Source: Aureimonas pseudogalii
Lineage (GTDB): Bacteria > Pseudomonadota > Alphaproteobacteria > Rhizobiales > Rhizobiaceae
Direction of reading: 5' to 3'
DNA length: 64,000 nt
Assembly (NCBI RefSeq): GCF_014196835.1
Contig: NZ_JACIEK010000008.1
Span: forward strand, 62,001-126,000
Below the pieces are notes generated by a model that saw only the letters and a program-made list of their open reading frames with translations, ran no database searches and had not been told where the DNA came from. A program made the position numbers and the translations under genes. This document shows, piece after piece, positions 1 to 64,000 of the stretch. Numbering within the stretch: the stretch's first letter is position 1; every line of letters begins with the position of its first letter.

Positions 1-1
1 G

Positions 2-157
2 AGCGTCGATCTCCTTACCCTGGCGGTCGACGGCGCGGATCGGCCCTTGCGGGCGCGGATCCGCCCGAGCGAGTTGGGGGAGGGCGTGGACGAAATCGTC
101 GTGTCCGTTGATCCGCAAGAGATTTTCGTGTTTGAAGACACGGACGGTTCGATCTGA
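2..157 (+). CDS. 3' end of an upstream gene, possibly an ABC transporter ATPase C-terminal domain
   Basis: An open frame runs in from the left edge and stops at 155-157, giving the last 51 residues of a protein. The tail has alternating beta-strand-like segments and ends in a '[14 protein letters not shown]' stretch. This resembles the OB/TOBE-type regulatory domain that closes many MalK/UgpC-like ABC ATPases, where a 'Dp..vhlFd..tG' ending is common. In many rhizobia the gene before tatA is scpB, but the tail does not look like ScpB to me. Identity is tentative because the ATPase core lies outside the window. Confidence 0.4.
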
Positions 158-195
158 ATAGAACGCGAACGGTTCGCGTCGCAAGGAGGCGTATC

Positions 196-426
196 ATGGG
201 TAGCTTCAGCATCTGGCACTGGCTGATCGTTCTGGCGGTCGTGCTCCTCCTCTTCGGTCGCGGCAAGATTCCCGAGCTGATGGGCGACGTCGCCAAGGGC
301 ATCAAGAACTTCAAGAAGGGCATGTCGGACGAGGACGTGACGACGGTCCAGGAGCGCCGCGTGCTTGAAACCCGCGAAGGCGAGCCGATGACCCACGACA
401 CCACAGTGGAGAAGTCCCGGATCTGA
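196..426 (+). CDS. tatA: Twin-arginine translocase subunit TatA
   Basis: TatA oligomerises to form the passage through which folded twin-arginine proteins cross the inner membrane. The 76-residue product has the family layout: one N-terminal membrane helix (about residues 3-20), an [12 protein letters not shown] hinge with the conserved FG pair, an amphipathic helix (IKNFKKGM), and a short charged tail. A strong ribosome site (AAGGAGG, 182-188) precedes the ATG. It heads tatA-tatB-tatC, with 48 bp to tatB. The length is usual for TatA. Confidence 0.95.
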
Positions 427-474
427 ACGTTCGATGCCGGCTTCCGCCGGCATCCCTCGTGAACGGGCGTAGCC

Positions 475-1023
475 ATGTTTGACATCGGTGGTCTTGAGCT
501 TCTCGTCATTGCCGTCGTTCTGATCGTCGTGGTCGGACCGAAGGATCTCCCGAAGATGCTGCGGACCTTCGGTCGCGTCAGCACGCAGATGCGTCGCATG
601 GCCGGCGACTTCCGCAAGCAGTTCGACGAGGCGCTGAAGGAGGCGGAACTCGACGAACTGCGCGAGGTCGCCCGCGACGTGAAGCAACTCGATCCGCGGG
701 CCGACATTCGCAAGGCGATGAATCCGGTTCGCGCCGTCGGCGACGAGATCCGGTCGTCGCTGAAGGCAGCCGCCAGTTCGGCGGCGCCTCAGGTGCCGTC
801 GGCGAGCCAGGGACCGGTTCCCGTCGCGGCGGCGCAGGCGCAGACGATGTCGTCCAATCCCAATGGCGCCGCCGCGCCTGCCGCAGACGTCGTGGCATCG
901 AGCGAGCCGAAGGTCGGCGAAGTCGGTCCGGCGGAAAAGACGGCGGCGCCCGAGCCGGCGCTGATGAACGGAGCCGCCACCCCGGCGGCTTCGACGCGTG
1001 ACATGGCAGGAGGCGTTTCGTGA
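475..1023 (+). CDS. tatB: Sec-independent translocase subunit TatB
   Basis: TatB works with TatC as the receptor for twin-arginine signal peptides. The 182-residue protein begins MFDIGGLELLVIAVVLIVVV, a single N-terminal membrane helix, followed by the GPKDLPKMLR hinge and a long amphipathic/charged helix (about residues 30-80). The rest is an Ala/Pro-rich, probably disordered tail typical of alphaproteobacterial TatB. Its stop overlaps the tatC GTG by 4 bp, so the two are probably translationally coupled. Confidence 0.95.
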   Translation: MFDIGGLELLVIAVVLIVVVGPKDLPKMLRTFGRVSTQMRRMAGDFRKQFDEALKEAELDELREVARDVKQLDPRADIRKAMNPVRAVGDEIRSSLKAAASSAAPQVPSASQGPVPVAAAQAQTMSSNPNGAAAPAADVVASSEPKVGEVGPAEKTAAPEPALMNGAATPAASTRDMAGGVS

Positions 1024-1832
1024 GCCGTTCGGAGTCCGACATCGAGGCCTCGTCCGCGCCGCTCATCGAACACCTGATCGAACTCCGCCGCCGGCTGATC
1101 TGGTCGATCCTCGGCTTCATGGGCATGTTCCTGATCTGCTTCTTCTTCGCCAAGCAGATTTTCAATCTCCTTGTCATCCCCTACCAGATCGCCACCGGCT
1201 GGGCGGGACTCGACCCGGCGAGTGTCGAGCTGATCTACACGGCGCCGCAGGAATTCTTCTTCACGCAGGTGAAGGTCGCGGCCTTCGGCGGGTTCTTCCT
1301 CGCCTTTCCGGTGATCGCCATCCAGGTCTACAAGTTCGTGGCGCCAGGCCTCTATCGCGACGAGCGTGCGGCCTTCGTGCCCTTCCTCGTGGCGACGCCG
1401 CTGCTCTTCCTGCTCGGGGCACTGCTCGTCTACTTCTTCTTCTGCCCGATGGTGATGTGGTTCTTCCTGTCGATGCAGCAGCAGGGCAGCGGTACTGACG
1501 CGGCGATCCTTCTTCTGCCGAAGGTGTCGGAATACCTGTCGCTGATCATGACGCTGATCATGGCGTTCGGTCTGGTGTTCCAGCTTCCCGTGGTGTCGTC
1601 GCTGCTGGTGCGCGCTGGGATCATCTCGTCGGAGTCGCTGCGCAGCAAGCGCAAATACGCCATCGTCATCGCCTTCATCGCGGCGGCCATCCTCACGCCG
1701 CCCGATCCGCTGTCCCAGATCGGTCTTGCGATCCCCACCATCCTTCTCTACGAAGTCGGCATCATCACCGCACGGCTGATCGAGAAGAAGCGCGCCCAGC
1801 GGGTGGCGGCAGGCCAAGCGACCACGGAGTGA
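1020..1832 (+). CDS. tatC: Sec-independent translocase subunit TatC
   Basis: TatC is the multi-spanning core of the Tat receptor. The 270-residue product opens with the family signature '[16 protein letters not shown]' and contains about six hydrophobic helices. It includes the conserved '[18 protein letters not shown]' and '[12 protein letters not shown]' regions. It starts with GTG inside the end of tatB. Upstream genes tatA and tatB complete the export machine; serS follows after 40 bp. Confidence 0.96.
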
Positions 1833-1872
1833 TCCGGTCGTTGCCGGTCCGCAGCTCGCGGACTGGAGAAAC

Positions 1873-3156
1873 ATGCTCGACATCAAGTGGATCCGCGAGA
1901 ACGCGGAGAAGTTGGACGAAGCGCTGACGGCGAGAGGGTCGAAGCTCGGCTCCGCCGAGGCGATCCGCCTCGACGAGGCGCGCCGCGCCCACCTGACCTC
2001 GCTGCAGGACTGGCAGGGCCAGCGCAACGAAGCCTCCAAGGAGATCGGCAAGGCCAAGGCCTCTGGCGATGCCGCGCGCGCCGACGAAGTGATGGCGCGC
2101 GTCGCCGACCTGAAGACGCGCATCCAGGACGGCGAACGGCAGGAGCGCGAACTCGACGCACAACTGCGCGACGTGCTCGCCAGCATGCCGAACGTTCCTT
2201 TTGCCGACGTGCCGGTCGGCGCCGACGAGGCAGGCAATGTCGAGGTCCGCCGTGTCGGCGAGAAGCCGGCGTTCGACTTCAAGCCGCGCGAGCATTTCGA
2301 ACTCGGCGAAGCGCTCGGCATGATGGACTTCGATCGCGCCGCTCGCATGTCCGGCTCGCGCTTCACGGTGCTGCGCGGTGGGCTGGCGCGTCTGGAGCGC
2401 GCGCTCGGCCAGTTCATGGTCGACGTCCACACGCAGGAATTCGGCTACGAGGAGGTGTCGCCGCCGCTGCTCGTTCGCGACGAGGCGCTGTTCGGCACCA
2501 GCCAGCTGCCGAAGTTCGCCGAGGATCTGTTTCAGACCACCGACGGCCGTTGGTTGATTCCCACGGCCGAGGTGTCGCTGACCAATCTCGTGCGCGAGGA
2601 GATCCTCGACGAGGCGCAGCTTCCCCTGCGCTTCACCGCGTTGACGCCCTCGTTCCGCTCCGAGGCGGGCTCGGCCGGCCGCGACACGCGCGGCATGCTG
2701 CGCCAGCACCAGTTCTATAAGGCCGAGCTCGTCTCGGTGACGACGCCGGAGACCGCGGTCGCCGAGCATGAACGCATGACGGCCGCCGCCGAGTCCGTGC
2801 TGACCAAGCTCGGCCTGCATTTCCGCACCGTTGTCCTCTGCACGGGCGACATGGGCTTCTCGGCGCACAAGACCTACGACATCGAGGTCTGGCTGCCGGG
2901 ACAGGACACGTTCCGCGAGATCTCGTCCTGCTCGGTCTGCGGCGACTTCCAGGCCCGGCGCATGAACGCCCGCTATCGCCCGGCGGGCGAGAAGCAGGCG
3001 CCGCGCTTCGTGCACACGCTGAACGGCTCCGGCACGGCGGTCGGGCGCGCGCTCATCGCCGTGATGGAAAACTATCAGACGGCGGACGGCGCCATCGCCA
3101 TTCCCGAGGCGTTGCGGCCCTATATGGGCGGCATCGACGTGATCGCGAAGGGCTGA
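1873..3156 (+). CDS. serS: Serine-tRNA ligase
   Basis: Class II synthetase that charges tRNA-Ser. The 427-residue protein starts [18 protein letters not shown], the usual SerRS N-terminus. A two-helix coiled-coil arm (about residues 25-105) is followed by the catalytic core. Motif 2 ([13 protein letters not shown]) begins near residue 262 and motif 3 ([11 protein letters not shown]) near residue 384. The length is normal. The ATG has GGAGAAAC just upstream. Only 3 bp separate it from surE, suggesting one transcript. Confidence 0.97.
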
Positions 3157-3159
3157 TCG

Positions 3160-3915
3160 ATGCGTATTCTCCTGACCAACGACGACGGCATCCACGCGCC
3201 CGGCCTGAAGGTGCTCGAACGCATCGCGCGGGAGCTCTCGGACGACGTCTGGATCGTGGCGCCCGAGACCGACCAGAGCGGCCTGTCACATTCGCTCACG
3301 CTCTCGTCGCCGCTGCGTCTTCGGCAAGAATCGGAGAAGCGCTTCGCCCTCACGGGCACACCGACCGACTGCGTGATCATGGCGACCAAGCGCGTGCTGC
3401 CCGGCGCCCCGGATCTGGTTCTCTCGGGCGTCAACGCCGGCCAGAACATCAGCGACGACGTGACCTATTCGGGTACCGTCGCAGCCGCCATCGAAGGCAC
3501 GCTCCTCGGTTTCCGCTCGATCGCGCTCAGCCAGGCCTTCCGCCCCGACCGCGACCGCGAGGCGACCTGGGCGACGGCCGAACGCCACGGGGCGTCGGTG
3601 ATCCGTCGTCTCATCGACGTGGACGTGCCGGCCGGCACGCTGCTCAACGTCAACTTTCCCGCCGTCGCGCCGGACGAGGTGCAGGGCGTGTCGCTGACCC
3701 GGCAGGGCAAGCTCGACTATTCGCTCGACGTCGAGGAGCGGCATGACGGGCGCGGCAACCCCTATTTCTGGCTGAAGTTCGGCCGGCAGGCGGGACCGCA
3801 AATGGACGAGTCCGACATCGGCGCGCTGGAGGCAGGCCGGATCTCGGTGACGCCGCTGCATCTCGATCTCACGAACCACGCCTTACGCGAATCGCTGCGC
3901 GCAAGCTTCGCCTGA
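3160..3915 (+). CDS. surE: 5'/3'-nucleotidase SurE
   Basis: SurE is a metal-dependent nucleotidase/exopolyphosphatase associated with stationary-phase survival. The 251-residue protein has the metal-site motif '[12 protein letters not shown]' at its N-terminus (Asp8-Asp9), the Ser in '[10 protein letters not shown]', and the 'SGVNAGQN' motif from about residue 89. It lies between serS and pcm, matching the surE-pcm-nlpD order known from enterobacteria. Confidence 0.96.
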
Positions 3916-3925
3916 CGGATCGGCC

Positions 3926-4576
3926 ATGACGACTTCGACCGCCGACCGGGAACAACTCGCGTCCTTTCTCATGACGCTTCGATCCGACGACGGGATCGGA
4001 GCACGCGTCATGACGGTGGTCGAGGCAGTGCCGCGGCGGCTCTTCGTCGGGCCGGACATCGCCGACATCTTCGCCGACCAGTCGCTGCCCCTCGAATGCG
4101 GGCAGACGATGCCGAGTGCGCGCGCCGCGGTTCGGCTGGCGGGTGCGCTTCGGGTGCAGCCCGAGAGCCGCATCCTCGAGATCGGCACCGGCAGCGGCTA
4201 CGTCACGGCGCTGCTCGCCAGGCTCGGCCTGCATGTGACGACGCTCGACCGCTACAAGACGCTGCTCACCCGCGCAGCGGAGCGTCTGAAGGCCTGCGGC
4301 ATCACGAACGTGACCTATATCCAGGAGGATGGGCGCGATGGTTATGCGGGCCAGGCGCCCTTCGACCGGATCGTCGTCCATGCCTCGTTCGAGGCGCTGC
4401 CCCGCGCCTTCGTCGAGCAGATGGCGTCGCAGGGTATCCTCGTCACCGCCATCGGGGCGCCGGGCGAGCGCCAGCGGATCGTGCGCCATCAGAAGCTCGG
4501 CAGTCGCTTCGAGGAAGAGCTCCTGTTCGACGCCCGTTTGCAGCCGCTCGAACGGGGCGTCGCGACACTCCTGTAA
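3926..4576 (+). CDS. pcm: Protein-L-isoaspartate O-methyltransferase
   Basis: Pcm methylates isoaspartyl residues in damaged proteins using S-adenosylmethionine, starting their repair. In the 216-residue product the SAM-binding motif I 'EIGTGSGYV' lies at about residues 85-93. 'GQTMPSARAA' matches the conserved 'GQTiSqP' region, although the usual QP is replaced by PSA. It sits 10 bp after surE. Annotation could be to the broader Pcm family because of that substitution. Confidence 0.9.
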   Translation: MTTSTADREQLASFLMTLRSDDGIGARVMTVVEAVPRRLFVGPDIADIFADQSLPLECGQTMPSARAAVRLAGALRVQPESRILEIGTGSGYVTALLARLGLHVTTLDRYKTLLTRAAERLKACGITNVTYIQEDGRDGYAGQAPFDRIVVHASFEALPRAFVEQMASQGILVTAIGAPGERQRIVRHQKLGSRFEEELLFDARLQPLERGVATLL

Positions 4577-4670
4577 AGGAATTCGGCATTCCCGCGCCGT
4601 GGTTTAACCCGCGGGTAACATTAACGCGCTCTAATGCGGCTCAAGGTTGGGCGAATGCATGGGGACGACG

Positions 4671-6002
4671 ATGCGCGTGGATGGGTTGATCAGATTTCGG
4701 GCTCCATTGATGCGCTCCGCAGCGCTCGTGACCGTCACCATGCTCGTCGCGGGCTGCAGCGCCGACGCGACGAGACTGCAGGACGGCTTCTACACGGGCG
4801 CGATCCCAAAGGCCCCGGTGCAGCAGCAGACGCAGATGGCGGCCGCTGCGCCGAGCTACGGCGCCGGCCAGCCGAACGCCTCCTACGGGTCCGGCACCAC
4901 AGGCCCGTCGCAGACCTATGCGGTGGCGACAGGCCCGGTCTCGCGCTCGACGCTGCCGCCCCCGCCGGCCGCGTCCTACGGCGACGGCGGCTACCCCGCT
5001 GCGGCGCCCGCCTCCGCTCCCATGGCGTCTTCGCCCGTCGGTTCGCAGCAGGTGGCGCAGACCAGCGCGGCGCGCGGCCTCTCGGCCAGCGAGCCCGCCC
5101 GCAGCCAGCCGGTGCGCTCGGCCTCGGCCGGTTCGATTACGGTGACGTCGGGTGACTCGGTCCTCGGCCTGGCACGCCGCAACGGCGTCAGCGCCGCCGA
5201 GCTTCGCCGCGCCAACGGGCTCAGCGACGACAACATCCGCATCGGCCAAGTGCTGACGATACCGGGCGGCGCTTCGGCACCGGCGCAGCAGACCCGCGTC
5301 GCCACCCTCGGCGCCCCGCCGACCACGCTGCAGGCGCAGGCCAAGGCCATTCCTTCGCCGCGCGTGGCGCCGCCGGCGCCCGCCGTCGCTGCCGCCGCCA
5401 AGCCTGCACCGACGCTGGCGACGGTCACCCCGGTGAAGCCGGCCGCGCCAGCCCACACGGCGCCGGTCGCGTCGCAGCCTGCCGTCGCCGCGGCACCAAC
5501 CCCTGCGACGCCCGCCAAGCCGGAGGCCTCCAGCTCGGCCATCGCCGCGGCTGCCCCGGCCCCGGCGACCACGGTCGCGGCGGAAGAGAAGCAGGAAGAG
5601 GCGTCGATAGCGCCGAAGTCGACGGGCATCGACGAGTTCCGCTGGCCGGTGCAGGGCCGCGTCGTCAAGAACTTCGGCGACAAGGTCGGCTCGCGCCGCA
5701 ACGACGGCTTGAACATCTCGGTGCCGCGCGGCACGCCGGTGAAGGCCGCCGAGAACGGCGTCGTCATCTATGCCGGCGAGGGCCTCAAGGAGTTCGGCAA
5801 GACCGTGCTGATCAAGCACGACAACGGCCTCGTGACCGTCTACGGCCACGCCGACGACATCCTCGTGCAGCGCGGCGCCACCGTGAAGCGCGGGCAGGAG
5901 ATCGCCAAGGCCGGCATGACCGGCGAGACCGACGTGCCGATCGTCCACTTCGAGGTCCGCAAGGATTCCTCGCCCGTCAACCCGATGACGTATCTGCGCT
6001 GA
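4671..6002 (+). CDS. nlpD: NlpD-like lipoprotein with LysM and degenerate LytM (M23) domains
   Basis: Predicted outer-envelope lipoprotein: a hydrophobic signal ends in the lipobox LVAGC (Cys29 from the chosen ATG). A long Ala/Pro-rich linker surrounds a LysM domain (about residues 154-198), and a LytM/M23 domain occupies about 320-443. The zinc ligands of active M23 peptidases are missing. The first motif reads NDGLN instead of H-x-G-x-D, and the last reads PIVHFEV instead of P-H-L-H-F-E-V. This is the pattern of non-catalytic amidase activators such as NlpD/EnvC. Its place after surE-pcm repeats the E. coli order. The ATG at 4671 is chosen for its GGGG at 6-nt spacing; in-frame starts also exist at 4647 (TTG) and 4659. 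Confidence 0.85.
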   Translation: MRVDGLIRFRAPLMRSAALVTVTMLVAGCSADATRLQDGFYTGAIPKAPVQQQTQMAAAAPSYGAGQPNASYGSGTTGPSQTYAVATGPVSRSTLPPPPAASYGDGGYPAAAPASAPMASSPVGSQQVAQTSAARGLSASEPARSQPVRSASAGSITVTSGDSVLGLARRNGVSAAELRRANGLSDDNIRIGQVLTIPGGASAPAQQTRVATLGAPPTTLQAQAKAIPSPRVAPPAPAVAAAAKPAPTLATVTPVKPAAPAHTAPVASQPAVAAAPTPATPAKPEASSSAIAAAAPAPATTVAAEEKQEEASIAPKSTGIDEFRWPVQGRVVKNFGDKVGSRRNDGLNISVPRGTPVKAAENGVVIYAGEGLKEFGKTVLIKHDNGLVTVYGHADDILVQRGATVKRGQEIAKAGMTGETDVPIVHFEVRKDSSPVNPMTYLR

Positions 6003-6026
6003 AGACTTCGGCTGATGTCGAAGGGG

Positions 6027-6055
6027 AAGGGGCTGGCGGTGACGCCGGCCCTTTT
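6027..6055 (+). terminator. Rho-independent terminator after nlpD
   Basis: A 12-bp stem (6027-6038 with 6043-6054, two G-U pairs) with a GTGA loop is followed by a short T run. It closes the tat-serS-surE-pcm-nlpD run. Confidence 0.8.
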
Positions 6056-6455
6056 CGTTGCGTCCTCGTAAGAGCGCACGGGGAGATCGTTGCGGATCAC
6101 CGAAGGCGCCCAACCGAGTTCAACCGGCGTCGCGATTGAGGGAGGCAATAGCGCTTGCCGGCGATCAGGTGCGCGTACGCCGGCTGATCGCGACCGACAA
6201 TGGATCACGCTCAGGGCCTACGCCGACGAACGACGGCGTGCGGGAAAACTCTATGCGAGGCCGCTCGAAGCGATCTGCATCGTCATTGAGCGAAAGAGCT
6301 CCGACGAAAAAACGGGTCTCGCAAACCCGAGTTCGAGATTCCGCCACGAGACAGCCAGAGATCGCCGGCGTGTCCGTCTCGTCGCAGGACATCAGTCCGC
6401 CGACCATCGCCGAAATGACAGGACTATGCGGATCGAAACTCGAACTGACGGTGAA
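6056..6455. other. Gene-free stretch downstream of tRNA-Val
   Basis: About 400 bp lie between the nlpD terminator and the 3' end of tRNA-Val. Short frames exist on both strands, but none has a recognisable domain, a convincing start or the codon pattern of its neighbours. tRNA 3' ends are common integration sites, so an old insertion scar is possible. I see no integrase and no repeat of the tRNA end. Confidence 0.4.
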
Positions 6456-6530
6456 TGGTGGGCGATGCAGGGATTGAACCTGCGACCCCTGCAGTGTGAA
6501 TGCAGTGCTCTCCCGCTGAGCTAATCGCCC
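6456..6530 (-). tRNA. tRNA-Val (anticodon CAC)
   Basis: The reverse strand folds into a full cloverleaf. The acceptor stem GGGCGAT/ATCGCCC (6524-6530 with 6460-6466) and an anticodon arm CTGCA-TTCACAC-TGCAG give anticodon CAC. The T-arm is GCAGG-TTCAATC-CCTGC, the discriminator is A, and CCA is encoded at 6456-6458. CAC reads valine GUG codons, which are frequent in this GC-rich genome. Confidence 0.96.
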
Positions 6531-6627
6531 GCTCTGCGGCTGCCATGGCAACCGGCGGTGAGCGTCGTATAAGGCCGATTCCCCGCTCTCGTCAATGCGA
6601 GGCGTCGGGCTCGCAAGCAAAAACCCG

Positions 6628-7398
6628 TCAGAGGGGACGCGGAATGAACGCGCTCGTCAGGCGATCGAGCAGGCGGGGTTCGAGTTCGCCGAAGTTGTCG
6701 ATCGTGGCGCTGGCCATCGCGCGGACGGGAGCACCCGCGTCGTAGCCGAACGAGACGAGGATGCCCGGCACGAAAGCCCGTCGCGCCGCCTCCATGTCGG
6801 TCTCGCTGTCGCCGACCAGCACGGCATGGGCGCGGTGGCCGCCCGCACGGTCGATCGTGCCGTGGAGATGGACGGGGTCGGGCTTGCGACAGGCGAAGGT
6901 GTCGGCGCCGCAGATCGCCGCGAAACGGGGCGACAAGCCCAACGCGTCGAGCAGGCGAACCGCCAGCGCTTCGGTCTTGTTCGTGCAGACGGCAAGGATC
7001 GAGCCGTCGGCGGCGAGACGATCAAGCGCGAGGGCGACGCCGGGATAGAGCGTCGAGGCCTCTGCGATGTTCGCGGTGTAGTGTTCGAGGAAGCGCGCGG
7101 TCTGGCCGGCCAGTTCGTCTACCGGAAGAGGGCGACCGGCGCGGGCGTAGGCGGCCCGCAGCATGGCCTGCGCGCCGCGCCCAGCATCCGGGCGCACCTC
7201 GGCCAGCGTCGTCGGCTCCAGTCCGGCAAGCGTCAGGCAGTGATTGAGGCTGCCGGCGAGGTCGGGCGCGGTGTCGACGAGCGTGCCGTCGAGATCGAAC
7301 ACCACGGTGGGGCGCGGAGCCCCGGCGGAATTCGGGTGTCCGGTGCGAACGGAGGCGGATCGGCGGGGGCGTGCGGTGAGGGATGCGACGGCGCTCAT
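6628..7398 (-). CDS. gph: Phosphoglycolate phosphatase (HAD family)
   Basis: HAD hydrolase that removes 2-phosphoglycolate formed by oxygenation or DNA repair. HAD motif I ([10 protein letters not shown]) lies near the N-terminus, motif II is 'AVCTNK', and motif IV is '[13 protein letters not shown]'. The helical cap sequence '[13 protein letters not shown]' is typical of Gph. The frame is open from a TTG at 7434, but the ATG at 7398 is the more credible start. That gives 256 residues, slightly above the usual 220-250. No clear ribosome site settles it. Confidence 0.88.
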
Positions 7399-7642
7399 GG
7401 GCGTGGACTTTGGCTGGGGCAGGCGGGAGGTCAAGCCGGCGCGTCGCCGAGGCCGCCATCATGGCGCGCGGGCGTCTGCTTCTTCCCGGTGTTGGCGTAA
7501 CCGGGTCACACTGTGCCGGGGCAATCGCGAAGAAAGCCTTTCCAGTCGGCGACTTTTGCCGGCGGCCGGGCGCATTTCCGGTTGCGTGCGCGTCGTCTTT
7601 GGTCTCAAGCCTGACCGAGGCATGGCGAGGACGGAGGACGAC

Positions 7643-8338
7643 ATGGACGCCCAGGCGATGAAGGACCGCATCGGCTTCGAGGCGGCGCGCCGCGTCGACA
7701 GCGGCATGCGCCTCGGCATCGGCACCGGCTCGACCGCTGAAGCCTTCGTTCGCGCGCTGGCCGAGCGGGTGAAGGAGGGTCTGCGCATCGTCGGCGTGCC
7801 GACCTCCGAGCGCACGGCGCGGCTCTGCCGCGACCTCGGCATTCCCTTGACGACGCTCGAAGAGCTGCCGGAACTCGACCTCACCATCGACGGCACCGAC
7901 GAGGTCGACGGCGCGCTCCGGCTGATCAAGGGCGGCGGCGGCGCGCTCCTGCGCGAGAAGATCGTCGCCTCCGCCTCGGCGCGGATGCTCGTCATCGCCG
8001 ACGTCACGAAGAAGGTCGAGACGCTCGGCGCTTTTCCGCTGCCCGTCGAGATCAACGGCTTCGGCATCGTCTCGACCCTCCTGGCCATCGAACGGGCTGC
8101 CGGTCTCGTCGGAGTCGCAGGCACGCTCGCACTGCGCCGCACGGGCGACGACCCCTTCATCACCGACGGCGGACACCTGATCGTCGACGCATCATTTGGC
8201 CGCATTCCCGATCCAGAAGCCCTCTCGGCTGCTCTCCACGCGATTCCGGGCGTGGTCGAGCACGGCTTGTTTCTGGGCTTGGCGAGTTCGGTTATGTTGG
8301 CGGGTCCGGACGGCATCGAGGAACTCGCCGCCGACTGA
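7643..8338 (+). CDS. rpiA: Ribose-5-phosphate isomerase A
   Basis: Interconverts ribose-5-phosphate and ribulose-5-phosphate in the pentose phosphate pathway. The 231-residue product has the phosphate-binding GTGST (residues 27-31), the catalytic 'DGTDEVD' motif and '[11 protein letters not shown]'. An ATG with GGAGG five bases upstream (7633-7637) was chosen over an earlier in-frame ATG at 7622. It lies next to gph, another sugar-phosphate enzyme, but on the opposite strand. A DUF2059 gene follows. Confidence 0.95.
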
Positions 8339-8438
8339 GCTCCGCGCCAGCCGGCGCCGGGGGCTTGCGGGACGCGGCGGAGTTTGGCACGGGATGCGCC
8401 ACCGCCAATCGATCGAATTTGATGGAGAAGGAACTCTG

Positions 8439-8984
8439 ATGGTTCTCAGCGACACGCTGCGCCGCGCAATGTTGGCCACGGTGGCCGTCGTCGGCTTGTC
8501 CGCGGTGCCGGCCATGGCGCAGGACGTCAGTCCCTCGCATCTGACGGCGGCGCGCGAGGCGGTCGATGCGCTCGATACGACCGAGCAGTTCGACCAGATT
8601 CTCCTCAACGCCGCGACGCAGATCAAGGCCGAGTTGATCGTCAACAACCCCAATCTCCAGACCGAGATTTCCGATATGGTGGATGAGAGCGCCATCGCGC
8701 TCGCACCGCGCCGCGGCGCTTTGGAGAACGAGGTCGCCCGGATCTACGCCAAGCTCTTCACCGAGCAGGAACTGCGCGAGGTCTCGCAGTTCTACAAGTC
8801 CGAGGCCGGCCGCAAGCTGATCCAGCAGGGGCCGCAGGCCAGCCGCGAAATGCTGTCGGCCGCCGACGTGTGGTCCAACGGCATCGTGCGCGACCTGCGC
8901 GCCAGCGCGATCAACGGCATGGCCAAGCTCGCGCCGGGCGCGGCGCCGACCACGGCACCTCCGGGCACCGCACCCGCCCAGTAA
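8439..8984 (+). CDS. Secreted DUF2059-domain protein
   Basis: The 181-residue protein has a Sec signal peptide (hydrophobic stretch ending AVPAMAQ, cleavage near residue 29). The mature helical domain contains the DUF2059 core 'LFTEQELREVSQFYKSEAGR', and the tail is Ala/Pro/Thr-rich. DUF2059 proteins are periplasmic and of unknown function. The ATG has GGAGAAGGA upstream. A hairpin terminator follows at 9049. Confidence 0.85.
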   Translation: MVLSDTLRRAMLATVAVVGLSAVPAMAQDVSPSHLTAAREAVDALDTTEQFDQILLNAATQIKAELIVNNPNLQTEISDMVDESAIALAPRRGALENEVARIYAKLFTEQELREVSQFYKSEAGRKLIQQGPQASREMLSAADVWSNGIVRDLRASAINGMAKLAPGAAPTTAPPGTAPAQ

Positions 8985-9048
8985 CGTTGCGACCCGGCGA
9001 CATCGCGATCCGGTGACGACCGCCGGGATGCGCTATATGGTTCGAGCA

Positions 9049-9070
9049 GGCGGCCCGCGGGCCGCCTTTT
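9049..9070 (+). terminator. Terminator between the DUF2059 gene and gor
   Basis: GGCGGCCC and GGGCCGCC (9049-9056, 9059-9066) form a tight stem followed by four T. It ends only 4 bp before the upstream gor ATG candidate, so gor transcription must start close by or the gene may be reached by read-through. Confidence 0.7.
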
Positions 9071-9089
9071 CCGTATGAGGAGACGGCGT

Positions 9090-10490
9090 TTGGCCCAAGG
9101 CGAGTTCGACTACGACCTGTTCGTCATCGGTGGAGGCTCGGGCGGCGTGCGGGCGGCGCGTCGCACCGCGGCGCTCGGCAAGCGCGTGGCGATCGCGGAG
9201 GAGTACCGCTACGGCGGAACCTGCGTGATCCGCGGCTGCGTGCCGAAGAAGCTCTTCGTCTACGCCTCGCAGTTCTCCGACGGGTTCGAGGACGCGGCCG
9301 GCTATGGCTGGACCGTGGGCGAGCGTTCGTTCGACTGGCCGACGCTGATCGCGGCCAAGGATCGCGAGATCGACCGTCTGGAAGGGATCTACCGGCGCAA
9401 CCTGGAGCGTGCGGGCACCGAAATTCTCGAGTCGCGAGCGGTGATCGACGGGTCTCACCGCGTCCGGCTGCTCGCCAGCGACACGGTGGTGACGGCCGAG
9501 CGGATCCTGATCGCGGCCGGCGGGCGCGCCAACCCGTTCGCGACGCTGCCGGGCGCCGAACACTGCATCACGTCCAACGAGGCGTTCCATCTGGAGCGCC
9601 TGCCACGATCGATCGTCATCCTCGGCGGCGGCTACATCGCGGTGGAGTTCGCCAACATCTTCTGCGGCCTCGGGGTCGAGGTCACGCTCGTCTATCGCGG
9701 TGCCGAGATCCTGCAGGGCTTCGACGACGACATTCGTGCCGCCCTGCACGAGGCGATGACGAAGCGTGGCATCGCGATTCGCTGTGAGGACACGATCACC
9801 GCCGTGGAGCGCTCGGCCGAAGGGCGGTTGCGGGCGACGCTGAAGAGCGGCGATGCCCTCGACGCCGATCAGGTGATGCTGGCGGTGGGGCGCATGCCCA
9901 ACACGCTGAACCTCGGCTGCGAGAAAGCCGGCGTCGAGTTGGACGAGAAGGGCGCCGTGCGGGTCGACGATTTCTCGAAGACGACGTCCGATCATGTCTG
10001 GGCGATCGGCGACATCACCAACCGCGTGCAGCTGACGCCGGTCGCCATCCACGAGGCGATGTGCTTCGTCGATACCGTCTTCCTCGACAGGCCGACGAAG
10101 CCCGACCACGACACGGTGCCGACCGCCGTCTTCTCGCATCCCGAGATCGGCACGGCGGGACTGACCGAGGCGGAGGCAGCCAAGCGCTTTGGCGACCTCG
10201 ACATCTATAAGGCGAGCTTCAAGCCGATGAAGCACACGCTGACCGGCCGCGACGAGACGATGATGGTGAAGATCGTGGTGGACGCCGCCAGCCGCCGGGT
10301 TCTGGGCACACACATCCTCGGTCCCGACGCCGGCGAGCTCGCGCAGGTTCTCGGCATCTGCGTGAAGGCAGGCCTGACCAAGGAGGACTTCGACCGCACG
10401 ATGGCGGTGCATCCCACCGCCGCCGAGGAACTAGTGACGATGTACGAGCCGAGCACCCGCGTGCGCGGGGGCGCCGTCGTCGATGGCTGA
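9090..10490 (+). CDS. gor: Glutathione-disulfide reductase
   Basis: FAD/NADPH flavoenzyme that keeps glutathione reduced. The FAD-binding 'DLFVIGGGSGGVRAAR' opens the protein, the redox pair is in 'GGTCVIRGCVPKK', and NADPH binding is by 'ILGGGYIAVEFA'. The C-terminal dimer interface contains the catalytic 'HPTAAEE'. I prefer the TTG at 9090, which has AGGAGA seven bases upstream and gives MAQGEFDYD, the usual start of rhizobial Gor (466 residues). An ATG at 9075 adds five basic residues. The stop overlaps the next gene by 8 bp. Confidence 0.95.
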   Translation: MAQGEFDYDLFVIGGGSGGVRAARRTAALGKRVAIAEEYRYGGTCVIRGCVPKKLFVYASQFSDGFEDAAGYGWTVGERSFDWPTLIAAKDREIDRLEGIYRRNLERAGTEILESRAVIDGSHRVRLLASDTVVTAERILIAAGGRANPFATLPGAEHCITSNEAFHLERLPRSIVILGGGYIAVEFANIFCGLGVEVTLVYRGAEILQGFDDDIRAALHEAMTKRGIAIRCEDTITAVERSAEGRLRATLKSGDALDADQVMLAVGRMPNTLNLGCEKAGVELDEKGAVRVDDFSKTTSDHVWAIGDITNRVQLTPVAIHEAMCFVDTVFLDRPTKPDHDTVPTAVFSHPEIGTAGLTEAEAAKRFGDLDIYKASFKPMKHTLTGRDETMMVKIVVDAASRRVLGTHILGPDAGELAQVLGICVKAGLTKEDFDRTMAVHPTAAEELVTMYEPSTRVRGGAVVDG

Positions 10491-11142
10491 TCGCGGCGAG
10501 GGATCGGACCCGATCCACGAGGACGATCCCGACCTCGTGCGGTTGGCGCGGGAGGGCCGCGTCGTTGCCTATTTCGGCTATGGCTCGCTGGTCAACCGCC
10601 TGACCCTGCGGACCCGCTTTCTCGGCATCCGCCGCGCCACGGTCTCGGGCTGGCGGCGCGCCTGGATGCGGCGCGCGAGCCCCAACATGGCGTTGCTCTC
10701 GGTGCGGCCCGAGGAGGGCGCTGAGACGCAAGGCGTGGTGGTCTACGACCATGCCGATCATCTGCCCTCGGTGGACGAGCGAGAGGCCGCTTATGTACGC
10801 CGCGTCGTGCCCTTGCCGTGGATCGCCATCGAGCATGCTCCGGTCGCCGAGGTTCCGCTCTTCATCTACGAGGCGTCGCCGGAAGAGCCGGATGCGGCCG
10901 AACTCGGCGCGACGATCATGCAATCCTATCTCGACGCCGTGCTGCAGGGCTTCGCCTCGCTCTACGGCGAACTTGGCCTGCGGCGCTTCGTCGAGGAGAC
11001 GGAGGGGTTCGAGACCGCGATCCTGCGCGATCGCGCCGCGCCGCTCTATCCGCGTTCGGTGGCGCTCTCCTTGACCGAGGCCGAACTGTTCGACGACCTG
11101 GTGATCCGGCGGGGCGCCCGGTTCGTCGATTTCGCAGGCTGA
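10483..11142 (+). CDS. Gamma-glutamylcyclotransferase-like protein
   Basis: The 219-residue product carries the GGCT-fold substrate loop 'YFGYGSLVN' (about residues 29-37), the signature of gamma-glutamylcyclotransferases and ChaC-type enzymes that release 5-oxoproline from gamma-glutamyl compounds. Overlap with gor by 8 bp suggests coupling, and a glutathione link is plausible. The rest of the sequence diverges from ChaC. It could be a related GGCT-domain protein with another substrate. Confidence 0.75.
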   Translation: MADRGEGSDPIHEDDPDLVRLAREGRVVAYFGYGSLVNRLTLRTRFLGIRRATVSGWRRAWMRRASPNMALLSVRPEEGAETQGVVVYDHADHLPSVDEREAAYVRRVVPLPWIAIEHAPVAEVPLFIYEASPEEPDAAELGATIMQSYLDAVLQGFASLYGELGLRRFVEETEGFETAILRDRAAPLYPRSVALSLTEAELFDDLVIRRGARFVDFAG

Positions 11143-11298
11143 CACACGATATCCGTCGTGGGTGACAAAGCGCCGGCTTCATGCCATTGAGCGGCGACCG
11201 AGCGCCCGTCCCCATCGGCGGGACTGCCGCGAAGCCGTCCCGGACAAGAACAAACCCGAGAGGAGACGGCCGGCTCGCGTTCGGTGAAGGAGATGGTC

Positions 11299-12654
11299 AT
11301 GGCGAAGGATTGGAACCCGTCGAGCTGGCGTGCGAAGGCGATCGAGCAGGTGCCCGCCTATCCCGACGCGAACGCGCTGGCCGAGACCGAGAAGCGCATC
11401 GCGACCTTTCCGCCCCTCGTTTTTGCAGGTGAGGCACGCAAGCTGAAGCGCGCGCTGGCGGAGGTGGCCGAGGGCCGCTCCTTCCTGCTGCAGGGCGGCG
11501 ACTGCGCCGAGAGCTTCGCTGAACACGGCGCCGACAACATCCGCGACTTCTTCCGCGCCTTCCTCCAGATGGCGGTGGTGCTGACCTTCGGCGCCTCGTC
11601 GCCGGTGGTGAAGGTCGGGCGCATCGCCGGCCAGTTCGCCAAGCCGCGCTCGTCGGGCGTCGAGACCAAGGGCGACGTGACGTTGCCCTCGTACCGTGGC
11701 GACATCGTCAACGGCATCGAGTTCGACGCGGCCTCGCGCATCCCGAACCCCGAACGGCAGGAGATGGCGTACCGCCAGTCGGCGGCGACGCTCAACCTGC
11801 TGCGCGCCTTCGCGCAGGGCGGCTATGCCAATCTCGACAACGTCCACCAGTGGATGCTCGGCTTCGTGTCCGGCTCGCCGCAGGCGGAGCGATACGGCCA
11901 GCTCGCGGACCGTATCTCCGAAACGATGAACTTCATGCGCGCCATCGGCATCAACTCCGAGACGCATCCCGCGCTGCGCGAGACCGATTTCTTCACCAGC
12001 CACGAAGCGCTGCTTCTGGGCTACGAGGAGGCGATGACGCGCGTCGATTCGACGACGGGCGAGTGGTACGCGACCTCCGGCCACATGATCTGGATCGGCG
12101 ATCGCACGCGCCAGCTCGAAAACGCGCATGTCGAGTATTGCCGCGGCATCAAGAACCCGCTCGGCTTGAAATGCGGCCCGTCGCTCAAGGCCGACGATCT
12201 CATCCGCCTCATCGACGTGCTCAATCCGCAGAACGAGGCGGGGCGCCTGACGCTGATCACGCGATTCGGCCACGACAAGGTGGAGGAGTACCTGCCGCGC
12301 CTCATCCGCGCCGTGGAGCGGGAAGGGCGCAAGGTCGTGTGGTCCTGCGATCCGATGCATGGCAACACGATCACGGTGAACGACTACAAGACCCGGCCGT
12401 TCGACCGCATTCTCGGCGAGGTGCAGTCCTTCTTCGACGTGCATCGCGCAGAGGGCACGCATGCCGGCGGCATCCACATCGAGATGACCGGCAAGGACGT
12501 AACGGAATGCACCGGCGGCGCGCGCCCTGTTCTCGCCGAGGATCTGTCCGACCGCTACCACACGCATTGCGACCCGCGCCTCAATGCCAATCAGGCGCTC
12601 GAACTGTCGTTCCTGGTGGCGGAGCGCATCAAGAAGGAAGCCGAGGCCCATTAG
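11299..12654 (+). CDS. Class II 3-deoxy-7-phosphoheptulonate synthase (DAHP synthase)
   Basis: First step of the shikimate pathway: phosphoenolpyruvate plus erythrose-4-phosphate. The 451-residue protein matches the class II (plant/Pseudomonas AroF-II type) family. It begins '[19 protein letters not shown]', has '[11 protein letters not shown]', and includes '[14 protein letters not shown]' and '[10 protein letters not shown]'. The ATG at 11299 follows GAAGGAG at a good distance; in-frame ATGs at 11284 and 11293 are less likely. A strong terminator follows. Confidence 0.95.
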
Positions 12655-12703
12655 CCGCGGCAGGCCGCGAACTTCTAGAACGGGACGCCCGTTCGCAGAA
12701 ACG

Positions 12704-12736
12704 AAAGGCCGGCTCCGCGAGGGGCCGGCCTTTTTC
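12704..12736 (+). terminator. Bidirectional terminator between DAHP synthase and the DedA-type gene
   Basis: A 13-bp stem (12704-12716 with 12721-12733, one G-U pair) has a GCGA loop, flanked by A and T runs. It can serve both converging genes. Confidence 0.88.
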
Positions 12737-12757
12737 ATTTTGGATGCGGAGCCTCGG

Positions 12758-13423
12758 TCAATCCGGGATGCGCGGCTTGCGAGGCGGGCCGGAGGACGCC
12801 GGCTGTAGCTCGCGGGGCTTGTCCTCGTTCGGCTCCTTGCGGGAAAACAGCTTGTCGCGGACCACCGATCCGCCCTGCTGCCAAGCGAAGAACAGCGCCA
12901 GCGCGACGGCAAGGACGGCGAGTGCCACCATGACGCCGTGCTCCATCATCTCGAGACGCGCGAAGACCGACGAGATCGAATAGCCGAACACGAAGCCGAT
13001 CGACGTGAAGATTCCCGCCCAGATGCCGGCGCCGAGGAAGTTCAGGATAAGAAAACGCGGCACGCTGATCGACGAGAGACCGAGCGCCACGAGGCCGGGC
13101 ATGCGCAGGCCGTAGACGTAGCGGTTGACGATGACGAAATAGGCCTGGAACCGATCCACGAGGCGAAGCGCCTTGGCGAATTTCGGTTTCTTCGTCCAGC
13201 GCACGACCCAGCGGTTTCCAGAGAAGTAGCGGGCGAAAAGGAACACGGCGAGATCGCCGCAGAAGGAGCCGACGAAGGCCAGCCCCGCCATCAGCCAGAT
13301 CGGATAGGTTCCTCGGTACGACAGGAACCCCCCGATGATGGCGAACACCTCGCCTTCGAAGAAGGTGCCGATGAACACGATGCCGAGACCGAACCGGTCG
13401 ATCAGTGCAAGGATTTCGTTCAC
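12758..13423 (-). CDS. DedA/VTT-family membrane protein
   Basis: The 221-residue protein has about five to six hydrophobic segments. It carries the DedA-type 'GTFFEGEVFAIIGGFLSYRG' and 'RYVYGLRMPGLVALG' regions; the latter covers the conserved 'R.ip..R...p..aG' helix. DedA/VTT proteins are linked to undecaprenyl-phosphate or phospholipid flipping and envelope homeostasis. The start is a GTG at 13423 preceded by GGAG at 5 nt. A longer open frame upstream reads as non-coding Arg/Pro-rich sequence. Confidence 0.82.
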   Translation of the reverse strand: MNEILALIDRFGLGIVFIGTFFEGEVFAIIGGFLSYRGTYPIWLMAGLAFVGSFCGDLAVFLFARYFSGNRWVVRWTKKPKFAKALRLVDRFQAYFVIVNRYVYGLRMPGLVALGLSSISVPRFLILNFLGAGIWAGIFTSIGFVFGYSISSVFARLEMMEHGVMVALAVLAVALALFFAWQQGGSVVRDKLFSRKEPNEDKPRELQPASSGPPRKPRIPD

Positions 13424-13713
13424 GCGTGCTCCGATGGATGCGGCGGGTCGCCGACTGCCGTGCGCCCTATGTCGGGCGCCGAACTCGATTTGCAATCGGA
13501 ACGGCTTCAGGGTCACACCCTTCGCGCAGCATCCCGAAATTTGTGTGACGGGTTCGCCTCGATCCCCGAATCTATGCCGCCCTCGATCGTTCGACGCAGG
13601 CCATCGCCGATGGGCCGCGCCAGGCGATTCGAAAGGCGGGCCGGCCCTGCGGCCATAGCGCATTCGATCCGCGGGCGCCACCGAGCGGCAAGCCCCACCA
13701 GAGGAACACCGGC

Positions 13714-14022
13714 ATGATGGAAATCCCCACGCTTCGTGACGTCGCGTCCGCGTGCTCGCTCGTCGGCGTGCTGTTCGTCGTCCGCCATCTCGTCGCGATG
13801 CGCCGCATCTGGGCGGTCGACGGCTGGCCGCGCGCCATTCGCGACGTCTGGCGCGCCACTCGGACAGACGCGTACGGGCCGGAGTTCGAGCCCGACCGGC
13901 GCCATGCCGCCCGCCAGCTCTATGTCGGCATCACGTTTCTGGCTGTCGGCCTGCTGCTCTTCGCCGGCATTCTCGCGCAGGCCGTCCTCGGACCCGTCTT
14001 CGCCCAGGCCGGCCTCGCCTGA
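13714..14022 (+). CDS. Small membrane protein of unknown function
   Basis: A 102-residue product with two predicted membrane helices (about 12-28 and 70-94) flanking a basic loop with several Arg and Trp residues. GAGGA lies upstream of the paired ATG codons at 13714/13717. It precedes gltX by 60 bp on the same strand. I recognise no domain. Confidence 0.6.
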   Translation: MMEIPTLRDVASACSLVGVLFVVRHLVAMRRIWAVDGWPRAIRDVWRATRTDAYGPEFEPDRRHAARQLYVGITFLAVGLLLFAGILAQAVLGPVFAQAGLA

Positions 14023-14082
14023 GCGGGTGCCGCGGATCGCCGGTCGATTGCGCTCCACCGCCGCTCTGGTCTATCGCGGGCG

Positions 14083-15456
14083 ATGACCATCATCGTTCGC
14101 TTCGCGCCGTCCCCCACGGGTTATCTCCATATCGGCAATCTCCGGCCGGCGCTCTTCAACTGGCTGTTCGCGCAGCGCGAGGGCGGGCGCTACGTTCTGC
14201 GCTTCGACGACACCGACGCCGAGCGCTCGAAGCCCGAATATGCCGCGGCGATCCTCGAAGATCTCAACTGGATCGGCATCGAGCCCGACGAGGTGACCGC
14301 GCAGTCCGACCGGCTCGCGCTCTACGACGCCGCGGCCGACCGGCTGCGCGAGGCCGGCTGGCTCTATCCCTGCTACGAGACATCAGACGAACTGGAGCGC
14401 GCTCGCGCGCGTCGTAAGCTGCGCGGTCTGCCGCCGGTGTACGGCCGGGAGGCGTTGCGGCTGACGGACCCGGAGCGTGCGACGCTGGAGGCGGAAGGGC
14501 GGCGCCCGCATTGGCGCTTCCGGCTGCCGAATTTCACGAACGATCCCTTCGCGCCCGAGCGCACGGAGATCCACTGGGACGATCTCGTGCGCGGCCCGCA
14601 GACGGTGGATCTCGCCTCGCTCTCCGATCCCGTGCTCGTGCGCGAGGACGGCACCTATCTCTACACTCTGCCTTCGGTGGTGGACGACGGCGAGATGGGC
14701 ATCAGCCACGTGCTGCGGGGAGACGACCACATCACCAACACCGGCGTGCAGATCGCCATTTGCCAAGCCCTCGGCTTCGCTACGCCGGTTTACGGGCATT
14801 TCAACCTGCTGACCACGATCGACGGCGAGGGGCTCTCCAAGCGCACCGGGGCGCTGTCTTTGCGCTCATTGCGCGAGGCCGACCTCGAGCCCATGGCGGT
14901 CGCCTCGCTCGCTGTCCTCACCGGGCTCGCCGGGTCGATCGAGGCCATGCCCGACCTTGCCGGCCTCGGCGAGCGCGTCGATTTCACCACCGTCTCGGCG
15001 TCGAGCTCCAAGTTCGATCCCGCCGAACTCGACCGGCTGAACGCCGAACTCGTCCACGCGATGCCCTACGAGGTGGCGGCATCGCGCCTTGCGGCGATGG
15101 GCGTGCCCGAGGGGCAGGCCGCGGCGTTCTGGATGGTGGTTCGGCAGAACTGCGTGCGCCTTCGCGACGCGGCGGAGTGGGTGCCCGTGGTGTTCGGCGA
15201 TCTGCCGTCGCGCTTCGAGGGCTCGGACGACGACCGTGTCTTCCTCCAGGCGGCCTTCGACCTCTTGCCGAGCGGCCCCTTCGACGACGCGACGTGGAAG
15301 CGCTGGACCGACGCCGTGAAGGCGGCGACCGGCCGCAAGGGGCGGGCGCTCTTCATGCCGCTGCGCCAGGCGCTGACCGGCCTCGACCACGGACCGGATC
15401 TCGCCGGTCTCCTGCCGCTGATCGGGCGGGACCGGGCGCTCTCGCGCCGGCCCTGA
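14083..15456 (+). CDS. gltX: Glutamyl-tRNA synthetase
   Basis: Class I synthetase that charges tRNA-Glu. The 457-residue protein has the HIGH-type motif in '[19 protein letters not shown]', the family 'RFDDTD', and a KMSKS-type 'LSKR' at residues 251-254. Its compact length and divergent anticodon-binding half fit the second GltX found in many rhizobia, which can also mischarge or specialise on tRNA-Gln. Whether another gltX exists in this genome cannot be seen here. Confidence 0.92.
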
Positions 15457-15479
15457 CCCTTCGACCAGGGAAGGCCCTG

Positions 15480-17810
15480 TCAGCCGCGCTGAACCGCCTC
15501 GGCCACCGCGATCGCCGCCATGTTGACGACCCCGCGCGAGGTCACCGACGGCGTCAGGATGTGCGCGGGCGTGGCCGCGCCGAGCAGGATCGGCCCGACA
15601 TGCAGCGCGTCGGTCGTCACCTTCACGACGTTCATCGTGATGTTGGCGGCGTCGAGCGTCGGGAAGAGCAGGAGATTGGCGTCCTCCGTCAGCGTCGAGT
15701 TCGGCATCACGCGGTGGCGCAGGTCTTTCGAGAGCGCGGCGTCGCCATGCATCTCGCCGTCGATTTCGAGATCGGGCGACTGCTGGCGCACCAGCGCAAG
15801 CGCCTCGCGCAGCTTGCGCGCGTCGGCGGTGTCGCCCGTGCCGAAGTTCGAGTGCGAGAGCAGGGCGGCACGCGGCTTGATGCCGAACCGTTCGATCTCG
15901 ACCGAGGCGAGATGCGCGATCTCGGCAAGGTTCTCTGCGTTCGGGCTCTCCTGCACGTAGCTGTCGGCGAAGAAGATCGTCCCGTATTGCGAGATAAGAA
16001 GGCTCATGGCCGACAGCTTCTTGACGCCGGGCGCGACGCCGATCACCTGCCGAATGTCGCGGATGTGGCGCGAGAAGCGCCCGCCGAGACCGCAGATCAG
16101 CGCGTCGGCATCGCCGCGCGAGACCGACACGGCGGCGATCACGGTGGTGTTGGTGCGCACGAGAGCCCGGGCGGTGTCCGGGTTCACGCCGCGCCGGCCG
16201 ACCTTGGAGAAGTAGTGGTCGACATAGTCGCGGTAGCGCGGATCGTCCTCGGGGTTCACGACCTCGAAGTCGACGCCGGGGCGGATTCGCAGGCCGAAGC
16301 GCTCCAACCGGGTCTGCAGCACGCTCGGTCGCCCGACGAGAATCGGCTTGCAGATCTTCTCCTCCAGCATGACCTGCGCGGCGCGCAGCACCCGCTCGTC
16401 CTCGCCGTCGGCGAAGATCACCCGCTTGCCGGAATTGCGGGCGATGGCGAAGATCGGCTTCATCACGAGGCCGGAGCGGAACACGAACCGGTTGAGCCGG
16501 TCCATGTAGGCGTCCCAATCCGCGATCGGGCGCGAGGCGACGCCCGACGCTTCCGCGGCGCGCGCCACGGCCGGCGCGATCTTGAGGATGAGGCGCGGGT
16601 CGAAGGGCGAGGGGATGAGATATTCCGGCCCGAACTGCGGCGTTTCGCTGCCATAGGCCTTGGCGGCGACCTCCGACACTTCCTCGCGGGCGAGCGCGGC
16701 GATGGCGTCCACCGCCGCGATCTTCATCTCCTCGTTGATCGAGGTGGCGCCGCAGTCGAGCGCGCCGCGGAAGATGTAGGGAAAGCAGAGGACGTTGTTG
16801 ACCTGGTTCGGGAAGTCCGAGCGCCCGGTGCAGATCATCGCGTCGGCGCGCACGGCGCGGGCGAGCTCGGGCATGATCTCGGGCGTCGGGTTGGCGAGCG
16901 CCATGATGAGAGGGCGCGGCGCCATCTTCTCCAGAAGCTCGGGCTTAAGGATGCCGCCGGCCGAAAGACCGAGGAACACGTCGGCGCCCTCGATGACCTC
17001 GGCAAGGCTGCGCGCCTCGGTCTTCTTGGCATAGACCGCCATCCAGCGATCCATGCGCTTCTCGCGGCCCTCGTAGACGACGCCCTCGATGTCGGTGCAG
17101 GTGATGTTCTCGACCTTCGCGCCGAGCGAGACTAGGAGGTTGAGGCAGGCCAGCGCGGCCGCGCCGGCGCCGGAGGTGACGATGCGCACCTCCTCGATCT
17201 TCTTGTCCGCGAGGAGCAGCGCGTTGCGAACGGCCGCGGCCACGATGATCGCGGTGCCATGCTGGTCGTCGTGGAAGACGGGAATCGCCATCTTGGCGCG
17301 CAGCTGCTCCTCGACCTCGAAGCACTCGGGCGCCTTGATGTCTTCGAGGTTGATGCCGCCGAAGGTCGGCTCCAGCGCCGAGACGACGTCCACCATCCGC
17401 TCGATGCTGGCGGCGTCGATCTCGATGTCGAAGACGTCGATGTCGGCGAATTTCTTGAAGAGCACGGCCTTGCCCTCCATCACCGGCTTGGACGCCAGCG
17501 GGCCGATATTGCCGAGGCCCAGCACCGCCGAGCCGTTGGAGACGACGGCCACGAGATTGGCACGGCTGGTGAAGTCGGCGGCCTTCGAGGGATCGGCGGC
17601 GATGGCGAGGCAGGGCGCGGCGACGCCCGGCGAATAGGCAAGCGCGAGATCGCGCTGGTTGCCGAGCGGCTTGGTCGCCTGGATGGCCAGTTTCCCGGGC
17701 TTGGGATGGCGATGGTAGAATAGCGCCTGCGCATCGAGATCGGCTGCGGCCTGACGGGTCTTCGTGTCTTCGGCGCCGGGCATGATCTCTCCGTTCGTGT
17801 CGCTGTTCAT
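15480..17810 (-). CDS. maeB: NADP-dependent malic enzyme with phosphotransacetylase domain (MaeB type)
   Basis: Decarboxylates malate to pyruvate with NADP. The 776-residue chain has an N-terminal malic enzyme (about 1-430) with '[18 protein letters not shown]' (metal/NAD region) and '[14 protein letters not shown]' (dinucleotide binding). The C-terminal domain is phosphate-acetyltransferase-like (about 440-770) with '[18 protein letters not shown]'. In this family the tail is usually regulatory rather than an active Pta. The size is normal for MaeB/TME proteins of rhizobia. It is transcribed convergently with gltX, with 23 bp between stops. Confidence 0.95.
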
Positions 17811-17953
17811 GTCGGTCCGGTTCCTAGATCAGAAGCGGAGGGCAGCGCAAATCCCGCGTCCGGGATCGTAAGGCCGACTGCCGTCATACGCGTGCAATGA
17901 GACTCGGTCATCTCCTCCCTTGCCAGACGGCTTCGGCATCGGCGGGGAGCGGC

Positions 17954-18790
17954 ATGATGAACCAGCTGAACGACACCCGGCATTTCCGCACGCTCTTTCT
18001 CTCCGACATCCATCTCGGATCGAAGGCGGCGCAGGCGGAGCTTCTCATCGAGTTTCTGAAGACGCACGACGCCGAGAAGATCTACCTCGTGGGCGACATC
18101 GTCGACGGCTGGCGGTTGCGGCGCTCCTGGTACTGGCCGCAGTCGCACAACGACGTGGTGCAGAAGCTCCTTCGCAAGGGGCGCAAGGGCACCGAGATCG
18201 TCTACGTTCCCGGCAATCACGACGAATTCCTGCGCGACTTCACCGGCCGCCATTTCGGCGGCATAGAGGTGAAGCTCAACGACATCCACGAGACCGCCAA
18301 CGGACGGCGCTTCCTGGTGATGCACGGCGACGAGTTCGACGTCGTGGTGCGCAACGCCCGCCTCATCGCCTATCTCGGCGACTGGGCCTACGACGCGGCG
18401 ATCGCCCTCAACCCCGTCTTCAACGCCATTCGTCGCCGCTTCGGCTTCGGCTACTGGTCGTTCTCGTCCTGGGCCAAGCTCAAGGTGAAGAACGCCGTGA
18501 GCTTCATCGGCGCCTTCGAGGCGGCGCTGGCGGCGGAAGCGGCGCGCCATGGCTGCGATGGCGTGATCTGCGGCCATATCCACCACGCGGCCATCTCGGA
18601 GCGCGAGGGGCTGCAATACGTCAACACCGGCGACTGGGTGGAAAGCTGCACGGCGATCGCCGAGCGCCACGATGGAAGCCTCGAGCTGATCCGGTGGACG
18701 CAGGCCTCGGCGGCGGTCAAGCTCGGCCCGCCCGCGGTTCCGGTGCGGCTCGTCTCGCCCGAGAGCGCCGCGGCGTCGGAGGCCGCGTGA
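17954..18790 (+). CDS. LpxH-like metallophosphoesterase
   Basis: A 278-residue calcineurin-like phosphoesterase with the full metal-site set: 'LFLSDIHLGS', 'GDIVDGW', 'YVPGNHDEF', 'MHGDEFD' and 'CGHIHHA'. This matches the UDP-2,3-diacylglucosamine diphosphatase-like (LpxH/LpxH2-type) family. True lipid A function is not certain, because most alphaproteobacteria use LpxI. The ATG has GGGGAGC upstream (17957 is the alternative). Its stop overlaps the next gene's ATG by one base, so they are coupled, suggesting a joint role in envelope glycolipid synthesis. Confidence 0.85.
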   Translation: MMNQLNDTRHFRTLFLSDIHLGSKAAQAELLIEFLKTHDAEKIYLVGDIVDGWRLRRSWYWPQSHNDVVQKLLRKGRKGTEIVYVPGNHDEFLRDFTGRHFGGIEVKLNDIHETANGRRFLVMHGDEFDVVVRNARLIAYLGDWAYDAAIALNPVFNAIRRRFGFGYWSFSSWAKLKVKNAVSFIGAFEAALAAEAARHGCDGVICGHIHHAAISEREGLQYVNTGDWVESCTAIAERHDGSLELIRWTQASAAVKLGPPAVPVRLVSPESAAASEAA

Positions 18791-19824
18791 TGCGCATCCT
18801 CATCGCGACCGACGCCTGGGCGCCGCAGATCAACGGCGTGGTGCGCACCCTGTCGAGCCTCGCCGACCAGCTTCGCGAGCGCGGCGCCGAGGTGCTCGTG
18901 CTCTCGCCCGAGCACTTCAAGACCTTCCCCTGTCCGAGCTATCCCGAGATCCGGCTGGCGGTGGCCTGGCAGACGGCCGTCGCCAAGGCGATCCGCGACT
19001 TCGACCCGGACGCGATCCACATCGCGACCGAAGGGCCCATCGGCTTCCAGACGCGGCGCTTCTGCCTGCGGGGGAAGCGCAGCTTCACCACCAGCTTCCA
19101 CACGCGCTTTCCCGAATACATCCGCAAGCGCGCGCCGGTGCCGGAGGGGCTGACCTACGCTTGGCTGCGTCGCTTTCATGCGCCCGCGACCGCCTGTCTC
19201 GTGCCCACCGAGACGATGCGGCGCGATCTCGCCGGGCGCGGCTTCGCCAATCTCGTCACCTGGACGCGCGGCGTCGACCGCCGACTGTTTCGCCCCGCCG
19301 AGCCCTTGGCGCTGGATCTGCCGCGCCCGATCTTCATGACCGTGTCGCGCGTCGCGAGAGAGAAGAACCTCGAGGCCTTTCTCGACCTCGACCTGCCGGG
19401 ATCGAAGCTGGTGGTGGGAGATGGGCCTCAACTGGCCGAGCTCATCCGGCGCTATCCGCGCGTCCACTTCGCCGGGGCCAAGACGGGCGAGACGCTGGCG
19501 CGCTACTATGCCTCCGGCGACGTGTTCGTGTTCCCCTCGAAGACCGACACGTTCGGCATCGTGCTGATCGAGGCGCTGGCCTGCGGGCTGCCGGTTGCCG
19601 CCTATCCCGAGCCCGGTCCCATGGACGTTCTCGCCGGCACCGGAGCCGGCGCGATCTCCACCGATCTCCTCACCGCCTGCCGCGAAGCGCTCACGCTGTC
19701 GCGCGAGGACGCGCTGCGTCGTTCGCTGCACTACACCTGGGAGGCCTGCGCCGACGTCTTCCTGGAGGCGGCGAACCGCCGGGCTCGACCGCCCGCGCGC
19801 TACGAGCTGATCGGCGCCCACTGA
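18790..19824 (+). CDS. Group 1 glycosyltransferase (GT4, GDP-mannose-dependent mannosyltransferase-like)
   Basis: The 344-residue protein starts 'MRILIATDAWAPQINGVVR', the N-terminal glycine loop typical of MgtA/PimB-like GT4 enzymes. It also has 'SFHTRFPEYIRKR', 'WTRGVDRRLF' and the C-terminal donor site 'PSKTDTFGIVLIEALACG' with the E-x7-E arrangement. It probably adds mannose or glucuronic acid to a lipid acceptor. Translational coupling with the phosphoesterase (TGATG) is a conserved rhizobial arrangement. Confidence 0.9.
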   Translation: MRILIATDAWAPQINGVVRTLSSLADQLRERGAEVLVLSPEHFKTFPCPSYPEIRLAVAWQTAVAKAIRDFDPDAIHIATEGPIGFQTRRFCLRGKRSFTTSFHTRFPEYIRKRAPVPEGLTYAWLRRFHAPATACLVPTETMRRDLAGRGFANLVTWTRGVDRRLFRPAEPLALDLPRPIFMTVSRVAREKNLEAFLDLDLPGSKLVVGDGPQLAELIRRYPRVHFAGAKTGETLARYYASGDVFVFPSKTDTFGIVLIEALACGLPVAAYPEPGPMDVLAGTGAGAISTDLLTACREALTLSREDALRRSLHYTWEACADVFLEAANRRARPPARYELIGAH

Positions 19825-19897
19825 CAGGGCGACTAGCGCCATCGTGATTGTCGCTGGGGGCGACGGCTGCTAGGCACGGGGCCATCCGCCCCATGCG

Positions 19898-21163
19898 ATG
19901 CCGAGTCCGATGTCCGCCGCCCCGTCTCCTTCCCGCGAAGACCGGCGCCTCTTCGAGCGCCGGATGGCCTTCGTCTTCGTCGGCTCGTTCATCACGCTCG
20001 GCGTCTTCAGTCCGTTCTTTCCCGTATGGCTGGCCTTCGAGGGGCTCGATGCCGACGAGATCGGCCTGATCCTCGGGCTGCAGATCGCTCTGCGCGTCGT
20101 CGTCTGCCCGCTCGTGCTGCGCTGGGCCGATCGCTCGCCGGAGCGCGCCGACGTGCTCGTCGCCATCTCGCTCGCCTCGCTGGCAGCCGCCGGCCTGTTC
20201 TCGTTCGTAGAAGGCTGGACCGCGATTCTGGCGGCGACGCTTCTCCTCGCCTGCGTCTGGTCGCCGGTCATTCCGCTCAGCGATGCCGTGGCGCTGGCCG
20301 GCGTCCGGCGTCTCGCGGTCGATTACGGCCGTACGCGGCTCTGGGGCTCCGTCGCCTTCATCGTCGCCAACGTCGCGGGCGGCCTCGTCATCGCCCGGCT
20401 CGGCGAGAGCTGGTTCCCAGCGCTTCTCTTCGCGGCCTTCGCGATCGCCGCCGCGGCGACGCTGCGCGTGCCCCGTTTCGGGCGACCGCGGCAAGCCTCG
20501 CCCGCGCCCCTGCCGCCGATGAGCGAGCCCTGGCTGCCGGCACCGAGCGTCTTCGGCCGGTTTCGGCGTCTCGCACCCGCGCCCGACCTGCGCAGCCTCC
20601 TGCCGCTGCTCCTGGCGATCGGTCTCGTGCAGTCGAGCCATGCGCTCCTGAACGGCTTCGGCTCGCTGCAATGGACCCGTCTTGGCTACTCGCCGACCGA
20701 GATTGGGATCTTTTGGGCCGTCGGCGTCGTCGCAGAGGTCGTGCTGTTCCGGTTTGCCGCTGGGCCCATGCGGCGCTTCGGCGTGCGCGGATTTCTGCTC
20801 GTCTCCGGCCTCGCCTCGGTGCTGCGATGGTCGCTTCTCACCCTCGATCTCGGCTTCGCAGGGTTCCTCCTGCTACAGACCACCCACGCGCTGACCTTCG
20901 CCGGCACCCATCTGGCGCTCCAGACGCTGATCGGCTCCTCCGTTGCGGAACATCGGCTGGGCGCGGCCCAGGGCACGGCTTTCGCGCTGCAGACGGGGCT
21001 GATGGCCGCCACCACGTTCGGCGGTGGACTTCTCTACTCGGCCTTCGGCGCCGACGCCTTCTTCGCCATGGCGGCGCTCGCCGGCGCGGGCGTTCTCCTG
21101 GCGCTTCTCGGTCCTCAGCCCCAGAGGGCCGATGTCGGCGGGGCGACGAGCGAGCCCTCGTAG
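19898..21163 (+). CDS. MFS transporter, 3-phenylpropionate-permease-like
   Basis: A 421-residue permease with about 12 hydrophobic helices. 'VSPVIPLSDA'-like text after helix 4 ('WSPVIPLSDAVAL') and 'DYGRTRLWGSVAFI' are hallmarks of the HcaT/MFS_1-like group. The substrate is unknown. The last 49 bases overlap the 3' end of the convergent dipeptide epimerase gene. An alternative start lies at 19910. Confidence 0.82.
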   Translation: MPSPMSAAPSPSREDRRLFERRMAFVFVGSFITLGVFSPFFPVWLAFEGLDADEIGLILGLQIALRVVVCPLVLRWADRSPERADVLVAISLASLAAAGLFSFVEGWTAILAATLLLACVWSPVIPLSDAVALAGVRRLAVDYGRTRLWGSVAFIVANVAGGLVIARLGESWFPALLFAAFAIAAAATLRVPRFGRPRQASPAPLPPMSEPWLPAPSVFGRFRRLAPAPDLRSLLPLLLAIGLVQSSHALLNGFGSLQWTRLGYSPTEIGIFWAVGVVAEVVLFRFAAGPMRRFGVRGFLLVSGLASVLRWSLLTLDLGFAGFLLLQTTHALTFAGTHLALQTLIGSSVAEHRLGAAQGTAFALQTGLMAATTFGGGLLYSAFGADAFFAMAALAGAGVLLALLGPQPQRADVGGATSEPS

Positions 21164-22101
21164 ACGAGGCCGTCCGGCCGGTCGGTCCGCAGCAGCAGCG
21201 GACCGTCGAGATCGACGATTTCCGCGTCTTGCGCGAGGAGAAGCGCCGGCGCCATGGCCAGCGACGTGCCGACCATGCAGCCCACCATCACGCCGAACCC
21301 ATGGGCGCGCGCCTCTGCAAGAAAGCGCAGCCCTTCGGTCAGCCCGCCGGTCTTGTCGAGCTTGAGGTTCACGTAGTCGTAGCGCCCGACGAGGGCGCCG
21401 AGATCGTCCGCGCCGTGGACGGATTCGTCGGCACAGACCGGCACCGGGCGCGGCATGCGGGCGAGGATGGCGTCCTGGCCCGCGGGAAGCGGCTGTTCGA
21501 CGACCCAGGCGCCGCAGGCCGCCGCCGCCAGCATGTTCTCCCGGATCGTCTCCTCGCTCCATGCTTCGTTCGCGTCGATGATCAGGCGTGCGTCCGGCGC
21601 GGCTTCGCGCACCGCCCGCATGCGGGCGATGTCGTCCGCGCCGCGGCCGACCTTGACCTTCAGCACGCTGCGCCCGCTCGCGGCGCGCGTCGCCTCCGCC
21701 ATCTCGGCCGGCGTTCCCAGCGAGATCGTGAACGCGGTGGTGACACGATGCAGGGCGGCGAGCCCCGCGAGATCGGCGGCCCCGCGACCGCCCAGCTTGG
21801 CGTCGAGATCCCAGAGTGCGCAATCGGCCGCGTTGCGCGCCGCGCCGGCGGGCAGGGCCGTTTGCAGCGTTGCGCGGTCGAGGCCGGCTTCGAGCGCCGG
21901 CCGCAGCGCTTCCAGGGCGGCGACCACGGACTCGACGCTCTCGCCGTAGCGCGCATAGGGAACGCATTCTCCGCGGCCGGCATGGTTCTCGTCCTCGATC
22001 CGACAAACCACCACCGCCGCCTCGGTTTTCGACCCGCGAGCGATCGTGAATTGTGCCGCGAGGGGGAACCGCTCCACTGTGACCGAAACACGACGTTCCA
22101 T
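21115..22101 (-). CDS. dgcA: Enolase-superfamily dipeptide/N-acetyl-glutamate epimerase
   Basis: The 328-residue protein has the muconate-lactonizing layout: a capping domain, then a barrel with 'LKVKVG' (catalytic Lys), metal ligands in 'DANEAW', 'VVEQPL' and 'CADES', and a second Lys in 'NLKLDKTGG'. This is the signature of L-Ala-D/L-Glu epimerases and of DgcA N-acetyl-D-glutamate racemase of rhizobia. Which substrate applies is not decided. The usual dgcN (DUF1611) partner is not adjacent. The ATG at 22101 has AAGGA upstream; a TTG at 22119 is unlikely. Confidence 0.87.
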   Translation of the reverse strand: MERRVSVTVERFPLAAQFTIARGSKTEAAVVVCRIEDENHAGRGECVPYARYGESVESVVAALEALRPALEAGLDRATLQTALPAGAARNAADCALWDLDAKLGGRGAADLAGLAALHRVTTAFTISLGTPAEMAEATRAASGRSVLKVKVGRGADDIARMRAVREAAPDARLIIDANEAWSEETIRENMLAAAACGAWVVEQPLPAGQDAILARMPRPVPVCADESVHGADDLGALVGRYDYVNLKLDKTGGLTEGLRFLAEARAHGFGVMVGCMVGTSLAMAPALLLAQDAEIVDLDGPLLLRTDRPDGLVYEGSLVAPPTSALWG

Positions 22102-22259
22102 TTTAATCCTTAATTCCAAGTCAATGTCTGATTGCGAGTGCGAAGGCGACCGCTAAGTCTCTCGTGCGAGATCAAGTTCTGATCCGAGTCCCGCTCGTCG
22201 TGGGCGGCTCCAAGTTCGATACGCTCGCCATACCTCAAACCCGGATCCGATTCGACAGC

Positions 22260-23447
22260 ATGCTGGACATCCCGAAGGACAAGCAAGGATCGGAACGGAA
22301 GGGTCCCGCCGGATCCACCGAACCGACCGTCGAAGCGGAGAAGGGCAAGGGCGGTGTCGTCCTGCATCTGCGCGGCGACTGGCTCGCCCGCACCATCGGG
22401 TCCGTCGAGGACGTGATGGACGAGACCCGCAAGACCGATCTCGGCAAGTCGGTGACGATGGATTGCGGCGAGATCGGCCGGCTGGACACGTCGGGCGCCT
22501 TTCTCATCGAGCGCCTCGCCCGCACTCTGACCGAGAAGGGCGCGAAGGTTTCCTTCGAGGGAGCCGACAAGGACGCGACACTGTTCGACGCGGTGCGCAA
22601 GGCGCTCGACGTCAAGCGTCCCGAGCCCGTCGTCCGAAAGTCCAACCCCGTCACCGACGGTCTCGCCTCGATCGGCGAGGCGGTCTTCGCGGTGGGCCGC
22701 GAGCTTCTGACCGGGGTCAACGTCATCGGCGCGGCGCTCTACGGCGCCGGGCGCCGCATGACCGGGCAGACGCAGGTTCGCCCCGCCGCCATCGTCAGCC
22801 AGATGGACCGCATGGGCGTTCGCGCCGTGCCGATCATCGCGCTGATGAGCTTCCTCATCGGCGCCGTGATCGCGCAGCAGGGTGCCTTCCAGCTGCGCAA
22901 TTTCGGCGCCGAGATCTTCGTGGTCGATCTCGTCGGCATCCTGCAGCTGCGCGAGATCGGCGTGCTGCTCACGGCGATCATGATCGCCGGCCGTTCGGGA
23001 AGCGCCATCACCGCCGAGATCGGCTCGATGAAGATGCGCGAGGAGGTCGACGCGCTTCAGGTGATCGGCCTGAACCCGATCGGCGTGCTCGTCTTCCCGC
23101 GGCTTTTGGCGCTCATCGTCGTGCTGCCGCTGCTCGCCTTCATCGCCGACATCGCCGGCCTCGTCGGCGCCATCACGGTCAGCTGGATCTATTCCGGCAT
23201 CACGCCCGACGCCTTCATCACGCGCCTGCGCGGGGCGATCGACATCGGCACGATCTTCGCCGGCCTCCTGAAGGCACCGTTCATGGCGATCCTCATCGGC
23301 GTCGTCGCCTCCATGGAGGGCATGAAGGTCGGCGGCAGCGCCGAGAGCCTCGGCACGCACGTGACCGCCTCCGTCGTGAAGTCGATCTTCCTCGTCATCC
23401 TCCTCGATGCGGTCTTCGCCATCTTCTATGCCGCGATCGGATACTGA
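22260..23447 (+). CDS. mlaE: Mla-type lipid ABC permease with N-terminal STAS domain (MlaB-MlaE fusion)
   Basis: Permease of a lipid-transporting ABC system between inner and outer membrane. An N-terminal STAS domain (about residues 25-110: 'VVLHLRGDWL', 'DCGEIGRLDTSGAFLIERLA') resembles free-standing MlaB. The MlaE permease follows, with 'MDRMGVRAVPI', 'LQLREIGVLLTAIMIAGRSG' and 'ITAEIGSMKMREEVDALQVIG'. The start is uncertain: ATG 22260 (395 residues) is used, with GTG 22164 the longest alternative. The MlaF gene begins two bases after the stop. Confidence 0.9.
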   Translation: MLDIPKDKQGSERKGPAGSTEPTVEAEKGKGGVVLHLRGDWLARTIGSVEDVMDETRKTDLGKSVTMDCGEIGRLDTSGAFLIERLARTLTEKGAKVSFEGADKDATLFDAVRKALDVKRPEPVVRKSNPVTDGLASIGEAVFAVGRELLTGVNVIGAALYGAGRRMTGQTQVRPAAIVSQMDRMGVRAVPIIALMSFLIGAVIAQQGAFQLRNFGAEIFVVDLVGILQLREIGVLLTAIMIAGRSGSAITAEIGSMKMREEVDALQVIGLNPIGVLVFPRLLALIVVLPLLAFIADIAGLVGAITVSWIYSGITPDAFITRLRGAIDIGTIFAGLLKAPFMAILIGVVASMEGMKVGGSAESLGTHVTASVVKSIFLVILLDAVFAIFYAAIGY

Positions 23448-23448
23448 C

Positions 23449-24267
23449 ATGAGCAAGGCCAAGGGCGCGGCGTCGGACGACGACGTCATCATCCGCGCGA
23501 CCGACGTCACCGTGCGGTTCGGCTCGAAGACGATTCTCGAGAACCTGTCGCTGGACGTGCGGCGCGGCGAGATCCTCGGCTTCGTCGGCGCCTCCGGCAC
23601 CGGCAAGTCGGTGCTTCTGCGCACGATCCTGGGGCTGAACCAGAAGCAGGGCGGCACGATCGAGGTCTTCGGCACCGACTACGAGCGCGCCAACGATGCC
23701 GATCGCCTCGCCGTGGAGCAGCGCTGGGGCGTGCTGTTCCAACAAGGGGCGCTGTTCTCGTCGCTCACCGTGCTCGAGAACATCCAGGTGCCGATGCGCG
23801 AGTATCTCGACATCTCGCCGGGACTGATGGAGGAACTCGCCCGGCTGAAGATCGATCTCGTTGGCCTCGCGCCCGACGCCGCCGAGAAGTTTCCCTCCGA
23901 ACTCTCGGGCGGCATGATCAAGCGCGCAGCGCTGGCGCGTGCGCTCTCGCTCGATCCCGACATCGTCTTTCTGGACGAGCCGACCTCCGGCCTCGATCCG
24001 ATCGGTGCCGCCGATTTCGACGAACTCATCATGACGCTGCGCGACACGCTGGGGCTCACCGTCTACATGGTGACGCACGACCTCGACTCGCTGTTCATGG
24101 CCTGCGATCGCATCGCGGTGCTCGGACAGAAGAAGGTTCTGGTCGAGGGTCCCCTCCAAACCATGCTCGAGAACGACGACCCCTGGGTCCGTTCCTACTT
24201 CCACGGCAAACGGGCTCGCACCGTCGTGTCGAAGGAAGACAATCCGTATTACGACGAGGATCAGTGA
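23449..24267 (+). CDS. mlaF: Mla-type lipid ABC transporter ATPase
   Basis: Energises the MlaE permease. The 272-residue ATPase has Walker A 'GASGTGKS' (from about residue 47), signature 'LSGGMIKRAALARAL', Walker B 'DIVFLDEPTSGLDP' and switch His 'VTHDLDS'. The C-terminal extension after residue 245 fits MlaF, where it contacts the STAS subunit or the second MlaF. It begins two bases past the mlaE stop and meets the MlaD start at its own stop. Confidence 0.94.
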   Translation: MSKAKGAASDDDVIIRATDVTVRFGSKTILENLSLDVRRGEILGFVGASGTGKSVLLRTILGLNQKQGGTIEVFGTDYERANDADRLAVEQRWGVLFQQGALFSSLTVLENIQVPMREYLDISPGLMEELARLKIDLVGLAPDAAEKFPSELSGGMIKRAALARALSLDPDIVFLDEPTSGLDPIGAADFDELIMTLRDTLGLTVYMVTHDLDSLFMACDRIAVLGQKKVLVEGPLQTMLENDDPWVRSYFHGKRARTVVSKEDNPYYDEDQ

Positions 24268-25943
24268 TGGAAACCAAGGCTAACTACGTCCTCGTCGGGA
24301 TCTTCACGCTCGTCGTGCTCGCGCTGAGCTTCGGCTTCGTCTACTGGTCCGCCAACGTCTCGGACAAGGACGCGCGCACCGCGCTGCTGATCCGCATCGA
24401 GGGCTCCGTGTCGGGCCTCAGCCAGGGCAGCCAGGTTCTGTTCAACGGCCTCAACGTCGGCACGGTGACCAATCTGCGCATCGACCCCAACAATCCGCGG
24501 GTCGTCATCGCGACGACGCAGGTCGACCGCACAACGCCGATCACCACTTCGACCACCGCCACGATCGGCTTCCAGGGCCTGACCGGCCTCGGCTTCATCG
24601 GTCTCACCGGCGGCAACGTCAACGATCGCAACATCATCCAGTCGGCGCTCGATCAGGGCGCGACGCCCATCATCAACGCCAACCCGTCCGACGTCACTGA
24701 CATCCTGGCGACGGCACGCGACATCGCCGACCGTGCCAACAACATTCTCGGCGAGTTCGAGAGCATCGTGCAGGCGATCGGCCCCTCCGTGCGCACCACC
24801 GCCGAAAACGTTGCCGCGACATCCAGCAACGTCAAGACCTTCACCGACAGCTTGGCCTCCAACTCCGACCAGATCGACGACTTCCTCGCCAGTCTCGGCC
24901 GGCTTGCGACGAGCGCCAACAACGTGGCCGAGCGGCTGCCGCCGATCCTCGACGAGGCCAGCCGCTTCGTCTCCGCGCTCAACGTGAACGCCATCAACCA
25001 ATCGATCGAGAACGTCGCCTCGATCACCCAGTCGGTGCGCGGCCAGACCGACAACATCGTGGCCGCCGTCGATTCGATCTCCAACGCCGCCCGCAGCTTC
25101 GGATCGGTGGGTGACGCCATCCGGCAGAACACGCCGAGCATCAACGACTTCCTCGGCCGCCTCGGGCCGATCTCCGAGACGGCATCGAGCGTCGCGACCC
25201 GACTCGATTCGACGCTCGGAGACGTCAACGAGATTACGGCGGCGGTTGATCCGGCGCAGGTGCGCAACGTGATCGGCAACGTCAACGGCTTCACCGACGC
25301 GCTGAACGGCCAGTCGGACCGCATCGGCTCGGTCGTCGCGGGTGCGGATACGGTTCTCGCCACCCTGAACGGCGCGCTCACCGGGCTCGACGGCACGCGA
25401 ACCCGCGTCGACCAGATCCTCACGGGCATCGACCCGCAGGACATTTCGCGCGCCGTGAACAACGTCTCCTCGGCGACGACCAACATCGCCAGCGCCGCCG
25501 ACTCGGTGCGGGGCGTGGCCGACGACATCGGCCAGCGCCGCGACGACATCAACGCGATCATCACCAACACGCAGGACACCACCGCCAACCTCCGAACGGC
25601 ATCGGCCAAGGTGCAGACCCTGATCGACTCCGCCAACGGTCTCGTCAACAGCCCGGACGGGCAGGGCCTCGCCGCGCAGGCACGCACGACCCTCGCCACG
25701 ATCCAGCAGACGGCGGAATCCATCCGCGTCGCCATCGGGCCGATCTCCGCGAATCTCCAGGGCTTTACGGGACAGGGCCTGCAGGAAGTGCGTAATCTCG
25801 TACGCGAGACGACGCGTGCCGTGTCGCGCATCGAAAGCGCCGTGACCGACCTGTCGGCCAATCCGAGCCGAATCCTGTTCGGCGGCGAAGGCGGCGCGGG
25901 CGGCGGCGAGGTTCGCACCTTCGACGGTCGGACCCGGCGATAG
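24267..25943 (+). CDS. mlaD: MCE/MlaD-family substrate-binding protein with long helical tail
   Basis: A periplasmic lipid-binding subunit anchored by one N-terminal helix (about 7-28), followed by one MCE domain ('IRIEGSVSGLSQGSQVLFNGLNVGTV' region, about 38-115). About 430 residues of Asn/Ser/Thr-rich heptad-like sequence follow ('NVNEITAAVD', 'VNNVSSATTNIASAADSVRG'). E. coli MlaD is about 180 residues, so this is the long alphaproteobacterial type. The tail may form a helical stalk or tube, as in PqiB/YebT. The ATG overlaps the mlaF stop (a GTG lies at 24264). Confidence 0.9.
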   Translation: METKANYVLVGIFTLVVLALSFGFVYWSANVSDKDARTALLIRIEGSVSGLSQGSQVLFNGLNVGTVTNLRIDPNNPRVVIATTQVDRTTPITTSTTATIGFQGLTGLGFIGLTGGNVNDRNIIQSALDQGATPIINANPSDVTDILATARDIADRANNILGEFESIVQAIGPSVRTTAENVAATSSNVKTFTDSLASNSDQIDDFLASLGRLATSANNVAERLPPILDEASRFVSALNVNAINQSIENVASITQSVRGQTDNIVAAVDSISNAARSFGSVGDAIRQNTPSINDFLGRLGPISETASSVATRLDSTLGDVNEITAAVDPAQVRNVIGNVNGFTDALNGQSDRIGSVVAGADTVLATLNGALTGLDGTRTRVDQILTGIDPQDISRAVNNVSSATTNIASAADSVRGVADDIGQRRDDINAIITNTQDTTANLRTASAKVQTLIDSANGLVNSPDGQGLAAQARTTLATIQQTAESIRVAIGPISANLQGFTGQGLQEVRNLVRETTRAVSRIESAVTDLSANPSRILFGGEGGAGGGEVRTFDGRTRR

Positions 25944-26105
25944 CCAAGACTTCTGCCACGTCGCTCGGGAGCGATGGCGTATGGGCGACGCGGCAGAACA
26001 GATAAAGCCGAAGGCGAAGCTGGAATGCGGCATCGTCATGGAATTGAAAAGACCCGACACCTCGCGAGATCGGGGGTCGGAAACGCGTTTCGAGTCGAGG
26101 GCAAG

Positions 26106-26702
26106 ATGGTGGTCAGAGCTGCAACGAGACTGACGATGCTGGCGCTGGCGGGATGGACCCTGTCGGCCTGCGCGTCCCTGAAGGAGGCGCCGGCGACCTT
26201 CGAGCTGTCGGCACCGCCGCCGGCGAGCCAGCGCGCTTCCGCGACGCGGGCGCAGATCCTCATCCCGGAGCCGACGGCGACGAAGGCGCTCGACAGCCAG
26301 CAGATCGTCGTGAAGCCGACGCCCCAGACGATCGAGAGCCTCGGCGCCAGCCAGTGGAGCGATCGCCTGCCGCGGCTGGTCCAGCTTCGCACGCTACAGG
26401 CTTTCCAGAACACCGGGCGCGTCGGCGCGGTCGGCGTGCCCGGGCAGGGCCTCGCCATCGACTATCAGGTCGTGATGGAACTGCGCCGGTTCGAGGTGGC
26501 GTTCGAACCGGGAGCCGCGGCGGTGGTGGAGATCGCAGTCAAGGCGCTGAACGACAAGACCGGCGTCGTGCGGGACACCCGCATCTTCCGCGCGGTGGTT
26601 CCGGTGGCTGGCGCCGGAAGTCCGGCCTACGTCGCCGCACTCGACACGGCGTTCGGCCAGGTCGCCGACGAGATCGTGGCCTGGACGATCCGTCTGCTCT
26701 GA
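26106..26702 (+). CDS. ABC transport auxiliary lipoprotein (PqiC-like)
   Basis: The 198-residue protein has a signal peptide with lipobox LSAC (Cys22) and the ABC_trans_aux/PqiC fold signature 'IVVKPTPQTIESLGASQWSD' followed by 'RLPRLVQLRTLQAFQ'. Such lipoproteins accompany MCE systems at the outer membrane. The ATG at 26106 is chosen because it places the signal peptide at the N-terminus. 162 bp separate it from mlaD, and a terminator follows. Confidence 0.88.
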   Translation: MVVRAATRLTMLALAGWTLSACASLKEAPATFELSAPPPASQRASATRAQILIPEPTATKALDSQQIVVKPTPQTIESLGASQWSDRLPRLVQLRTLQAFQNTGRVGAVGVPGQGLAIDYQVVMELRRFEVAFEPGAAAVVEIAVKALNDKTGVVRDTRIFRAVVPVAGAGSPAYVAALDTAFGQVADEIVAWTIRLL

Positions 26703-26743
26703 CGAGCCGAAGATACCACCGTTTTCCCATGCGTGTTTCGATC

Positions 26744-26767
26744 GGCCGCCCTTCGGGGCGGCCTTTT
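26744..26767 (+). terminator. Terminator of the Mla operon
   Basis: GGCCGCCC-TTCG-GGGCGGCC (26744-26763) is an 8-bp stem with a UUCG tetraloop followed by TTTT. Confidence 0.88.
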
Positions 26768-27424
26768 CGTATCCAAGCCCCATCGGCCTCTTCCTCGATC
26801 GGTTGATCGAAGCGGCCTCAAACCTGCGTCGTGCAGACGCCGAATGCCGGTTCGCCTCCGCGATCCGCCGGGCCTTTGTCGCGGTGCAGCCGTGCGGGAT
26901 ATGTCGTCTTCGGCGGACGATGATCCGCCCGACGAAGCGCATCATTTCGCAACGGATTACGGAGGTAGGGCAGGCGCCTCCGGCCGCGGAAGCAGTCCGC
27001 CTCGACCGTAGCCAGTCGGCGCAACACATCCACGATCGAGAGGATGACCGCCTGGGACCTTTTGACGGGAGAGGGTGTTCGAGGAAGGCCGCCACCCGAG
27101 CGGGGGACACCGGTCATTCCCAGGGACAAATCGAAGAGCGAAGGCAACTGGTCATGCTGGATCGCCGCATGATCGCTGCTGTCGAGAGACCTCTTCGGCA
27201 TGTGGTGCAAGCGATGCGAAGACGCCGCAAGCAGACCCGAGTGACGATACGGGTTGTCATGCTGGCGAACGAGAACGATCCCGGGGAGGTGCAAGCGAGC
27301 TCTCACGCCTGGGCAATGCCGCCGAAACAGGTTCCCGGAACCCTTCCGCCAGGCTCCTTATTCAACGGGAGGGCTTCCACCCGAACATTCGAGCGGCCGA
27401 AGTCTTGACCTCACAGACGTGACG
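26768..27424. other. Stretch without a recognisable gene
   Basis: About 650 bp lie between the Mla terminator and the terminator of the GPR gene. Open frames up to about 200 codons occur on both strands, rich in Arg, but none shows a known domain, a ribosome site or the sharp third-position GC bias of the neighbours. Possibilities are a decayed gene, an unknown small RNA or simple spacer. Confidence 0.4.
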
Positions 27425-27452
27425 AAAAAAGGCGGAACCTTGCGATCCCGCC
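27425..27452 (-). terminator. Probable terminator of the GPR gene
   Basis: On the minus strand GGCGG...CCGCC (27431-27435 with 27448-27452) is followed by six T (27425-27430). The stem is short and interrupted, so confidence is moderate. Confidence 0.5.
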
Positions 27453-27479
27453 CTTCGACTGAACTCTCTCGGGAAGACC

Positions 27480-30400
27480 TTATTGGTCGAAGCGTCCCGA
27501 GGCGTGCGCGAGCATCGTGTAGACCTTACCGGTGTCGGACGTCAGATAGCTCTTGCTGCGGGTGTTGTCGGGATCCTTGCGCGAGGCGTCCTGCAGCAGC
27601 ATTTCGAAGTCCGCGATGTAGCGATCGACGGCGCTGCGGAAGTCCGTGTCGCGCTGGTACTTACGGCGGATCTCGTCGAACGTCTGCTGACCCTTCATCG
27701 TGTAGAGCCGGCGGGTGAAGACGTTGCGCTCGCCGTTGCGATAGCGATCCCACAGCTCCACCGAGACGTTGTGATCGATCGCCCGTGCGATGTCGACGGA
27801 CAGCGAGTTGAGGGAGTCGACCACGTGGGCCTGCGTCCGCTCGGCAGGCCGGGCCGGCTCGGCGGAAGCCGCCGGCTGGGATGCCTCGTCGCCGTCCTCG
27901 TCCTGCGACGCACGCCGCAGGAGATCCGACACCCAGCCGCCACCTTGACGATTGGCCTCATCAACCGGCGCCGTGACGCTCGCTGCCGGGCGGCGTGGCT
28001 CGGCAGGCGCAGCCGGGCGGAGCGGCGACAGATCGCCGGCGCGCGGCGCGGCCGTCGGCGTGACGCGCCCCTGCGAACCCGCGTCGGCGCGGGGCGCCTC
28101 GAAGCTCGGCCCCCGCGTGTCGCGGGCTAGATTGCCGTCGACGATGAACTGCCCGGCCGAGCGGTCCTCGATCTCGTCCGCTGCCGGCTCTGCCTCCTGA
28201 CGAAGCGCCGCGGCACGCGGCGGTGCTGATGCAACCGGCCGGGACGCGGTGAGCGGGCGGGGTGACGGGCCGACGCTGTCGGGGGCACGAACGTCGAAGC
28301 CACGGCCCGACTGCGAGACGATCTCGCTCAACTCGCGCAGGGCGCGGATCTGGTCGGACACGGCGCGACGCATGGCTTTCGTGCTCTCGCGGGTCTCGTC
28401 CGGCAGCTCGAACACGCCGCGGCGGATCTCGCCCCGTGCGTTCTCCAGCTCCTGCCGGATTTCGCCGGCGGCCCGCTTCATCTCGGCGGTGGCGCCGCCG
28501 AACCGCTCGGTGGCTTCCTCCATCACGGCGCGGATCATCGCGCGGACCTGCTCCGCGGCATCCTGCGAGCGCCGCTCGGTCTCTTCGAGCTGCCGCTCGG
28601 CCTCGCCCAGCGACGCACCGAGGTCACCGGTGATCGTCTCGGCCACGGCATGGGACCGCTTCTCGGCATCGCCGAACAGACGCTCCACCACCGTCTCGAA
28701 CGAGCCGAGCATCGCACCGATCTCGTCGGAACGCTGTGTCAGACCCGTCGCCAGACTCTGCAGACCCTCGCGGCGATCCTCGAGCGTGATCTGCAGGTTC
28801 TGCTGGGCCGAGTCGAGCAGGGCGCCGGCTTCCGTCAGCATCTGCCCATGCTCGGCGAACTGCGAGGTCAGCGCTGCGATGCGATCCATCGCCGCGACGG
28901 TCGCGCCGTCCATGCGGCCAACCTGTTGAGCGAATCGATCGGACGAGGCTGCGATGTCGCTGCCGACGCGATCGGCTTCGGTGCGGAAGCGCTCGCCGGT
29001 TTCCGCCAGTGTGCCCTCGGCCTGTCCGAGCTGACGCGACGATTCGTCGAGAAGTTCGCGAAGCGACCGGTTGCTGAGGCCGAGGCGATCGACGAGATCG
29101 CCGACGTCGCGGACCAGTTCACCGCGCGCATCCGAGATCGAGGCGACGGCGCCCTGCGTGCGCTGTTCCAGCGCCGCCAGAAGATCGGCCGACGAGGCGC
29201 CGAGCTGCTCGACGGTCTCCTCGGCGCGGCGAACGAAGGCCGCGACGATGCTGGCATTCTCGTCGCGCAGGCGATCGGCGACGTTCTGCGAGCTGTCTTC
29301 GAGCGCGCGCACGGCGTTCGCACCGCTCTCCGAGAGACGATCCACCAGCGGACGGGTCTCGTCGTCGATGAGCCGGGCGAGCTCGGCATTGCGGCTGGCG
29401 AGAAGCTCGGCCAGATCGCGTGTACGGCCTTCCATGTCGCGGCCGATATGATCGGCGCGCTCGGACAGAGTCTGGTCAGAAATCGCGACGCGATCGGCGA
29501 TTTCACTGCCGAACTGCGTAGTCGAGTCGGCGAACTGCTCGCGAATGCGATCGGCCTCGATGCGGATGGCGGTCGCCATGCCGGACAGACGAGCCGAGAT
29601 GTCGGCGCCTTCCTGAAGAAGCGTCTCGCGAGCCTGCTCGGCCTCCTGTCGAATCGAGCCCGCAATCTGCAGCGAGTCGCCGCGCAGGTTTCCGGCGACA
29701 GTGCCGACCTCGTTGCGGATGAGCTGCGTCGCGTCTTCGATCTCGGTACGGAGCGCAGACGCTGCCTCGGACAGATCGCCCCGGATGTCGCCGGTCGTGC
29801 CTTCGAGCGCGATCGACAGCTGGGCGGACAGACCGGACAGTTCCGCGGCGAAACGGGTCGCCCGCTCGTCGAGCGACGACGAGGAGCGATCGGTCTCCCC
29901 GTGGATCAGCGCGGCGGCCTCCTGCACGCGGCCCGAGAAGGCCTCGGCGTCGCCGAGAAGGCGCTTGCGCGCGGCCTCGGCCTGCTCGCTCATCGACAGC
30001 GCGACGGCATCGAGCTCTTCGACGAGGCGGACGCTCTCGGCAGTCAGGCGCTCGCGCGTCTCGCCGGTGCTGGCCTGGACGCGGTCCGTTGCGGTGGCGA
30101 CCTCTTCGATCATCCGCTGCACATGCGCGCCAAGCTCATTCTGCACGCGGTCGGTCTCGCCGCGCATCGCGGCCGCGACGTTTCCGACTTCCGCCGCGAT
30201 GCGGCTGGCGTCGTCGAGGATCAGGCGGCGCGAAGCCTCGCCGGCGTCGCGCAGATGCGAGCTGGCGTTGGTGAACTCGCCGACGATGGCCGCCGACTGC
30301 TCGGAGACGTCGTGGCGGATGAGATCGGCGTGCTCGCGGATCTGGATCGCAGCGGAGGCGACCTCCTCGCGGATCTGACGGGCATCGGTGGAGAACTGTT

Positions 30401-33400
30401 CGCGCGTGCGGTCTCCGACGAGGCGCAGCCGCTCGGCCGCAGCCTCGACGTCGCTCGACAGGCTGGACGCCTGATCGGCGACGATGCGGCGAGCCGCCTC
30501 GGCGTCCTGGCGAAGGCGCTCGGCCATGTCCTCCAGGCCACCGGCAAATTCGCCGGCGACGAGGGCAAGGCGCTCGCGGGCGGCCTCGGCTTCTGTCCGC
30601 ATGGCAAGCGAGGCGCCGCCGATCTGCGTCGTGAAGGCGTCGCCTTCGAGGGCCAGCGACTCGCGGATCTCCTGCGCGTCGCCGCGCATGCGGTCGGCAA
30701 CCTCTGCGACGTTACGGCCGAGCGTCTCTGCCTCCGCTGCGAAGCGACCGCGAGCTTCCTCGGTCATGGCGCGGATGGTGTCCGCGCTCGATGCGATGCC
30801 TTCGGCAATGCGGGCGCTCTCGCCCGTGAGTTCGGTGCGTGCGGTCTCGGAGGTCTCCTGCACGGAGCGGGCGACGGCCTGAATGCGCTCTTCGAACTTC
30901 GCGACTTCCTCGGCAAAGCGCGACTGCGCTTCCTCGGAGGAGGCGCGGAAGACGTTGCCGAGTTCGCCGATCACGATGGCGATCTTCTGGGTCTCGGTTT
31001 CGAGACCGATGCGGGCGCGGTCCGCCTCCTGGCCCATCGTGGCCGTGGCGGCGACGATCGTGTCGCGCAGCGTGTCGGCGATCAGCGAGGTTCGGCCCGA
31101 GAGCGTCCGCTCCACGTTGGCGAGGCCGCGTTCGAGATTGGCGGACATGGCGTCCGTACGCTCTTCGACGGCGAGCGACAGGGTGGCGGTTCCCGTCTCC
31201 AGCGCGGCGACGATCTCGTCGCGCTTGGCCTCCAGCGTCGTGGAGACGTTGCCGGCGCTCTGCTCCAGCACGCGGCGGACGTCGTCTGCGCGATCGCCGA
31301 GCGTGGCGGCCAGCGAACTCGCGACATCCTCGATGGCGGCCGTGAGGTTCTCGCGGCGCTCGTCCATCGCCACCGCAAGCTGACCGTCGGAGTCCGACAA
31401 TGACTGGCGCAGCGCTTCGATGCGCGTGTCCAGCGTCTCGACGATCGCAGCGTTTCCACGATCCAGTTCCGAGGCGAGGCGGTCGGTGCGGTCCGTCAGA
31501 TCGCCAAGGAGGGAGGTCTGCGACGTGTCGACGATGCTGCGCATCGAGGTGACGCGCTCGTCGAGACCTTCGAGCATCGCGGTGCGGGCATGCTCGACGC
31601 TTTCGCGAAGCGAGACGCCGCGACCGTCGAGGCCCTGGATCAGCAGCGTCAGGGCGTTTTCGACCGCCGTGAGGATGTTGCTGGCGTTCTGGTCGATCTC
31701 GCGACCGAACATGCCGGTACGCGCATCGAGGCTGGCGACGAAGTCGGTCTTGGACGTATCGATCGCGGACTGCAGATCGACGATCCGCGCGGCGAGATTG
31801 TCGGCGACGAGCTGCACCGAACGCTCGAAGGTGGTTTCGATGCCGGCGGTCTGTGTCTCCAGCCGCGACAGGAACTCCGACCGGCGGTCGTCGCCGGTGA
31901 GGAGGGCCGTCTCGAGGCGGGCGATCACGTCGTCGCCGACGCGCGCCGTGTAGGCTTCCAGCGAGTCCGACAGGCGCTCGCCGCTCGAGCGCATGAACGC
32001 CTCGCTAGCGGAGATGCGATCGGCGAGACCCGTGGTCAGCGCGGTGGAGCGCTCGTCCAGGCCTTCGAGGAAGCGACCCGTGCGGTCGGCCATGAGAGTG
32101 TCGATCTCACCCTGGCGGCGGTCGAGGTCGGAGGAGAGGGTGCGCGAATGATCGTCGAGCGCGACGTTGATCGCGGCGCTGCGCTCCGAGAGCAGCGTGG
32201 TGATGCGCGAGAGGCGGTCGTCGAGATCGGTGCCGACCGATGTCTGGCTCTCGGCGAGGAGGCGGTGGATCCGATCGGCGCGTTCGTCCAAGGCCCGCTG
32301 CAGATCGGCCGAGCGCGAATCGACGCCGGCGAAGAGGCGACCGTCGGTGCCTTCGAGGACCGTCTCGATGCGCGAGACGTTCGTCTCGATCGCCTGCGTG
32401 ATCGCCTGACCGCGCTCTTCGAGGCTGGCCAGAAGCGACTGCTGGGCGAAGGCGAGGGACGTGTCGATGTCGGCCGAGCGATCGCTCAGAACGGCGCCGA
32501 GCGAGCCGATATGGGACTCGAAGGTCGAGTGGAGCCCGGCCGCCTGGCGCTTGAGCGCGGCATCGACGGACTGGACCGCACCTTCCGCCGTCCGGTTGAC
32601 CGAGGCATGCCCCTCAGCGAAGACGCGGCCGATCTCGCCGGTCTTCTCCGACAGCACCTTGGCGAATTCGCTGGTGCGCTGACCCAGCGCCTCTGCGATC
32701 CGGTCGGTGGAGCGATCGATGGCGGCGGCGCGGCCTTCGATGGTGGTGACGAGTGTCGCGCCCTTGCCGGACAGCGTTTCTTCCAGCGATGCGAGGCGCT
32801 GGTCGAACTGGAGCAGCAACGAGGCGTTGCGATCGTCGAGCAGCCCGGTCGCGCGTTCGATGCGCTCGCCGAAGCCTTCGTCCATCCGACGCAGGAAGCC
32901 GTCGGTCGCCGACGACATCATCGACACCCGCTCGTCGACGCTCGCCGCGATCCGGCCAGCGAGGGCCTCCCCGTCGGACAGAAGACGCGTGGACCGCGCA
33001 TCGAGCGTCTCGGCCAGCGTGCGGTCGAAGACTTCGGCATCGTTCGACAGGCGATCGGACCGCTCGGAGAGGAGCTGCAGAACACGGGCATTCGAGGCCG
33101 CGAGGCGATCGCCCGCTTCCGTGCCCACGAATTCGACCTGCGCCACCAATTCGTCGGAGCGGGTTCGAAGCTCCGCGGTCTGGCGTTCCAAGGCCTTGGC
33201 CAGCGCCGCGCCGGTCTTCTGCAGGCGCAACGTGGTTTCATCCGCGGTGCGTGAAATCTGCTCCACCACGATGGCCGTGTTGCCGGCGAGAGCCGCATCG
33301 ACCTGCGCGCTGCGCTCGTCGAACAGCGTCATCAGAGAGCGCGAGCGATCGTCGTAGGAGCGCGACAGCGCTTCGCCACGTTCGTCGAGGATGCGGTGGA

Positions 33401-34658
33401 AGCGCTGAGAGGCGTCCTCGACCTGTGCGAGAATGCGCTGCGACGCGCTGTCGACGTCGCCGACCAGACGGTCGTGCGAACCGACGACGGAGGTACGCAG
33501 ACGCTCGGCATGGGACAGCATCGCCTCGCGCTCGCTGGCGAGGTCGGCGACCAGCGAACGGATCTTCACTTCGTTGTCGGCGTAGGCTCGCTCGAGCGAC
33601 GACACCTCCGAATGCACGATGCCTTCGAGCTCGCTCATGCGCGACAGCGCGCGCTCGACGCCTTCGCCGAGCGAGGCGACCTCACGGCGAATGGCCTGAC
33701 CGACGCTGGCGACGCGCTCCGAGGCCACCGTCTCCGGCTCGGCAAGGCGAAGTGCCACCTCGGCCATCGAACGGCTCATCAAGCGCAGATCCTGCGACCG
33801 GCGCATCATCATCGCGAAGGCGACGATGAGGAGTGCGGGAAGCACGACCGCGGCTGCCACGATGGCGAGCATTAACGCACTGCCGCCTTCGCTGCCGAGA
33901 GGCGCGAAGCTGCCATTGTTGAAGAAGGCTGCGGCGGCGAGGCCCGACAGCACCACCCAGGCGCCGGCCGCCGCGAAGCCCGCGACCAGATGACGACCGG
34001 ACGCGCGGCGGGAAAGGAGGGCATCCGCCATGACGCTCGCGGACCGCTTCTCGTCGTTGGCGACACTCGTCTTGAAATCACGAGGGCCGGCGGGCTGTGT
34101 CGCCGACGGGGCGCGGGTCGGCTGCGGTGCCTCGGTAAACACCGGCTGGCGGGACGCCGGCTCGCCGAGCGTCGAACGCGGGCGACGGGCCTCTTCGGCG
34201 GCGCTGGCGGCAGCGGCACCACCGGCCACGGCGACGACCTCGGGGGCCGCGTGCAGCGAAGGCTCCTCGGTGGTCCGGTCGTCCGGCGCCTCGCTCGCAA
34301 CGGCGGCGATCAGTTCTTCTTCGCCGAGGAAGAAGTCATCCGTCGGCTCGGCTTCGGCCACCGGCTCGTCGACGCCTTCGGAGGCAGACGACGTCTCGTC
34401 TATGGGGACTTCGGGAGCGGCGGCTTCCTGACGGAATGCGCTGGTGGCAGCCTCGACGGTTCGATCGAACTCCGAGAAGGCAAAGTCGATCGACACGTCG
34501 TCGGCCTTCAGCGTCTCCGCCTCGACATGGCCTTGCGCCGTGCCCGAAACGTTGGCTCCGCCATCCGTCGGCGTCTCGAAGTCGGCGCCCTGAAGCGTCG
34601 CCTCGAGTTCCCGCATCGCTTCTTCGGAAAGCTGTTCGGCCGTCTTGATCTTCGACAT
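27480..34658 (-). CDS. gpr: Giant growth-pole ring protein homologue (GPR/RgsE)
   Basis: A 2,392-residue protein. An acidic, Ala/Pro-rich cytoplasmic N-terminus (1-220) is followed by two membrane helices (about 223-245 and 261-284). Some 1,800 residues of alpha-helical repeats follow, built from units such as 'LDERADRIHRLLAES' and 'RADAEAARRIVADQA'-like text, read by domain tools as apolipoprotein A/E or kinesin-like. A Pro-rich linker leads to a conserved C-terminal domain (about 2275-2392: 'DHNVSVELWDRYRNGERNVF', 'TSDTGKVYTMLAHASGRFDQ'). This architecture is that of Growth Pole Ring protein of Agrobacterium (about 2,100 residues) and RgsE of Sinorhizobium, which organise unipolar growth. 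The gene is unbroken and its start gives a sensible N-terminus. Confidence 0.9.
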   Translation of the reverse strand: MSKIKTAEQLSEEAMRELEATLQGADFETPTDGGANVSGTAQGHVEAETLKADDVSIDFAFSEFDRTVEAATSAFRQEAAAPEVPIDETSSASEGVDEPVAEAEPTDDFFLGEEELIAAVASEAPDDRTTEEPSLHAAPEVVAVAGGAAAASAAEEARRPRSTLGEPASRQPVFTEAPQPTRAPSATQPAGPRDFKTSVANDEKRSASVMADALLSRRASGRHLVAGFAAAGAWVVLSGLAAAAFFNNGSFAPLGSEGGSALMLAIVAAAVVLPALLIVAFAMMMRRSQDLRLMSRSMAEVALRLAEPETVASERVASVGQAIRREVASLGEGVERALSRMSELEGIVHSEVSSLERAYADNEVKIRSLVADLASEREAMLSHAERLRTSVVGSHDRLVGDVDSASQRILAQVEDASQRFHRILDERGEALSRSYDDRSRSLMTLFDERSAQVDAALAGNTAIVVEQISRTADETTLRLQKTGAALAKALERQTAELRTRSDELVAQVEFVGTEAGDRLAASNARVLQLLSERSDRLSNDAEVFDRTLAETLDARSTRLLSDGEALAGRIAASVDERVSMMSSATDGFLRRMDEGFGERIERATGLLDDRNASLLLQFDQRLASLEETLSGKGATLVTTIEGRAAAIDRSTDRIAEALGQRTSEFAKVLSEKTGEIGRVFAEGHASVNRTAEGAVQSVDAALKRQAAGLHSTFESHIGSLGAVLSDRSADIDTSLAFAQQSLLASLEERGQAITQAIETNVSRIETVLEGTDGRLFAGVDSRSADLQRALDERADRIHRLLAESQTSVGTDLDDRLSRITTLLSERSAAINVALDDHSRTLSSDLDRRQGEIDTLMADRTGRFLEGLDERSTALTTGLADRISASEAFMRSSGERLSDSLEAYTARVGDDVIARLETALLTGDDRRSEFLSRLETQTAGIETTFERSVQLVADNLAARIVDLQSAIDTSKTDFVASLDARTGMFGREIDQNASNILTAVENALTLLIQGLDGRGVSLRESVEHARTAMLEGLDERVTSMRSIVDTSQTSLLGDLTDRTDRLASELDRGNAAIVETLDTRIEALRQSLSDSDGQLAVAMDERRENLTAAIEDVASSLAATLGDRADDVRRVLEQSAGNVSTTLEAKRDEIVAALETGTATLSLAVEERTDAMSANLERGLANVERTLSGRTSLIADTLRDTIVAATATMGQEADRARIGLETETQKIAIVIGELGNVFRASSEEAQSRFAEEVAKFEERIQAVARSVQETSETARTELTGESARIAEGIASSADTIRAMTEEARGRFAAEAETLGRNVAEVADRMRGDAQEIRESLALEGDAFTTQIGGASLAMRTEAEAARERLALVAGEFAGGLEDMAERLRQDAEAARRIVADQASSLSSDVEAAAERLRLVGDRTREQFSTDARQIREEVASAAIQIREHADLIRHDVSEQSAAIVGEFTNASSHLRDAGEASRRLILDDASRIAAEVGNVAAAMRGETDRVQNELGAHVQRMIEEVATATDRVQASTGETRERLTAESVRLVEELDAVALSMSEQAEAARKRLLGDAEAFSGRVQEAAALIHGETDRSSSSLDERATRFAAELSGLSAQLSIALEGTTGDIRGDLSEAASALRTEIEDATQLIRNEVGTVAGNLRGDSLQIAGSIRQEAEQARETLLQEGADISARLSGMATAIRIEADRIREQFADSTTQFGSEIADRVAISDQTLSERADHIGRDMEGRTRDLAELLASRNAELARLIDDETRPLVDRLSESGANAVRALEDSSQNVADRLRDENASIVAAFVRRAEETVEQLGASSADLLAALEQRTQGAVASISDARGELVRDVGDLVDRLGLSNRSLRELLDESSRQLGQAEGTLAETGERFRTEADRVGSDIAASSDRFAQQVGRMDGATVAAMDRIAALTSQFAEHGQMLTEAGALLDSAQQNLQITLEDRREGLQSLATGLTQRSDEIGAMLGSFETVVERLFGDAEKRSHAVAETITGDLGASLGEAERQLEETERRSQDAAEQVRAMIRAVMEEATERFGGATAEMKRAAGEIRQELENARGEIRRGVFELPDETRESTKAMRRAVSDQIRALRELSEIVSQSGRGFDVRAPDSVGPSPRPLTASRPVASAPPRAAALRQEAEPAADEIEDRSAGQFIVDGNLARDTRGPSFEAPRADAGSQGRVTPTAAPRAGDLSPLRPAAPAEPRRPAASVTAPVDEANRQGGGWVSDLLRRASQDEDGDEASQPAASAEPARPAERTQAHVVDSLNSLSVDIARAIDHNVSVELWDRYRNGERNVFTRRLYTMKGQQTFDEIRRKYQRDTDFRSAVDRYIADFEMLLQDASRKDPDNTRSKSYLTSDTGKVYTMLAHASGRFDQ

Positions 34659-35057
34659 GGTCCGCTACGCCTCGATACTCGGTTACGCCCGGTCGCGGAC
34701 CTCGGTTCGCTTGCCCACGAACGAACGTCAGTCCAACCGTTGTCTCGGGTCCGCCACGAAGAACGGACTCAAGTCGGAATTCACTCTTGGACAAGGTAGA
34801 TACGCAGCGTGCCGAAGGAAACCGTTAAAACGGTGGTTCGGTACAAGTTTAAACATTTGGTTAACGCTACTCGGACGAAGTTTCCCGTCTTGCGAAAGAC
34901 GTCATCAACTCTGCCGTGCAGGACGGCGGGAGACCAGTGCGCGTTGAGGAAACCTACACCGCTTCCGGCGCATCGTGAAGAGAGCCCGAGCCGATCGAAG
35001 CGCAGTCCCGCGCAGCGGAACTGCCGCCCAAAACGCACCGGGCAGAGGAGAGAGATC
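34659..35057. promoter_or_regulatory. Divergent intergenic region between GPR and the Hpt gene
   Basis: About 400 bp are more AT-rich than their surroundings. They hold a perfect inverted repeat ACCGTT-AA-AACGGT (34821-34834), a GTTTAAAC palindrome (34847-34854), and TAAA-N7-TTAAC (34850-34865). The last matches the CtrA box TTAA-N7-TTAAC at all but one position. No gene is seen. It probably contains promoters for both divergent genes. Confidence 0.45.
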
Positions 35058-35444
35058 ATGTTCGCAGCGAGCGAGACATTCGAGCCGGGATCTCGCCGAG
35101 GCTGGGCCCCGCCATCCGCCTGTCCGTCGCGGGACCGACCGGTCGACCTCGTTCACCTGTCCATTCAGACGATGGGCGATCGGGCTCTCGAAGCGGAGAT
35201 CCTCGATCTGCTGCGCACCCAGATCGCCGCCATTTCGGCGAGCCTCGTCGGCGCCGACGAGGCGCGACGCGCGACGGCCGCCCATGCGATGGCGGGGTCG
35301 GCACGCAATGTCGGCGCCTTCTCCCTGGCCAACGCCGCATCACGGCTCGAGAGCGAACCGGAGAACGCCCATCACCTCGCGTCGGTCGAAAGGGAAATGG
35401 CGCGCGTCACGCTGTTCCTTCGCTCGATGCAGCAGCCGATCTAG
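35058..35444 (+). CDS. Hpt-domain protein
   Basis: A 128-residue protein. The C-terminal 90 residues form a histidine phosphotransfer domain with 'AAHAMAGSARNVGAFSLA'. The phospho-accepting His is kept, but the Lys of the usual H-x-x-K-G-S motif is Ala. The N-terminal 40 residues are disordered-looking. The ATG has GAGGAGAGA upstream. It is divergent from the GPR gene, and a ferredoxin gene follows after 57 bp. It may relay phosphate in a two-component pathway; its partner kinase is not known from sequence. Confidence 0.75.
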   Translation: MFAASETFEPGSRRGWAPPSACPSRDRPVDLVHLSIQTMGDRALEAEILDLLRTQIAAISASLVGADEARRATAAHAMAGSARNVGAFSLANAASRLESEPENAHHLASVEREMARVTLFLRSMQQPI

Positions 35445-35501
35445 CGACGTCGCCAGGCGTTGGCGATTGACACGCAATACGGCCGTGGCCTAGCGAACGG
35501 C

Positions 35502-35822
35502 ATGACCGCCATCACCTTCATCGCGCACGACGGAACCCGCTACGACATCGACGCCGCCGACGGGTCGAGCGCGATGGAGAACGCGATCCGCAACGACGTT
35601 CCCGGTATCGACGCCGATTGTGGCGGCGCCTGCGCCTGTGCCACCTGCCATGTCTATGTGGACGGCGACCATGCCGAGCAGCTTGCCCCGATGGAGGCGA
35701 TGGAAGAGGACATGCTGGACTTCGCGCTCGACGTTCGCTCGAACTCGCGCCTGTCGTGCCAGATTCGCATTCGCCCCGACCTTGCCGGCCTGACCCTCAC
35801 GGTGCCGGCTCGGCAGGCCTGA
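35502..35822 (+). CDS. 2Fe-2S ferredoxin (adrenodoxin type)
   Basis: A 106-residue electron carrier. Cluster ligands are in 'DCGGACACATCHVYVDG' (C-x5-C-x2-C) with the fourth Cys in 'RLSCQIRI', the pattern of adrenodoxin/FdxB-type ferredoxins. The length is normal. The ATG at 35502 (MTAITFIAHDG) gives the usual N-terminal strand; an upstream frame extension is not needed. Confidence 0.93.
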   Translation: MTAITFIAHDGTRYDIDAADGSSAMENAIRNDVPGIDADCGGACACATCHVYVDGDHAEQLAPMEAMEEDMLDFALDVRSNSRLSCQIRIRPDLAGLTLTVPARQA

Positions 35823-35857
35823 TTTCGCGAGTCGGCCAAGCGGCTGGTATGCTGCGG

Positions 35858-36460
35858 TCAGCGAAGAACGAACTGCCCGAGATTCTTGTCGATGCGGCGC
35901 TTGACCCTGGTGTCCGCCACGGAGGACTCGACCCGGTCGAAGTTTCGCTGGGCCCGGTCGTGTTCGGCGAGATCGCCGCGAAACGCCATGTCCGCCACCC
36001 GCTTCATGTCGGCGCAGGTGGCACGCGGTGGCAGCGACCGGATCTCGTTCTCCATGCGCGCCTGCCACGTCTTGGCAATCGCTGCATGTCGGCTTTCGTG
36101 GGTAGCGATCTCGTCCCGCATGGTGCGCCAGAGGATCGTCATCTCCCGCGTCGCGCCAGCCGGCGGCGACCATTTCGGCAGCGTCGTCACCACGTTCAGA
36201 CGAACGCTGGCGCTCTTCACCGAGCATCCGCCCTGACGTTCGGCATAGTCGAAGGCCGGTGTGAAGGTCACGGCCGTCTTGCCACCATGTCGCTCGCCGC
36301 CCCCCAGGAGCGGACCGCCCCGTCCGAACGAATTGTTCAGCTCATCGAGCGTCGTGCCCTGCACCATGAAGTAGGTCGTCCGCTCTGATATGGATCCTGC
36401 CACCGCCGGAACCGTCGGCAACAGCAGCAGTGCGGCACTCAGGGCATGAACCAGATTCAT
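35858..36460 (-). CDS. Secreted DUF922-type putative Zn-dependent peptidase
   Basis: A 200-residue protein with a Sec signal peptide (cleavage near 'VPAVAGS', residue 22). The domain contains 'TILWRTMRDEIATHESRHAAI', in which HESRH is an HExxH-type zinc motif. This fits the DUF922 family of predicted secreted metallopeptidases. Cys residues at 'GGCSV' and 'ATCAD' may form a disulfide. The ATG at 36460 is preferred over 36496 because it puts the signal at the start. Confidence 0.78.
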   Translation of the reverse strand: MNLVHALSAALLLLPTVPAVAGSISERTTYFMVQGTTLDELNNSFGRGGPLLGGGERHGGKTAVTFTPAFDYAERQGGCSVKSASVRLNVVTTLPKWSPPAGATREMTILWRTMRDEIATHESRHAAIAKTWQARMENEIRSLPPRATCADMKRVADMAFRGDLAEHDRAQRNFDRVESSVADTRVKRRIDKNLGQFVLR

Positions 36461-36529
36461 CGACGGCCTCGACGGCTTGAAAGATCCTGGCCTCACGCTA
36501 CGCGATTATCGGAATGGCACAACTGCCTT

Positions 36530-37426
36530 ATGACTGAATTTTCTCACGACGTTTTCGCAAGTTCCCACGAAGGCCTGCGGTGCGCCTTCGGTGAACGGTT
36601 CTGGACCCTCGCCCATGGCCGCCGGCTGCGTCTTGGACCGCGCGCCGTCCTGATGGGCATCCTCAACGTGACGCCCGACAGCTTCTCCGATGGCGGCCGG
36701 TTCGCAGGCGATCCCGAACGAGCCGAGGAGGCTGCGCACGCGATGGTCGAGGCGGGCGCCGAGATTGTCGACGTCGGCGGCGAGTCCACCCGTCCTGGTG
36801 CCGATCCGGTCTCGCCGGCCGAGGAGCAGCGCCGTGTCCTGCCCGTGATCGAGCGGTTGGCGGCAGCTGGACGCTGCCTCGTTTCGGTGGACACCTATCG
36901 CGCCGAGACCGCGGCGCTGGCCGTCGCCGCCGGCGCGCATATCGTGAACGACGTGTGGGGCCTGCAGCGGGACGCCGGCATGGCCACGCTGGCCGCCCGC
37001 ACCGGCGTCGGGCTGTGCATCATGCACACCGGCCGCGAGCGCGAGAAGCTCGCCGACGTGATCGACGACCAGTTCGCGTTCCTTGGTCGGTCGTTGAGGC
37101 TGGCAAGCGACGCTGGCATTTCCGCTGATCGCATCGTGCTCGACCCGGGGTTCGGCTTTGCCAAGGATACGACCGAGAACCTTCGCCTGATGATGCGATG
37201 TGCCGAGCTGCACGCGCTCGGCTACCCGCTTCTGGTCGGGACCTCGCGCAAGCGCTTCGTCCGGGCCGGGCTGCGGGACGAACGCGGCGTCGATCACGCC
37301 ACCGCGGCGACCAGCGTCCTCCTGCGCGAGCGCGGCGCAGCGATCTTCAGGGTCCACGACGTCGCGGCCAACCGCGATGCGCTGGCTCTGGTCGACGCCG
37401 CACTCGCCGTGGGGGAGGCGAAGTGA
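36530..37426 (+). CDS. folP: Dihydropteroate synthase
   Basis: Joins p-aminobenzoate to the pterin diphosphate in folate synthesis. The 298-residue protein contains 'GILNVTPDSFSDGGRF', 'DVGGESTRPGA', 'NDVWGLQ' and the phosphate-site 'GTSRKRF'. The ATG at 36530 gives a short N-terminal extension before the barrel. The stop overlaps the GTG of folK by 4 bp. Confidence 0.95.
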   Translation: MTEFSHDVFASSHEGLRCAFGERFWTLAHGRRLRLGPRAVLMGILNVTPDSFSDGGRFAGDPERAEEAAHAMVEAGAEIVDVGGESTRPGADPVSPAEEQRRVLPVIERLAAAGRCLVSVDTYRAETAALAVAAGAHIVNDVWGLQRDAGMATLAARTGVGLCIMHTGREREKLADVIDDQFAFLGRSLRLASDAGISADRIVLDPGFGFAKDTTENLRLMMRCAELHALGYPLLVGTSRKRFVRAGLRDERGVDHATAATSVLLRERGAAIFRVHDVAANRDALALVDAALAVGEAK

Positions 37427-37950
37427 CGCACGCCTATCTCAGCCTCGGCGGCAATCTCGGTGACCCCAGGCGGCAAATGGCGGAGGCTCTGCAGGTGCTG
37501 GAAGCCGAGCCGGGTCACTCGGTCCTCGCTGTCTCGCCGCTCTATCGCACGCCCCCCTGGGGCAAGACCGACCAGCCGGACTTCCTCAATGCCTGCGCGG
37601 CGATTTTCACGACGCTGTCGCCGACGGCGTTTCTCACGCTGTGTCTTGATGTCGAGCGACTGCTGCATCGGCGCCGCGGTGTGCGATGGGGGCCGCGCAC
37701 CATCGATCTCGACATTCTCGACTTCGGCGGCCAAATCGTCGCGGAGGAGGCATTGCAGCTGCCGCACCCCCGCATGCTGGGCCGGGCGTTCGTGCTCCTG
37801 CCGCTGTCGCGCATTGCCCCGGACCTGCGGATCGCCGGGCGAACGATCGACTCGTGGCTGGCGGAAGTGCCGCAGGACGGGATCGAGATCGCGGACGAGG
37901 CGAGCGACTGGTGGCGGCCGCCGCTCAGTCCGCCAGCGATGCCCGCTTGA
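37423..37950 (+). CDS. folK: 6-hydroxymethyl-7,8-dihydropterin pyrophosphokinase
   Basis: Transfers pyrophosphate from ATP to hydroxymethyl-dihydropterin, giving the substrate of FolP. The 175-residue product has 'YLSLGGNLGDP', 'LYRTPPWGKTDQPDFLNACA' and 'WGPRTIDLDIL' with the metal-binding Asp pair. It starts at a GTG coupled to folP. No folB lies between, unlike several rhizobia. The last 26 bases overlap the 3' end of the convergent secreted-protein gene. Confidence 0.94.
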   Translation: MTHAYLSLGGNLGDPRRQMAEALQVLEAEPGHSVLAVSPLYRTPPWGKTDQPDFLNACAAIFTTLSPTAFLTLCLDVERLLHRRRGVRWGPRTIDLDILDFGGQIVAEEALQLPHPRMLGRAFVLLPLSRIAPDLRIAGRTIDSWLAEVPQDGIEIADEASDWWRPPLSPPAMPA

Positions 37951-38458
37951 CGCTGGCGTCGCGCTTCAGATTCATGCCGATCACCGGCACGAGTTCGTCG
38001 GCGACCTGCACCGAGATGGTGATGTTCAGCTTGTCGGGATCGACGAGGCGGGCGACCATCGCGCCCTTCAACTGCTTGCGGTCAAGGCCGACCACGACCC
38101 GATTGCCGTCGACGTCGCCGGAGATGATGTCGAGGCCCTTGCCCTTGGAGCCGTCGAGGAAGGCGCCCTTGTAGGACGAGCCACCCTTCGTGAACTTTGC
38201 CGACATCGGCTGCGAGAACATGCCGACCCGGCATGTGCCGTCGAGCGCCATGCCGACATCCGTCGACGGCTTCTCGCCGCTAAGGTCGCAGACGAACTTC
38301 GTTCCCTTGTACTTGCCGGCGACGATCTCTCCGGGGCCCGTCCAGCGGCCGAAGACGGTCTGGAAGAAAGCTTCGTCCTTGTCGGCGGCAGCGGCCGAGC
38401 CGCAGGCCGCCGCAACGGCGAGGGAGAGCGACAGGGCGGTCAGGAGCGGTCGGATCAT
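37925..38458 (-). CDS. Small secreted protein (paralogue of the one at 56952-57470)
   Basis: A 177-residue protein with a signal peptide ending near 'GSAAAA' (about residue 24). The mature domain has 'FGRWTGPGEI', 'FVCDLSGEKPS', 'LDGTCRVGMF' and regularly spaced Gly, suggesting a beta-barrel or lipocalin-like fold. The same series of motifs occurs in the product at 56952-57470. The two conserved Cys may bond. Function unknown. Confidence 0.72.
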   Translation of the reverse strand: MIRPLLTALSLSLAVAAACGSAAAADKDEAFFQTVFGRWTGPGEIVAGKYKGTKFVCDLSGEKPSTDVGMALDGTCRVGMFSQPMSAKFTKGGSSYKGAFLDGSKGKGLDIISGDVDGNRVVVGLDRKQLKGAMVARLVDPDKLNITISVQVADELVPVIGMNLKRDASVKRASLAD

Positions 38459-38568
38459 GGAGAAAACCGTTCGGGCGAGGAGGCGGGTGCGTTGCTTCCT
38501 TTATCCGCTCGATTGGTTAACCGATCCTTTTCGATGGCGCCCTGAAGAGGCGCGCCGACACAGGTGGA

Positions 38569-39630
38569 TCACGGCGCACGGCCGTTCTCGTTGCGGCCGA
38601 ACTGCGTGAGATCGTTCAGGAAGTCGCCGATTCGCGGACGCTGGACGGAGAGGAACGGCAGCGGCCGGCAGAGGTCCATCGCCGCCAGTCCGATCCGGGC
38701 GGTGAGAAGGCCGTTGACGACGCCCTCGCCGAGCTTGGCCGAGAGCTTCGTCGCCAGTCCATGACCCACGACCTGCTGGATCAGACTGTCGCCGACCGCG
38801 ATCGACCCCGTCACGGCGAGATGCGCCAGAACGTCGCGGGTCAGTCGGACGAGCCCGATCGTGCCGGGGCGGGCGCCGTAGAGCTCGGAGATCGCACGCA
38901 CGAGACGGATCGTCTCGAAGAACACGAAGGCGAGATCGACGATGGCGCGCGGGCTGACGGCAGTGACCACCGAGACGCGCTTCGACGCTGCGAGCACAAG
39001 TGCCCGAGCGCGCGCATCGAGCGGCAGCAGAAGCTCGCGCTCCGCGAGCGTCACGAGATCGCGACCATCGATCACGTCGTCGCGCGTCGCGGCCAGTCTC
39101 TCGCGGCCACGCGCGCTCTCGGGCCGGGAGGCGAGAAGCGCCACGAGGCGGGAGACGACGTCGCGCGCGTCGCGCGCCGAATCGCTCTCGTAGGCCGCGG
39201 CCCCGTCCAGCCGTTCTCGTTCGACCCGGTTGAGCTTGACGATACCGCGGATCTCGCGTCCAGCGATGCCGAAAAGTCCGACGAGGGCGAGCCCCGTGAC
39301 GCCGACGGCCATCCAGCCGAGCCAGTCGGCGCGCGTGAAGAGATCGCGCACGAAATCGTCGATCGCCAGGCCCGTGACGAGCGACACGAGCACGCCGAGC
39401 GCGCCCATCAGCAGGCGGCCGAACGAGAACGGGCGCCGGGCGTGGCGGCGGGCGGGCTCGGCGTCGAGCGTCGCCATCGCCTCGGTCTCGAACCCTTCGT
39501 CGGCGGCGATCTCGATGCGCCCGAGGTCGCCGAAGGCCCGCGGCATGCGCGGCGGCTCGGGGGCAGCGGTTGTCGTCGGCGGTGGATCGATCCGGAAGGC
39601 GGCGGGGCGGCGGGGCGGGAGGTCGCTCAT
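38569..39630 (-). CDS. ycjF: YcjF-family membrane protein (DUF697/TIGR01620)
   Basis: A 353-residue inner-membrane protein. A Pro-rich cytoplasmic N-terminus precedes two membrane helices (about residues 95-115 and 125-147), then a helical DUF697 domain with 'GLVRLTRDVLAHLAVTG' and 'GEGVVNGLLTARIGLAAMDLCRPLP'. It always pairs with the YcjX GTPase-like protein; both belong to the phage-shock/envelope stress set in enterobacteria. The start overlaps the ycjX stop by 4 bp. Confidence 0.9.
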   Translation of the reverse strand: MSDLPPRRPAAFRIDPPPTTTAAPEPPRMPRAFGDLGRIEIAADEGFETEAMATLDAEPARRHARRPFSFGRLLMGALGVLVSLVTGLAIDDFVRDLFTRADWLGWMAVGVTGLALVGLFGIAGREIRGIVKLNRVERERLDGAAAYESDSARDARDVVSRLVALLASRPESARGRERLAATRDDVIDGRDLVTLAERELLLPLDARARALVLAASKRVSVVTAVSPRAIVDLAFVFFETIRLVRAISELYGARPGTIGLVRLTRDVLAHLAVTGSIAVGDSLIQQVVGHGLATKLSAKLGEGVVNGLLTARIGLAAMDLCRPLPFLSVQRPRIGDFLNDLTQFGRNENGRAP

Positions 39631-41072
39631 GTCAGCCGGTCCCCGATCAGGAACTGCAGGGCGCGGTCGAGCCGGACATGGGGCAACGACAGCTTGATGC
39701 CGTCTTCGGTTCGCTCCACACGGGGCGGGCGGAAGCGAACGAAGGTGACGGGATCGAGCGCCGGCCCGCCACGCAGCAGGCGCGAGACGTCGGCCGGAAG
39801 ATCGCCGGGAAACACCGCCGTCTCCGTCTCGCCGTCGAAGCGCTCGCCGCCGATCGTCTCGCCCACCATCGGCGTTCCCACGATCACCGGCAGGGTGCGC
39901 CCCCCGTCCGGGACGGTTCCCTCGCGCGTTGCGCGGATGGCCGCCATCGCGACGATCTCGGTGGCGGCGCCGGAGAAGCGGGCGCGTTCGATCGCCTTGT
40001 CGACGAGCCGCCGCACGATGGCCTCGAGCTTGGGATGACTCTCGCGGTGCAGATGGTCGGCCTTCGTCGCGCCCACGAGAATGCGGTCGATGCGCCGCGT
40101 CAGCAGCGAGCCGAGCCAACTCGCCCGGCCCGGCCGGAAGCATTCGAGAATGTCACTGAGCGCCATCTCCAGGTCGGCCACGGCATCAGGCCCGGCGTTG
40201 ATCGCCTGCAGGGCGTCCACGAGGAGGATCTGCCGGTCGAGCCGGGCGAAGTGGTCGCGGAAGAAGGGCTTCACGACCACCGTCTTGTAGGCCTCGTATC
40301 GGCGGGCATGCACGGCGGCGAAGCTGCCCTTCGGGTAGACGCGGCCGGGCTCGACGGGGAGCGGCGCGAAGGTGAGCGCCGGCGAGCCTTCGAGGTCGCC
40401 GGGCATCAGGAAGCGCCCGGGCGGTAGAGTCGAGAGCGCCGTCTTGTCCTGTCGGCAGGCGCGCAGGTAGTCGGCGAAGGCCTGCGAAAGGCGCAGGCTC
40501 GTCGCCTCGTCGGCGGGGTCGTCCAGCGGCACGGCGTCGGCGACGGCGAGATAGGCCGCGGCCATCGACGCGCGCGCCGGCAGCCGTGCCCGCTCCAGCG
40601 ATTCGCGTGAGAAGGTCGCGAAGTCCTTATCGAGGAGCGGCAGGTCGAGAAGCCATTCGCCGGGATAGTCGACGATGTCGAGCGAGAGCCGGCCCGGCGA
40701 GAAGAGGCGCGACCAACCGGACGCCGACTCGTATTCGATGGTCAGGCGCAGTTCCGAGATGGCGCGCGTCGATTGCGGCCAGACACGATCTTCGAGAACG
40801 GCGCGGATATGCTCCTCGTACTGGAAGCGCGGCACCGCGTCGTCCGGCTGTTCCTCCAGGTAGGTTCGGCTGATGCGCCCGGAATTTTGCGCCTCCAGCA
40901 TCGGCAACCGCCCGCCATGCAGCAGGTTGTGGACGAGCGATGTGATGAACACCGTCTTGCCGGCGCGAGACAGGCCGGCGACCCCCAGGCGAAGGGTCGG
41001 ATGGAACAGGCCGGCGCCGCGATCGGTGAGATTGTCGAGGGCGATCCGCGCTTCGTCGGCGAAGGACGTCAT
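39627..41072 (-). CDS. ycjX: YcjX-family P-loop protein (DUF463)
   Basis: A 481-residue predicted nucleotide-binding protein. The P-loop is 'GLSRAGKTVFITSLVHNLL' near residue 32. 'DIVDYPGEWLLDLPLL' is the Walker B/G3-like region, and 'VGATKADHLH' resembles the G4 motif. Family members are stress-associated and act with YcjF at the inner membrane. Gene order ycjX-ycjF with a 4-bp overlap supports a two-gene operon. Confidence 0.93.
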   Translation of the reverse strand: MTSFADEARIALDNLTDRGAGLFHPTLRLGVAGLSRAGKTVFITSLVHNLLHGGRLPMLEAQNSGRISRTYLEEQPDDAVPRFQYEEHIRAVLEDRVWPQSTRAISELRLTIEYESASGWSRLFSPGRLSLDIVDYPGEWLLDLPLLDKDFATFSRESLERARLPARASMAAAYLAVADAVPLDDPADEATSLRLSQAFADYLRACRQDKTALSTLPPGRFLMPGDLEGSPALTFAPLPVEPGRVYPKGSFAAVHARRYEAYKTVVVKPFFRDHFARLDRQILLVDALQAINAGPDAVADLEMALSDILECFRPGRASWLGSLLTRRIDRILVGATKADHLHRESHPKLEAIVRRLVDKAIERARFSGAATEIVAMAAIRATREGTVPDGGRTLPVIVGTPMVGETIGGERFDGETETAVFPGDLPADVSRLLRGGPALDPVTFVRFRPPRVERTEDGIKLSLPHVRLDRALQFLIGDRLT

Positions 41073-41159
41073 GAAGGGGTGGCGACTTTCGGTCGAGGAA
41101 GAGGAAGTCTCATATAGTTGCCGTGGCGCTCTGCCGACAGGTGTCCGACGGCTTCGATC

Positions 41160-41648
41160 TCACGGTCGCCAGATCTCGCTCAACCGCCATGCCCCTTCAT
41201 CGTCGCCGACGGGTTCGTGATGCAGCGTCAGCCAGTTCGCCGTGCCGATCCCGTCTTGCAGGCTCGATTCGACGGTGGGCGCCAGCGAGTCGACGAGTTC
41301 TTCGAGCGTCGGATTGTGGCCGACGAGAAGAACGCTCCCGGGCGCAGATCGAAGGGCGGAGAAATAAGCGTCGACACCCTCGGCATAGAGCGCATCCGAC
41401 CACTCGACGGTGAAGCCGTTGGGCAGCGCGGGGCGGATGAGATCGAAGGTCTCCACCGCACGTGTCGCCGTCGAACAGACGACACGATCGACTGCTCTCG
41501 GCCTCGCGGCGAGTTCCCCCGCCAGCCGGGTGGCCTCGCGGCGTCCGCGTTCGTCCAGCGGGCGCTGATGATCGCGCTGTCCCGGCTCCGCCCAGGACGA
41601 ATGCGCGTGCCTCAGAAGGTGAAGATGCGTCGTCATCGTTGGGCCCAT
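41160..41648 (-). CDS. SixA-like histidine phosphatase
   Basis: A 162-residue histidine-phosphatase-superfamily protein with the RHG-type 'LHLLRHAHSSW', the 'STATRAVETFD' arginine motif and the second catalytic His in 'VLLVGHNPTLEEL'. This is the SixA pattern (phosphohistidine phosphatase; E. coli SixA acts on the nitrogen PTS protein NPr). The start could be 41651 (GTG), 41648 or 41636; the middle ATG follows GAGAG. Confidence 0.85.
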   Translation of the reverse strand: MGPTMTTHLHLLRHAHSSWAEPGQRDHQRPLDERGRREATRLAGELAARPRAVDRVVCSTATRAVETFDLIRPALPNGFTVEWSDALYAEGVDAYFSALRSAPGSVLLVGHNPTLEELVDSLAPTVESSLQDGIGTANWLTLHHEPVGDDEGAWRLSEIWRP

Positions 41649-41939
41649 CACGCTCTCGATCGATCGAAGGGAAAAAGGGCGGCCAGCGGACCCGAAGACG
41701 ACGACGTCCCGCTACGCCCTTCAATCTGCACGCGATGCCTTCGGGCCCGGTTTCGCGTTTGACAAGAAGGCGGCGCCCCGACGCTCCGCGCCCTCCAGAG
41801 GGTGTTCGCTTTGCGGAAAGGCAAGCGCCTGTCGAGGCTTACGCGAGGGGTGCGACGCGGGACCATGCGGTTTTTCGAGCCTTGTTCACGGTTTCCTCCC
41901 CCGCTATAAGCACCGCGACGGCGATCTTGGAGGAAGCAT

Positions 41940-42356
41940 ATGAGCGAAACCCGACCGATCGGAACGGGGCTTCCCGAGGACGGGCCGTTCATGAACGATC
42001 GCCAGAAGGAATATTTCCGCAAGAAGCTGCTCGCCTGGAAGGCCGACATTCTACGGGAATCACGCGAGACGCTCGATGCTCTCGCCAACGAAAGCTCGAA
42101 CCAGGCGGACGCCGCCGACCGTGCGTCATCCGAAACCGATCGGGCCATCGAACTGCGGGCGAGGGACCGCCAGCGCAAGCTGATCGCCAAGATCGACGCG
42201 GCGATCGAGCGGATCGACGACGGCAGCTACGGCTATTGCGAGGAGACGGGCGAGCCCATCAGCTTGCGGCGGCTCGATGCGCGGCCAATCGCGACCATGT
42301 CCCTCGAAGCTCAGGAACGTCACGAGCGGCGCGAAAAGGTCTACCGCGACGAGTAG
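41940..42356 (+). CDS. dksA: RNA polymerase-binding factor DksA
   Basis: Acts with ppGpp on RNA polymerase in the stringent response. The 138-residue protein has the coiled-coil with 'NQADAADRASSETDRAIELR' (the tip Asp pair is kept) and the zinc-finger region 'GYCEETGEPISLRRLDARPI'. Only the first of four zinc-binding Cys remains; the others are replaced (TG, and MS in 'ATMSLEAQ'). This cysteine-poor form is common in alphaproteobacteria. GGAGGAAGC lies upstream of the ATG. Confidence 0.93.
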   Translation: MSETRPIGTGLPEDGPFMNDRQKEYFRKKLLAWKADILRESRETLDALANESSNQADAADRASSETDRAIELRARDRQRKLIAKIDAAIERIDDGSYGYCEETGEPISLRRLDARPIATMSLEAQERHERREKVYRDE

Positions 42357-42751
42357 TGTCGCCGGTTCGTCACCGCGCCGATCTTGCCTCCCAGCTCATG
42401 CAGCCTCCCATCGAAGCTCGATGCGGAGGCTTTTTCATGGGCGGAGGTTGCCGGCATGGGACAGGCTCGGACCGTGAGACGGCGGAACGGTGATCGACCG
42501 AACCGATAGCCGATGCGACGCGTTCCGTCCGATGACGGCCAGCACGAGCGTCTAGCTGTCGTCGCCGGCGGCCCATCGAAACCATGATGGTGACGCTCAG
42601 AAGGATCAGGCCACCCACGCGGGTTCATCAACCGGCGTGCGACCTGTTCATTCGCCTCGCGCCAGACCTTGGCACCGGGAAAGGCACTGGCGACCTGTGC
42701 TGTCGTAGTCGCTCTTACCCCAGCGTCCAGTCGCCCCTTCGCTCTCATCTC
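42357..42751. other. Intergenic region after dksA
   Basis: About 395 bp between dksA and the convergent FliO-like gene. Apart from the dksA terminator I see no gene or repeat. Short frames here lack starts and domain signals. Confidence 0.4.
42402..42435 (+). terminator. Terminator of dksA
   Basis: AGCCTCC (42402-42408) pairs with GGAGGCT (42425-42431), with an inner ATCGA/TCGAT helix, followed by a T run. Confidence 0.85.
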
Positions 42752-44581
42752 TCAGCGCCGGTCAGAAACGTCGATCGTGAAGTCGTGCAACAGACGCTCC
42801 ATCTCCTCCTCGAGCGTCAGGGGGCGCGTCTCCGCTGCTTCAGCGTCACGTTCGCTTGAGGAATCGGTCGCCTCCGCGGACTTCGGCGTCGCAACCGGGT
42901 CCACCCGAGGCGTATCCACGTCGTTCGCGCGGGCGGATGCCACCGCTGATGCTGCAGGCGCCGCCGGTACGGGAGGGGCGATCGGCGTCGTCGGAACGGG
43001 CCGTGGTTCGGTCACAGTTGGCACCGTAGTGCGCCGCTCCTGGATCGTCGTCGCGAAGCTGCGAACCGACAATGGCTGACGGCTATCCGGTTCGGACGAC
43101 GGCGTGGATGCGACCGGTGCGGGAACCGCAGAGGCGCCCGCGGGAGCCGAATTGCTCGTGCCGGGCGCTGCCGGGAAGGGCGCCGGACCGCTACGGCTTG
43201 GCGCCGGCACAGCGCGAGCGGGTTCGGCGCGTGCCTCCGAAGCCGGTGCGGCGTCCGCTCTCGGAGCCTCGATGAACGAGGTCGTGACGGGAATCGGATC
43301 GCTTGAACCCGCCGATGTCGGAGCACGTTCCAACGGCATGGTTTCGGGCGTCGCGGCGCGTACGTTACCGGGCGTCGTCGCCGTTGCGGGCGACCAGAGC
43401 GAACGCGGGGATGCGGGGGGCGCTGGGGGCGCCGGTTCCGGGCGCTGCAACGGCGGCAAGGGGAGGGTTGGTGCACGGACCGGCACGGGCAGGGTTGGAG
43501 TCGCCATCGAGCGCGGCGCGGTGGGAGATGTCTGCGCTGTGGCCGTGGGAGCAGGCGGGAGAACCGGGCTCGCGATCGAAGCCGACGGTTCGGGTCGTGT
43601 CTGCGCTGTCACCGCCGGCGAAGAGACTGTCGGGCGCGCTGGAGAGGTCGGCAGAACGGGCGAAGCGAAGATCACCGGTGCAGGAGCGCCGCCCGCGTCG
43701 CCGCGGGAACGCAGATCCTCGACCGGCTCGGCTGCGCGGGTCGATGGGTTGACGCCGTCCTGTTTCGGCGGCGACCGATCCTGCGGCTCCGGGTTCGCCA
43801 TCATCCAGGCAGGCCGCGCGTCGGCTGGGGCCCGGCGTCCAATGTCCGACGGTGGCGTTGGATCGGTTTCCGGCGATCGCATCGCCGCGCCGCCCGGCGG
43901 CTGCGGAATTTCGCGAGTGGGCTTCGAGGGAAGACTTACGTCATCGCCGCGCCCGGGCAGGGTGGGGGTGGGAAAGAGACTGTCGGGCTCGCCGGACCGC
44001 GTGCCCTCGTCGCCGCGCGGCGCCGAGGGTGCATCGACGAGCGGTTCGACCCGCGCGGCGGCTCGCTGGCGGGAAGCGGTGGTCTCGCGCGGGCTGATGG
44101 AAACCGGCAAGACTGTTTCGGCGAGCGGCAGATCGACGACGGGCGCGAGCGTATCGGACGAGGACACCGCGGGAACGCGGCGCGGCGGTACGGGCGCGGC
44201 CACCCGATCGGCTGGAGCGTCGCGGGCGACTTCGGGCTCGCGGCGCGGCGCGGCGCCATCGACACGCGGCCGGCGCGCAACCTGGCCCCGTAGAATCGTC
44301 GGCTCGACCACCAGATCGTTCTGCCCGCCGATGAGAAGCAGGTGCTCCACCTCGTCGCGCCGCACGAGAACCAGCTTTCGCTTGGGATCGATCGCCGTCA
44401 CGTCCAGAACTGCCAGACGCGGAGCGCGCGAACGGCTTCCGATGCCGCCGGTGCCGGAGAAGACGCGTTTCGCCAGACCGATGAGGACCAGTGCGAGCAG
44501 AATGACCACGGCCGCGGCCAGGATCACCGAGACCACCGGCGCCAGATTTTCGCCAACAACGCCGGCAAGCCACTCACGCAT
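42752..44581 (-). CDS. FliO-like membrane protein with long Pro/Ala-rich tail
   Basis: A 609-residue protein. The first 100 residues are FliO-like: a membrane helix (about 12-38) followed by 'RLAVLDVTAIDPKRKLVLVR' and 'HLLLIGGQNDLVVE', the FliO fold that assists flagellar type III export. Residues 110-570 are Pro/Ala/Thr/Arg-rich and probably disordered. The last 25 are acidic and helical ('LTLEEEMERLLHDFTID'). It is divergent from cckA. Flagellar function is inferred from the N-terminal domain only; no other flagellar gene is in the window. Confidence 0.75.
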   Translation of the reverse strand: MREWLAGVVGENLAPVVSVILAAAVVILLALVLIGLAKRVFSGTGGIGSRSRAPRLAVLDVTAIDPKRKLVLVRRDEVEHLLLIGGQNDLVVEPTILRGQVARRPRVDGAAPRREPEVARDAPADRVAAPVPPRRVPAVSSSDTLAPVVDLPLAETVLPVSISPRETTASRQRAAARVEPLVDAPSAPRGDEGTRSGEPDSLFPTPTLPGRGDDVSLPSKPTREIPQPPGGAAMRSPETDPTPPSDIGRRAPADARPAWMMANPEPQDRSPPKQDGVNPSTRAAEPVEDLRSRGDAGGAPAPVIFASPVLPTSPARPTVSSPAVTAQTRPEPSASIASPVLPPAPTATAQTSPTAPRSMATPTLPVPVRAPTLPLPPLQRPEPAPPAPPASPRSLWSPATATTPGNVRAATPETMPLERAPTSAGSSDPIPVTTSFIEAPRADAAPASEARAEPARAVPAPSRSGPAPFPAAPGTSNSAPAGASAVPAPVASTPSSEPDSRQPLSVRSFATTIQERRTTVPTVTEPRPVPTTPIAPPVPAAPAASAVASARANDVDTPRVDPVATPKSAEATDSSSERDAEAAETRPLTLEEEMERLLHDFTIDVSDRR

Positions 44582-44831
44582 ATAAACTTCCTCCGAAGAG
44601 CGCCGCTCGCTCCGCTTGACGGCGGCGAGCGGCGGTCCGTATTTCCTGATAGGGTGAAGGCCGATCCGGTCCAGCGCCAGGTCAGCTTCCGTCCCTACTT
44701 CCGATTCGTATCATGTCGGACGACGTCATCCGGCGCAAATCCGACAGATTCTCGTGCGTTTGGCGCCCCACGCTCGTATTCCTTTCGCTCGTTAACCGAA
44801 AGGGCGGATTCCGGCGCATGGAGCATCACCT

Positions 44832-47366
44832 GTGGAACAGTCGGCGTCCGGCATGAGCGACAAGCCCCTGATCGATCGCAAGACGGATTCGGTCGGCGTG
44901 CGCCGCCTGCTGTTTCTCGCCGGGTTCCTGTTCCTCTTCGCCGCGACGCTCGCGCTCTTCGGTCACGTCTACGGGGCGATCGCGCTTCTCGCGATCTTCG
45001 GTCTCCTCGCGATGGTGGGCATCGCCGCGGTGTTCGCTCTGGCGCTCGGCATCCTCCGGTTCGGCGGTCGCGATTCGCGGCGCGACATCGCGAAGGACTT
45101 TCTCGACGAACTGCCCACCGGCACCATCATCACCGATCGACGCGCGCGGATCGTCTATGCCAACCGCGCCTATGGCGAGGTGACGGGCGCGCCGGCTTCC
45201 AGCGACGTGCGTACGCTCGAGCGCCTGCTCTCGCGCGAACCCGAGGCATCCGAGGCGATCTACCGACTGGCGAACCTGGCGCGCGAGAACACCGCCGGAC
45301 AGGAGGAGTTTCGGCTGACGCGCCAGCTTGGCGGCGGCGCTGACGCGGCCCCGCGCTGGTACCGCGCGTCCGTTCGCCCGCTTCCGGCCGAGGGGCATAC
45401 GATGCAGGCCTGGCAGATCGCCGACATCACGCCCGAGCGCGAGGAGCAGGAAAACTTCTTCCGCGATCTGCAGCATGCCATCGACTATCTCGATCATGCA
45501 CCCGCCGGCTTCTTCGCGGCCGACGAGAAGGGCGCCATCGCCTACATCAACGCCACGCTCGCCGACTGGCTCGGCGTCGATCTCGCGACCTTCAAGCCCT
45601 ATTCGCGCTCGATCTTCGACCATGTCGGCGACGACGCGGCGACCTTCATGAAGCGGGGCGAGCGCACCGACGACGAGACCGGCATCTCGACGGTGGACAT
45701 CGACCTCGTGACCGCCACCGGGCAGCGGCTTCCCGTGCGGCTACTGCGCAACGTCGCGCGCACCGGCGACGGCGCGCCGGGGCTGACCCGAACCCTCGTC
45801 CTCAACCGCTCGGGCGCGGGCGAGAAGGAGGGTGCGCTGCGGGCGGCCGAAGTGCGTTTCATGCGCTTCTTCAATTCCTCGCCGATGGCGATCGCCGCGC
45901 TCGACGCGCAGGGCCGCGTCGCGCGCGCCAACGGTGCCTTCGCCCGGCTGTTCGGAGAGACCGCCGCCTCGGGCTCGGCCCTCATCACCGACTGCGTGCG
46001 CGACGAAAACCGAGAGGCGCTGCGCCAGGCCCTGGCCGCCGCGGGACGCGGGCAGGCCGACATTCCCTCGGTCGACGCCGAGCTCGTCACCGATCCCGTC
46101 CGGTCCTCGCGCCTCTACATCAGCGCCAACTCGGATTCGCGTGACGACACTGGCGAGGTCGCCATCCTCTACGGAGTCGACATCACCCAGCAGCGCACGC
46201 TGGAAGACCAGTTCGCCAAGAGCCAGAAGATGCAGGCGGTCGGCAATCTCGCCGGCGGCATCGCGCACGACTTCAACAACGTGCTGACGATCATCACCGC
46301 CTCGGTGGACTTCCTCCTCCTCAACCACCGCACCGGCGATCCGTCGTTCCAGGACCTGCTGCTCATCAAGCAGAGCGCCAACCGTGCCGCCTCGCTCGTG
46401 CGACAGCTTCTCGCCTATTCGCGCCGTCAGACGATGCGCCCGAAGATGCTGAACCTGACCGACGTCGTCGCCGACATGCACCTGCTGCTGAAGCGCATCT
46501 CCGGCGATCTCGTGAAGCTCGAACGGCACCATGCCCGCGATCTCTGGCCCGTCATGGCGGACATCGGCCAGTTCGAGCAGGTGGTGACGAACCTCGTGCA
46601 GAACGCCCGCGACGCCATGTCGACCAACGGCCGCGTGACGATCTCGACGCGCAATGTCCCGGCGGGCGAGATCAAAGCCTTCGGCTATGCCGAGCTGATC
46701 GAGGGCGACTACGTGTTGATGGAGGTCGCGGACACCGGCTCGGGCATGCCGGCCGACGTCGCCGAGCGCATCTTCGAGCCGTTCTTCACGACGAAGGATA
46801 TCGGCAAGGGAACCGGGCTCGGCCTCTCTATGGCCTACGGAATCGTCAAGCAGTCGGGCGGCTTCATCTTCGTCGAGTCGAAGCTCGGCGAGGGCACGAC
46901 GTTCCGCATCTTCCTGCCGCGGCATATTCCCGCAGACCTGCCGATGCTGAAGTCCGAAACCACGACGGCGGTCTCGCCGGCGAAGATGGATTTGTCCGGC
47001 ACCGCCTCCATCCTCTTGGTCGAGGACGAGGACAACGTGCGGGCCGGCAACGTGCGCGCGCTCAAGATGCGCGGCTATGAAGTCCACGAGGCCTCGAGCG
47101 GTATCGAGGCGCTCGAGGTGATGGAGGCGATCGACGGCAAGGTCGATCTGGTCGTCTCCGACGTCGTGATGCCGGAGATGGACGGACCGACGCTGCTGCG
47201 CGAAATGCGCAAGATGCGGCCCGAACTGAAGTTCATTTTCGTCTCCGGCTATGCCGAGGACGCCTTCGCCAAGAACCTGCCGGATGGCGAGAAGTTCGGC
47301 TTCCTGCCCAAGCCCTTCTCGCTGCGCGATCTCGCCGTCGCCGTGAAGGAAGCGCTCGACGAGTAG
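44832..47366 (+). CDS. cckA: Hybrid histidine kinase CckA
   Basis: Top kinase of the CckA-ChpT-CtrA cell-cycle phosphorelay. The 844-residue protein has two N-terminal membrane helices (about 26-46 and 50-74), tandem PAS domains (about 95-220, 225-335, 340-460), and a HisKA domain with '[18 protein letters not shown]' (phospho-His near 480). The ATPase domain ('[10 protein letters not shown]', 'DTGSGMP', 'GKGTGLGLS') precedes a receiver with phospho-acceptor Asp near 777 ('[12 protein letters not shown]'). The GTG at 44832 has GGAG eight bases upstream; ATG 44853 is an alternative. Confidence 0.94.
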
Positions 47367-47370
47367 CGCC

Positions 47371-48291
47371 TCAGCCCTCGTCGAGGGCCTTCAGCGCGAT
47401 GGCGATGGCGGCCGCGAGACGCGCATTGGACCGCACGAGCTCGATGTTGACCGCAAGCGAACGCCCTTCGCTTAGCTCGAAGATGCGCTTGAGGAGGTAG
47501 GGCGTCGTCGCCTTGCCGGTGATCCCGTCACGCCCGGCATCGGCCAGCGCTTCGCGGATCCACACCGCCACCGTTTCCGAATCGATCTCCTGCGGGGCGT
47601 CGAGCGGGTTGGCGACGAGCAGGCCGCCGTCGATGGCCAGCGCCTCGCGCGCCCGCTGGAACGCGGCGATCTCGTCGGCGGTGTCGAGCCGGATCGGCGA
47701 GGCGATGCCGGACGAGCGCGACCAGAACGCCGGCAGCTCGTCGACGCCGTAGCCGACGACGGGAACGCCCTTCGTTTCCAGCACTTCGAAGGTCTTCCTG
47801 AGATCGAGGATCGCCTTCGCGCCGGCGCAGACCACGATCACCGGCGTTCGCGCCAGCTCGTCGAGATCGGCGGAGATGTCGAAGCTTTCCTCCGCACCCT
47901 TGTGGACGCCGCCGATGCCCCCGGTCGCGAACACGTCGATCCCCGCCAGCGCCGCCGCGATCATCGTCGCGGCGACGGTGGTCGAGCCCGTCCGCCCCGC
48001 CGAAACGGCGTAGGCGAGGTCGGCGCGCGACAGCTTCAACGCATCGCTCCGCTGCGCCAGCGCCGCCAGATGCTCGTCGGTCAGGCCGATGTGCAGCGTT
48101 CCGTCGATCACCACGATCGTCGCGGGTTCCGCCCCGGCGTCGCGGATCAGCGCTTCCACGCCGCGCGCCATTTCGAGGTTCTGCGGCCACGGCATGCCGT
48201 GGGTGATGATGGTCGATTCGAGCGCCACGACCGGGCGCCCTTCGGAGAGGGCGGCCTCGACGGCGGGCGAGAGTGTGAAGGGCAGGGTCAT
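47371..48291 (-). CDS. psuG: Pseudouridine-5'-phosphate glycosidase
   Basis: Splits pseudouridine monophosphate into uracil and ribose-5-phosphate. The 306-residue protein carries 'VALESTIITHGMPWPQNLEM', 'GRTGSTTVAATMIAA', 'FATGGIGGVHKGAEESFDIS' and 'ANIELVR'-like text, all conserved in PsuG, including the catalytic Lys. It is coupled by an ATGA overlap to the PfkB-type kinase upstream, forming the full pseudouridine salvage route. Confidence 0.95.
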   Translation of the reverse strand: MTLPFTLSPAVEAALSEGRPVVALESTIITHGMPWPQNLEMARGVEALIRDAGAEPATIVVIDGTLHIGLTDEHLAALAQRSDALKLSRADLAYAVSAGRTGSTTVAATMIAAALAGIDVFATGGIGGVHKGAEESFDISADLDELARTPVIVVCAGAKAILDLRKTFEVLETKGVPVVGYGVDELPAFWSRSSGIASPIRLDTADEIAAFQRAREALAIDGGLLVANPLDAPQEIDSETVAVWIREALADAGRDGITGKATTPYLLKRIFELSEGRSLAVNIELVRSNARLAAAIAIALKALDEG

Positions 48292-49265
48292 GGTCGGCTC
48301 GTCTCGATCGGAAGAGGAATGGCGAGTGGAAGGGCGGCGCCGCGCTGCCGGCATGAGGCGGCGCAGGATGCGGGAAGGCCGGAGGTGATATGGAGCGCTG
48401 CGGCCGACATCCCGGCACGCGCCGCCTGGAGGAAGGGGCGTCCGGCGAGCCATTCCGCGAAGGCGACCGCTGCGAGCGTGTCGCCCGCGCCGGTCACGTC
48501 CGCCACCGCCTCGACGTTCGGCGGCGTCTGCATCCAGGCGTTCGGTCCGTCGACGACGAGCGCGGACCGCGGTCCATCGGTGACGACAGCCCTCCGCACG
48601 CCAGCCCGACGAAGCGCCGCAAGGACATCGTCCGCCGTCGCGGTGGCGTCGAGCGCCAGCATCGCTAGCGCTTCGGCGCGCGACAGGAACAGCGCTTCGA
48701 GCCGATCCAGCGTCGGCCGAAGCCGCACGACCTTCTCGGGCGAGACGCCGATCGCGGCGATGCGAAGATCGGTCGCGGCCAGCTGCGTCAGCGTCGCGGA
48801 CGGGAGGTTGGCATCGAGGAAGACGGCGTCCGACTCGATGAGAGCTTGGCGCTGATGCCGGCGCATGAGGACGCGCGGCAACAGGAGATCGTAGATCGCC
48901 ATGTCGGCGACGCCGGCGACGAGCTCGCCCCCGGCATCGAGGACGGCCAAATACTGGGCGGTGCGACGATCGAGCCAGGTCGACGAGCGGTCGCCGATGC
49001 CCAGCGCCTCGATCGCCTCCGCGACCGTCAGTCCGTCGCCATCGCCGCCTCGTGCCGACACGAGATCGAGTCGGGCGCCGTAGCATGCCAACGCCCTGGC
49101 AGCGTTGAACGCCGCTCCGCCGACGCGGGACTGGACGACGCCAGGGTTCGAGGCGCCGGCCCTGTAGGGCTCACCCGATCGTGCGACGCGATCCATGTGC
49201 GCGGCGCCGACGAGGACGATGCGCGGCGAGGACGCGAGCTTGGACGACGTTAACGTTTCGTTCAT
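48288..49265 (-). CDS. psuK: PfkB-family sugar kinase, probable pseudouridine kinase
   Basis: The 325-residue ribokinase-like protein has 'GGAAFNAARALACYGA' (substrate loop) and the C-terminal 'DVTGAGDTLAAVAF' with the catalytic Asp. Its 4-bp overlap with psuG makes phosphorylation of pseudouridine the likely reaction. From sequence alone it could be another PfkB kinase. It is divergent from recA, with 152 bp between starts. Confidence 0.88.
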   Translation of the reverse strand: MNETLTSSKLASSPRIVLVGAAHMDRVARSGEPYRAGASNPGVVQSRVGGAAFNAARALACYGARLDLVSARGGDGDGLTVAEAIEALGIGDRSSTWLDRRTAQYLAVLDAGGELVAGVADMAIYDLLLPRVLMRRHQRQALIESDAVFLDANLPSATLTQLAATDLRIAAIGVSPEKVVRLRPTLDRLEALFLSRAEALAMLALDATATADDVLAALRRAGVRRAVVTDGPRSALVVDGPNAWMQTPPNVEAVADVTGAGDTLAAVAFAEWLAGRPFLQAARAGMSAAALHITSGLPASCAASCRQRGAALPLAIPLPIETSRP

Positions 49266-49309
49266 CGATCGGACGAACCGGATTGCCGCGAATCAAGGAC
49301 GAAAACTGC

Positions 49310-49355
49310 GAACAAACCGGGATCACGCCTTGTGGAGGAAGAACAAAAAGAGTAC
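49310..49355 (+). promoter_or_regulatory. Candidate LexA (SOS) boxes upstream of recA
   Basis: GAAC-N7-GTAC at 49341-49355 is one base away from the alphaproteobacterial LexA box GAAC-N7-GAAC and lies 62 bp before the recA ATG. A second, weaker site GAAC-N7-GATC lies at 49310-49324. recA is a standard LexA target in this class. The exact box was not tested. Confidence 0.55.
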
Positions 49356-49417
49356 ATCATCGGCACAGGCATTCCGATTGCGCCCCGTACCACCCCGTGG
49401 AATAAGGTCTCACCGTC

Positions 49418-50500
<1,083 letters not shown>

Positions 50501-50515
50501 CCCGACCGATCGAAC

Positions 50516-50544
50516 GAAACGCCCGCCCCTCTGGCGGGCGTTTC
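50516..50544 (+). terminator. Terminator of recA
   Basis: A perfect 12-bp stem GAAACGCCCGCC/GGCGGGCGTTTC (50516-50527, 50533-50544) with a 5-base loop. Confidence 0.9.
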
Positions 50545-50692
50545 GCTGTCTGGACTCAGCCTCGCGCGGTGGCGAGGCGATCCCCGATGACCCGCCGTCC
50601 GCGCCGGCATGGACAGGGTTTTGACGGCTGGTTAAAAGGCCCGATCCGCGGCGTTCCTGCAGCCGTTCTTCTCCCTTTTCCAAGAGGCTCTC

Positions 50693-53341
50693 ATGAGCGG
50701 CGTCAACGAGATCCGGTCGACCTTTCTGCAGTACTTCGCTGAGAATGGACATGAACCGGTCGCCTCGTCGCCGCTGGTTCCGCGCAACGATCCGACGCTG
50801 ATGTTCACGAACGCCGGCATGGTGCAGTTCAAGAACGTCTTCACCGGGCTGGAGTCGCGCCCCTACTCGCGCGCCGCGACCTCGCAGAAATGCGTGCGGG
50901 CCGGCGGCAAGCACAACGATCTCGACAATGTCGGCTACACCGCGCGCCATCACACCTTCTTCGAGATGCTCGGCAATTTCTCGTTCGGCGACTATTTCAA
51001 GGAGCGTGCGATCGAGCTCGCCTGGAACCTGATCACCAAAGAGTTCGGGCTGCCCAAGGAGAAACTCCTCGTCACCGTCTATGCCGAGGACGAGGATGCC
51101 GCCTCGCTCTGGCGCAAGATCGCCGGCCTCGGCGACGATCGCATCATCCGCATCGGCACGTCCGACAATTTCTGGTCGATGGGCGAGACCGGCCCGTGCG
51201 GCCCGTGCTCCGAGATCTTCTACGACCATGGCGACCATATCTGGGGCGGCCCTCCCGGCAGCGCCGAGGAAGACGGCGACCGGTTCATCGAGATCTGGAA
51301 CCTCGTGTTCATGCAGTTCGAGCAGATCGCGCCGGGCAACCGCGTCGCGCTGCCGCGGCCCTCGATCGACACCGGCATGGGCCTGGAGCGCGTCGCTGCC
51401 GTCCTGCAGGGCGTCCACAACAATTACGACATTGATCTCTTCAAGGCGCTGATCCGCGCCTCGGTCGAGGCGATCGGCGCGCCCCAGAACGACGAGCAGG
51501 TCGCCAGCCACCGCGTCATCGCCGATCACCTGCGGTCCACCGCCTTCCTGATCGCCGACGGCGTGCTGCCGTCGAACGAGGGGCGTGGCTATGTCCTGCG
51601 CCGCATCATGCGCCGCGCCATGCGCCATGCGAAGCTCCTCGGCGCGCGCGAGCCCGTGCTGTTCAAGCTGTTGCCGGCGCTCGTCGCCGAGATGGGCCGC
51701 GCCTATCCCGAACTGGTGCGCGCGGAAGGCTTGATCTCAGAGACGTTGAAGCTCGAGGAAAAGCGCTTCCTCACCACGCTCGATCGCGGCCTGTCGCTTC
51801 TCAACGACGCCACGGCTTCGCTCGGCACCGGCGACAGCCTTGACGGTGAGACCGCGTTCAAGCTCTACGACACCTACGGCTTCCCGCTCGACCTGACGCA
51901 GGACGCCCTGCGCGCCCGCGGCATCGGCGTCGATCTCACCTCGTTCGAGGATGCGATGCAGCGCCAGAAGGCCGAGGCGCGCGCGAGCTGGGTCGGGTCC
52001 GGCGAGGCGGCCGCCGAGACCGTCTGGTTCTCGATCCGCGAGCGCGAGGGCGCGACCGAGTTTCTCGGCTACGACACCGAGAAGGCCGAAGGACAGGTTC
52101 GCGCGATCGTCCAGGGCGGCGCGGAAGTCGAAACGGCGAAGGCCGGAGACGAGGCGGCCGTGGTCCTCAACCAGACCCCGTTCTACGCGGAGTCGGGCGG
52201 TCAGGTCGGCGACGTCGGGCTTCTGAAGGGCGAGGGTGTCCGGTTCGAGGTCCTCGACACGCAGAAGGTGGCCAACGGCCTTTTCATCCATCGCGGCAAA
52301 GTGGTCGAGGGAACGCTCCGCAAGGACGCGGCGCTCGAACTCGTGGTCGATCACGACCGCCGCACCCGCATTCGCTCCAACCATTCGGCGACCCATCTCC
52401 TGCATGAAGGCCTGCGCGAGGTGCTGGGCACGCACGTAGCGCAGAAGGGGTCGATGGTTTCGGCCGATCGCCTGCGCTTCGACTTCTCGCACCCCAAGCC
52501 GCTGGAGCCGGCCGAACTCGCCGAAGTCGAGCGCCTCGCCAATGCCGTCGTCCTCGACAACACGCCGATCGAGACGCGGTTGATGGCGGTCGACGACGCG
52601 ATCGCCCTCGGCGCCATGGCGCTGTTCGGCGAGAAGTACGGCGACGAGGTTCGCGTGGTGTCGATGGGCGTGCCGAAGGACGGCAAGGCCGCCTATTCGA
52701 TCGAGCTCTGCGGTGGCACCCACGCGCGCGCCACCGGCGATATCGGCCTCGTGCATGTCGTGTCCGAAAGTGCCGTCGGCGCCGGCGTGCGCCGGGTCGA
52801 GGCGCTGACCGGCGTCGCCGCGCGCGACTATCTCTTGGAGCAGGATGCGCGGGTGCGCCGCATCGCCGCCTCGCTGAAGGTCGGCCCGGGCGAGATCGCG
52901 GATCGTGTCGAGACGTTGGTCGAGGAACGTCGCCGCTTGGAACGCGAACTCACCGAAGCCAAGAAGAAGCTGGCTCTGGCCGGCGACGGATCGACCGCCG
53001 CGGCTGCACCGAAGCAGATCGGCGGCGTCCAGTTCGTCGGGCGTGTTCTCGAAGGCGTCGCCGCGAAAGACCTGAAGGGCATGGTCGACGAGGCGAAAGC
53101 AGGTCTCAGCTCCGGCATCGTCGCCTTCATCGGCGTTGCCGACGGTAAGGCGAGCGTCGTGGTCGGCGTGACCGCCGATCTCGCCGCGCGTTTCAGCGCC
53201 GTCGATCTTGTGCGTGCGGCGTCGGAGGCGATCGGCGGCAAGGGCGGCGGAGGGCGGCCGGACATGGCACAGGCCGGCGGACCGAATGCCGAAAAGGCGG
53301 ACGATGCCATCACCGCGATCGAGGCCGCGCTCGCGGCCTGA
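50693..53341 (+). CDS. alaS: Alanine-tRNA ligase
   Basis: Class II synthetase charging tRNA-Ala, with an editing domain. The 882-residue protein begins with the usual '[20 protein letters not shown]' and has '[10 protein letters not shown]'. The editing/zinc motif '[16 protein letters not shown]' (HxxxH) is paired with '[13 protein letters not shown]'. The C-terminal coiled coil and DHHA1 domain end 'GGKGGGRP'-like. The ATG follows AAGAGG. Confidence 0.98.
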
Positions 53342-53383
53342 CCCGGGCGATGTATCCACGCAGGATGTAGGGATCTACAACGG

Positions 53384-53414
53384 AAAAGGGGCGCCTCGCG
53401 GCGCCCCTTTTGCT
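53384..53414 (+). terminator. Bidirectional terminator between alaS and the PRC-barrel gene
   Basis: A perfect 12-bp stem (53384-53395 with 53400-53411) with TCGC loop. The stem begins AAAA and ends TTTT, so it can act for both converging genes. Confidence 0.9.
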
Positions 53415-53418
53415 TTCG

Positions 53419-53787
53419 TCAATCTCGGTAATTGGGGAAGGACGCCACCTCGACGGCCGAGGTCGTGAGCGTCAGCCGGGCGCCATCGGGCGTGAACCGG
53501 TCGAGCGGGATCACCTTGGAACCCGTGAAGCCCGTGGTGGCGCCATCGAAGTCCACGACGAGAGCGACTGGCGTTTTGGCGTCGCTACCGAGCACTTCCT
53601 TGACTTCGCCGAGTTCCACTCCGTCGCCGCTTTTCAGGACCTTCGCGTCCTCGATGGCATCGACGGTCTTGTTCCACGGCTGGAGGACGACGCTGTCGGC
53701 GACCTCGACGAGGGCGGCGTTCTGGGCCTGGGCAGCGGCGCCAGACAGGAGGACGGCGCTGGCTGCGGCAAGAAGCATGCGGTGCAT
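53419..53787 (-). CDS. Secreted PRC-barrel domain protein
   Basis: A 122-residue protein with a signal peptide cleaved near 'AAAQAQN' (residue 22). A PRC-barrel follows ('KVLKSGDGVELGEVKEVLGS', 'VVDFDGATTG', 'KVIPLDRF'). The barrel fold occurs in photosynthetic reaction centre H and RimM; exported single-domain forms in rhizobia have no settled role. The icd terminator separates it from icd upstream. Confidence 0.82.
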   Translation of the reverse strand: MHRMLLAAASAVLLSGAAAQAQNAALVEVADSVVLQPWNKTVDAIEDAKVLKSGDGVELGEVKEVLGSDAKTPVALVVDFDGATTGFTGSKVIPLDRFTPDGARLTLTTSAVEVASFPNYRD

Positions 53788-53868
53788 TCTAAACTCTCCG
53801 TATGGATTGATGTGCTCCTAACGAAGGATTTTCGGACGGGTTCCTCGACAGATTCGTGATCCCAAACG

Positions 53869-53892
53869 AAAAAACCCGGCCGCAAGGCCGGG
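53869..53892 (-). terminator. Terminator of icd
   Basis: On the minus strand CCCGGCC/GGCCGGG (7-bp stem, 53875-53892 overall, loop of 4) is followed by six T (53869-53874). Confidence 0.9.
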
Positions 53893-53922
53893 CGTCTTCA
53901 TCGTCGTCCAGGTCGCGGAAGC

Positions 53923-55137
53923 TTACGCCGCCATCGCCTGCTGCAGGTTCTCGTCGATCTTGTCGAGGAAGCCGGTGGTGGAGAGCCAGGGCTGATCGGG
54001 TCCGATGAGGAGCGCCAGATCCTTGGTCATGTAACCGGCTTCGACGGTCTCGACGCAGACGCGCTCCAGCGTGTCGGCGAAGCGCTTCAACGCGTCGTTG
54101 CCGTCGAGCTTGGCGCGGTGCGCGAGGCCACGCGTCCAGGCGAAGATCGAAGCGATGGAGTTGGTCGAGGTCTCCTGGCCCTTCTGGTGCTGGCGGTAGT
54201 GGCGGGTCACCGTGCCGTGCGCGGCTTCCGCTTCCACCGTCTGACCGTCCGGCGTCATCAGCACCGAGGTCATCAGGCCGAGCGAGCCGAAGCCCTGCGC
54301 CACGATGTCGGACTGCACGTCGCCGTCGTAGTTCTTGCAGGCCCAGACGTAGCCGCCGGACCACTTGAGCGCCGAGGCCACCATGTCGTCGATCAGGCGG
54401 TGCTCGTAGGTCAGCTTGCGCTTGTCGAACTCGGCCTTGAACTCGGCGTCGAACACCTCCTGGAAGATGTCCTTGAAGCGACCGTCATAGGCCTTGAGGA
54501 TGGTGTTCTTGGTGGAGAGGTAGACCGGGTAGTTGCGCAGCAGGCCGTAGTTCAGCGAGGCGCGTGCGAACTCGCGGATCGAGTCGTCGAGGTTGTACAT
54601 CGCCATCGCGACGCCGGCGGAGGGCGCCTGGTAGACCTCGTGCTCGATCGTCTCGCCGTCCTCGCCGACGAACTTGATCGACAGCGTACCCTTGCCCGGG
54701 AACTTGAAGTCGGTGGCGCGGTACTGGTCGCCGAAGGCGTGGCGGCCGACGATGATCGGCTGGGTCCAACCCGGCACGAGGCGCGGCACGTTCTGCATGA
54801 TGATCGGCTCGCGGAAGATCACGCCGCCGAGGATGTTGCGGATCGTGCCGTTGGGCGACTTCCACATCTTCTTGAGCTTGAACTCCTCGACGCGCTGCTC
54901 GTCCGGCGTGATCGTGGCGCATTTCACGCCGACGCCATGCTTCTTGATCGCGTGGGCGGAGTCGATCGTCACCTGATCGTTGGTCGCGTCACGGTTCTCG
55001 ACCGAGAGGTCGTAATATTCGAGATCGACGTCGAGATAGGGGTGGATCAGCTTGTCTTTGATCGCCTGCCAGATGATCCGGGTCATCTCGTCGCCGTCGA
55101 GCTCCACGACCGGATTGTCGACCTTGATCTTCGCCAT
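53923..55137 (-). CDS. icd: NADP-dependent isocitrate dehydrogenase
   Basis: TCA-cycle enzyme making 2-oxoglutarate and NADPH. The 404-residue protein is of the homodimeric, eukaryote-like type II (IDH1/2-like) used by rhizobia: '[20 protein letters not shown]', '[20 protein letters not shown]', '[20 protein letters not shown]' and '[12 protein letters not shown]'. The frame continues upstream, but the ATG at 55137 gives the family N-terminus. It is divergent from trmJ. Confidence 0.97.
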
Positions 55138-55366
55138 TGCTGAGCATCCCTTGGGAGACCGCCTCGCCGGAGGGCGAGCCGTGTTCGTGTCTGGAAACGG
55201 AAGGACCGGGCGCCCTCCCGCGCATGTTCCGCGCCTATACCATCCGCATTCCGCGAGGCAAAGCGAGGCGGCGACTTTCGGGCAGGGGCACGCGACCCTT
55301 TGCGTGGGGACCGCCGATCGGGTTATCAGCGGGCCGAACCTTGCATCGATAGGAAAAGAGGGCGTC

Positions 55367-56149
55367 TTGGCCGGCACGAACCGAAGCGACGAAAACCTGT
55401 CGGGCGGTCCGGCGATCATCCTGGTGGAGCCCCAGCTGGCCGAGAACATCGGCATGGTGGCGCGGGCGATGGCGAATTTCGGGCTGGGAGACCTGCGCCT
55501 CGTCAACCCGCGCGACGGCTGGCCGAACGAAGGCGCGCGCGCCGCCGCCTCGCGCGCCGACCATGTGATCGACGCCGCGCGGCTCTTCGACAGCGTCGAG
55601 GCGGCGGCGGCGGACCTCAGCTACCTGCTGGCGACCACGGCGCGCCCTCGCTACTCGATCAAAGCCGTGCGCGGGCCGGACTCGGCGGCGGCCGAGCTTC
55701 GCGCGCGGATCGCGGCGGATCGGCCCGCGGGTATCCTCTTCGGTCGCGAGCGCTTCGGCCTGTCGAACGAGGAGGTCGATCTCGCCGACGAGATCGTGAC
55801 CTTCCCGGTCAATCCTGCCTTCGCCTCGCTGAACATCGCGCAGGCCGTGCTCCTCATGAGCTACGAATGGATGCGCTCGGGGCTCGGCGAGCATGCCGCG
55901 CCGCGGTTTCAGGCGCCGGAGATCGCGCAGGCACCGAAGGACGACCTCTACCGGTTCTTCGAGCATCTCGAAGGATCCCTGGACGAGACCGGCTATTTCT
56001 TCCCGCTCGAGAAGCGCGACACGATGGTCCACAATCTGCGGACGATGCTGACCCGCGCCGGCTTCTCCGAGCCGGAGCTTCGCACGCTGCGGGGGGTGCT
56101 GCGTTCGTTCGAGCGTCATGCGCGGATCGCACGGGAGAACGAAGCGTGA
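55367..56149 (+). CDS. trmJ: tRNA/rRNA methyltransferase TrmJ family
   Basis: SpoU-type (SPOUT) 2'-O-methyltransferase; TrmJ modifies position 32 of several tRNAs. The 260-residue protein has '[20 protein letters not shown]' at the start, '[16 protein letters not shown]' and '[19 protein letters not shown]', the SAM-binding knot. A TTG at 55367 with AGAGGG just upstream is the probable start, as no ATG lies near the domain. It overlaps murI by 4 bp. Confidence 0.9.
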
Positions 56150-56946
56150 GCGCGGCGGCGAGCGAGCGTCCGATCCTCCTGTTCGATTCCGGCATCGGCG
56201 GACTGACCGTGCTGCGCGAGGCGCGGGTGCTGATGCCCGACCGGCGTTTCGTCTACATCGCCGACGATGCGGCCTTTCCCTACGGAAACTGGGAGGAGGA
56301 GGAGCTTCGGGCCCGGCTCGTCTCGCTCTTCGGCGCGCTGATCGCCGAGTTCGATCCCGAAATCTGCATGATCCCCTGCAACACCGCTTCGACGCTGGCA
56401 TTGGGCGATTTGCGGACAGCGTATCCCGAAACCCCCTTCGTCGGCACGGTGCCGGCGATCAAGCCAGCGGCGGAGCGGACCCGGTCCGGTCTCGTCAGCG
56501 TGCTCGCGACGCCCGGCACCGTGAAGCGCCAGTACACGCGAGACCTCATCACGCAGTGGGCGGCCAAGTGCGAGGTGACGCTCATCGGCAGCGTCGTGCT
56601 GGCCGCTCTCGCCGAAGACTACATGCGCTCGGGCTTCGTCGACGAAGACGCGGTGCGGGCCGAGGTCGCGCCCTGCTTCGTGGAGCGCGACGGGCGGCGC
56701 ACGGACATCGTCGTGCTCGCCTGCACGCATTACCCGTTTCTGGCCAACCGGATGCGAAAGATCGCGCCATGGCCGGTGGATTGGCTGGATCCTGCCGAGG
56801 CGATCGCGCGGCGCGCGCTGTCGATCCTGCCTCGATCCGATTCGGGCGAGCCGGCGCCGCGGGGACCCGACGTCGCCCGCTTCACCTCTGGCCGGACCGA
56901 TCTCGTGTCCCGCAGGTTGCTGCAGGGCTTCGGCCTGAAGGTCTGA
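56146..56946 (+). CDS. murI: Glutamate racemase
   Basis: Makes D-glutamate for peptidoglycan. The 266-residue protein has '[16 protein letters not shown]', '[10 protein letters not shown]', and the two catalytic cysteines in '[11 protein letters not shown]' and '[10 protein letters not shown]'. It starts at a GTG overlapping the trmJ stop, indicating coupling. Confidence 0.95.
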
Positions 56947-56951
56947 CGTCG

Positions 56952-57470
56952 TCAACCCTTCGACAGCGTGACGTCGGAGGTCTCGGTCGGCTTGCCGTCG
57001 ACCTGATCGGTGACCGAGAGCGTGAAGCGCCCGTTGCCGGCATTGACGATGCGCAACACCGCCGAGCGGTCGCCGTGGACGGGCGTCGGGTAGGTGAGGT
57101 CGAGCGTCAGCGTGCCGCCGCGCAGTCGCCCGTTCGAGAGTTGCGCCGGGCCGCGGCTGGAGCCCGTGTAGGTGCCGGAGAAGGTCTTCGAGGCCGGATC
57201 GAAGCGGATGTCGGCGCCGATCCTCCGCGAGACGATGATCGCCGCTCGGCAGGTACCGTCGATGGACAGGCGGTTTGCCGAGGGCTTGGCGCCGGAAACG
57301 CGGCAACTCACGCGCCTCGGGCTGGTGTCCTGTTCGCGCTGGACGAAGCCATTGCCCGAGAAGGCGCCGGTGAAGCGGTCCAGATAGCCGGCGTCGGCGA
57401 CGGCGGGCGTCGCGAGGCCGAGGGCGATGAATGCAGCGGCGAGCCGGGTGGCAGCGAGCGGCGAGGGCAT
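56952..57470 (-). CDS. Small secreted protein (paralogue of the one at 37925-38458)
   Basis: A 172-residue protein with a signal peptide (cleavage near 'TPAVADA', residue 26). The mature part carries 'FTGAFSGNGF', 'VSCRVSGAKPS', 'SIDGTCRAAI' and 'KTFSGTYTGS', the same motif order and two Cys as the product at 37925-38458. It is probably a beta-rich fold. It converges on murI with 5 bp between stops. No function can be assigned. Confidence 0.72.
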   Translation of the reverse strand: MPSPLAATRLAAAFIALGLATPAVADAGYLDRFTGAFSGNGFVQREQDTSPRRVSCRVSGAKPSANRLSIDGTCRAAIIVSRRIGADIRFDPASKTFSGTYTGSSRGPAQLSNGRLRGGTLTLDLTYPTPVHGDRSAVLRIVNAGNGRFTLSVTDQVDGKPTETSDVTLSKG

Positions 57471-57586
57471 GGCGGTATCCTATGAAAGCGGTGTCGGTGC
57501 GAGACGGGGCGCTCGACACATGGAAAAGGGAACGGTTGCGCGCCCCTTTCGTTCGTGGGCTGAACAAGACTTGAACGGGCGTCCCA

Positions 57587-57745
57587 ATGGATCTGATCAA
57601 AATCATCATCGCCATCCTCCTGCCGCCGCTCGGCGTGTTCATGGAGGTCGGCATAGGCAAGCAGTTCTGGATCAACATCATCCTGACCCTGCTCGGCTAC
57701 ATTCCCGGCATCGTGCATGCCGTCTGGGTGATCGCGCGCCGTTGA
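57587..57745 (+). CDS. YqaE/Pmp3-family small membrane protein
   Basis: A 52-residue peptide, 'MDLIKIIIAILLPPLGVFME' then 'VGIGKQFWINIILTLLGY' and 'IPGIVHAVWVIARR'. It consists of two membrane helices with the family motif 'LPPLGVF' and 'LTLLGYIPGIVHA'. Pmp3/YqaE proteins are salt- and cold-induced membrane proteins. It is too short for many gene finders. It sits just before rpsD with a hairpin after it. Confidence 0.92.
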   Translation: MDLIKIIIAILLPPLGVFMEVGIGKQFWINIILTLLGYIPGIVHAVWVIARR

Positions 57746-57776
57746 GTCGGCTTGACTCGAAACCGTCATGGTTCTA

Positions 57777-57890
57777 GGGACACGGCATCGGCGGGGCGCA
57801 AGTTCCGCCGGTTTTTTACGTGTCCCGTGAGCCGCCGCGATCTCGTGCGGCGCTCTGTCGGCCGTCTCTCCCGAGACGGGCAAAGGAGGG
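57777..57890 (+). promoter_or_regulatory. Structured leader upstream of rpsD
   Basis: Nested perfect stems: GGGACACG/CGTGTCCC (57777-57784 with 57819-57826) encloses CGGCGG/CCGCCG (57789-57794 with 57805-57810) and a run of six T (57812-57817). A separate hairpin CCGTCTC-TCCC-GAGACGG follows (57862-57879), then a GGAGG-containing run (57882-57890) with no start codon near it. The inner stem plus T run could terminate the Pmp3 gene. The outer stem suggests a switchable leader for rpsD, a gene known to be autoregulated in other bacteria. Confidence 0.5.
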
Positions 57891-57944
57891 CGCGTTTCCT
57901 CGCCGGGCGGGCCGTCCGCTCCGGCCTTTCCATTGGGAAATGCG

Positions 57945-58562
57945 ATGTCAAAGCGCGAAGCCGCCAAGTACAAGCTCGATCGCCGCATGGGCGAGAACAT
58001 CTGGGGACGTCCGAAGTCCCCGGTCAACCGCCGCCAGTACGGCCCCGGACAGCACGGACAGCGCCGCAAGGGCAAGATGTCCGACTTCGGCACGCAGCTG
58101 CGCGCCAAGCAGAAGCTGAAGGGCTACTACGGCGACATCTCCGAGAAGCAGTTCCGCAAGACCTACGAGGAAGCCGCGCGCCGTCGGGGAGACACCTCGG
58201 AGAACCTGATCGGCCTGCTCGAGTCGCGTCTCGACGCGATCGTGTACCGCTCCAAGCTCGTGCCGACGATCTTCGCGGCGCGCCAGTTCGTCAACCATGG
58301 CCACGTGAACGTCAACGGTGTGCGCACGAACATCGGTTCTTACATCTGCAAGCAGGGCGACGTCATCGAGGTTCGCCCGAAGTCGAAGCAGCTCACCATT
58401 CTCATCGAGGCGACCCAGCTCGCCGAGCGCGACGTGCCGGACTACCTGTCGGCCGACCATTCCAAGATGGTCGTCACCTATCAGCGCGTTCCCGGCCTGC
58501 ACGACGTGCCGTATCCGGTGGTCATGGAACCGAACCTGGTCGTCGAGTTCTACTCGCGCTGA
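57945..58562 (+). CDS. rpsD: 30S ribosomal protein S4
   Basis: Primary 16S rRNA-binding protein of the small subunit. The 205-residue product starts '[20 protein letters not shown]', with an S4-type RNA-binding domain at about 94-160 ('[20 protein letters not shown]', '[13 protein letters not shown]'). ATG 57945 is chosen over 57933 because MSKR is the family start. It stands alone here, as in most rhizobia, outside the main ribosomal operon. Confidence 0.97.
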
Positions 58563-58588
58563 TCCGGTCGATCCGATCCGACGTTGCG

Positions 58589-58616
58589 AAAGGCCGCCTC
58601 CGGGCGGCCTTTCGTT
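58589..58616 (+). terminator. Terminator of rpsD
   Basis: A 10-bp stem AAAGGCCGCC/GGCGGCCTTT (58589-58598, 58603-58612) with a TCCG loop and a T-rich tail. Confidence 0.88.
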
Positions 58617-58665
58617 TTGGGCGTCCCCTTGCTACTGCCTGCGCGAGCGAAGAGGACGAAGACCC

Positions 58666-59547
58666 ATGCTGAACGTCGCCGACGCGAGCCTCGAGACCGT
58701 GAAGGACGGGACGCCAGCGGGCGAGGGCGCCCATCCGCTGTTTCGGGAGACGCCTGACAGCGTCGCCTTCCGCAAGCTGCGCAAGCGCCTGCTGCGCGAG
58801 ATGCGGGAGACCATTGCCTCGCATGCCATGGTCCGCCCCGGCGCGCGCTGGCTCGTCGGCATCTCCGGCGGCAAGGACTCCTACGCGCTGCTCGCCCTGC
58901 TGCTGGACCTGCAATGGCGCGGCCTGCTGCCGGTGGATCTCCTCGCCTGCAATCTCGACCAGGGCCAGCCGAACTTTCCCAAGCACGTGCTGCCCGAGTT
59001 CCTCGCCCGCTACGGCATCGCCCATCGCATCGAGTATCGCGACACCTACTCGGTGGTGAAGGAGAAGGTGCCGGCCGGCGGGACCTACTGTTCGCTCTGC
59101 TCGCGGCTGCGGCGGGGCAATCTCTACCGCATCGCGCGCGAGGAGAGCTGCGAGGCGCTGGTGCTCGGCCATCACCGCGACGACAGCCTCGAGACCTTCT
59201 TCCTCAACTTGTTCCACGGCGGCAAGCTCTCGGCCATGCCGGCCAAGCTCCTCAACGACGAGGGCGATCTGCTCGTGCTGCGGCCGCTGATCCGCTCGGC
59301 GGAAGACGACATCGCTCGCTTCTCCGCGCTAATGCAGTTCCCGATCATTCCCTGCGACCTCTGCGGCAGCCAGGACGGGCTGCAGCGCAACGCCATGAAG
59401 GCGTTCCTCGGCGATCTCGAGACGCGCTTTCCCGGCCGTAAGGAGACGATTGCCCGCGCCCTCTCGCAGGTGCGCCCGAGCCATCTCCTCGATCCCGCGC
59501 TGTTCGATTTCGCCAGCCTCCAACCCCGGACGGAGACCCCATCGTGA
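58666..59547 (+). CDS. ttcA: tRNA 2-thiocytidine synthetase TtcA
   Basis: Iron-sulfur enzyme that thiolates cytidine 32 of tRNA. The 293-residue protein has the PP-loop '[12 protein letters not shown]' and the cluster cysteines in '[12 protein letters not shown]' plus 'PCDLCGSQ'. Normal size. The stop overlaps the GTG of the next gene by 4 bp. Together with trmJ, two enzymes that act on tRNA position 32 lie within 4 kb, though not in one operon. Confidence 0.94.
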
Positions 59548-60368
59548 CCTTCGACTTCACGACGCTCGCCACCATTTTGCGCGATGCCGCCGCCGCCGAG
59601 ATCCTGCCGCGCTTCCGCCGCCTCGACGCGGCCGACGTGCGCGAGAAGACCTCCGCCGTCGATCTGGTGACGGAGGCCGACGAGGCGGCCGAACGCTTCA
59701 TCCGCGACGCCTGCGCCGGTGCCTTTCCTTCCGCGCTCTTCGTCGGTGAAGAGGGCGTCGCGGCCGATGCCGCCCTTCTCGATCGGATCGGCTCGTCCGA
59801 TCTCTCGATCATCGTCGATCCCATCGACGGCACCGCGAACTACGCCGCCGGGGCGCCGCTCTTCGGCGTGATGGCGGCCGTGGTCTCGAAGGGCGAGACG
59901 ATCGGCGGCATCATCTATGATCCGCTGGGCGACGACTTCATGATGGCCGAGAAGGGCTCGGGCGCCTTTCTCGTGCGCCCCGGCGGCGAGCGCGAGCGGC
60001 TGGCCGTTGCTCAGCCGGTGAGCGTCGAGAACATGATCGGCGCGGCTTCGTCGAGCTTCCTGCCGCGCGACAAGCGCCGCCTGCTGCTCAACCAGCTCGC
60101 CGACATCCGCATCTTCGCGAACTACCGCACCGCTGCGCACGAATACCGGCTGATGGCGTCGGGCTTCCTCCACTTCCAATTTTACCTAAAGCTCATGCCC
60201 TGGGACCATCTCGCCGGCACGCTCCTGATCCAGGAAGCCGGCGGGGTCGTGCGTCGCTTCGACGGCAGCGACTACCTGCCGACGCATGTCGACGGCGGGC
60301 TGATCACCGCCCCGGACGAGGAGAGCTGGCGAGCCGTGCGGGCGCTCGTCGCGCCGGCACTGGATTGA
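59544..60368 (+). CDS. Inositol-monophosphatase-family phosphatase
   Basis: A 274-residue Mg-dependent phosphatase with the metal motifs 'FVGEEG' , '[14 protein letters not shown]' and '[17 protein letters not shown]'. The family includes SuhB, CysQ and histidinol phosphatases. The substrate is not clear. 'DPIDGT' with GEE fits IMPase/SuhB more than CysQ. It starts at a GTG coupled to ttcA. Confidence 0.86.
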
Positions 60369-60390
60369 TACGACGAGACCGCGGCCCCGC

Positions 60391-61668
60391 CTATTCGGCG
60401 GGGCTGGCGCCCACGAGAGCTTCGGCGGGAAGCGGCTCGACCTTGCGCTCGCGCCCGAACAACTGACCGCGCTCGGCGACGAGGACGCAGCCGAGCGACC
60501 CAATCGACAAGGCGACGTAGCCGAGCAGCAGCGGGACCACGGTCCCGTTATAGAAATAACCGATCGCCGCGCCGAGAATGCCGCCGCCGAAGGTCTGCAT
60601 GAAGCCGAGGACCGACGACGCCGTTCCCGCGACGTGGCCGAGTGGGTCCATCGCCAGCGCGTTGAAGTTCGTACCGATGAAGCCGAACATGCAGAAGGTG
60701 AGGATCGTCAGCGGCAGGAACACCGCGAAGGGCGGCACGCCGCCATAGGCGAGGGCCACGCCGAGGTGGATGGCGCTGAAGACGATGAACAGGCAAAGCG
60801 CGCCGTGCGACAGGCGCCGCATGCCGAAGCGCTCGACCAGCCTCGAATTGCTGAACGACGCTGCCGCCATGAAGATGGCGCCCGCCGAAAAATAGAGCGT
60901 GAAGGCCGGGCCGAGATCGTAGACATGCGCGTAGATCTGCTCGGCCTGATTGATGAAGGCGAAGAGCACGCCGAAGATCAGGGCCGTCGACATCGTGTAG
61001 GCGAAGGCGCGCTGATTGGTCAGCACGATGCGGAACGCATCGGTCACGTGCTTCGCCGTCAGCGGCAGGCGGTCTTCGGGATGCTGGGTCTCCGGCAGGC
61101 GGACATAGGCCCAGAGTGTCACCAGCGTGCCGAAGGCGGCGATGAAGATGAAGATCTCGCGCCAGTTTCCGAACAGGAGCACGATCTGGCCGATGTTCGG
61201 CGCCACCACCGGGATCGCCATGAAGATCATCATCACGAGCGACATGACGCTCGCCATGCGCGCGCCGCCGAAGCAGTCCCGCACCACCGAGACGGCAATG
61301 ACCCGCGTCGCCGCGGCGCCGACCCCCTGCATCAAACGCCAGAACAGAAGCACGCCGAAGGTCGGCGAGAAGATCGCGGCGATCGAGGCAAGGACATAGA
61401 CGCCGAGCCCGAAGAGTAGCACGGGTCGGCGTCCGAAACGGTCCGACAGCGTGCCATAGACGATTTGCGCGACGCCGAAGCCGAGCACGTAGGAGGAGAT
61501 GACGAACTGCGCCTGGTTGGGGTTCGTCAGCGCCAGCGACTGGCTGATGTTGGTCAACGCTGGAATGAAGATGTCGATGGCCGCCGCGTTCAGCGCCATT
61601 AGGCAGGCGATCAGGGTGACGAGTTCCCAATGCGGCAAGCCGCGCGTCTTGGCGTTCGCGGTCGTCAT
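60391..61668 (-). CDS. Bcr/CflA-family MFS efflux transporter
   Basis: A 425-residue drug:proton antiporter with about 12 helices. 'AIDIFIPALTNISQSL', 'GTLSDRFGRRPVLLFGLGVY' (motif A) and 'RLMQGVGAAATRVIAVSVVRD' (motif C-like) are diagnostic of the Bcr/CflA group. The substrate is unknown. The ATG at 61668 gives a normal N-terminus; 61698 is an alternative. Only 22 bp separate its stop from the convergent phosphatase gene. Confidence 0.9.
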   Translation of the reverse strand: MTTANAKTRGLPHWELVTLIACLMALNAAAIDIFIPALTNISQSLALTNPNQAQFVISSYVLGFGVAQIVYGTLSDRFGRRPVLLFGLGVYVLASIAAIFSPTFGVLLFWRLMQGVGAAATRVIAVSVVRDCFGGARMASVMSLVMMIFMAIPVVAPNIGQIVLLFGNWREIFIFIAAFGTLVTLWAYVRLPETQHPEDRLPLTAKHVTDAFRIVLTNQRAFAYTMSTALIFGVLFAFINQAEQIYAHVYDLGPAFTLYFSAGAIFMAAASFSNSRLVERFGMRRLSHGALCLFIVFSAIHLGVALAYGGVPPFAVFLPLTILTFCMFGFIGTNFNALAMDPLGHVAGTASSVLGFMQTFGGGILGAAIGYFYNGTVVPLLLGYVALSIGSLGCVLVAERGQLFGRERKVEPLPAEALVGASPAE

Positions 61669-61776
61669 GTTCGGTTCTCTCGCTGTCTCGCCTCCCATAT
61701 CGCAGCTGCTCGAGAAAACAAAGCCGAGCTTCCTATCGAAGTGGAGCCTGGTCGTTCGGCCCAGTCACGGGACCAA

Positions 61777-61810
61777 CGAAAACGGCCCGCTCGGGTTGCG
61801 AGCGGGCCGT
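61777..61810 (-). terminator. Terminator of grxD
   Basis: A perfect 12-bp stem ACGGCCCGCTCG/CGAGCGGGCCGT (61782-61793, 61799-61810). On the minus strand it is followed by a T run. Confidence 0.85.
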
Positions 61811-61833
61811 CGAGGGGGTGAAGAGCGGTGCGC

Positions 61834-62178
61834 TCAGGCGGCCGGGGCGGCCGCCGTCACGGCGACGCCCTTGTCGCCGAAGAAATCCTGCAACTCACCA
61901 GCCTGGAACATCTCGCGCAGGATATCGCAGCCTCCGACGAACTCGCCCTTCACGTAGACCTGAGGGATGGTCGGCCAGGAGCCGTATTCCTTGATGCCGG
62001 TGCGTAGCTCGTCGGACGAGAGAACGTTGACGCCCTTGTACTCGACGCCGAGGTAGTTGAGAATCTGGACCACCTGGCCCGAGAAGCCGCACTGCGGAAA
62101 GTCCGGTGTGCCCTTCATGAAGACGACGACGTCGTTCGCCTTCACCTCGTTGTCGATCCAGTCGATGATACCAGCCAT
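61834..62178 (-). CDS. grxD: Monothiol glutaredoxin Grx4
   Basis: CGFS-type glutaredoxin that carries 2Fe-2S clusters, usually as a complex with BolA. The 114-residue protein has '[20 protein letters not shown]' with the single active Cys, plus '[19 protein letters not shown]'. It lies downstream of bolA on the same strand, consistent with the known Grx4-BolA partnership in iron regulation. A terminator follows. Confidence 0.96.
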
Positions 62179-62307
62179 GTCAGCGTTTCCCGGCGAGATT
62201 TGCAGGATGGGACGCGCCCGGCGCGTCGCTCTTCCCAGACATACGGCTTCACGCCGCGAGTTTAAAGTCCATCGACTGCCGGCGGTCCGGCGATCGCCCG
62301 CGCGCGA

Positions 62308-62541
62308 TCACTTCGGGGCGCTGGTCTGCAGCGCGAGCGCATGGAGCACGCCGCCCATGTTGCCCTGCAGCGCCTGATAGACGAGTTGGTGCTGCTGCAC
62401 CCGGGACTTGCCGCGGAAGCTCTCCGCCACGACCTCGGCGGCGTAGTGGTCGCCATCGCCCGCGAGGTCGCGGATCGTGACGGTGGCGTCGGGAATGGCC
62501 TGACGGATCATCGTCTCGATGTCGTGGGCATTCATCGGCAT
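62308..62541 (-). CDS. bolA: BolA-family protein
   Basis: A 77-residue BolA-fold protein: 'IETMIRQAIPDATVTIRDLA', 'GDGDHYAAEVVAESFRGKSR', and the conserved His in 'VQQHQLVYQAL'. The HY after GDGD is the IbaG-like pattern. It sits between purL and grxD, and probably forms a cluster-bridged dimer with the CGFS glutaredoxin next to it. Confidence 0.95.
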   Translation of the reverse strand: MPMNAHDIETMIRQAIPDATVTIRDLAGDGDHYAAEVVAESFRGKSRVQQHQLVYQALQGNMGGVLHALALQTSAPK

Positions 62542-62650
62542 GACGGGTCTCCTGCGAAGGGCCGGACGGAACGGGGCCGGACTGTCGGGTCCAGACCTCT
62601 TCCGCCGACGATAAGGTCTTTGCGTTTCACCGGCAATCGAGCGGGCCGCG

Positions 62651-64000
62651 TCAGGCCGCCGCTGGACGCTCCGCGACCGTGCCGGCCATGAAGTTCGGGA
62701 ACCAGCTCTCGTGCGCGACCGTCAGATCGGCGATTTCGACCGAGAACGCCCCGTTGACGACGAGCGCGGTGCCGCCGACCACGCCGAGCTCGCGCAGCGG
62801 CAGGTCGCCCGCCTCGCGCTGGATCGTGTCGGCCTGCGTCGCCGGCACGGAGACGACGTAGCGTGCCTGATCCTCGCCGAAGAGCAGGGCATGCAGCGGA
62901 CCGCCGCCGACATTGACGTGCGCGCCCTTGCCGGACGCCATCGCCATCTCGGCGAGCGCGATGCCGAGGCCGCCGTCCGAGAGGTCGTGGCAGGCGGTCA
63001 CGCGGCCCGAGCGGATGAGCGCGCGCACGAAATCGCCATGGCGCTTCTCCGCCTGGAGATCCACCGGCGGCGGCGCGCCGTCCTCGCACGTCTCGATCTC
63101 GCGCAGGTAGATCGAGGCGCCGAGATGCCCGCCGTCGCCGCCGACGAGGAACACGACGTCGCCGTCGGCCCAGCCGCCGATCGTCGCCGTCTTCGTGCGA
63201 TCGTCGATCAGCCCAACGCCGCCGATCGTCGGCGTCGGCAGGATCGCGCGCCCCTGCGTCTCGTTGTAGAGCGAGACGTTGCCCGAGACGATCGGGAAGT
63301 CGAGCGCCCGGCAGGCGGCGCCGATGCCCTCGATCGCCTTCACGAGCTGGCCCATGATCTCCGGCTTCTCGGGATTGCCGAAATTGAGGTTGTCGGTGGC
63401 GGCCAGCGGCTCGGCGCCGACGGCGGTGAGGTTGCGCCAGCACTCGGCCACGGCCTGCGCGCCGCCCTGATAGGGGTCGGCCTCGCAATAACGCGGCGTG
63501 ACGTCGGACGAGAAGGCGAGAGCCTTCGTCGCATGGCCCTCGACGCGTACCACGCCGCTGTCGCCGCCCGGGCGCTGCAGCGAGTTGCCCTGGATGAGCG
63601 TGTCGTACTGCTCGAACACCCAGCGGCGCGAGGCGATGTCGGGCGAGCCGACGATCGTGAGCAATGTCGCGGCATAGTCGGTGGGCTCGGGCAGATCCGC
63701 GGCATGAATGACCTTGGCGGGCTTCGGCTCTGTCCACGGCCGGTCGTATTCCGGCGCCTGGTCGCCGAGATCCTTGATCGGCAGGTTGGCGACCTCTGCC
63801 CCGTCGAAGAGGATGCGGAAGCGCAGATCGTCCGTGGTCTTGCCGACCACCGCGAAGTCGAGCCCCCATTTCACGAAGATCGCCTCCGCGACCTCGCGCT
63901 TGGAGGGCTCCAGCACCATGAGCATGCGCTCCTGGCTCTCCGAGAGCATCATCTCGTAAGGCGTCATGCGCTCCTCGCGCACCGGCACCTTGTTGAGGTC
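62651..64000 (-). CDS. purL: Phosphoribosylformylglycinamidine synthase subunit PurL (3' part)
   Basis: Purine synthesis enzyme that converts FGAR to FGAM. The frame is open to the right edge, giving about the last 450 residues of a protein usually near 740. It has '[17 protein letters not shown]', '[20 protein letters not shown]', '[13 protein letters not shown]' and '[20 protein letters not shown]'. It starts the purL-bolA-grxD order common in rhizobia. Confidence 0.95.

Follow-up and report, generated by a model that had tools for sequence, protein, structure and literature searches.

It is still debated how phospholipids pass across the periplasm, and bridges built from MCE proteins are a leading answer. 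The closest described counterpart of the operon studied here is the Mpc system (MpcEFDA) of Brucella abortus, recently reported to consist of a STAS-MlaE permease, an MlaF ATPase, a single-MCE protein with a helical tail, and a PqiC-like lipoprotein, in a genome without MlaC (PMC12436622). There, a pull-down reportedly points to a stable complex, AlphaFold3 models span the periplasm (with MpcD at ~250 Å and a hydrophobic lumen), and loss of the system results in deoxycholate sensitivity and altered vesicle lipids. The text consulted describes Mpc as conserved in Hyphomicrobiales, with a tail of variable length that is longer in Agrobacterium and Sinorhizobium; it attributes this variation to periplasm width or angle and names a repeating coiled coil, but neither units nor steps (PMC12436622). 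The transenvelope MlaD of Veillonella parvula likewise has a single MCE domain and a helical extension without MlaA or MlaC; it ends in a beta-barrel, and its model of 23.5 nm fits a periplasm of 24.2 nm (PMC10665443). Escherichia coli PqiABC pairs an octameric PqiC-type lipoprotein collar with a helical needle (PMC10897342), and mycobacterial Mce1 sets an MCE ring on an ABC transporter and carries a needle of helical repeats parted by kinks, a closed tunnel that reaches ~225 Å into a ~200 Å periplasm (PMC9882608).

In the window (the whole stretch of Aureimonas pseudogalii DNA that was analysed, 64,000 nucleotides), STAS-MlaE, MlaF, MCE protein, and PqiC-like lipoprotein genes follow one another in the order of the Mpc operon (Table 1). 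The fusion of STAS to the permease proposed in the initial annotation was borne out, as one ORF, open from GTG 22164 (22164-23447) with ATG 22260 as its likely start, matched both Pfam STAS (residues 57-135, 24.2 bits against a cut-off of 22.6) and Pfam MlaE (residues 210-420, E 1.7e-69), as well as TIGR00056, barely above cut-off. The ATPase ORF, which extends upstream to 23407, matched ABC_tran (E 8.2e-30), and its top NCBIfam match was MlaF PRK11831, under that model's cut-off. A PqiC-like lipoprotein does close the operon, as first suggested, with an ABC_trans_aux match (PF03886, E 1e-29 in the Pfam search) and an LSAC lipobox at 26160-26171. Its start codon is uncertain (candidates include ATG 25974, 26025, and 26106), and its relatives in the PDB include 2iqi, 13hr, and 13hq.

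Table 1. Features of the A. pseudogalii operon, in window coordinates.
Feature	Coordinates	Strand	Product or extent	Basis
mpcE-type permease, STAS (MlaB-like) + MlaE	22260..23447	+	395 aa	Pfam STAS + MlaE, TIGR00056, start codon check
mpcF-type ABC ATPase (MlaF-like)	23449..24267	+	272 aa from ATG 23449	Pfam ABC_tran, start check
mpcD-type MCE protein	24267..25943	+	558 aa; TM helix, one MCE domain, ~420-residue helical tail	Pfam MlaD, AF2, Foldseek
TM helix + MCE domain of MCE protein	24264..24674	+	residues 1-137 of 559-aa ORF	AF2
heptad-patterned helical tail of MCE protein	24675..25943	+	ORF residues 138-559	repeat-unit HMM, hydrophobic period, AF2 secondary structure
mpcA-type PqiC-like lipoprotein (ABC_trans_aux)	25974..26702	+		PF03886; lipobox; PDB relatives

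Genome-wide profile searches of A. pseudogalii (99.99% complete) returned one MCE, one MlaE, and one ABC_trans_aux match, and none for MlaC or MlaA. The initial annotation had seen no mlaC in the operon; the whole-genome search extends this observation, and a copy elsewhere was not found. Among 14 control genomes, the MlaC and MlaA searches were positive in two, E. coli and Caulobacter. The locus differs from canonical Mla, which has periplasmic MlaC and outer-membrane MlaA. Canonical Mla also has a separate MlaB; in this operon the STAS domain is fused to MlaE. It shares with Brucella Mpc the four gene types, the single MCE domain with a helical extension, and a genome without MlaC. By contrast with the Veillonella system, it has a lipoprotein in the operon, a tail that looks over-long for one pass, and no modelled strand in that tail (in a low-confidence model). 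PqiB has three MCE domains instead of one, and PqiA is without an ATPase domain and not MlaE-type; the membrane partner here is MlaE-type. Mce1 uses six different MCE proteins. From its sequence, the operon appears to be an Mpc-type system.

This arrangement is conserved in relatives: the four genes keep their order in 78 of 80 loci, and both exceptions (L022 and L048) are interrupted by contig ends. When 40 loci were fetched from 29 families, 39 had an MCE ORF, and in 38 of these the permease profile match covered the STAS region. In a survey of the order covering 297 genomes, MlaC and the lipoprotein were largely mutually exclusive by a Fisher test that ignores kinship (lipoprotein only, 204; MlaC only, 51; both, 24; neither, 18). 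Because 24 genomes carry both, eight of them with MlaA as well, one route does not strictly replace the other.

The MCE protein itself (ATG 24267 is the likely start) contains a single MlaD stretch at residues 47-117 of the ORF (E 7.7e-14), and TIGR00996 scored 94.1 bits, short of the 140.5 set as its cut-off. Beyond the MCE part lie ~420 residues, in agreement with the one domain and long C-terminal extension described initially. The hydrophobic period of the tail was 3.52 (windowed), with a power of 5.5 against a 99th percentile of 2.3 in shuffles, confirming a heptad-like, amphipathic tail. The supposed Asn/Thr pattern fared less well. The tail is indeed enriched (Asn 7.8%, Thr 9.5%) relative to the other three operon proteins (1.0-2.2% and 5.5-7.0%), but no more so than the protein's own MCE part (8.0% and 12.4%), and regular spacing was not seen, as autocorrelations of Asn, Thr, and both combined in the A. 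pseudogalii tail reached the same maximum in 20%, 76%, and 48% of shuffles. The regular element of the tail is the hydrophobic heptad, not Asn/Thr.

The Brucella MCE protein has 331 aa (PMC12436622); that of A. pseudogalii is ~228 residues longer and belongs to a family that varies mostly by whole units. Lengths of 79 MCE proteins, A. pseudogalii included, fell into classes between 330 and 1033 aa, eight being 330-331 aa and 71 exceeding the Brucella type. Of 225 gaps of at least 20 aa, 171 were exact multiples of 96, another 36 were 7 off, and 18 fit neither; within Aurantimonadaceae, differences between length classes were mostly whole 96-residue units. In a set of 24 close relatives, the class shifted at least eight times, and one pair of sisters was a single unit apart. 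In 12 units from four proteins, positions 10-96 kept the heptad frame, with position a 83% ILVMF and 17% Ala; at d and e ILVMF made up 35-38%, giving a narrow hydrophobic stripe. A repeat-unit HMM found degenerate matches in A. pseudogalii at ORF residues 157-234, 242-322, 324-401, and 398-458 (20-43 bits each). An assembly artefact is unlikely for L020, the one locus checked, because its units are only 62-79% identical at the DNA level. We gave little weight to preserved helical phase (96/27 = 3.56) as proof of continuity, because a divisor giving a similar value can be found for most lengths. We found no description of unit-wise length steps in MCE tails in the text of the journal papers listed, nor in the passages of PMC5561183 on MCE architectures.

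We modelled the whole MCE protein with AlphaFold2 as a monomer, using an alignment of the A. pseudogalii protein with 70 of the 78 proteins from the other loci (the eight of >700 aa were left out). The first 140 residues were predicted as a long N-terminal helix followed by a beta domain, with pLDDT of 73-94 per block of 10. Beyond it, DSSP assigned mostly helix and no strand, at pLDDT of 31-58 per block and mostly <50 (334 of 559 residues in the whole model), so the monomer model speaks for no particular tail arrangement. A disordered tail, the case against a helical bridge, is likewise only partly answered: the tail was modelled mostly as helix, not coil, but at this pLDDT it may still be disordered. 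One 96-residue unit was modelled, with low confidence, as a single helix of ~92 residues (~14 nm), and three tandem units gave three unbroken helices of 89-93 residues with breaks only at VDP motifs (pLDDT ~50). This three-unit model offers no support for a hairpin within each unit, though at this confidence one may still occur. One reversal per unit fails as a simple rule, as sister genes (L017/L018 and L021/L023) differ by one or three units, and odd differences would place the tip on the wrong side. Foldseek matched the MCE protein model best to Mce1 and MlaD chains (8fed_B first), with low TM-scores and rmsd >50 Å. The best sequence match was PDB 13hr (E 4.8e-31), an entry holding both a lipoprotein and an Mce/MlaD protein and also the second-best match of our lipoprotein (E 3.5e-17). 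Its chain 13hr_I (312 aa) aligned to residues 2-170 and 405-542, without ~235 residues from the middle, indicating that the two proteins have base and tip in common and that the middle is an addition.

We consider it probable that the operon encodes an Mpc-type MCE lipid transporter with a jointed or folded helical tail, providing a route free of MlaA and MlaC. STAS-MlaE and MlaF would make up the ABC transporter of the inner membrane, with the MCE domains seated on it as a ring. The helical tails would reach the PqiC-like lipoprotein, itself a ring at the outer membrane, so that lipid could pass between the two membranes with no need for the MlaA-MlaC shuttle. The tail would consist of helical rods linked at Pro-containing breaks, folding back or zigzagging between fixed ends, namely a base adjoining the MCE ring and, at the far end, a conserved tip contacting the lipoprotein. 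The stable complex, altered vesicle lipids, and modelled hydrophobic channel are carried over by analogy from the Brucella relative. We infer the hexamer, the transport direction, the substrate, and lipid conduction by the tail, and MpcD may replace the work of MlaC.

The initial annotation had pictured a helical bridge in place of the MlaC shuttle. The mix of Mla and Pqi features without MlaC and a helical extension like that of Brucella Mpc agree with this, but a simple bridge is not supported. With a rise of 1.5 Å per residue, ~400 helical residues held straight would measure ~600 Å, about double the span required of a straight bridge, against periplasms of 200-300 Å in published reports (PMC12436622 among them). 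Given this excess and length classes reaching 1033 aa, a rigid single-pass bridge is unlikely in most members, and one would expect the tail to be folded back, jointed, or slack. A rigid tube in which six parallel tails form one continuous channel, as modelled for the Brucella protein, is quite improbable. The published MpcD model, the heptad frame with its hydrophobic or Ala position a, and the fitting length of the shortest members all speak for it, but even the looser rise estimated for Mce1 leaves ~400 Å, and most of the family is longer than the Brucella type.

A flexible helix chain that merely tethers the MCE ring to the lipoprotein of the outer membrane, with no closed channel and with lipids taking another path, is unlikely but deserves more weight. 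It is consistent with the low confidence of the tail and three-unit models, the narrow stripe, and the frequent changes of length class, which would be expected if exact length were unimportant. Still, position a is hydrophobic or Ala in all 12 units counted, the needle of the related Mce1 forms a closed tunnel (PMC9882608), and the Brucella complex is reported as stable in pull-down, with a hydrophobic model lumen (PMC12436622). Finally, the permease, ATPase, and MCE domain are Mla-like, which would suit a canonical Mla pathway whose MlaC escaped recognition and whose MlaD carries a decoration. This is hardly credible given the empty MlaC and MlaA searches of a nearly complete genome, the same searches being positive in E. 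coli and Caulobacter, and the PqiC-like lipoprotein in the operon.

We tentatively extend the jointed reading to the order: perhaps most Hyphomicrobiales Mpc needles are jointed or fold-back chains of helical rods, in which whole rods are gained and lost while the ends stay fixed, rather than ruler tubes matched to the periplasm, with rods of ~92 residues (~14 nm) in Aurantimonadaceae. With its two anchors constant, the Mpc family offers a natural and largely stepped length series that spans 330 to 1033 aa, and this allows a direct test of measured-length tubes against folded needles and slack tethers. A straight channel, as pictured for the shortest member, may not extend to most of the order. 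If the needles are indeed jointed or folded, the lipid path would tolerate large changes in contour length, a tolerance left unexplained by the published straight-channel model.

By gene content, the operon belongs to Mpc, and the system itself is already known, having been described as MpcEFDA in Brucella abortus (PMC12436622, EMBO J 2025). As presented in that account, the Brucella permease carries a STAS domain at its N-terminus, the 331-aa MCE protein MpcD bears a helical extension, the lipoprotein is PqiC-like, and MlaC was not detectable. Its mpc mutants are reported as deoxycholate-sensitive with altered vesicle lipids, and the authors cite a pull-down for a stable complex. Related designs are described for Veillonella MlaD (PMC10665443), PqiABC (PMC10897342), and Mce1 (PMC9882608), and the Xanthomonas lipoprotein XCC0632 is said to adjoin mlaFE and an MCE gene (PMC10897342). 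In PDB entry 13hr, a lipoprotein is deposited together with an MCE protein, and each matches its counterpart here in sequence. The permease matched the MlaE profile strongly (234 bits) and STAS modestly (24.2 bits against a cut-off of 22.6), and a single base, within TGATG, is shared between the ATPase gene and the MCE gene. The initial annotation named the lipoprotein but left it outside the range assigned to the operon.

Genes of the operon and its surroundings (window positions)
Feature	Position	Strand	Evidence
Calcineurin-like phosphoesterase	17897-18790	+	Metallophos_2, E 1.7e-12
N-acetyl-D-Glu racemase DgcA	21115-22119	-	NF042940, E 2.4e-138
STAS-MlaE permease	22260-23447	+	profile matches, start-codon check
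MlaF-like ATPase	23449-24267	+	profile matches, start-codon check
MCE protein	24267-25943	+	profile matches, start-codon check
PqiC-like lipoprotein	25974-26702	+	profile matches, start-codon check
2392-aa coiled-coil-like protein	27480-34658	-	Apolipoprotein A1/A4/E repeats, PF01442, E 2.2e-46, seven stretches

Among the best 80 of at least 562 related loci, the closest were from Aureimonas (permease identity 74-78% in the first six, L001-L006), and A. ureilytica (L001) was nearest on a tree of the permease, ATPase, and MCE N-terminus. The divergent DgcA gene is a conserved neighbor, with a DgcA-like ORF in 78 of these 80 loci. The phosphoesterase gene lies upstream of the operon, and the gene for the 2392-aa protein converges on it; within short flanks, an ORF resembling the last 110 residues of this protein occurs in 51 of the 80.

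It had been proposed that the long tail of the MCE protein forms a helical bridge across the periplasm in place of the soluble shuttle MlaC. Profile searches of the whole genome (5.0 Mb, 53 contigs, 99.99% complete) gave no match to MlaC, in the operon or elsewhere, and none to MlaA; in 14 control genomes, both profiles matched in two, E. coli and Caulobacter. MCE, MlaE, and ABC_trans_aux each matched once genome-wide, at the operon, which is thus the only MCE system found in this genome. The mlaC gene elsewhere that was to refute the bridge proposal was thus not found. The proposal agrees with the published model and with a genome lacking MlaC, although the bridge would not be one plain, straight helix. 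The tail, 421-422 residues long, is amphipathic (period 3.52) and has no Tyr, Trp, Cys, Met, or His. In an AlphaFold2 model from an alignment of 71 rows, blocks of ten residues had a confident pLDDT of 73-94 in the N-terminal helix and in the MCE domain that follows it; a helix at 143-199 came next, and then further helices at pLDDT 31-58, mostly below 50. The top Foldseek matches of this model were Mce1 and MlaD chains, and because the Mce1 alignments had an rmsd of ~50 Å, they indicate kinship rather than tail fold. About 400 helical residues would span ~600 Å at 1.5 Å per residue, or ~400 Å at ~1 Å per residue, our estimate based on the pitch of the Mce1 needle and the size of its modules. 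Reported periplasm widths are about 200 Å in M. smegmatis (PMC9882608), 242 Å in Veillonella (PMC10665443), and about 300 Å in Brucella (PMC12436622), where the MpcD model is given as ~250 Å long. By this arithmetic, a straight bridge would fail for tails this long, assuming a mostly helical tail and an ordinary periplasm. On this estimate, only 8 of 79 MCE proteins, the window's included, would have a single-pass length.

These 79 complete proteins come from the window and the 80 loci, leaving out L022 and L048, which are cut by contig ends. Measured from a shared start, their lengths were 330-331 (n=8), 456-461 (n=41), 532 (n=4), 555-560 (n=12), 648-654 (n=6), 744-746 (n=4), 841 (n=2), 939 (n=1), and 1033 aa (n=1). 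Among 24 Aurantimonadaceae-type proteins (the window and 23 loci), 171 of the 225 gaps of at least 20 aa between unequal-length pairs, which are non-independent, were exact multiples of 96; 36 more lay 7 off such a multiple, and the last 18 fit neither. Length class switched at least eight times on the tree of these loci, in which 7 of 29 inner branches are weakly supported. Steps outside this pattern were 126 (457 vs. 330), 68 plus 7 (532 vs. 457), and 196 aa (654 vs. 457). We found no description of such stepwise over-length in the literature searched, with few searches worded for repeats.

The tail of Jiella LLJ827 (L020), which would span ~1300 Å, contains five tandem units that share 54-81% of residues and 62-79% of bases and are thus too diverged to be recent copies. 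Across 12 units from four proteins, a heptad frame is kept through positions 10-96, with ILVMF (83%) or Ala (17%) at a, mixed d and e, and most Asn at b and g; the frame shifts at the VDP motif (96 = 13 x 7 + 5). A low-confidence three-unit AlphaFold2 model has helices at 7-98, 103-195, and 199-287, broken at VDP. On this model, we read each unit as one ~14 nm rod, with a joint between rods. That sisters lie one or three units apart weighs against a scheme in which the chain reverses strictly at each joint.

In 40 loci from 29 families of the order, each beside an ABC_trans_aux match, an MCE ORF was present in all but L103 (169-907 aa, median 457). Only 8 of these 39, with tails of 176-230 residues, would be of single-pass length by the above reckoning; the 169-aa ORF of L096, whose tail has 34, is left out of this count. 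Of 38 tails scored for internal offsets, 16 gave their strongest signal at 61 and others at 53, 82, 85, 89, or 106. Strong internal repeats occurred at offsets 53/106 in L094 (708 aa) and 106/212 in L118 (907 aa), so that tails in other families of the order are lengthened by other unit lengths. One locus (L117), perhaps Pqi-like, has a 550-aa MCE ORF adjoining its ABC_trans_aux match, with neither MlaE nor MlaF in the fetched stretch.

Across 297 genomes of the order, profiles detected MlaC in 75, none of them among the 13 genomes of the window's own family; ABC_trans_aux was detected in 228 and MlaA in 38, all 38 of which also had MlaC. MlaC occurred alone in 51 genomes, the lipoprotein alone in 204, both in 24 (8 of them with MlaA), and neither in 18 (Fisher p 8e-24, uncorrected for kinship). 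Because 24 genomes have both, the MlaC and lipoprotein routes are largely, rather than strictly, alternatives in this order.
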